This document shows positions 1 to 26,230 of a DNA stretch of 26,230 bases, in pieces; positions within the stretch are counted from its first letter, which is position 1; each line of letters opens with the position of its first letter. This DNA is from a virus. Made by a program: the position numbers and the translations under genes. The notes under the pieces were generated by a model, which ran no database searches, was not told where the DNA came from, and saw only the letters and a program-made list of their open reading frames with translations. The stretch spans positions 1-26,230 of the IMG/VR virus record IMGVR_UViG_3300028388_000635; one strand, written 5' to 3'.

Positions 1-1515
1 CCAATCGTTCCTGTCACGGCAACGGGCGGGGACAGCATCTACGACATCACCGTAGAGGGGCGTCACTACCGCATCCACGAGTTCACCACATCAGGGGACT
101 TCATCGTCACTGAAGGCGATGGGGCGATTGCTGAGTATCTGGTTGTTGCTGGTGGTGGTGGGGGAGGCGGTAAGCGCGCTGGCGGTGGCGGTGCTGGTGG
201 TCTGCTCAGTTCTATCTCAGCACTAAGCATTAGTTCGTTTCCCGTTGTTGTTGGTGCTGGAGGAACCGCTGGCCCATCTCCAGATTCTCGTGCTAGCACG
301 TCTACCGCAACCCCTGGTGGTAACGGCTCTGCTTCTTCTGTCTTTAGCGCTAACGCTGATGGTGGTGGCGGTGGTGCTGGACAGTCTCAGACAGGCGCAG
401 TGGGCGGTGTGGGCAGTAATGGTGGCTCTGGTGGTGGTTCTACTATTAGTTCAAGCGCATCTAGCGGTGTCTCTGGGCAAGGAAATAGTGGAGGTGCTTC
501 TAATGGTGCCGCTGGTGACCCAGGTGGTGGAGGTGGTGGCGCTGGGCAAGCCGGATTACCAGCCGTTGCGAGCACGCATCCGGGTAACGGCGGCGATGGT
601 CTTGCGTCTTCGATAACCGGCGTCAGCACAATGTACGCAGGAGGCGGCGGTGGTGGGAGAAAGAGTTCAAGCAGCACACCGTCTGTTGGCGGTGACGGTG
701 GCGGTGGCGCTGGTGGAACAGATGTAAATCTGACAGGAGATGCTGGTACTCCTAATACTGGTGGTGGAGGTGGTGGAGGTTCTGAGTTCAATACACATGG
801 AGGCGCGGCAGGCGGCTCTGGAATCGTCATCGTTCGTTATGAGATACCAGAGGGACATCCGATGCCTGCAAGATTTGTGTCTTTGGACGGAACCAACGAC
901 TTCATTGAGACGCCGGACGCTGCGGCGCTGCGGGTCACGGGAGACCTCGACTTGCGGGCAGATTTGGCGATGGACGACTGGACACCTGTGTCCACTCTGT
1001 TTGTCATAAGCAAGGACGATTTGACGCAGAGGGCGTATGACTTCGATGTCCAGACCAGCGGGAGTCTTCGTCTGTTGTGGTTCTCGGGCGGGTCCGTGAA
1101 ACTTGGGGTGTCAACGGTCGCGCCGACGGTCACCAACGGGGACAGGTTGCAGATTAGGGCGACGTTGGACGTGGATAACGGTGCGTCCGGGCACGACGTG
1201 AAGTTCTACACCCGCGCAAGTGGCACGGACCTCACTGACGACACCGGCTGGACTCAGTTGGGTTCCACGGTGACTACCGCAGGTACTACATCCATTGACG
1301 CAGCCACCGCACGGATGACCCTCGGTGCGTTCGGCAATCCGGCACAAGCCTTCGTCGCAGGCGATTTGTACGACGCAGTAATCAAGGACGGCATCGACGG
1401 GACGCTGGTTGCCCGCTTCAATCCGAACGACGCAGGGATAGGTGCAACGTCGGTGACCGACTCGGACACCGGGCTGGTATGGACTATCAACGGTGGTACA
1501 TCGGTGTCCGCATAA
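1..1515 (+). CDS. Glycine-rich tail fibre with C-terminal LamG-like domain (5' end missing)
   Basis: The frame is open from the first base, so the start lies outside the window; 504 residues are visible. Order: a short beta-rich segment with RIHEFTTSGDF and EYLVVAGG (about residues 20-55), a long Gly/Ser/Ala-rich region (about 47-275) full of GGGGG runs, ending in GSGIVIVRYEIPE, which is the usual end of this fibre domain. A LamG/concanavalin-like segment follows (about 288-500; FVSLDGTNDFIETP near its start, LVWTINGGTSVS near its end). Glycine-rich fibre domains of this kind form polyglycine-type adhesin tips in phages, and LamG folds often bind sugars, so a host-surface adhesin is the likely role. 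The Met at 862 could be an internal start, but no stop separates the two parts. A paralogue begins at 25756. The poly-Gly region uses many GGT codons and is less GC-rich than its neighbours. Confidence 0.8.
   Translation, partial: PIVPVTATGGDSIYDITVEGRHYRIHEFTTSGDFIVTEGDGAIAEYLVVAGGGGGGGKRAGGGGAGGLLSSISALSISSFPVVVGAGGTAGPSPDSRASTSTATPGGNGSASSVFSANADGGGGGAGQSQTGAVGGVGSNGGSGGGSTISSSASSGVSGQGNSGGASNGAAGDPGGGGGGAGQAGLPAVASTHPGNGGDGLASSITGVSTMYAGGGGGGRKSSSSTPSVGGDGGGGAGGTDVNLTGDAGTPNTGGGGGGGSEFNTHGGAAGGSGIVIVRYEIPEGHPMPARFVSLDGTNDFIETPDAAALRVTGDLDLRADLAMDDWTPVSTLFVISKDDLTQRAYDFDVQTSGSLRLLWFSGGSVKLGVSTVAPTVTNGDRLQIRATLDVDNGASGHDVKFYTRASGTDLTDDTGWTQLGSTVTTAGTTSIDAATARMTLGAFGNPAQAFVAGDLYDAVIKDGIDGTLVARFNPNDAGIGATSVTDSDTGLVWTINGGTSVSA
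139..830 (+). repeat. Glycine-codon (GGT/GGC) low-complexity tract in fibre gene
   Basis: Dense runs of ggtggtggt/ggcggt encode the poly-Gly region of the first fibre. A similar tract starts near 26175 in the second fibre. Such tracts are prone to slippage and to recombination between paralogues. Confidence 0.8.
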
Positions 1516-1536
1516 CTCACAGCAGGAGAAGTAGAG

Positions 1537-2289
1537 ATGCCGCGATACTTCGCGCAGATTGATGAGAACAAGGAAGTCACCCGCGTCGTGGTGTGCGATG
1601 ACCCTGCATGGCTTGAGCAGCGGCTTGGCGGAACGTGGGTAGAGACCGCTGACCCGTACTCTGATGCCCCGCAAGAGGTGGCTTACTGCGGGCCAGGGTT
1701 CGGATGTGATGAGGAGTTCCCCGAGAGGTTCGCGCCCAAGTGGGTTGCTCCCGTCGCCATCACTGACCCTGAGCCGGGACAAGACCCGTGGACGTGGTAT
1801 CCCGTCGGCTCTCGCGTCTTCCACAACGGGCGTATCTGGCGGTCCCGCGTGGCGCAGAACGTGTGGGAGCCTGGCACTGCTGGGTGGCATGATGCACCTC
1901 CGGGTGGCATCCCCACGTGGTTCCAGCCCACAGGCTCAGCGGACGCCTACACGGAGTTCGATGACGAGACCGGAGAGCCCACCATCGTCAAGCACGGTGG
2001 CAAGGTGTGGAGGAACACGCTCGACGCCAACGTGTGGCCTCCTGGGGAGTTTGGATGGGAAGAGGTGGTGGAGACCCCGCCTCCCACAGAGCCGCCCGTA
2101 GAGCCGCCCACAGAGCCCGTCACAGAGGCCTGGGTGCAGCCCACGGGCGCGCACGATGCGTACCCGGCCATCGACCCCGCCACCAGCGCGACGTACCGGG
2201 TCACGCACAACGGACAGACCTGGGAGAACACGCACGGCGATGGCAACTCGTGGGAGCCGGGAGTCTACGGCTGGACCGTGGTCGCATGA
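1537..2289 (+). CDS. Tail fibre-associated protein with three CBM5/12-like repeats
   Basis: This is a 250-aa protein preceded by AGGAGAAG about 8 nt before the ATG. Residues 1-70 (PRYFAQIDENKEVTRVVVC, then LGGTWVETA and a YCGPGFGCDEEF-like stretch) match in style a small N-terminal domain common on fibre-associated proteins of marine and freshwater phages. Three copies of a chitin/carbohydrate-binding pattern (HNG-x-W ... N-x-W-x-PG-x-x-GW) follow, near residues 91-116, 152-175 and 221-248, separated by a Pro/Glu/Thr linker (PTEPPVEPPTEPV). This pattern is characteristic of CBM family 5/12. The likely role is to bind host surface polysaccharide, beside the adhesin encoded immediately upstream. 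It overlaps the terminase gene by 4 nt. No catalytic domain is visible. Confidence 0.75.
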   Translation: MPRYFAQIDENKEVTRVVVCDDPAWLEQRLGGTWVETADPYSDAPQEVAYCGPGFGCDEEFPERFAPKWVAPVAITDPEPGQDPWTWYPVGSRVFHNGRIWRSRVAQNVWEPGTAGWHDAPPGGIPTWFQPTGSADAYTEFDDETGEPTIVKHGGKVWRNTLDANVWPPGEFGWEEVVETPPPTEPPVEPPTEPVTEAWVQPTGAHDAYPAIDPATSATYRVTHNGQTWENTHGDGNSWEPGVYGWTVVA

Positions 2290-3698
2290 GCGGGCTACAG
2301 GTCGCGCGGGGACCACTAGATGACGATGAACTCTGGTGGTTCGTCTACGCCATGTTCGGCATCAAGATTCCCCGTCAGCGGGTGTGCCACGACCACCAGG
2401 CACCGTTCGACGCCTTCGCTGATGCCTACTTCGCTCGCTCCCCGGTGAGCGTGTGGAAGGCATCCCGTGGCTTCGGCGGGAAGACGATGCTGCTCTCCAC
2501 CCTGTGTGCGACCGAACTTGCCGCTCTTGGTGCTGAACTCTCGCTGCTTGGTGGGTCGGGACAGCAGAGTTACCGAATCCACGAGGCCACGAATAACATC
2601 TGGTCTACCCCTGGTGCTCCGACGCATCTGCTGGTGAAGCAAGTCCAAGGGAAGACCATCCTCAACAACGGCGGCGCGATGACCGCCCTGACGGCATCGC
2701 AGACCTCCGTGCGTGGTCCTCACCCGCAGCGACTACGGCTCGATGAGATTGATGAGATGGAACTGGACATCTTGGAATCGGCACAGGGGCAGCCGATGTT
2801 CAAGCACGGCGTCGAGCCGCAGACCACGATGTCGAGCACCCACCAGTACCCGGACGGGACTATGGCTGCCATCCTGGCTCGTGCCAAGGAGAAGGGCTGG
2901 CCTATCTTCACATGGTGTTACCGGGAGACCAGCAACCCGACCGATGGGTGGTTGCGCCCTGCCGACATCGAGCGGAAGCGCACTGAGGTCTCCAATCGGA
3001 TGTTCGAGGTCGAGTACGACCTTCAGGACCCGCTCATCGCTGGGAACGCCATCGACACGGCGGCGGTAGATGCCATGTTCGACCCCTCTCTCGGGACCTA
3101 CATGGGTGACCCCAACGAGCGTGTCATCACGCAGGAGTGGGACGAGTCCATTGACTACGCGCACGGAGCAGATTGGGCCAAGGAGAAGGACTGGTCTGTG
3201 CTTTGGACGATGACGGCGCAAGAGAAGCCGTACACCCTGGTGGGCTTCGAGCGCTTCCAGCGACTCCCGTGGCCGACGATGGTGAAGCGGTGGGACAAGC
3301 GGCTCAAGGACTACGGGGCCGACCCCAAGAAGCGCTACAAGACCTTCGCTGCCACCTACGACGCGACAGGCATCGGCAACGTCATCAGTGACCTCTCCGA
3401 CTTCGATGCCGAGCCCTTCATCATGTCTGGCCGTCACAGGGACGAACTGCTCTCTGAGTACGTGGCGGGTATCGAGCGCGGCGAAATCAAGGCACCTCGC
3501 ATCGACTTCGCCTACAAGGAGCACCTGTACGCCACGCACGATGACCTCTTTGGGCGGGGTCACTGCCCCGACTCCGTGGTGGCGGGAGCGATGGCCTACC
3601 ACGCTGTCCGCAAGGGCAGGAAGGGGCTCATCAAGGCCAAGCCCCGGCTCGACTTCCAGCACGAGGGCGGCGTGAGCCCGTGGAAGCAAGCGGGCTGA
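2286..3698 (+). CDS. terL: Terminase large subunit (ATPase-nuclease packaging motor)
   Basis: The protein pumps and cuts phage DNA at the portal vertex. The ATG at 2286 is chosen because it forms an ATGA overlap with the upstream stop; the open frame extends further 5' but antisense to nothing and within the previous gene. About 470 aa, normal for the family. A Walker A-like KASRGFGGKT lies near residues 58-67 and a Walker B LRLDEIDEM near 150-158. The nuclease half shows the expected acidic residues: Asp in HGADWAKEKDWS (about 295), Asp in ATYDATGIGN (about 358) and Asp in CPDSVVAGAMAYH (about 428). The portal gene follows after a 106-nt gap. No small terminase subunit is visible in the window. 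Confidence 0.93.
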   Translation: MSGLQVARGPLDDDELWWFVYAMFGIKIPRQRVCHDHQAPFDAFADAYFARSPVSVWKASRGFGGKTMLLSTLCATELAALGAELSLLGGSGQQSYRIHEATNNIWSTPGAPTHLLVKQVQGKTILNNGGAMTALTASQTSVRGPHPQRLRLDEIDEMELDILESAQGQPMFKHGVEPQTTMSSTHQYPDGTMAAILARAKEKGWPIFTWCYRETSNPTDGWLRPADIERKRTEVSNRMFEVEYDLQDPLIAGNAIDTAAVDAMFDPSLGTYMGDPNERVITQEWDESIDYAHGADWAKEKDWSVLWTMTAQEKPYTLVGFERFQRLPWPTMVKRWDKRLKDYGADPKKRYKTFAATYDATGIGNVISDLSDFDAEPFIMSGRHRDELLSEYVAGIERGEIKAPRIDFAYKEHLYATHDDLFGRGHCPDSVVAGAMAYHAVRKGRKGLIKAKPRLDFQHEGGVSPWKQAG

Positions 3699-3804
3699 CC
3701 TGGCTTCTCCCCTAGTAACGCGCGCACGCGCGCGCGAGGGCGAGTGCGCGACTTCCTTCGCGTGAGCGCTTACGCTTCGCGCAACGGATACAGGAGGAAC
3801 CGCC
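3699..3804 (+). other. Structured intergenic gap between terminase and portal
   Basis: This is one of the two longest gaps in the window. Bases 3718-3736 strictly alternate purine and pyrimidine, mostly CG, which is a Z-DNA-prone tract. Bases 3760-3775 (gcgtgagcgcttacgc) are a near-perfect inverted repeat with one G-T pair. The arms tgcgcga (3745-3751) and tcgcgca (3777-3783) enclose it, giving a nested hairpin or cruciform. It could be a regulatory RNA structure, a terminator without a T-run, or a packaging-related site; the sequence alone does not decide. Confidence 0.55.
3792..3797 (+). promoter_or_regulatory. Ribosome binding site AGGAGG fixing the TTG start of the portal
   Basis: A full AGGAGG sits 7 nt before the TTG at 3805. 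No ATG or GTG is equally well placed, so the portal start is a TTG. Confidence 0.8.
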
Positions 3805-5406
3805 TTGGCAGAGCAGCCACCGTCACAGAGTGGGCCGGTCAACATGATGGTCGGTCGCAGTGATGAACGCACCCGCGCGAAGCCTGTTGACGAACTTGGT
3901 CTGTCCGGCCTCAACATCGTCACGGGCGAGGTGGACAACGAGTTCCTTCCCGCGCTGAAGGGCGTCAAGGCCACCAGGGTCTTCACGGAGATGGCCGACA
4001 ACGACCCCGTGGTTGGGGCCGTGCTCCACGCCATCGACATGATGTTGCGCGGTGTCGAGTGGTCCGTACAGCCTGCTGAGGAGGACAGCGAGGAGGCAGA
4101 GCGTGGCGCGGACTTCGTGCGTGAGTGCATGGAGGACATGGAGCACACCTGGGAGGAGTTCATCTCTGAGGTGCTGACGATGCTCCCGCACGGGTGGTCG
4201 TTCTTCGAGGTGGTCTACAAACTCCGCAACGGCGAAGAGGTGCAGGATTGGGAGCCCTCGATGATGCCGGGACAGACAGAGGGGCCACCCGCATCGACCT
4301 CCAAGCACAACGATGGACGCTACGGGTGGCGCAAGTTCGCCATCCGGTCGCAGGAGACCCGGCAGCGGTGGGAGGTGGACAGCAAGGGCAACATCCACGG
4401 GCTCTGGCAGCAGTCGCCGCCGACCTACGAGTTGACCTTCATCCCGATGGCGAAGAGCCTGCTCTTCCGCACCACGTCACGGAAGAACAACCCAGAGGGG
4501 CGCAGCGTCCTTCGGAACGCCTACCGGCCGTGGTACTTCAAGAAGCGAATCGAAGAAATCGAAGGCATCGGCATCGAGCGCGACCTGGCCGGGTTGCCCG
4601 TGGCCTACATCCCCGCCGAGTATCTGGCTGAGGATGCCAGCGACGAGGACAAGTACATCGCGCAGTTGTTCTACGACGCGGTGAAGAACGTCAGGCGGGA
4701 CTCTCAAGAGGGGCTTGTGCTGCCGATGCAGTACGACCCCGACACCGGGCAGCCGCTCTACCAGTTCACCCTGCTCTCGACGGGTGGGGCGCGGTCCTTC
4801 AACACCGACGCCATCATCCAGCGTTACGACCAGCGCATCGCGATGACCGTCCTGGCTGACATCATCCTCCTTGGGCACGACGCGGTGGGGAGTTACGCCC
4901 TCGCGACCTCGAAGGAGGGGATGCTGCGTGCGAGCCTGACCGCGTGGCTGGACCTCATCGCGGAGGTCTTGAACCGCTTCGAGTTGCCCCGGCTGTGGCG
5001 CATCAACGGGTTCGACCCTGACACGATGCCATCCTTCACGCACGGCGAGGTCGATTCCCCCACACCTTCGGAGTTGGCGCAGTTCATCCAGACCCTCGCC
5101 TCCACCGGGATGCCCTTCTTCCCGAATCAGGAGTTGGAGAACCACTTGCTGGAGGTCGCCAAGTTGCCCCAGCGCACGGAGGAGGAGTGGAACGCGCTCT
5201 ACGAGGCGCAGCAGGCTCAGCAGCAAGCGGGGCAGTTCGAGGGCGAAGAGGAGGAGGCCGAGACCACCGAGTTCGTCCCCGGCGAGGAGCCTGTCGCGGA
5301 GGAGGAAGAGGTCCCAGAGGAAGAGGCCGTTCCACCGCCGCGCTCACCACTGCCTCGTCCCGCGGATGAAGAGGGCGAGCGACCACGGAGGTCAGTCAGG
5401 CTATGA
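3805..5406 (+). CDS. Portal protein (DUF935/Mu gp29-like)
   Basis: The portal is the dodecameric DNA channel at the head vertex and the docking site for terminase and connectors. The 533-aa length is typical. It starts at TTG with a strong AGGAGG. Recognisable features are an N-terminal segment with DNDPVVGAVLHAIDMMLRGV (about residues 65-84), EVVYKLRNG in the clip/stem part, and the family-like NPEGRSVLRNAYRPWYFKKR (about 230-250) followed by helices predicted as the stem. The C-terminal 70 residues are strongly acidic, then Pro/Arg-rich, and likely disordered. The gene overlaps the next by 4 nt (ATGA). The family assignment to DUF935 rather than another portal family is from motif resemblance only. 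Confidence 0.88.
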   Translation: MAEQPPSQSGPVNMMVGRSDERTRAKPVDELGLSGLNIVTGEVDNEFLPALKGVKATRVFTEMADNDPVVGAVLHAIDMMLRGVEWSVQPAEEDSEEAERGADFVRECMEDMEHTWEEFISEVLTMLPHGWSFFEVVYKLRNGEEVQDWEPSMMPGQTEGPPASTSKHNDGRYGWRKFAIRSQETRQRWEVDSKGNIHGLWQQSPPTYELTFIPMAKSLLFRTTSRKNNPEGRSVLRNAYRPWYFKKRIEEIEGIGIERDLAGLPVAYIPAEYLAEDASDEDKYIAQLFYDAVKNVRRDSQEGLVLPMQYDPDTGQPLYQFTLLSTGGARSFNTDAIIQRYDQRIAMTVLADIILLGHDAVGSYALATSKEGMLRASLTAWLDLIAEVLNRFELPRLWRINGFDPDTMPSFTHGEVDSPTPSELAQFIQTLASTGMPFFPNQELENHLLEVAKLPQRTEEEWNALYEAQQAQQQAGQFEGEEEEAETTEFVPGEEPVAEEEEVPEEEAVPPPRSPLPRPADEEGERPRRSVRL

Positions 5407-7928
5407 GTTCCGACGCTCCGCTCTTCGAGTGGTCCACGATGGAACTCGCGATGTACGCAGACGACCCCGTGGACCCTGATGTTGCTGTGCTCGTAGGGCG
5501 GGAACTGAGCCGTCGCGAGCGCAACCGTGTCGCTAAGCGCGCGGGGAGGCCAACGACCCCACCGCCAGAGGAGATGCGGGTTCCTGTCTCCAAGGCGGTG
5601 CGCGAGTTCCGTGAGGAGGACGTGAAACGGGACGCCTCTGGCCGCTTCAGCAAGACGCGCGGGGCCAAGCGACCCAAGCCACCCATCAACCCCACGTCTG
5701 ACCCGAACCTGTGGAGCATCGGCTACGAGTCCTCGTCTGGTCGTCACGTCATCCGCGCTGGTGACACCGGGGACATCGTCACCTACGTCGAGTCACAGGA
5801 TGGCTCGCCAGAGAAGGCCATCGCGTATCGCCGTAGAGCCCGCGAGGAGTGGGGAGGAGCGCCAGCACGCCCCAAGCCCCCAGCGACGCTCACAGAGGCA
5901 CAGGAGCCTTCCACGGACGACTTCATGGCGGCGCTTGGTCATAGTCCCGAAGCCACCACCCCAGCCGCGTCAGATGACGCGCTCGACAAGACCGCGCCAG
6001 AGAACCCAGGCATCGTGCTCAGCGCGAAGGATGTCAAGGGCGTCCCGGTGATGTTCGGCTCCACGGAGCGGTCGTGGGGCTCGAAGTGGAGCGGGAGGAC
6101 CTCCTTCGCTCTCGGCATGGCCTATGGCCTTGAACTGCCTGCTCCTGCATCACGTCTGGAGAAGCAAGAGCGCGACGGATACACCGATGTCTTCGTGACC
6201 GATGACGGCGAAGAGATGTTGATTGCTCGCTTCGCTACCGATGAGCAGGCGTGGTACTTCATCAACGGTGCAGAGTCATCCAGCCAGAACAATGCCATCG
6301 CGTACCAGGGCTACAAGGACTGGACCGTACAGCCCAACGAGGAGGGCGACGGCTATCAGATTGTCAACGGGAAGACAGGCGACCACATCTTCTACCCGGA
6401 GACCAAGGGAGAAGCGCGAGAGTTCTACAACTCGTTCCGCGATGCAAGCGCAGCGTTCAAGCAGCAGCGCGATGTCATTGACCCGCCGCCTGCTCCCGAA
6501 GATACGATTCCGCCATCGCCGCTGACCGCACAAGAGCACGAACTGAAGCGGCACGAGGCCAGAATCGAAGAGGCTGAAGACGCGAAGCGACAGGCCTTCG
6601 AGGCTCGTGACGCGCTCCGTCGCTCCATTCTTGACGGGACCTACGACGGCGAGCACGCCATCGAAGGCGGTGCTATCCCCGGCGAGCAGATGATGTTGCC
6701 TGGTTTCGATGCACCGGAGGACTTCGAGGAGTACCGCAAACTCGATGCGAAGGCGCGTGCGGCGGTCAACGAGGTAGAGCAGCGCAAAGCGAAGCAGCAG
6801 CGGCTACTCAACACCCTCAAGCGCCTGGAAGAAGACGAACTTGAGGACTTCGACCTCTCTGACCCGGAGAATGTAGAACTCTTCGCGGAGAAGTTGTTTG
6901 GGATGACCACCTCGACAGGGTTCATCATCTCTGTTAGCGGGGCATCTGCGACTGGCGGTGAAGAGGTCTCCGTGAGCGGCTACGTCCTCAAGCCAGGTTC
7001 ATACTCAGATGGGCAACTTGAGGAGATGACGCTTCCGCAACTTGAGACCCTTGCACGAGAGCGCGGCGCGACTGCTTATCCTGCAACCTCGAAGAAGGAG
7101 CGGAAGCGAGGTCTCGTCCGGGCTATCGCACAGAGCCAGAGAGTTGGGTCGTGGAACAGGACAATCTCACTCGAAGGTGATGGGGACTATCAGTACCCAG
7201 ATGGCGGGTTCGCGTACCACGACAGTTTCACGATTGACGGCGTGTATCAGGGCGAAGGCATCATGCAAGAGTGGTTCGACCAACTCTTCGACGGGTACCG
7301 ACGCCTTGGGCTCTCTCACGTGCGGGTTCACGCCAACATCACCGTCGGTGGATACGCCTGGGCCGCGAAGGGATTTGATTGGGAATACGCTCCTCAAGAG
7401 TTTCAGCCAGGTGAGTACGGAGTGCTTGGTGACGAGATGCGCTCTGCAATCGTGGATGTTGATGCCTATCTCTACGACAACTTCAAGCCTGACGAAGAGA
7501 CCGTCGAGTCCTACAGCGACTTCCTCAACCGCCACGACATCGACCCAGAGCCGTACGTGGTCGATGACGAGAACCCGACCCTTGAGGAGTTGCAAGAGGC
7601 GGTAGAGGCTCACGTCGCTCAGGCGGTGTACGAACTTGAGAACAACCCAGAGGACATCGAGTACAGCCTTTCCGATGACATGCTCGAAGTCGTCAATAGA
7701 GCCCTGGGGCAGACGCAGTTCTTGAGTAGTCCTTCGCCGTGGTCGCTGGAACTCATCAGAGAGGTCAACGAACTCCACAGTTCTGTTGAGTACGGCGAAC
7801 TCACCGCCTGGGAAGCCTCACAGTGGCTCAACGAGAGCAAGTACCGCTGGACGGAGGGCAAGCACACGCTCTGGCCGGGGAAGTACCTGCTGCTGGGCTC
7901 TGACTGGAACGGATACCTCTACCTATGA
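5403..7928 (+). CDS. Large putative capsid-internal protein with SAP-like and GNAT-like domains
   Basis: An 841-aa protein overlapping the portal stop by 4 nt. Visible parts: an Arg-rich N-terminus with the tag VKRDASGRFSK (about residues 74-84); three degenerate beta-hairpin/helix repeats (starting near 102, 255 and 300; compare GDTGDIVTYVES with GKTGDHIFYPET); a charged coiled-coil stretch (about 375-495); a SAP/Rho-N-like helical motif MTLPQLETLARERG...SKKERKRGLVRAI (about 534-580); and a GNAT-like core (about 585-665) with QGEGIM (Q616), close to acetyl-CoA motif A (Q/R-x-x-G-x-G/A), then VHANITVGGYAWAAKGFDW. The rest is helical and acidic. Its position between portal and gpF-like protein suggests a head-associated or packaged protein. 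The GNAT assignment is moderate; the last motif residue is Met rather than Gly/Ala, so activity is uncertain. Confidence 0.6.
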   Translation: MSSDAPLFEWSTMELAMYADDPVDPDVAVLVGRELSRRERNRVAKRAGRPTTPPPEEMRVPVSKAVREFREEDVKRDASGRFSKTRGAKRPKPPINPTSDPNLWSIGYESSSGRHVIRAGDTGDIVTYVESQDGSPEKAIAYRRRAREEWGGAPARPKPPATLTEAQEPSTDDFMAALGHSPEATTPAASDDALDKTAPENPGIVLSAKDVKGVPVMFGSTERSWGSKWSGRTSFALGMAYGLELPAPASRLEKQERDGYTDVFVTDDGEEMLIARFATDEQAWYFINGAESSSQNNAIAYQGYKDWTVQPNEEGDGYQIVNGKTGDHIFYPETKGEAREFYNSFRDASAAFKQQRDVIDPPPAPEDTIPPSPLTAQEHELKRHEARIEEAEDAKRQAFEARDALRRSILDGTYDGEHAIEGGAIPGEQMMLPGFDAPEDFEEYRKLDAKARAAVNEVEQRKAKQQRLLNTLKRLEEDELEDFDLSDPENVELFAEKLFGMTTSTGFIISVSGASATGGEEVSVSGYVLKPGSYSDGQLEEMTLPQLETLARERGATAYPATSKKERKRGLVRAIAQSQRVGSWNRTISLEGDGDYQYPDGGFAYHDSFTIDGVYQGEGIMQEWFDQLFDGYRRLGLSHVRVHANITVGGYAWAAKGFDWEYAPQEFQPGEYGVLGDEMRSAIVDVDAYLYDNFKPDEETVESYSDFLNRHDIDPEPYVVDDENPTLEELQEAVEAHVAQAVYELENNPEDIEYSLSDDMLEVVNRALGQTQFLSSPSPWSLELIREVNELHSSVEYGELTAWEASQWLNESKYRWTEGKHTLWPGKYLLLGSDWNGYLYL

Positions 7929-8170
7929 GCGATGACCAGAAGCGACGAACGCAGCAAGCCATCTGGGAGGCCCAGAGGGAGTGGCTGAGCGCGAGCAGGA
8001 TGCGGGACATGTCTGACCGCATCACGGCGACGGCTACGGACCACGCTCTTCATGCCTCGGCCCTTGGTGAGAGTGAAGAGGACATCGAGCAGTACCACAG
8101 GATGCTTGAGCAGCGTGGCATCGTGGTGCCTACGCGGGTACGACGGCGGCGACGGGAGAACGAAGAGTGA
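7925..8170 (+). CDS. Small charged helical protein, unknown function
   Basis: An 81-aa protein overlapping both neighbours by 4 nt (ATGA before it, GTGA after it), so it is almost certainly translated with the two large accessory proteins. It looks mostly alpha-helical (SDDQKRRTQQAIWEAQREWL at the N-terminus) and ends in a basic cluster, RVRRRRRENEE. The basic tail could contact DNA or an acidic partner, but no family is recognised. The tight coupling argues for a function linked to the adjacent cargo-like proteins, perhaps as chaperone or adaptor; that is inference. Confidence 0.65.
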   Translation: MSDDQKRRTQQAIWEAQREWLSASRMRDMSDRITATATDHALHASALGESEEDIEQYHRMLEQRGIVVPTRVRRRRRENEE

Positions 8171-11148
8171 AGCGTCCAGAGCGTCCCTGGGAAGAGCACG
8201 AAGTCAAGCGTGACGCCTCTGGGCGCTTCGCGCGTGTCGATGAAGCGCGCCGTCCGGGCGTTGATGAACCAGAGGTGAAGCCCAGGAGGGCAATGAGATA
8301 CCCAGAGTTCGTGGATTCCTTCAAGGGCATCTACCCGAACAGCCACTCGTTCCACAGCAACGTCGAGACGCTTGGCAAGAAGTTCCTCGCAGAACTTGAT
8401 GGTAAGCAGGTAGATGATGTCGAGATGTACGTCGAGATGGACGAGGGCTCTGTTGACTCACTGCCTGTTGTCACCATGTCAAGCGAGCATCGCGGTGTCC
8501 AACTCCGCATGACTTTCGATGTCTATGGCGAGGTCAAGGACTTGAGGCTCGGCAAGCCTGGAGACAACCTTGATTCGCTTGACTTCCCCAACCGGGTGAA
8601 ACAACTCCCGCCACGCTCAAACACGACTTTCGTCGGCGTTGCTGACATGCTGATGAACTACTCCGTCGTTGCTGCCGGGAAACTCTACGTTCCTGATGAA
8701 AGCTCTAGCCTCTTCATGGGAGCGCGTTACGAAGGTATCCCTGTACTGCCGAAGGGGACACCGAGCCTTGCACCACTCTCTGTGTTCGCTTACAGCAGAG
8801 AACATCTGAAGCAAGAACTGACTCGTGGAGTAAGCGAAGACGGTTCCTGGGATGTTGATACCAAGTTGCTCGACAGCAAGGTGCTGCGGTTCATTGACAA
8901 GCACGGCCGTCAACTCAACGACATGCCGCGCCATCCTGGGAACTTGATGTTGCCAGCAAAGGCTATGGGCGACCTACTGACGGCATTCATCGAATCCGCT
9001 TCTTCGCATGAGGGCTTCACTGGAGATGACGTCCAGAACTTCAAGCAGGCTCTAATACGAGCAGAACACGCACTGCATAGGGATTACAAGCGTGACGCTT
9101 CTGACATGCTCCAAGTGCTCTCCTCGTTCCTCGATGAAGCGCTTCCTACGTGGCAGGAGGTAGCAAGCAACGGCAACTACCACGGGACTATGAAGGAGAA
9201 CATGTGGCAATCGGCGAATCTCGTGGGGAACATGGTCGCCGTTGCCAAGTTCGGGAACCAGGCAATCGCTGAAACACTGCACGAGGTCAATCGAGACTAT
9301 GACGAGTTTAGGCACGGCGGGTTTGTAGGTCGCCGCCGCTCCGTCCTCGGTGTCGGGAAACTAGAAGACGCCTTCCAACTCGTCAAAGAGACTCTTCAGG
9401 AGATTGAACCGCTCGCGCAACATGAGAACTCCTCCCAAGAAATGAGGATGAACCGTCAAGGCCTGGAAGGTCTTGAGCAGAGGGTCTCGATGGCCCTTAG
9501 TCGCGCACAAGGCATCCTTGACACACTCAGTGCGAATGAGTACCTGGCCGAGTACATCGACAACGAGGACCAACCATACGCTTCGCGAATACCGCTGCGT
9601 GTAGAGCAGCAAGTCATCCAAGCGCGAATCAGCGTTGGCGTTGATGTAGACAGGATTGAGAGCGACGAAGATAAAGCGCGGTACTTGAAGACCTTCTTCA
9701 AGAAGGACGGAAAGTTCTCTCCTTCTGAAATCAGGAGTAACCGCCACCGGCTTGATTATCTTGTCGAGGCCATCGCAACCCTTGACGTTCTTCACACCTT
9801 GCAGGGCAACGTGAGGCTGTACGAAGACCCGAAGGCGGCTGATGAGCGCCTTGACAACATGCTCCGTAACTTCAGAGCGCCTTGGCTGACAGAAGAATCA
9901 GACCTGCACTTTGAGATTGAGACTGACCAGCGCAATGTCGGGCGTATCAAGTCAGATTACAAGCGCAGAATCCAAGACACCCTCACTGCGAGGTTGCTCG
10001 AAGTCGCCTCTGAAGACCAGGGTGTGCGTCAAGAAGTTGAAGCAGTTGTGAGCGCGGTATGGACAAACAGTGTGATGAAGACTGCCTGGGTCTCTGATGT
10101 TGGTTTCAAGAACGAAGGCCTTGAAGAGCGGGCAAGGATTCACTTCAGCGAGAATGGAATCCCAAGCCGCCTGGACGTGGCCGCTCTTGGCACTGATGAG
10201 AATGGCGCTTACAAAATCAGAGTCAAGTTCAAGGAGTTGTTCGGCGGCGACTACACCCTGACTTGGGAGATGATGCGTCAGTATGCTGCTGGCGTAAGAG
10301 ATGTTCCAGATGGCGAGTTCGTGGATTATCTCGATGAGACCCTTGATGAAGGGTGGCGCGACAGGTTCGATGAGGTCTTTGAGGATGCGTTCCAGTCAAC
10401 CACTTTCATGCGATGGGCCGATAGAAGCCCCGGCGAACGGATGAAGTTCAAGCCGGGTGATGAGCAGGGCACACAGAAGTGGAGAGCGCTCTATCGAGAA
10501 CTTGGACGAGAGACCATCGCAACGCGCCTCTGGATGAGCGACTTCATCGGAACATGGGCATCATCCTCTTCGGATGAAGAGCCCAGGTCACTTGCCGCGC
10601 AATGGGTCGCCAGCGAGATGTTCGGCGGCATGGAGGGACTAGACCTAGAGGCTTTCGTTCGGGGTGCGAGCGGGCGTGATTCAGCGATGGTCGTTCCTGA
10701 TACGGAGAGCATCATCCACAAGCAAGGCGGCATGATTGCTGCAACGCTGACCGCGATGCACCAGGGCACTCAAGAAGCGTTCGAGAGGCAAGGCATTACG
10801 CACGTCAAACTCTACCGGGGTATGAAGTTCGGCGGTGATGACTCTCTGCCAGCCTGGGTTGCCAGCACTCGCGAAGATGTGACCATCAACGAGAACAACG
10901 ATGATGGTCACTCGTTCGACACAGAGATGTTCTTGAACCCGCTCTCATCCTGGTCAACTGATGGAGAAATCGCGCACGACTTGTTCGCTCGCGGCAGCAA
11001 CATGGGAATCCTCTTGGCGGCTGAGTTCCCCGTTTCCCGCGTCATCGGAACCGCCCTCACAGGGTTCGGGTGCTTGGAGGAGAGCGAGATGGTGCTGATT
11101 GGCGGATGGAAGCGACCACTAGATGGAGCAGCCCGATGGACAAGGTGA
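8167..11148 (+). CDS. 993-aa virion-associated protein with C-terminal ADP-ribosyltransferase domain
   Basis: It starts at GTG, overlapping the previous stop (GTGA). The N-terminus carries EVKRDASGRFARVDEARRP (tag at residues 14-21), nearly the same as in the 841-aa protein. Residues about 40-800 are unfamiliar, largely helical and charged. The C-terminus fits the R-S-E class of ADP-ribosyltransferases, which move ADP-ribose from NAD+ to a protein: KLYRGM with R884, NPLSSWSTD with S928-S930 (926-932), and CLEESEMVLIGG with E972 and E974, an ExE pair typical of arginine-directed enzymes. The intervening AAEFPVSRVIGTALTGFG also fits. T4 Alt is a known virion-injected enzyme of this class. Codon use looks A/T-richer than that of the terminase or capsid genes. 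Catalysis and target are not shown; the N-terminal 800 residues may be structural. Confidence 0.75.
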   Translation: MKRPERPWEEHEVKRDASGRFARVDEARRPGVDEPEVKPRRAMRYPEFVDSFKGIYPNSHSFHSNVETLGKKFLAELDGKQVDDVEMYVEMDEGSVDSLPVVTMSSEHRGVQLRMTFDVYGEVKDLRLGKPGDNLDSLDFPNRVKQLPPRSNTTFVGVADMLMNYSVVAAGKLYVPDESSSLFMGARYEGIPVLPKGTPSLAPLSVFAYSREHLKQELTRGVSEDGSWDVDTKLLDSKVLRFIDKHGRQLNDMPRHPGNLMLPAKAMGDLLTAFIESASSHEGFTGDDVQNFKQALIRAEHALHRDYKRDASDMLQVLSSFLDEALPTWQEVASNGNYHGTMKENMWQSANLVGNMVAVAKFGNQAIAETLHEVNRDYDEFRHGGFVGRRRSVLGVGKLEDAFQLVKETLQEIEPLAQHENSSQEMRMNRQGLEGLEQRVSMALSRAQGILDTLSANEYLAEYIDNEDQPYASRIPLRVEQQVIQARISVGVDVDRIESDEDKARYLKTFFKKDGKFSPSEIRSNRHRLDYLVEAIATLDVLHTLQGNVRLYEDPKAADERLDNMLRNFRAPWLTEESDLHFEIETDQRNVGRIKSDYKRRIQDTLTARLLEVASEDQGVRQEVEAVVSAVWTNSVMKTAWVSDVGFKNEGLEERARIHFSENGIPSRLDVAALGTDENGAYKIRVKFKELFGGDYTLTWEMMRQYAAGVRDVPDGEFVDYLDETLDEGWRDRFDEVFEDAFQSTTFMRWADRSPGERMKFKPGDEQGTQKWRALYRELGRETIATRLWMSDFIGTWASSSSDEEPRSLAAQWVASEMFGGMEGLDLEAFVRGASGRDSAMVVPDTESIIHKQGGMIAATLTAMHQGTQEAFERQGITHVKLYRGMKFGGDDSLPAWVASTREDVTINENNDDGHSFDTEMFLNPLSSWSTDGEIAHDLFARGSNMGILLAAEFPVSRVIGTALTGFGCLEESEMVLIGGWKRPLDGAARWTR

Positions 11149-11546
11149 CAATCCGCCCAGATGAACTCCTGCACAACGCAGACTGGTCGAAGACCCGGTG
11201 GGACCTTCCCACCGACGCTAACGGGTTCCTCACATCGCTTGGCATCGACCCTGGCGACCCGATGAACTACGCGCGTCGAGCAGTGGCCGACTTCATGGAG
11301 AAGAAGCCGTCTGCGGAGTACATGCCTAACCAACTTCGCCAGGAACTCGCGGGCAAGGGTCTCCTCTTCGGTTATCGTTCGGAGCCGAACTACCGTGCAA
11401 CAGCGCATGGGGTCAATCACATCATCGTCGGGGCACTGCGTGTCAGGAAGAGCAACAAAGGGAAGGCGAGGTACTACATCATCAACAAGCAAGACCCCAT
11501 CGAAGGCATCCGTGTAGACCCCGACACCTTGGAGCCGCTGGAATGA
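11136..11546 (+). CDS. Small protein directly downstream of the ADP-ribosyltransferase, unknown function
   Basis: 136 aa if started at the ATG at 11136, which follows ggag at a good distance and overlaps the upstream gene by 13 nt. The frame is open from 11070, but that would need a 79-nt overlap. The sequence MDKVTIRPDELLHNADWSK is followed by a helical part and a C-terminal beta-rich segment (HIIVGALRVRK, RYYIINKQDPIEGIRV). No family is recognised. Tight overlap on both sides places it in the same translational unit as the transferase, so a partner, chaperone or protective protein is possible but unsupported by any motif. Confidence 0.65.
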   Translation: MDKVTIRPDELLHNADWSKTRWDLPTDANGFLTSLGIDPGDPMNYARRAVADFMEKKPSAEYMPNQLRQELAGKGLLFGYRSEPNYRATAHGVNHIIVGALRVRKSNKGKARYYIINKQDPIEGIRVDPDTLEPLE

Positions 11547-12061
11547 ACGTCCGCAAGCACTACGGCCCTGGCCCACACAAGAACGGCACCGAGCAGAGCA
11601 TCCACGGCAAGAAGGGCGGCGCGGGGCTCACCTACCAGATGATGAGCCAGGAGAAGGGGCAGCGCGGTTACAGTTACGACCGCAAGAACAACCGCTTTGC
11701 CTCAGAGGGATTCGCGCTCAGCGTCTTCCCGCAGTTCGAGTCCGTTGTGCCTGTTGACGCCGCGCTCAAGGAGGCCGTGGACGCTTACGTGGAAGAGCAC
11801 GTGGACAAGGTGCGGGAGGACGAGCGAATCTACTTCGGCGCATGGCTCAACGAAGAAGACGGTCGCGTGTACCTCGACCTGAGCATCGTGGTTGATGACC
11901 GCGATGAGGCAATCTCCCTCGCCCACGACTATCAGCAGGAGGGCATCTATGACCTCGCGGCCGGTGAGACCATCTACACCCGAGCCCGACCCAAGGACGA
12001 CGTTGCCAAGCGACTCTCCCGCCCCTCCCCGCCTGCGGCCCTTGACCGCGCTGCGACCTAA
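11543..12061 (+). CDS. Small head-associated protein with HYGPGPH...HG motif
   Basis: 172 aa, ATGA overlap with the preceding gene. The N-terminus KHYGPGPHKNGTEQSIHGKK resembles a short motif (HYGPGxHPxGxxQxxHG) that recurs near the N-terminus of proteins in the portal/minor-head region of actinophages. The C-terminal half, with VYLDLSIVVDDRDEAISLA and EGIYDLAAGETIYT (about residues 112-153), resembles a small alpha/beta domain seen in phage head-region multi-domain proteins. No catalytic residues are evident. The last about 20 residues are Pro/Ala/Arg-rich and look unlike folded protein; a neighbouring frame stays protein-like past the stop (see the 34-aa ORF). Confidence 0.65.
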   Translation: MNVRKHYGPGPHKNGTEQSIHGKKGGAGLTYQMMSQEKGQRGYSYDRKNNRFASEGFALSVFPQFESVVPVDAALKEAVDAYVEEHVDKVREDERIYFGAWLNEEDGRVYLDLSIVVDDRDEAISLAHDYQQEGIYDLAAGETIYTRARPKDDVAKRLSRPSPPAALDRAAT

Positions 12062-12146
12062 CGAGGGCGAGAGCCCGGAGGACTTCGCGGAGCGCTTTCG
12101 CGATGCCATCACGGGCGCTCTGGGAGACAGCGATGAGTTGGCGTGA
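12042..12146 (+). CDS. Possible 34-aa coupled ORF, or the frameshifted tail of the preceding gene
   Basis: In the frame of position 12042 (TTG), the sequence after 12061 reads NEGESPEDFAERFRDAITG and on to DSDELA, a plausible amphipathic helix. It overlaps the next gene's ATG by 14 nt. This would fill the 71-nt gap between the 172-aa protein and the gpF-like protein. No clear ribosome binding site precedes the TTG. It may be translated alone, be reached by a +1 shift in the C-rich stretch at 12018-12032, or not be translated. Confidence 0.3.
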   Translation: MTALRPNEGESPEDFAERFRDAITGALGDSDELA

Positions 12147-12999
12147 CCTGGCCTCGAAGAGCATCCAGCGCGCTCGTCAAGTAGCGGATGTCTCAGAGCC
12201 ATCACTGAAACACCTCTTGCTCGCGGTGTTCGATGACGTGGCTCGTGCCATCAGCCCAGGCGAGATTCGTGTCGCCATTCGGTCATCCAAGTTGGCGGAT
12301 GCGTTCGCAAAGACGAAGGGTCGGGAGATTGAAGGTCTCTTCGGAGCCCACTTCGCGAAGATTCGTGACTCCGTGGTGCGCCAGGTCATCCCCACGGCCT
12401 TCAACGCGGGACATAGACGGTCGCTCACGGTGGTCGATGCTGCCGCACAGTACGCGGAGCGATTCAGTGCCACGCACCTGACCGGCATCACACTGGAGAC
12501 TGAGGAGGCGGTGCGGCAAGTCATCGCCTATGGGATGCGGAACGGCAAGCCCATCAACTCCATCGCGCAAGACCTTCAGAGCCAGGTAGGCCTCACGAAG
12601 CGCCACCAACAAGCCGTCGTGAACCACCGCGACATGATGCTGCGCGAGGGGAACGTGCCACGCGGACAGGTCGAGGCGATGTCGCGTGCCTACGCGCAGC
12701 GCTTGAAGAGCCACCGCGCTCAGATGATTGCCCGGACAGAGGTGATGAACGCCCTCAACATCGGCCGCCTGACGGTGTGGAGTTCTGCCATCAACGACGG
12801 GACCATCCCCTCCACCGCTCGCAAGGTCTGGGTCACCGCAGACGATGAACGGACATGCCCTGCTTGCGCGCCCATGCACGGGGTCACGGTTCCCTTTGGT
12901 GAAGCCTTCGATGTCCCTTACCCCAAGGGCAAGGCAATGATGCTTCAGGCACCCCCACCGCATCCGCAGTGCCGCTGCATCGTGGACTTGGTGACGTAG
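12133..12999 (+). CDS. Minor head / head morphogenesis protein (Mu gpF-like)
   Basis: 288 aa from the ATG at 12133, preceded by gggag; an in-frame ATG at 12103 would add ten residues that look non-native. Phage Mu gpF and SPP1 gp7 relatives are minor head proteins bound to the portal. The C-terminus shows the classical pattern: RAQMIARTEVMNALNIGR, then WVTADDERTCPACAPMHG with C242, C245 and H249, then PPPHPQCRC with H277, C280 and C282, a likely metal-binding cluster. The first 200 residues are helical. Its usual place is directly after the portal; here 6.6 kb of accessory genes separate them. Confidence 0.9.
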   Translation: MSWRDLASKSIQRARQVADVSEPSLKHLLLAVFDDVARAISPGEIRVAIRSSKLADAFAKTKGREIEGLFGAHFAKIRDSVVRQVIPTAFNAGHRRSLTVVDAAAQYAERFSATHLTGITLETEEAVRQVIAYGMRNGKPINSIAQDLQSQVGLTKRHQQAVVNHRDMMLREGNVPRGQVEAMSRAYAQRLKSHRAQMIARTEVMNALNIGRLTVWSSAINDGTIPSTARKVWVTADDERTCPACAPMHGVTVPFGEAFDVPYPKGKAMMLQAPPPHPQCRCIVDLVT

Positions 13000-13030
13000 T
13001 TCGTCTTCCCGCGTATGGTTCGCACAGGCA

Positions 13031-13036
13031 GAGGAG
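13031..13036 (+). promoter_or_regulatory. Ribosome binding site GAGGAG fixing the start of the protease fusion
   Basis: GAGGAG lies 7 nt before the ATG at 13044 and inside the longer open frame that begins at 12969. It supports 13044 over the upstream ATG, which lies in the previous gene. Confidence 0.65.
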
Positions 13037-13043
13037 CGTGTTG

Positions 13044-14093
13044 ATGACTTCCCATGTTGCTCCCAAGAGCATCGGGACTGACCACCTTGGTCGTCCCATC
13101 TGGCGCGCGACCTCTGTGTTCTCGCATGGCCTGAGCACCTTCCCGAGCGGTGCTGATTCCAACGGTGACGAGCCCAAGAAGAAGACCGTTGCGCTTGCCG
13201 ACCTACGCCCAACGCAGCCGAAGTTGGAAGCAGCGAAGGTCAACTCGATGATGCAGGACAAGGACCCCGAGCCCATCCACGTCATCGAGAGCGACAAGGG
13301 GCCGCGCATCATGGACGGCCATCACCGTGCGGCAGCGGCCGTTCTACGCGGTGACGAGACCATCGAAGCGCTCTGTTGGAGGCCCACGAAGCAGGCGGTG
13401 AAGAAGATGGCGAGACCCCAGCGCCCCGAGTTCATGGACGTGGAACTTCAGTTCCCCATCTCGAAGCGGGACGAGGACAAGCGGCTCGTGTTCGGGTGGA
13501 TGTACCTGCCTACCGGCAAGGGTGGCGAGGTCATCGTGGACAAGCACGACGACTTCATCCTGCCGGAAGACCTCGAAGAGACCGCCTACAAGTACGTGGA
13601 CTCCTCGCGGGTTGGCGGCGTGATGCACCTCCGCGATAGTCACCTCGTGAAGAAGAGCGACAAGCCCGTACAGGTGATGTCGCTGGTCGAGTCGATGGTG
13701 TTCACCCCGGAGAAGTGCGAGGCGCTAGGCATCTCGAAGAGCGCGATTCCGAATGGTGCCTGGTGGGTTGGCTATCGTGTCAACAACGATGGCGTATGGA
13801 ACGCGGTCAAGCGCGACGAGTTGACCTCCTTCAGCGTGCATGGTCGCGCGAAGAGGACGCCTGTCTCGAAGTCCGAAGGGGGAGCGGTTACGCCTCCTAG
13901 CCCCGCTCCTCCTTCGGCTACCACTGCTCCACCCGCAGCACCGGAACAGAACGCCGCTGCTTCTCAGGTTGTGATGCAGCAGCCGCAGCAACGTGCCGGG
14001 AAGACCACTCGCACGAAGACCCGCAAGGTTCGCCCTACGAGGCCAAACAGCCTCGCAGATGCCATGAAGACGCTCTCAAGTGGGAAGGGTTGA
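13044..14093 (+). CDS. ParB/Srx-like domain fused to XkdF-like prohead protease
   Basis: 349 aa. Residues about 45-110 resemble the ParB/sulfiredoxin fold: TVALADLRPTQPKLEAAKV, then PIHVIES and IMDGHHRAAAAVLRGDE, with GHHR at 92-95. Residues about 131-276 match PBSX XkdF (S78-like prohead protease family): RLVFGWMYLP, EVIVDKHDDFILPEDLEETA, GVMH with H195, LVESMVFTPEKCEALGI with S217, GAWWVGYRV, VWNAVKRDELTSFSVHGRAKR. H195 and S217 are the natural catalytic candidates. The C-terminus is Pro/Ala/Gln-rich, then basic (KTTRTKTRKVRPTRP). The protease would cut scaffold and possibly packaged proteins during head maturation. The gene sits just before scaffold and capsid genes, as expected. Confidence 0.82.
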   Translation: MTSHVAPKSIGTDHLGRPIWRATSVFSHGLSTFPSGADSNGDEPKKKTVALADLRPTQPKLEAAKVNSMMQDKDPEPIHVIESDKGPRIMDGHHRAAAAVLRGDETIEALCWRPTKQAVKKMARPQRPEFMDVELQFPISKRDEDKRLVFGWMYLPTGKGGEVIVDKHDDFILPEDLEETAYKYVDSSRVGGVMHLRDSHLVKKSDKPVQVMSLVESMVFTPEKCEALGISKSAIPNGAWWVGYRVNNDGVWNAVKRDELTSFSVHGRAKRTPVSKSEGGAVTPPSPAPPSATTAPPAAPEQNAAASQVVMQQPQQRAGKTTRTKTRKVRPTRPNSLADAMKTLSSGKG

Positions 14094-14096
14094 CCG

Positions 14097-15020
14097 ATGC
14101 CGCACAGGCTCGAAGAGTTCGAGATGGACGAAGGCTCCCTCGTGGACCGTGGTGCTCACCCCGGCGCGAAGGTGCTCATCAAGAAGAGCGCTGACCCTGG
14201 TGGCAGCGACCTCTATGGAGGAGATGTGATGCCCGGACACGATGACATGGACGAGAAGTACGAAGACGGCAAGAAGCGCCACAAGAAGAAGCGGCCAAAT
14301 CGCAGGTACGTGACGGAAGAAGTTGGTGACGGTAACGTCCCCGTTGACGGACCTGCTCCATCTGACGAGGATGATGAGATGAGCGACAAGAAGTACGACC
14401 GCGAGGCGCTGGTTGCCAAGGGTCTCGACACCGATGTCATCGACTACATCGAGCAGTTGGAGGGCTACGCGGACGAACTTGAGGCTCAGGTCTCCAAGTC
14501 CGTCGAGGAGCCCGTCGAGGAGCCCGAGACCGAGCCGGTGCTGGACGAGGTCATCAAGAGCCTGGACCCGGCCATCGCTGAGGTCATCTCCAAGGCTGTC
14601 TCCCGCGCTGATGAGTTGGAGTCGCGGCTGAACGAGGAGGTCTCGAAGCGACAGGCTGAGGAGGACCGCCGCACCACGGAGAAGTTCGTGGGCATCGCGA
14701 AGTCCTACCGTGGCCTGCCGACCGGCATGGACGTTGAGGAGTTCGGCACCGTGCTGAAGTCCCTCGCGAATGCTGACGCTGAGGCCTACTCGAAGGTCAA
14801 GTCGGTGCTCGATGCCGCTGAGCAGGCTCTCACCACCAACAACTTCCTCACCGCTGAGGTGGGCAAGCGCGGCATGGTTCCCGGCGATGGTGACATCGGT
14901 GAGGCCCAGGCTCGTGACCTTGTCGCCAAGGGTGACGCCCCGGACATCGAGACCGCGCGAGTCATGGTCTTGGACTCCAACCCCGACCTCTACGACGCAA
15001 CTCAGGTCCCCGGTCGCTGA
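14097..15020 (+). CDS. Putative capsid scaffolding protein
   Basis: 307 aa, 3 nt after the protease gene, with gggaaggg upstream. The N-terminus EGSLVDRGAHPGAKVLIKKS resembles the start of many phage scaffold/protease-associated proteins. A basic KKRHKKKRPNRR patch follows, then an acidic, highly helical central region (about residues 95-200, with a coiled-coil look) and a smaller C-terminal helical part. Composition (Glu, Asp, Lys, Ala) and position immediately before decoration and major capsid genes are typical of scaffolds. A 12-nt in-frame tandem repeat (14501-14524) encodes VEEPVEEP. The name rests on context and composition, not on a specific signature. Confidence 0.68.
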   Translation: MPHRLEEFEMDEGSLVDRGAHPGAKVLIKKSADPGGSDLYGGDVMPGHDDMDEKYEDGKKRHKKKRPNRRYVTEEVGDGNVPVDGPAPSDEDDEMSDKKYDREALVAKGLDTDVIDYIEQLEGYADELEAQVSKSVEEPVEEPETEPVLDEVIKSLDPAIAEVISKAVSRADELESRLNEEVSKRQAEEDRRTTEKFVGIAKSYRGLPTGMDVEEFGTVLKSLANADAEAYSKVKSVLDAAEQALTTNNFLTAEVGKRGMVPGDGDIGEAQARDLVAKGDAPDIETARVMVLDSNPDLYDATQVPGR

Positions 15021-15059
15021 TAGCGGCTCTCCCGTTCACTCCAAGAAGGAGCATCGCAG

Positions 15060-15476
15060 ATGCCCGCGTACGTTGAGAACGTCAAGACGGTCACTCGGGA
15101 GGCCCTGGCCGACCACACTGGTGACCAGTACAAGTTCGTCGTGCAGTCCGGTGGTCGCGGCTTCGCGCTCGCTACCGCTGGGGTGAAGGCGTTCGGCGTC
15201 CTGCTGAACAAGCCTTCCAACGGTGTCGGCGCGAGCACCAACAGCGGTTTCAGCGACGGCAAGGGCGGCACCATCGCGCTCATCGAAGCCGGTGGCACCG
15301 CTCCTGTGGTTGCTGGTGCGGCTATCACCGCTGGCGCGGCCGTCATGTCCGACGCTAACGGTCTCGCTGTCACCGCAACGGCGACCAACAACATCATCGG
15401 TTACGCCGAAGAGGCCGCAACCGGAACCGGCGAAATCATCGCCGTCACCCTGACCGACGGTGGAGTTGCTGCGTAG
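15060..15476 (+). CDS. Capsid decoration / DUF2190-like head protein
   Basis: 138 aa, preceded by AAGGAG. The protein is beta-rich with many Gly/Ala/Thr residues (VVAGAAITAGAAVMSDANGL, then NNIIGYAEEAATGTGEIIAV). This pattern matches DUF2190/gpD-like proteins that stabilise the capsid surface and are encoded beside the major capsid gene. It has no cysteine and no signal or membrane segment. The major capsid gene follows 42 nt downstream. Confidence 0.78.
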   Translation: MPAYVENVKTVTREALADHTGDQYKFVVQSGGRGFALATAGVKAFGVLLNKPSNGVGASTNSGFSDGKGGTIALIEAGGTAPVVAGAAITAGAAVMSDANGLAVTATATNNIIGYAEEAATGTGEIIAVTLTDGGVAA

Positions 15477-15518
15477 GCGGCATAAGCCCACGCTCTGACC
15501 CAGACAAGGAGAACGCAG

Positions 15519-16523
15519 ATGCCGCCCCTGAGCCCCACTGGTAGCGACCTGTACGTCAGCAGCCCGCTGACCAACGTCGCCATCGCGTGGAAGCGACAGA
15601 ACCGCGAGGACTTCGTCGCTGACCGCGTATTCCCCATCGTTCCCGTCCAGCAGCAGGGCGGGAAGTATTGGAAGTTCCACCGCCCGGACTGGCGGCGCAC
15701 GAAGGCACAGGTGCGCGCGCCCAGCACGGAGTCGGTGGGCATCGGTTGGCGTACCACCACGGACGTGTACTACGCGGACGTGTACGCGGTTCACGCCGAC
15801 ATTGATGACCGGACCCGTGCGAACGCGGACAGCATCTTCCGCCTCGACCGGACCTTCACTGAGCAGGTGATGAACGACCTCCACCTCCGTCGCGAGAAGG
15901 ACTGGAACGCTGCCTTCTTCGGGACTGGCAAGTGGGGCCGTGACCTGACTGGTGTCACCGGGACCCCGAGCACCGACCAGTTCGTGAAGTTCTCTGAGGC
16001 GGCTTCCACGCCGGTCGAGGACTTCCGTGGCTGGCGGCGCGGGTTCAAGCGCATCACCGGCCTGGACGCCAACGGTGTCGTGATGGGGCCGAGCGTCGAG
16101 GACACGCTGCTCGACCACGCTGCCATCATCGAGCGCATCAAGTACACGCAGCGGGGCACCATCTCCCGTGACCTCCTGGCCTCCTTCCTTGGCATCGGCA
16201 CCATCTACGTGCCAGAGGCGGTCGAGGTCACGAGCCCGGAGAAGGCTGACCTGACTGCGGACGCTGATGACGCGACCTATGAGTTCATCGGGTCTGAGGA
16301 CGCGATGCTGATGGTTCACACCACCGGCTCGCCGTCGCGTGAGACCCCCTCCGCTGGGTACACCTTCTCCTGGGCTGGCCTCATCGGCTCGTCCCGCGAG
16401 GGCATCCGTACCAAGAAGTTCCGCATGGAGAACCTGGCGTCTGACCGCATCGAAGGCGAGATGGCCTACGACATGCGGGTGACGGCCAAGGAACTCGGCT
16501 GGTACTTCGCGTCCGTCGTCTGA
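15519..16523 (+). CDS. Major capsid protein
   Basis: 334 aa with ribosome binding site AAGGAGAA. Its position (after protease, scaffold and decoration; before connectors) and length fit an HK97-fold major capsid protein. Characteristic segments are DFVADRVFPIVPVQQQGGKY (about residues 31-50), KFHRPDWRR, a long helix region NADSIFRLDRTFTEQVMNDL (about 101-120), and a beta-rich C-terminus with MAYDMRVTAKELGWYF. No N-terminal delta domain is evident, consistent with a separate scaffold. The exact capsid family is not determined from sequence alone. Confidence 0.88.
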   Translation: MPPLSPTGSDLYVSSPLTNVAIAWKRQNREDFVADRVFPIVPVQQQGGKYWKFHRPDWRRTKAQVRAPSTESVGIGWRTTTDVYYADVYAVHADIDDRTRANADSIFRLDRTFTEQVMNDLHLRREKDWNAAFFGTGKWGRDLTGVTGTPSTDQFVKFSEAASTPVEDFRGWRRGFKRITGLDANGVVMGPSVEDTLLDHAAIIERIKYTQRGTISRDLLASFLGIGTIYVPEAVEVTSPEKADLTADADDATYEFIGSEDAMLMVHTTGSPSRETPSAGYTFSWAGLIGSSREGIRTKKFRMENLASDRIEGEMAYDMRVTAKELGWYFASVV

Positions 16524-16552
16524 TTCGCAAGCCGCACGGGAGGTTCGGCGCA

Positions 16553-16990
16553 ATGACCGCAGGATTCACCTACATGGTGTCCGGCAACATCGTGTCCGGG
16601 GGCCGCAAGGTCCCCATCGGATACGTGCTCGAAGAGGCTGCCACTTGGCGGCACGTGGACACCTACGTCAACAACGGTGCGCTGACCCGCATCACCAACG
16701 AGGCCGCGAAGGGGATGCCTCGTTACCCGGACGACATGCCTGCTGATGAGGCGGGAGATGAGTTGCCCGAGCCCGAGGTTGAGGAGGTCGAGACCTTCGA
16801 GGCTGAGGAGTTGACGCAGGAGCAGTACAACGACCTCTCGACTGATGAGGTCGAGGAACTGGTCGATGGTGGCATCTTGTCTCTGGACGAGGTGGAGGAC
16901 TTCGAGAGCAAGCGGCCTGGGCGTAGCCGCAACGCCGTGCTCGCACTCTTGGAGGATGAGGACGGGGAGGACGACGAGAACGTCGAGTGA
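16553..16990 (+). CDS. Acidic head protein, unknown function
   Basis: 145 aa with gggagg about 10 nt before the ATG. The N-terminal half (TYMVSGNIVSGGRKVPIGYV, THVDTYVNNGALTRI-like) looks beta-rich. The middle is very acidic (PEVEEVETFEAEE). The C-terminus (YNDLSTDEVEELVDGGILSL, then KRPGRSRNAVLALLE, about residues 92-133) resembles a small helical SAP/HeH-like module. It lies between the major capsid and the first connector, where other actinophages often carry a small unknown protein. No firm function can be given. Confidence 0.65.
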   Translation: MTAGFTYMVSGNIVSGGRKVPIGYVLEEAATWRHVDTYVNNGALTRITNEAAKGMPRYPDDMPADEAGDELPEPEVEEVETFEAEELTQEQYNDLSTDEVEELVDGGILSLDEVEDFESKRPGRSRNAVLALLEDEDGEDDENVE

Positions 16991-17004
16991 GTTAGTCCCC
17001 CGAC

Positions 17005-17046
17005 AACGAGGCTGTCTCCTGCGGCATAACCGGGGGCAGCCTCGTT
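17005..17046 (+). terminator. Hairpin between head and connector genes
   Basis: Bases 17005-17014 (aacgaggctg) and 17037-17046 (cagcctcgtt) are perfect inverted repeats of 10 bp. The stem can extend inward about 5 bp with two G-U pairs, leaving a loop of about 12 nt. It sits just after the acidic head gene and before the ribosome binding site of the next gene. There is no T-run, so it is either a weak terminator or an RNA-processing or stability element. Confidence 0.55.
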
Positions 17047-17068
17047 CACATAGGAGGGCACGACAGCG

Positions 17069-17476
17069 ATGGTGTGGTCATACACGCAAGACCCCCAGAA
17101 CGTCCCCGTGGACGCGGTGCGCCTGCTCGTAGGCGACACGGACACGGACGACCAACTCATCCAGAACGAGGAGATTGAGTTCGCTCTGAGCATCCAAGCG
17201 GACAACGTCTACCTGGCGGCAGCGGACGTTGCGGACATGCTCTCCGCGCGATTCACGCGGTCGGTATCCCTCTCCGTGGAGGGCTTGAGCGCGCAGTTCG
17301 AGCGCCGCGCGGTTGCCTTCGCAGAACTCGCGATGCGCCTGCGTCAGATGAACCGTCGTCGCAAGGACAAGAAGTACCGCAAGTTCCTCGATGAGCAGTT
17401 CACGACGCACAAGCCTGCGTTCGATGTCGGGATGCACGACTTCATCCGTGAGCCGCATCAAGTGGTGGATGACTGA
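17069..17476 (+). CDS. Head-tail connector (adaptor)
   Basis: 135 aa. The pattern WSYTQDPQNVPVDAVRLLVG followed by DTDTDDQLIQNEEIEFALS is the common start of gp6/gp15-type head-tail adaptors. The rest is helical (AAADVADMLSARFTRSVSLS, FERRAVAFAELAMRLRQ), as expected for the helical bundle that docks under the portal. AGGAGG at 17052-17057 lies 11 nt before the ATG, slightly long. The stop shares one base with the next start (TGATG). Confidence 0.85.
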   Translation: MVWSYTQDPQNVPVDAVRLLVGDTDTDDQLIQNEEIEFALSIQADNVYLAAADVADMLSARFTRSVSLSVEGLSAQFERRAVAFAELAMRLRQMNRRRKDKKYRKFLDEQFTTHKPAFDVGMHDFIREPHQVVDD

Positions 17477-17910
17477 TGGCTGGGCTCATCTCGCCAGGTG
17501 ACTTGAGGGAGTTGCGGAGTTTCCAGAACTCGCTCATGGAAGCGACGTGTCGCATCGAGCGTCACTATCGCGGTGAGGACGGGAACCTCGACCCCACCAC
17601 CGGGCTTGAGGATGCTTCCCCCAACGTGACCCTGTACACCGGGGCGTGTCGCTACTCGACGGCTCGTGGTGGGGCCATCGTCGTTCTCGGTGACGGGACC
17701 TATGCTCCGCAGAGCGTGAGTGTCTACATCCCCTGGGACGCACCGCAACCGCTCTGGGGTGACACCGTCGTCATCACGGATGCGCCGGACCCGGCTGTCA
17801 TCGGCGCGACCCTCATCGTGCAGGATGTCGAGCGCACGCAGTACCTCACGGCGCGCAAGTTGTCGTGCCGTACTCACCAAGAGACCACGCGGAACGAGAC
17901 CGCACCATGA
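17476..17910 (+). CDS. Head-tail connector / stopper-like protein
   Basis: 144 aa, start overlapping the adaptor stop by one base. The beta-rich core with GACRYSTARGGAIVVLGDG, VSVYIPWDAPQPLWGDTVVI and PAVIGATLIVQDVERTQYLT is like the actinophage DUF6093-type connector group, which occupies this exact slot. Stopper proteins gate DNA release below the adaptor. The next gene overlaps by 4 nt. The family call is based on pattern and gene order. Confidence 0.72.
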   Translation: MAGLISPGDLRELRSFQNSLMEATCRIERHYRGEDGNLDPTTGLEDASPNVTLYTGACRYSTARGGAIVVLGDGTYAPQSVSVYIPWDAPQPLWGDTVVITDAPDPAVIGATLIVQDVERTQYLTARKLSCRTHQETTRNETAP

Positions 17911-18362
17911 CCGACTTCCGGGTTGAGGTGAAGGGCGCAGGGCTCGCCGGTCGCACACTGGCGCGCTTCAACACGAACCTTCGCCGTGAACTTGAGGGCA
18001 TCGTGAAGAGTGCCTTGGTTGAAGGCACCAACCTGGCGCAGCAGTATGCGCCCTACAAGACCGGGGCGCTCTCGCGCAGCATCACGTATCGGCAGAACGG
18101 GCTCAAGGGGTGGTACGGACCGGACCCGGTGACCGTGGTCGCCAAGGTGCAGGAATCCGGCTCTGACCCCTACGTCATCCGCCCCAAGAACGCGAAGGTG
18201 CTCGCCTTCGAGGGCAAGGACGGCAACACGGTCTTCGCTCGCGAGGTGAAGCATCCTGGCGTCAAGGGGTCGTTCTACCTCAAGCGGTCGCGGCAAGCGG
18301 TGGAGCCACAGTTCCGTCGTGAGTCCCGCCAGGCCGTCAGACGCGCTCTAAGGCCTCGATGA
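17907..18362 (+). CDS. HK97 gp10-like head-tail joining / tail component
   Basis: 151 aa from the ATG at 17907 (ATGA overlap). An in-frame ATG at 17865 exists but lies inside the previous gene. The pattern fits HK97 gp10-like proteins: helical N-terminus (FNTNLRRELEGIVKSALVEG), AQQYAPYKTGALSRSI (the 'P..TG.L..SI' signature, about residues 46-61), YVIRPKNAKVLAF, and a late VKHPGVKGSFYLKRS. This family bridges connectors and the tail. It ends in a basic stretch. Confidence 0.88.
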   Translation: MTDFRVEVKGAGLAGRTLARFNTNLRRELEGIVKSALVEGTNLAQQYAPYKTGALSRSITYRQNGLKGWYGPDPVTVVAKVQESGSDPYVIRPKNAKVLAFEGKDGNTVFAREVKHPGVKGSFYLKRSRQAVEPQFRRESRQAVRRALRPR

Positions 18363-18808
18363 TGCCTCAGACCACTCCGAACATCCGCGAGCACACAGAA
18401 GCCGTCATAGCGGCTCTCACGACCGCCGTGGGCAAGCCTGTAGGCGATGGTGAAGCCCCAGCGGATGGCGCGTACACCGATGGGTGGGGTCGTGGGGTCT
18501 TCGTGCCGTATCTCGTCGTCGTCTGCGATGACGTGCAGTTCTCTGGACCTCTCGGTGACACGCACGCTGATGCGACCCTGATGTACCGCGTGCTTGCCGT
18601 GGGAAAGAGCCGTGAGCAAGCCGAATGGATGAGCGACAAGGGGCGGCAGAACTTCAACCGCACGACCTTGCGAGCGCAGGGCATCCCGAACCGCTCCATC
18701 ATGGGCGTCATCTGGACGGGACGCTCACCACAACCAGAGATGGACCGAGGTGTCGAGCCACCCCTGTGGTACGTGCGCGATACCTACACCGTGATGACCA
18801 CCCCATAA
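18359..18808 (+). CDS. Tail terminator / tail completion protein
   Basis: 149 aa, overlapping the previous gene by 4 nt, with a double ATG. It has an N-terminal helix (IREHTEAVIAALTTAVGKPV) followed by alternating strands (VFVPYLVVVCDDVQFSG, DATLMYRVLAVGKSREQAEW), the shape and slot of tail terminator proteins (lambda gpU/gp17-like) that cap the tail tube. No unique motif is present, so gene order carries much of the call. Confidence 0.7.
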   Translation: MMPQTTPNIREHTEAVIAALTTAVGKPVGDGEAPADGAYTDGWGRGVFVPYLVVVCDDVQFSGPLGDTHADATLMYRVLAVGKSREQAEWMSDKGRQNFNRTTLRAQGIPNRSIMGVIWTGRSPQPEMDRGVEPPLWYVRDTYTVMTTP

Positions 18809-18822
18809 CCGGAGGAAGCACC

Positions 18823-18987
18823 ATGAAGTTCGTGACCATCGTCCATCCCAACGTCAAGGGCAAGGGTTCCTGCTCTGAAGAGGCGTTCGAGAAGCACTGG
18901 AAGGCCAAGGGTTGGAAGGTCGAGGGCGAAGCCAAGATGCCCGAGCCCAAGAAGGCACCTGAGCAGACGAAGCTCCCCACCGATTGA
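18823..18987 (+). CDS. 54-aa small tail-region protein
   Basis: A short gene with a strong GGAGG 8 nt before the ATG at 18823. The in-frame region upstream to 18625 is a shadow of the terminator gene. The sequence KFVTIVHPNVKGKGSCSEEA is followed by FEKHWKAKGWKVEGEAK and a Lys/Pro-rich tail. Small proteins with a 'hP....vseea...w...GW' pattern are frequent beside actinophage major tail or connector genes; their role is unknown. Confidence 0.7.
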   Translation: MKFVTIVHPNVKGKGSCSEEAFEKHWKAKGWKVEGEAKMPEPKKAPEQTKLPTD

Positions 18988-19061
18988 CCGCGAGAACCGA
19001 GGTCCGCGACACCGCTCAGGGCGCGTCGTAACCTTCATCTCAAGCCCAAGGAGGACCGACC

Positions 19062-19532
19062 GTGTCACGCCTCATTCCGAACGAGAACACCTGGGTTGGC
19101 TTCGCCCCCGCCGTTGCCGACACCGCCGCGCCGACTGCTGCTGAAATCACGGCGGCGGTAGCACTCACCGAGTTCGTCATCACCATCGACGCGAGTTCGC
19201 AGGGCAACCAGTTGCCCACGCCGAACATCGCCACGCTGTTCGAGACCTCCATCTCTGGAACCGTGCAGGCGTCGTTCACGGGCGAGTTCTACCGCGACGA
19301 CACCACGGACACGGCCTACACCACGCTCCCGCGTGCGACGGAGGGCTTCTTCATCATCTCCCGCTTCGGGACCGCTGGCGCGGCTCCTGTGGCGACGGAC
19401 GTGGTGGAGGTCTGGCCGGTCAAGGTCACCTCGCGTACCGACTCCGCACTCACCTCCAACGATGTGCTGCGGTTCACCGTGGCCTGCGCCGTGACCGACG
19501 TGCCGAATGAGGCAGCGACCGTCGCCGCGTAG
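19062..19532 (+). CDS. Major tail (tube) protein
   Basis: 156 aa from GTG at 19062, with AAGGAGG upstream. Position between tail terminator and tail chaperones is diagnostic for the tube protein. The sequence is beta-rich (FVITIDASSQGNQLPTPNIA, SISGTVQASFTGEFYRDD, ATEGFFIISRFGTAG, VVEVWPVKVTSRTDSALTSN), typical for tube proteins that stack in hexameric rings. It is followed by the strongest hairpin in the window, as befits a highly expressed gene. Confidence 0.83.
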   Translation: MSRLIPNENTWVGFAPAVADTAAPTAAEITAAVALTEFVITIDASSQGNQLPTPNIATLFETSISGTVQASFTGEFYRDDTTDTAYTTLPRATEGFFIISRFGTAGAAPVATDVVEVWPVKVTSRTDSALTSNDVLRFTVACAVTDVPNEAATVAA

Positions 19533-19549
19533 TAGTTCCTCCGACAAGG

Positions 19550-19587
19550 ACGAGGAAGGGCGGGTCTTCGGACCCGCCCCTCTTCGT
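19550..19587 (+). terminator. Strong UUCG hairpin after the major tail gene
   Basis: Arms at 19550-19566 and 19571-19587 pair over 17 positions with one mismatch and one G-U pair around a TTCG tetraloop (19567-19570), a very stable loop type. It lies 18 nt after the major tail stop, in a 113-nt gap that otherwise shows no gene. There is only a weak T-run (gtgttct), so it may act as a partial terminator or protect the upstream mRNA 3' end. Confidence 0.8.
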
Positions 19588-19645
19588 GTTCTGAGGGATG
19601 CGTTAGAGTACGCAGGAGCCGATACGAGCACGGGAGGTGCGCCAG

Positions 19646-20104
19646 ATGGCTGACCAGACAGAAGAGGGCTACATGGACCCGCAGGAGCGCTTGTGGCGTG
19701 AGCGCGAGGCGAAGAAGCACGCGGCCCTATTGGCGGCGGAAGACGCCACCGCTGACGAACTCGTTGGCCGCAAGCCCAACCGCCTGACCATCGCTGTCAA
19801 CGTGGGTACGGACGACGAGCCCAAGTTCGTCCGGGTGACCTTCAAGGCGCTCAAGCGGAGCGAGTTCAACGCGCTCAAGGACGAGTACACGCCTGACCCC
19901 ACGGACGACGAGCCCAACCCCGACGAGGACCGCGAGGTGCTTGGTCCCGTGCTCATCTCGAAGTGCGCGGCCAAGCCCAAGTTGACCGTCGAGCAGGCCC
20001 AGGCCATCTGGGACGAATGGAACCGCGAGGAAGCACTGACCATGTACGCAGCGGCCGTACAGGTCAACATCGGTAGCCGCTTGGAGATTCTGGGAAACGT
20101 CTAA
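19646..20104 (+). CDS. Tail assembly chaperone G
   Basis: 152 aa from ATG 19646, with GGGAGG 8 nt upstream (a GTG at 19637 is less likely). It is mainly helical and acidic in the middle (DEYTPDPTDDEPNPDEDREV), typical of lambda gpG-type chaperones that coat the tape measure during tail assembly. It ends LEILGNV at the TAA at 20102-20104. The slippery site at 20092-20098, six bases before the stop, allows a -1 shift into the T part. Order (tube, G, T, tape measure) is canonical. Confidence 0.88.
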   Translation: MADQTEEGYMDPQERLWREREAKKHAALLAAEDATADELVGRKPNRLTIAVNVGTDDEPKFVRVTFKALKRSEFNALKDEYTPDPTDDEPNPDEDREVLGPVLISKCAAKPKLTVEQAQAIWDEWNREEALTMYAAAVQVNIGSRLEILGNV

Positions 20105-20430
20105 GGCGTGACCCGCAGTTCGCGCTAGAGATGTCCTACTGCGCGCCTCTCGGCCTCGCACACAGCGAGTTCCTGAGTTGGCATCCCGACGACCAAGACA
20201 AGGCACTTGCATGGCACCTACAGCAGCGGCAGACATGCGGGCGATGCGGGACACACCCCGATGATTGGAAAGAGGTCCGCTTCCCCTACACGGCAGGCAT
20301 CGAAATCTGTCGTGGATGCGAGATGCTGGACTTCTTGCGAGATGATGATGATGCGAAGGGGCCTGGGAGAGCGCCTTCCTTGAAGCCATCGAACTCACTA
20401 CTCAAGGCGCGAGGACTGAGCAATGGCTGA
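19646..20430 (+). CDS. Tail assembly chaperone GT (-1 frameshift product)
   Basis: This is the join of 19646-20098 and 20098-20430, about 261 aa. The T frame is open from 20077 (after a TAG at 20074) and reads RLRRDPQFALEMSYCAPLGL directly after the shift, a natural continuation with no start codon before 20131. T carries FLSWHPDDQDKALAWHLQQR and a CGRCGTHPDDW ... CRGCEM pair of CxxC motifs, a likely zinc site common in actinophage T domains. In lambda-like phages a small fraction of ribosomes make GT, and the G:GT ratio is needed for tail assembly. The end overlaps the tape measure start by 8 nt. Confidence 0.88.
20092..20098 (+). promoter_or_regulatory. Programmed -1 frameshift slippery site GGGAAAC
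   Basis: The bases read G GGA AAC in the G frame, fitting X XXY YYZ; a -1 slip gives GGG AAA. The zero-frame stop follows one codon later. Lambda uses the closely similar GGGAAAG. I see no clear strong stem just downstream. Confidence 0.88.
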
Positions 20431-23400
20431 GGAAGAACTGAAGGTCAAAGTCACCGTCGTTACTGAGGGCGATGACCCTGCCGAGATTGCTCGCGGCGTA
20501 GACCAAATCTCGAAGTCTCAAGAGACCCTTCAGAAGACCCGTGCTCGTGGTCGTGGCGGCGAACGTGACGACATCGGACTCACGCGCTCTCGCGCGCAGT
20601 GGCTTCAGCAGGAGGCCAAGGCCGCAGAGCGCTCGATGCGAGCGGAGACCAGCCGACGTTCCGCCATCGAACACGACGATGGACCGCTGGAGAAGGCGCG
20701 AGAGCGGTCGCAAATCGACCGGATGTTCAAGAGCAGCCAGCCTGCGGTCCAGATGGCCCCAAGCCGTCGCAAACTCGATGTCTCTGCACAGACGATGCAA
20801 GAGGCAGAGCCGTTCTTTGCTGCGGTTCGTGCAGACGCGGGAAAGCCACAGCAAGGACAGGGACAGGGGCAGCGCCGCCTTGACGCGAGTGCGCCAACAC
20901 TCTCCTCACAAGACCCCTACTTCGCGTCTGTTCTTGGTCTTGGTGAGGGAGGAGACTACGAACTTGACTCCCTGCTAGATGAGTTCGCCGGTGCCATCAA
21001 CACGGTCTTCTCGGCAGAACTAGGTACAGAACTTGGGGGTCAAGTCACCGCAGGGTTCCTTGATGGAATCCATGAGTCTTTGTCGGACATGGACTCCTCG
21101 CAGAAGAAGAAGTTGCAAGAAGGCCTTGCGAGCGTCATCAAGGGCTCGCAGGGGGCAAACACCTCTGCGCTGAGTGACCTCATCGAAGAGTCGGTCGAGG
21201 GAGCAGACCTTGATGGCTTCCGTGACTTGCTCTCGCAGGTCACTGGTGATGAGCGCTCCGGGCTACGCGGCATCATCGCGGAACTTGGTGAGTCGATGCA
21301 AGCGGGCGCTGGTCGAGCCCGCTCTACCACCTTGCGCGGCGCTGCAATGCAGAGCGTCGTGCAGACAGGTGGCTCGATGCTTTCACGCGCCGCTGGGGGC
21401 GCTGGCATCGGCATGGGCACCATCGCTACCGGGGCGCTCATGGGCGTGGGCCTTGGGGCTGCGTTCGCCGCCGCACGCGGGATGATGGCGCTTGCCTCTT
21501 CCATCAACGAAGCAGGTAAGGCGGCAATCGAGAGTCAGCGACAGTTCGACCGCTTGACGGCGGGGATGGGTAACAGCGAGCGAGCCGCCTTCGCGAATGT
21601 CCTGGGAGAGATGGGTGGGACGCGCGCTGGTGCGTACCAGATGCTCACGTCAACCCAACTTGGGCTCCAGCAGAGCGCCGGGTTCGGGGCTTCAACAGCG
21701 GCAGGGTTCGCTACCCGAGCCGGTGAACTCTCTGCATCGCTCGCAGAAAGCCCGCGTATTACTTCTAGTGAGGCGCAGTCAGCAGCCTCTTCGTTTGCAC
21801 AGGGTGATTTCAGCGGGGTCCAATCTCTCGGCATTGACATCACTGAAGCAGAGATTCAGCAACGCGCCACAGAGCGTGGTTTCATCGGCCTGGTAAGTGC
21901 GTCTGACCGTCTTGCCATCGCCATGAACCTTGCCGCAGAGAAGGCGGAAGAGTACGCAGGAGGAGAGGGCGGGCAAGCAGGCGAGCGGGATACACCAGCC
22001 CGTGATGAGTTCTCTTCACGCTCTCGGCGTGGCCGCGAGATAATGGGTACCTGGGCAAGAGGCCTATGGGATAGTGTTTCTGAGGGTGCTTCTGCGCTGT
22101 TCTTGGACTTTATCGAAGGGGCTCAAGACGGCACGTTCTTCGGTACCGGCCCTGGTGGCAATACAAGATGGTCACAGCGCTCTGGCGGGCTTCTGTCAGG
22201 TGACATGAATGTTGCTGGGCCTTCTTCTATGCCTACTGTCTCGAACGGAACGATGCTCGGGAGCATCCTCGCTACGGAAGAAGGGCAAGAAAGAGCCGCT
22301 TCAGTCAACAGCAACCGCTACAGAGAAGGTCTTATCGGCCTGGGGATGGTTGACCCCACGAACCGGATTGCTGAACTTGAAGAACTCATTGCAAATACTG
22401 ATGTAGGAGAATACCCAGAGCGCGTCGCGCAGTACACCGCGATGCTGGAGCAGGCGTACCAGCAGCGCATCTCGATGGGCCAGCAGTACGCGATGGGTAT
22501 TCAGAACATCGAAATCGGTGCTGCGCGTAGTCGCGAGGACATCTGGCGTAGTCACGGTCACTCCATCGAGGACATGACCCGCTCGTTCAACCACAGCATC
22601 GAAGACCTGTACCGCAACCGTAACCGCTCCATCGAAGACCTCAACATCAACCTTGGTCGCCAGATGAGCGATGTCGCTCTTGGCTTCGAGCGCCAACTTG
22701 AGGACATGGAGTGGGCACTTCAGTCCTGGGCAAACACCTCTGAGCGGGTGTGGACGAAGTTCGGCCACAGTTCTCAGTACGTTGCATCGAACCTTGAGGA
22801 CCAGAACAGGCGCTTCAAGGACTGGATGGACAACCTCGCTGCTCTGCGGGACATGGGGCTTAGCGAAGACGCCATTCGCATCATGGGGCTCGATGACGTT
22901 CAGAACGAGAGCCAGGTTCGTGCTCTCGTCAACTCGATGGACGACGAGACTCTTGCGCGCATCAACTCGGAGATTGCACAGCGCGTAGAAATGAGCGAGC
23001 AGGCTGCGCCGAACGTCAACACCGCGCAACTTGAGCGTCAGCAAGAGCGCGCTACGGAGGACATCTACAGGTCATACTCCCGCTCGCTCGAAGACCTCAA
23101 CCGGAGCGTTGCTCGTTCGCAAGAAGACCTGGCAATCAACAACGAGCGCGCAATGACGGCGCTTGAAATCAGCACTGACCGCTCGCTCGCCGCTTTGAAC
23201 CTCAACACCTCTCGTCAGATGGCCGACCTTGTTCGCACCATCACAGGGGCGTTCTACGAGTCGAGTGACGTGGCTCTTGAGACCACGAGGAACATGTACA
23301 GAGACATCGACCGTGAGCATGTCAGCGGCATCAGAATGACCGTTGGCAGTTTCGAGAACCTGTTCGAGCAACTTGGCATCACCGGGAATGAGCAGGGCCT

Positions 23401-24511
23401 GAATGTTGCTCGCCAAGTCATCACCGGAACAGCAGAAGGGTTCTACGTCTTCGATGAAGTCCGCAACATGCTAACGGCTCAGCCTATGGCAAACGGCGGC
23501 ATCAACGAGAACCACGTCGCGCAGTTCGCTCCTGCCGGGGCTATGCGACTCTGGGCAGAGCCAGAGACCGGGGGAGAGGCCTACATCCCCCTCGCGACGA
23601 GCAAGCGTCAGCGGTCGCTCGCCATCTGGAAGGAGACAGGCAAGCGTCTTGGTGTCGAGCACATGGAGATGCTGGAACTTGCTGAAGGCGCGCTACTTCA
23701 CGAGAACCTGCAAGGGTTCCTCAGCAATCTGACGCAGTTCAGCGCCGCAGCCGTGCAGAAGCACATCGAGAAGACGGGCGGCATGGGTGTTGGCGGGAGC
23801 GCTGGAACCCCAGGTCGCTACCAGGCGATGTTCGAGGCGGTCAAGGCTCAGTTCCCCGACATCTCCCTCATCTCGGGCTTCCGTGAGAACGCCATCACTG
23901 CAACAGGCAACCGCTCGTACCACGGCATGGGTCGCGCCATCGACATCGACCCCCGGATGGATGTCTTCAACTGGCTCAAGGCCGTCTATGGCGCGAACAC
24001 GAAGGAACTCATCTTCTCTCCCGCCAACGAGCGCCAGGTGTGGAACGGTAACGAGCACATGTACACCGGCATCACCCGCGCCCAGCATTGGGACCACATC
24101 CATTGGGCTATGAAGAACGGTGGCCTGCTCAACGCCTTCAAGGAGGGCGGTATCGCCACGGAGCCAAGCCTCGGTCTCGTAGGTGAGGGTGGCAAGGAGG
24201 CGATGATTCCGCTCAACAGGAAGGGCGTGCAGGCGCTCTCTGACGCCATCAGCAACAGCGGGGTCAGTTTCTTCTCGCAGTCCAAGCGAGACCAAGCGAG
24301 CCTTGTTGCTGCACCGGGTCACACGCAGGCCGAACTTGCGAGCGCACTCAGCGCCGTCGCGGAGGCCATGCAAGTCCAAGCACTCAGCCAGACAGACACC
24401 GCCACATACGGTCCTATTCAGGTCGTCAGCAACGACCCCGCCGACATGGAGCGGAAGTTGAAGCAGCGCGCGGCCTACCGGCGCTTGACCAACCCAGCAT
24501 CGAGGGCATGA
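20423..24511 (+). CDS. Tape measure protein with M15-like peptidase domain
   Basis: 1362 aa; GAGG 8 nt before the ATG. Its length sets tail length, and it is released into the host envelope with the DNA. Regions: charged helical N-terminus; small-residue hydrophobic stretch (about 325-357, GIGMGTIATGALMGVGLGAA) likely to enter the membrane; two blocks of RS-x-EDL helical repeats (about 702-765 and 874-945); a module NGGI...GGEAYIPL (about 1026-1055); an M15-like metallopeptidase domain (about 1135-1235) with SYHGMGRAIDIDP (H1167, D1174) and HWDHIHW (H1222, D1224, H1225, H1227); and a second GGI...GGKEAMIPL module (about 1240-1265). The peptidase likely cuts cell-wall peptides during entry. 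By eye 22030-22410 is less GC-rich than the flanks. Confidence 0.93.
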   Translation: MAEEELKVKVTVVTEGDDPAEIARGVDQISKSQETLQKTRARGRGGERDDIGLTRSRAQWLQQEAKAAERSMRAETSRRSAIEHDDGPLEKARERSQIDRMFKSSQPAVQMAPSRRKLDVSAQTMQEAEPFFAAVRADAGKPQQGQGQGQRRLDASAPTLSSQDPYFASVLGLGEGGDYELDSLLDEFAGAINTVFSAELGTELGGQVTAGFLDGIHESLSDMDSSQKKKLQEGLASVIKGSQGANTSALSDLIEESVEGADLDGFRDLLSQVTGDERSGLRGIIAELGESMQAGAGRARSTTLRGAAMQSVVQTGGSMLSRAAGGAGIGMGTIATGALMGVGLGAAFAAARGMMALASSINEAGKAAIESQRQFDRLTAGMGNSERAAFANVLGEMGGTRAGAYQMLTSTQLGLQQSAGFGASTAAGFATRAGELSASLAESPRITSSEAQSAASSFAQGDFSGVQSLGIDITEAEIQQRATERGFIGLVSASDRLAIAMNLAAEKAEEYAGGEGGQAGERDTPARDEFSSRSRRGREIMGTWARGLWDSVSEGASALFLDFIEGAQDGTFFGTGPGGNTRWSQRSGGLLSGDMNVAGPSSMPTVSNGTMLGSILATEEGQERAASVNSNRYREGLIGLGMVDPTNRIAELEELIANTDVGEYPERVAQYTAMLEQAYQQRISMGQQYAMGIQNIEIGAARSREDIWRSHGHSIEDMTRSFNHSIEDLYRNRNRSIEDLNINLGRQMSDVALGFERQLEDMEWALQSWANTSERVWTKFGHSSQYVASNLEDQNRRFKDWMDNLAALRDMGLSEDAIRIMGLDDVQNESQVRALVNSMDDETLARINSEIAQRVEMSEQAAPNVNTAQLERQQERATEDIYRSYSRSLEDLNRSVARSQEDLAINNERAMTALEISTDRSLAALNLNTSRQMADLVRTITGAFYESSDVALETTRNMYRDIDREHVSGIRMTVGSFENLFEQLGITGNEQGLNVARQVITGTAEGFYVFDEVRNMLTAQPMANGGINENHVAQFAPAGAMRLWAEPETGGEAYIPLATSKRQRSLAIWKETGKRLGVEHMEMLELAEGALLHENLQGFLSNLTQFSAAAVQKHIEKTGGMGVGGSAGTPGRYQAMFEAVKAQFPDISLISGFRENAITATGNRSYHGMGRAIDIDPRMDVFNWLKAVYGANTKELIFSPANERQVWNGNEHMYTGITRAQHWDHIHWAMKNGGLLNAFKEGGIATEPSLGLVGEGGKEAMIPLNRKGVQALSDAISNSGVSFFSQSKRDQASLVAAPGHTQAELASALSAVAEAMQVQALSQTDTATYGPIQVVSNDPADMERKLKQRAAYRRLTNPASRA
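22520..22720 (+). repeat. RSxEDL helical repeats, block 1, in tape measure
   Basis: Encodes successive units such as RSREDIWRSHGHSIEDMTRS, NHSIEDLYRN and NRSIEDLNIN, spaced about 11 residues. Hendecad-like repeats form long helices in the tail lumen. Confidence 0.75.
23045..23260 (+). repeat. RSxEDL helical repeats, block 2, in tape measure
   Basis: A second block with ATEDIYRSYSRSLEDLNRSV, ARSQEDLAIN and TDRSLAALNLN, the same 11-residue spacing as block 1. About 110 non-repeat residues separate the blocks. Confidence 0.75.
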
Positions 24512-24954
24512 TGAGCGAGGTGGTAGTACAGGGCTGGATTACGCGAGCAGAGTTGTCCCTTGGCAACTTGCAACTTGTCGATGCTGGCGTGTATCGGATG
24601 CACCCCATCATTGAGGCCTCGACGGTCACCTACGACCGGCTACAGGCGCAGTCGCGGTTCGTGGACGGTGCCGTGACCGTGATGCGGCGGAAGAACCAAG
24701 GCACGATGCAAGTCGCCATCGACGTGATTGGTAGCACGACACTGGAGATGCAGGCCAGGAAGCAGACCCTCATCGACGCCTTCTCGCAGAAGTCGTTCGA
24801 GTTCTACATGCAACTTGATAGTGCGCTCTACGGGTGGCACGGCGAGTGCGCTGACTGCAACATCGGTTGGGACCACGTACGCATCCACAACAGGGAGATG
24901 ACGGTGACGTTCGACTTCCCGAACAACCCCCAACCCATCTACGGACCGGCATAG
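24508..24954 (+). CDS. Minor tail protein (distal tail region)
   Basis: 148 aa, ATGA overlap with the tape measure. The position directly after the tape measure is where siphoviruses encode distal tail or tip proteins. The sequence is beta-rich with a conserved-looking middle (YDRLQAQSRFVDGAVTVMRR, MQVAIDVIGSTTLEMQARKQ) and end (HVRIHNREMTVTFDFPNNPQ). The first half resembles the strand-rich N-terminal part of small tail proteins that attach to the tube. It is shorter than classical Dit proteins (about 250 aa). No enzymatic motif is seen. Confidence 0.65.
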   Translation: MMSEVVVQGWITRAELSLGNLQLVDAGVYRMHPIIEASTVTYDRLQAQSRFVDGAVTVMRRKNQGTMQVAIDVIGSTTLEMQARKQTLIDAFSQKSFEFYMQLDSALYGWHGECADCNIGWDHVRIHNREMTVTFDFPNNPQPIYGPA

Positions 24955-24956
24955 TT

Positions 24957-25367
24957 ATGGCGCTCTCAGTCGCTCATCAGAACAAGGTGCTGGACGCGCT
25001 CTTTGGGTCCGGCTCTCCTGCGACGTACTACTTGGGGTTGCTCCTCGCGAATCCGCTGCAAGAGGACGGGTCGCTCGTCAGTACGGAGCCAAGCGGCGGC
25101 AACTACGGAAGGGTCGCGGTCACCAACAACGCCACGAACTTTCCTGCTGCTACGTTGGGGAGCAAGCCGCTTGACATCACCGTGACGTGGCCGAACCCGA
25201 CATCAGATTGGGGAACCGTCCGCTACCTCGGCGTCTTCAGTGCAGCATCAGCAGGGGACTTACACGTCTACTCGCTCTTCGCCACACCACGACTTGTCTC
25301 CACGGGTCGAGCACCAGCAATCGCAGCAGGCGCAGCATCATTCAAGTACGGCTCGTTGGAGGGCTAA
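24957..25367 (+). CDS. Small tail protein A (paralogue of next gene)
   Basis: 136 aa from ATG 24957, 2 nt after the previous stop; the open frame extends upstream but the sequence there is a shadow. The pattern YYLGLLLANPLQEDG, PSGGNYGRVAVTNNATNF, TSDWGTVRYLGVFSAASAGD and PRLVSTGRAPAIAAGA fits a phage tail-fibre-like family in which a short beta-sandwich contains GGxYxR and WGTV/GIxDA elements. The next gene carries the same elements in the same order, suggesting tandem duplication. A ribosome binding site is weak; translation probably depends on coupling. Confidence 0.7.
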   Translation: MALSVAHQNKVLDALFGSGSPATYYLGLLLANPLQEDGSLVSTEPSGGNYGRVAVTNNATNFPAATLGSKPLDITVTWPNPTSDWGTVRYLGVFSAASAGDLHVYSLFATPRLVSTGRAPAIAAGAASFKYGSLEG

Positions 25368-25369
25368 CG

Positions 25370-25747
25370 ATGTCAAGTAGAACAGACTTCCTCGAAGACG
25401 CTTGGTTGAACCACGTCACCAACCAGGCAACCTACAGCCCGCCAGCGGGGCTGTACCTCGCACTCTTCACCGTTGCACCCACGGGAGCGGGTGGTGGCAC
25501 AGAGGTCACAGGAGGCTCCTACGCACGGCAACTCATCTCGTGGGGCGCGGTGGCTGGTTCCGTCGTGGAGAACAACACCACGCTGCTCTTCGATGGGATG
25601 CCTGCGGTGTCCGTTGTCGCCTCTGGCATCTATGACGCGCTGACGGCGGGGAATCTTCTCTACTACAAGCCGCTGACCACGACGCCAGTATCAGACGGCC
25701 AAGCCGTTGCGTTCTACGCAGGCACCGTCACCATCACGGCGGATTAG
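25370..25747 (+). CDS. Small tail protein B (paralogue of previous gene)
   Basis: 125 aa from ATG 25370, 2 nt after the previous stop, with ggaggg about 8 nt upstream. MSSRTDFLEDAWLNHVTNQA is followed by LYLALFTVAPTGAGGGTEVT, GGSYARQLISWGAVAG, SGIYDALTAGNLLYYKPL and AVAFYAGTVTITAD. This is the usual form of the family found next to phage tail-tip and fibre genes. Order of elements matches the previous gene at low identity. The likely role is in the tail tip or fibre base. Confidence 0.75.
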   Translation: MSSRTDFLEDAWLNHVTNQATYSPPAGLYLALFTVAPTGAGGGTEVTGGSYARQLISWGAVAGSVVENNTTLLFDGMPAVSVVASGIYDALTAGNLLYYKPLTTTPVSDGQAVAFYAGTVTITAD

Positions 25748-25755
25748 GAGACATC

Positions 25756-26230
25756 ATGGCTGTCAGTTACTTCATCCTGAGAGGGTTTCAGGTTGGTGCC
25801 ACGGTGTATGGGGCCGGGGACACGTTCGATACCACCGGCATGAGCAACACCGACATCGCGAACCTTGTCAGGAACGGATACATCGGTACCACGGTTGCCA
25901 GCGAGATTCCGTCTCTGCTGTTCGAGGAGCAGGCGACGGACCCTGCCACGCCGGCTTCGGGATTTGGGCGGCTGTTCGTCAAGTCGGACGGGGTCTACTT
26001 CATCGACTCCGGAGGAACGGTAACTGGCCCGCTCGGGACAGGCGGGTCCAGTGGGCCAGTCGCGGAAGGAGGCACCGTCACCGAAGCCGGCGGATACCGC
26101 ATCCACACGTTCACCACGTCCGACGACTTCGTGGTCACGTCCGGGGGCGACGTCGAGTATCTGGTCGTCGCTGGGGGTGGTGGTGGTGGCCGCAACTTTT
26201 CGGGTGGTGGCGGTGGTGGTGCAGGCGGGC
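25756..26230 (+). CDS. Second glycine-rich tail fibre (3' end missing)
   Basis: It starts at ATG 25756 after AGGAG (25746-25750) and is open to the window end; 158 residues are visible. The N-terminal about 60 residues (AVSYFILRGFQVGATVYGAG, NTDIANLVRNGYI) look like a tail-attachment domain. A short collar-like part follows (GRLFVKSDGVYFIDSGGTVT). Then come YRIHTFTTSDDFVVT and VEYLVVAGGGGGG, clear paralogues of the segments in the first gene (RIHEFTTSGDF, EYLVVAGG), leading into a poly-Gly tract. It is probably an adhesin fibre attached to the tail tip. Confidence 0.82.
   Translation, partial: MAVSYFILRGFQVGATVYGAGDTFDTTGMSNTDIANLVRNGYIGTTVASEIPSLLFEEQATDPATPASGFGRLFVKSDGVYFIDSGGTVTGPLGTGGSSGPVAEGGTVTEAGGYRIHTFTTSDDFVVTSGGDVEYLVVAGGGGGGRNFSGGGGGGAGG

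What the first reader, a model, noticed from the sequence alone, without database searches (positions are those of the whole stretch)
5403..12061. 6.6-kb block of putative capsid-packaged effectors between portal and gpF-like gene
Portal and gpF-like minor head genes are normally adjacent. Here five overlapping genes separate them. Two are very large (841 and 993 aa), share an N-terminal tag and end in enzyme-like domains (GNAT-like, ADP-ribosyltransferase). By analogy with T4 Alt, these may be loaded into the head and injected to modify host proteins at the start of infection. Packaging and delivery are inferred from position and domains.
Basis: partly seen in the sequence, partly recalled or inferred. 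Interest (0 to 1): 0.8.

Follow-up and report, generated by a model that had tools for sequence, protein, structure and literature searches.

The report
Unfused head-effector cassette, portal to MuF
Between two phage head genes sits a 6.7-kb cassette of five genes, two of which encode enzymes (an ADP-ribosyltransferase and an acetyltransferase) that related phages weld onto their MuF head protein, so the phage probably carries them in its head and injects them into the host.

Summary
Five genes fill the 6,697 bp between portal and MuF. In 45 of 55 portal-related loci with a detectable MuF the two genes touch or overlap, and this gap is the largest of the 55. The 993-aa protein ends in an R-S-E ADP-ribosyltransferase domain (ART; R884, S928, E972/E974) and the 841-aa protein in a GNAT fold; profiles and predicted structures agree. 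The decisive context is in relatives. The same ART and GNAT domains are fused to the MuF protein itself in contigs found only by portal similarity, and contig L014 encodes MuF-ART-partner-GNAT in one polypeptide. The window is thus the unfused form of a known strategy, head-carried injected effectors.

First, the 136-aa gene after the ART belongs to an unnamed small-protein family that follows or is fused to this ART (73 of 87 stretches; 0 of 117 GNAT domains), plausibly an immunity or inhibitor partner. Second, the shared VKRDASGRF peptide is one instance of a short tag that recurs in scaffolding, portal, MuF and effector proteins of unrelated phages. I found it in none of the papers searched. 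It is a candidate loading signal or processing site.

Packaging, injection, enzymatic activity and tag function are not shown.

The parts
3805..5406 (+). portal protein (upstream border)
   Evidence: PF06074 6.5e-32, phrog_113 1.2e-87
5403..7928 (+). 841-aa protein: tag, long unassigned region, C-terminal GNAT domain
5622..5648 (+). tag VKRDASGRF in the 841-aa protein
7128..7385 (+). GNAT core, residues 576-661 (VHA-N-I-T-V-GGY-A-WA-x-x-GF)
   Evidence: leave-out profile 85 bits over residues 576-839; VIA-align rows all GNAT or GNAT-containing, best Z 11.1
7878..7925 (+). C-terminal GK-LLLGSDW strand that seems to complete the GNAT fold after a mostly helical insertion
   Evidence: family consensus, model and alignments reaching residue 295 of the model
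7925..8170 (+). 81-aa protein of unknown role
   Evidence: no relatives found
8167..11148 (+). 993-aa protein: tag, about 760 aa unassigned, C-terminal ART
8203..8229 (+). tag VKRDASGRF in the 993-aa protein
10531..11106 (+). ART domain, residues 789-980; R884, S928, E972, E974 conserved
   Evidence: leave-out profile 155 bits; model pLDDT 86, pTM 0.81; VIA rows dominated by ART folds
11136..11546 (+). 136-aa ART partner (family NADW-x-K-xx-WDLP), candidate immunity or inhibitor
11543..12061 (+). 172-aa protein: variant type-2 tag plus a module shared with GNAT effector proteins and phrog_3170
11555..11620 (+). variant type-2 tag KHYGPGPHKNGTEQSIHGKKGG
   Evidence: sequence compared with KH..HDQ[KS][ST]HG tags; by eye, not scored
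12103..12999 (+). MuF/gpF-like minor head protein, short form (298 aa)
   Evidence: PF04233 1.1e-14, phrog_3517 7e-38
12969..14093 (+). XkdF-like head maturation protease with ParB-like N-terminal region
   Evidence: PF14550 1.2e-19; phrog_1033 5.4e-5

Best explanation
The block is a head-carried effector cassette. The late head operon makes an ART protein, a GNAT protein and accessory proteins together with portal, MuF and protease; short tags in the effectors take them into the procapsid; they leave with the DNA and modify host proteins early in infection. The small gene after the ART restrains the ART while it is made. In relatives the same modules are fused to MuF; here they are separate genes ahead of a short MuF. 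Shown: gene order, folds, catalytic residues, fusions in relatives, ART-partner linkage, tag enrichment. Inferred: packaging, injection, activity, targets, partner role, tag role.
For: Contigs found only by portal similarity carry the same ART fused to MuF (L004, L008, L014, L023, L033, L035, L043, L064) and the same GNAT fused to MuF (L014, L030-L032); L014 reads MuF-ART-partner-GNAT in one ORF. ART: leave-out profile 155 bits, R884, S928, E972 and E974 conserved, model pLDDT 86, the 50 VIA rows dominated by ART-fold proteins with best Z 7.0. GNAT: leave-out profile 85 bits, all VIA rows GNAT or GNAT-containing with best Z 11.1; same domain on the MuF protein of phage Jera, directly after its portal. 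Partner linkage: 73/87 stretches within 500 nt after an ART domain, 20 fused, 0/117 after GNAT domains. Tag: RDxxGRF-type motif in 16/69 GNAT and 7/55 ART proteins against 3/734 other ORFs of the same loci; proteins picked by the tag alone match scaffolding, portal, MuF, ART, Zeta-toxin and DarB-like families; first tag within 100 aa of the N-terminus in 38/51 complete ORFs. Published context: phage ARTs and MuF fusions near head genes are predicted to be head-packaged (PMC9503650; PMC5512222; PMC5576092).
Against: No proteomics and no activity data. Most of both large proteins (about 550 and 760 aa) has no assignment. Z for the ART model is moderate (best 7.0) and Foldseek alone gave no E below 0.001. 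The phage P1 DarB capsid signal lacks the tag. Some tagged proteins match non-head families (for example endolysin). Partner homologues without a detected ART occur in three of five bacterial genome hits.
Confidence: 0.7

Rival explanations
1. The proteins are enzymes that act in the producing cell late in infection (or in a lysogen), encoded among head genes but not packaged.
For: Position alone does not show packaging; an ART with an immunity-like partner fits action in the producing cell; the ART gene has lower GC (0.553, against about 0.60-0.65 in most other genes), so it may be a recent acquisition.
Against: The same domains are fused to MuF in portal relatives, the tags recur on head proteins, and the genes are interlocked with portal by stop-start overlaps.
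Confidence: 0.15
2. They are structural internal head proteins (ejection, scaffold or core proteins) whose ART and GNAT domains are degenerate and serve assembly.
For: Large unassigned regions; tags shared with scaffolding and portal proteins.
Against: R884, S928, E972 and E974 are kept, the GNAT signature residues are kept, and the ART has a linked partner.
Confidence: 0.1
3. About the tag only (compatible with the best explanation): the tag is not a loading signal but a cleavage site of the head maturation protease, which would also separate modules of long fused proteins.
For: The tag recurs at several places in one protein, before separate modules (for example L181, L114, L127, L101), often followed by glycine-rich linkers, and is on scaffolding, portal and protease-type proteins.
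Against: No cleavage data; in many proteins it lies within 25 residues of the N-terminus, where cleavage would remove little.
Confidence: 0.3
4. Assembly chimera: the five genes were joined to the head genes by mis-assembly.
For: The closest relative, L002 (84% identical DNA over 3.0 kb), ends at the portal gene, so no independent contig spans the junction; the GC dip.
Against: Exact stop-start overlaps at the junctions; relatives carry the same modules next to or fused with MuF.
Confidence: 0.04

Closest known systems
MuF polymorphic toxins (Jamet et al. 2017, PMC5576092)
   Same: Effector domains, ART among them, tied to the MuF head protein downstream of portal; a small ORF directly downstream proposed as immunity.
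   Different: Here MuF is a short separate gene and the effectors are separate genes ahead of it; tags, not a MuF domain, are the common feature.
Polyvalent proteins of phages (Iyer et al. 2017, PMC5512222)
   Same: Large late-operon proteins with ART and GNAT domains predicted to be packaged and injected.
   Different: One recognised enzyme domain per protein here; ART is R-S-E type, whereas those authors give H-Y-D for polyvalent ARTs.
Head-associated Alt/VIP2 and N4-ART proteins (Iyer et al. 2022, PMC9503650)
   Same: ARTs encoded near terminase, portal and capsid genes or fused to MuF.
   Different: Unfused here, paired with a GNAT gene, a partner gene and tags.
T4 Alt
   Same: R-S-E ART; Alt is packaged and injected (cited in PMC5512222).
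   Different: Near baseplate genes in T4; no homology test to Alt was made here; packaging unproven.
P1 DarB
   Same: Head-loaded injected protein with an N-terminal signal (first 30 aa suffice, PMC9024508); a DarB-like protein in L347 carries the tag.
   Different: P1 DarB itself lacks the tag.
Microbacterium phage Jera gp5
   Same: MuF-type head protein with the same GNAT domain, directly after portal.
   Different: Fused; no ART match was found there.

Membership tests
R-S-E ADP-ribosyltransferases | R on strand 1, S-T-S-like serine, E-x-E glutamates | tested here: met
   R884 100%, S928 91%, E972 and E974 100% in 55 relatives; E positions were in the search motif, R and S were not
R-S-E ADP-ribosyltransferases | ART fold | tested here: met
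   model pLDDT 86; VIA rows dominated by ART folds, best Z 7.0, rmsd 2.5 over 87 residues
R-S-E ADP-ribosyltransferases | NAD-dependent transferase activity | not testable with these tools
   needs protein
GNAT acetyltransferases | GNAT fold | tested here: met
   all 50 VIA rows GNAT or GNAT-containing, Z 9.2-11.1; model confidence 69 overall, about 78-92 per ten-residue block in the core
GNAT acetyltransferases | acetyl-CoA binding and activity | not testable with these tools
   needs protein
MuF polymorphic toxins | effector domain fused to a MuF domain | tested here: not met
   MuF is a separate 298-aa gene; no MuF domain in the two large proteins
MuF polymorphic toxins | small ORF directly downstream of the effector | tested here: met
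   136-aa gene overlaps the ART gene by 13 bp and is a conserved ART neighbour
Polyvalent proteins | two or more effector domains in one polypeptide | tested here: inconclusive
   one enzyme domain recognised in each; long regions unassigned
Polyvalent proteins | H-Y-D type ART | tested here: not met
   R-S-E instead (definition)
T4 Alt | packaged in the head and injected | not testable with these tools
   needs virion proteomics
T4 Alt | sequence homology to Alt beyond the ART signature | not tested
   no Alt sequence compared
P1 DarB-type capsid signal | same N-terminal signal | tested here: not met
   first 100 aa of P1 DarB have no RDxxGRF-type tag

The most novel reading that the evidence does not exclude
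The 7- to 20-residue tags (RDxxG[RK][FW], KH..HDQ[KS][ST]HG, HPFxGNQ[YW]) are portable signals, shared by scaffolding, portal, MuF and effector proteins of unrelated phages, that decide what is loaded into (or processed inside) a phage head; the 'NADWxK..WDLP' family is a dedicated immunity family for head-carried ARTs.
Probability: 0.35. Interest if true: 0.85.

Novelty: new variant of a known kind. Interest (0 to 1): 0.6.

Why it matters
How phages choose which proteins to load into the head is known for a few model phages (T4, P1). If the tags are loading signals, one could predict injected effectors in genomes by a short motif and test loading by fusing a tag to a reporter. The ART-partner pair is also a concrete toxin-immunity candidate to assay.

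Tried and rejected
Pfam, PHROGs and NCBIfam give no significant match for the two large proteins as a whole. Searches with whole proteins or single domains as exact peptide seeds found no relatives; degenerate motif scans did. The two domain queries against solved-structure sequences gave nothing useful. Nucleotide search of phages: no match. Idea that the tag equals the P1 DarB signal: rejected. Idea that the tag is a recent duplication within the window: unlikely, since all four differences are synonymous and the flanks are unrelated. A reversed-pattern control for the tag gave 11 matches against at least 120; it is not matched for dinucleotides (it contains CCGCGG), so the ratio is only approximate. 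Searching phage records with 20-aa tag strings gave 14 records for type 1, all in genes of one kind annotated as head or capsid maturation protease (three of the entries still say hypothetical), and none for types 2 and 3; these E-values are 1-10, so it is weak evidence by itself. The protease annotation of that short basic Predator protein looks doubtful. The idea that the partner always accompanies an ART fails for three of five bacterial genome hits. The 81-aa gene remains without relatives. Text searches for literal tag strings found no paper; motif logos in figures would not be found this way.

Full report
What is there. The window is a 26,230-bp virus record from IMG/VR, linear and probably a fragment. 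The head operon runs TerL-like, portal, five extra genes, MuF, XkdF-like protease, scaffold-like genes, major head protein. The five extra genes fill 6,697 bp. They are linked by 4-bp stop-start overlaps, except 13 bp at the small gene and a 41-bp gap before MuF.

Is the gap unusual? I collected 80 viral loci by similarity to this portal alone and located MuF in 54 of them plus the window. In 45 of 55 the genes touch or overlap, 7 have 301-853 bp, one has 2,708 bp, this window has 6,697 bp, and in one MuF lies upstream. So adjacency is the rule in this portal group and the window is the extreme. It is not absolute: in mycobacteriophages Predator and Oaker several small genes lie between portal and MuF.

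The ART. No library model matched the 993-aa protein, but tblastn found SP15_258 of Bacillus phage SP-15 (E 6e-7). Their shared residues gave a degenerate motif that pulled a large family from viral contigs. A profile built without the window matches residues 789-980 at 155 bits; R884 (100%), S928 (91%), E972 and E974 (100%) are conserved. The glutamates were part of the search motif, so only R and S are independent. AlphaFold2 on the alignment gave pLDDT 86 and pTM 0.81. In the VIA-align second look the rows are dominated by ART folds (Rhs toxins, KptA, Vis, ExoS, C3, PARPs), with best Z 7.0. Z is moderate and Foldseek alone gave no E below 0.001, so the fold rests on profile, catalytic residues and the consistent hit list together.

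The GNAT. The 841-aa protein matches the C-terminal part of Microbacterium phage Jera gp5. Jera gp5 is a MuF-type head protein directly after portal. A motif scan gave 89 stretches. A profile built without the window matches residues 576-839 at 85 bits. All 50 VIA rows are GNAT or GNAT-containing proteins, with best Z 11.1. Alignments reach the last residues, so the conserved GK-LLLGSDW end seems to complete the fold after a mostly helical insertion; the insertion itself is modelled with low confidence.

The decisive context. In the contigs found only by portal similarity, the same ART lies inside the MuF protein in L004, L008, L014, L023 (twice), L033 (twice), L035, L043 and L064, and the same GNAT lies inside MuF in L014 and L030-L032 or in a nearby gene in L069, L080, L014 and L023. 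L014 encodes MuF-ART-partner-GNAT in one polypeptide. The window has the same modules as separate genes in front of a short MuF. This is the best argument that they belong to the head.

The partner. The 136-aa gene has no library match. A profile search shows a small family with the core D..xxNADWxKxxWDLP...F..LPxY. Of 87 stretches, 73 begin within 500 nt after an ART domain and 20 of these are fused to it. Most of the remainder lie beside ART-bearing ORFs at greater distance. 70 of 141 ART domains have it, and 0 of 117 GNAT domains do. In SP-15 it is the gene just upstream of the ART. The contigs were largely collected by ART, so the direction 'partner implies ART' is biased. A separate scan of bacterial genomes by the partner motif gave five loci, two with the ART and three without. 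Small ORFs after MuF toxins have been proposed as immunity genes (PMC5576092). I therefore favour an inhibitor or immunity role, at about even odds.

The tag. Both large proteins carry VKRDASGRF, encoded with four synonymous differences in 27 bases. RDxxGRF-type motifs occur in 16 of 69 GNAT and 7 of 55 ART proteins against 3 of 734 other ORFs of the same loci, with a shuffled expectation below one per set. Two other short motifs behave alike: KH..HDQ[KS][ST]HG, of which the 172-aa gene carries a variant, and HPFxGNQ[YW]. A scan by PRDxxGRF alone stopped at 120 stretches against 11 for the reversed pattern. Proteins picked this way match head scaffolding, portal, MuF, minor head, ART, Zeta-toxin and DarB-like families. 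The first tag is within 100 residues of the N-terminus in 38 of 51 complete ORFs. In Nocardia phage P3.1 three consecutive genes in the portal-to-capsid interval begin with it (KRDGKGRFAK, KRDGRGRFAK, PRDLRGRWKS). In several proteins it recurs before successive modules. A loading signal and a head-protease site both fit. The P1 DarB signal lacks it. I found no paper that prints these strings.

The other two genes. The 172-aa protein shares its module with phrog_3170 and with the region after the type-2 tag in GNAT proteins L087, L132, L140 and L141. The 81-aa protein has no relatives found.

Origin. The ART gene has lower GC (0.553; GC3 0.641) than most of its neighbours (about 0.60-0.65), consistent with acquisition.

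What is known. Head-carried ARTs, MuF-fused toxins and polyvalent proteins are described (PMC5512222, PMC5576092, PMC9503650). The window fits none of these definitions exactly: MuF is not fused, the ART is R-S-E rather than H-Y-D, and each large protein has one recognised enzyme domain. I call it a new variant of a known kind. Packaging, injection, activity, targets, and the roles of partner and tag are inferred.

Noticed in passing
12969-14093: The XkdF-like head protease has an N-terminal region resembling ParB-like proteins (phrog_1033, 5.4e-5), another possible effector-type domain on a head protein.
   Followed up: no
L429:6246-7699 (Nocardia phage P3.1): Three consecutive genes in the portal-to-capsid interval start with the tag (two KRDxxGRF, one PRDxxGRW).
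   Followed up: partly
L014:7778-12418: One ORF encodes MuF, ART, ART partner and GNAT in a row.
   Followed up: partly
L181, L178: Repeated tag-ART units: tags at three places in one ART protein (L181), and two adjacent tag-ART genes (L178).
   Followed up: no
L431, L432, L434 (bacterial genomes): ART-partner homologues with no ART detected nearby, possibly orphan immunity genes.
   Followed up: partly
8167-11148: GC 0.553 and GC3 0.641, lower than neighbouring genes.
   Followed up: partly
25187-25747: A phrog_240 'head protein' match lies downstream of the 1,362-aa gene at 20423-24511, far from the other head genes.
   Followed up: no
400-2289: Two genes upstream of the terminase match PHROGs of unknown function (phrog_2295/phrog_5313 and phrog_18593).
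   Followed up: no
L208, L240, L241, L187: This ART sits inside proteins of 3,000-3,500 aa with the partner gene just after the giant ORF.
   Followed up: no
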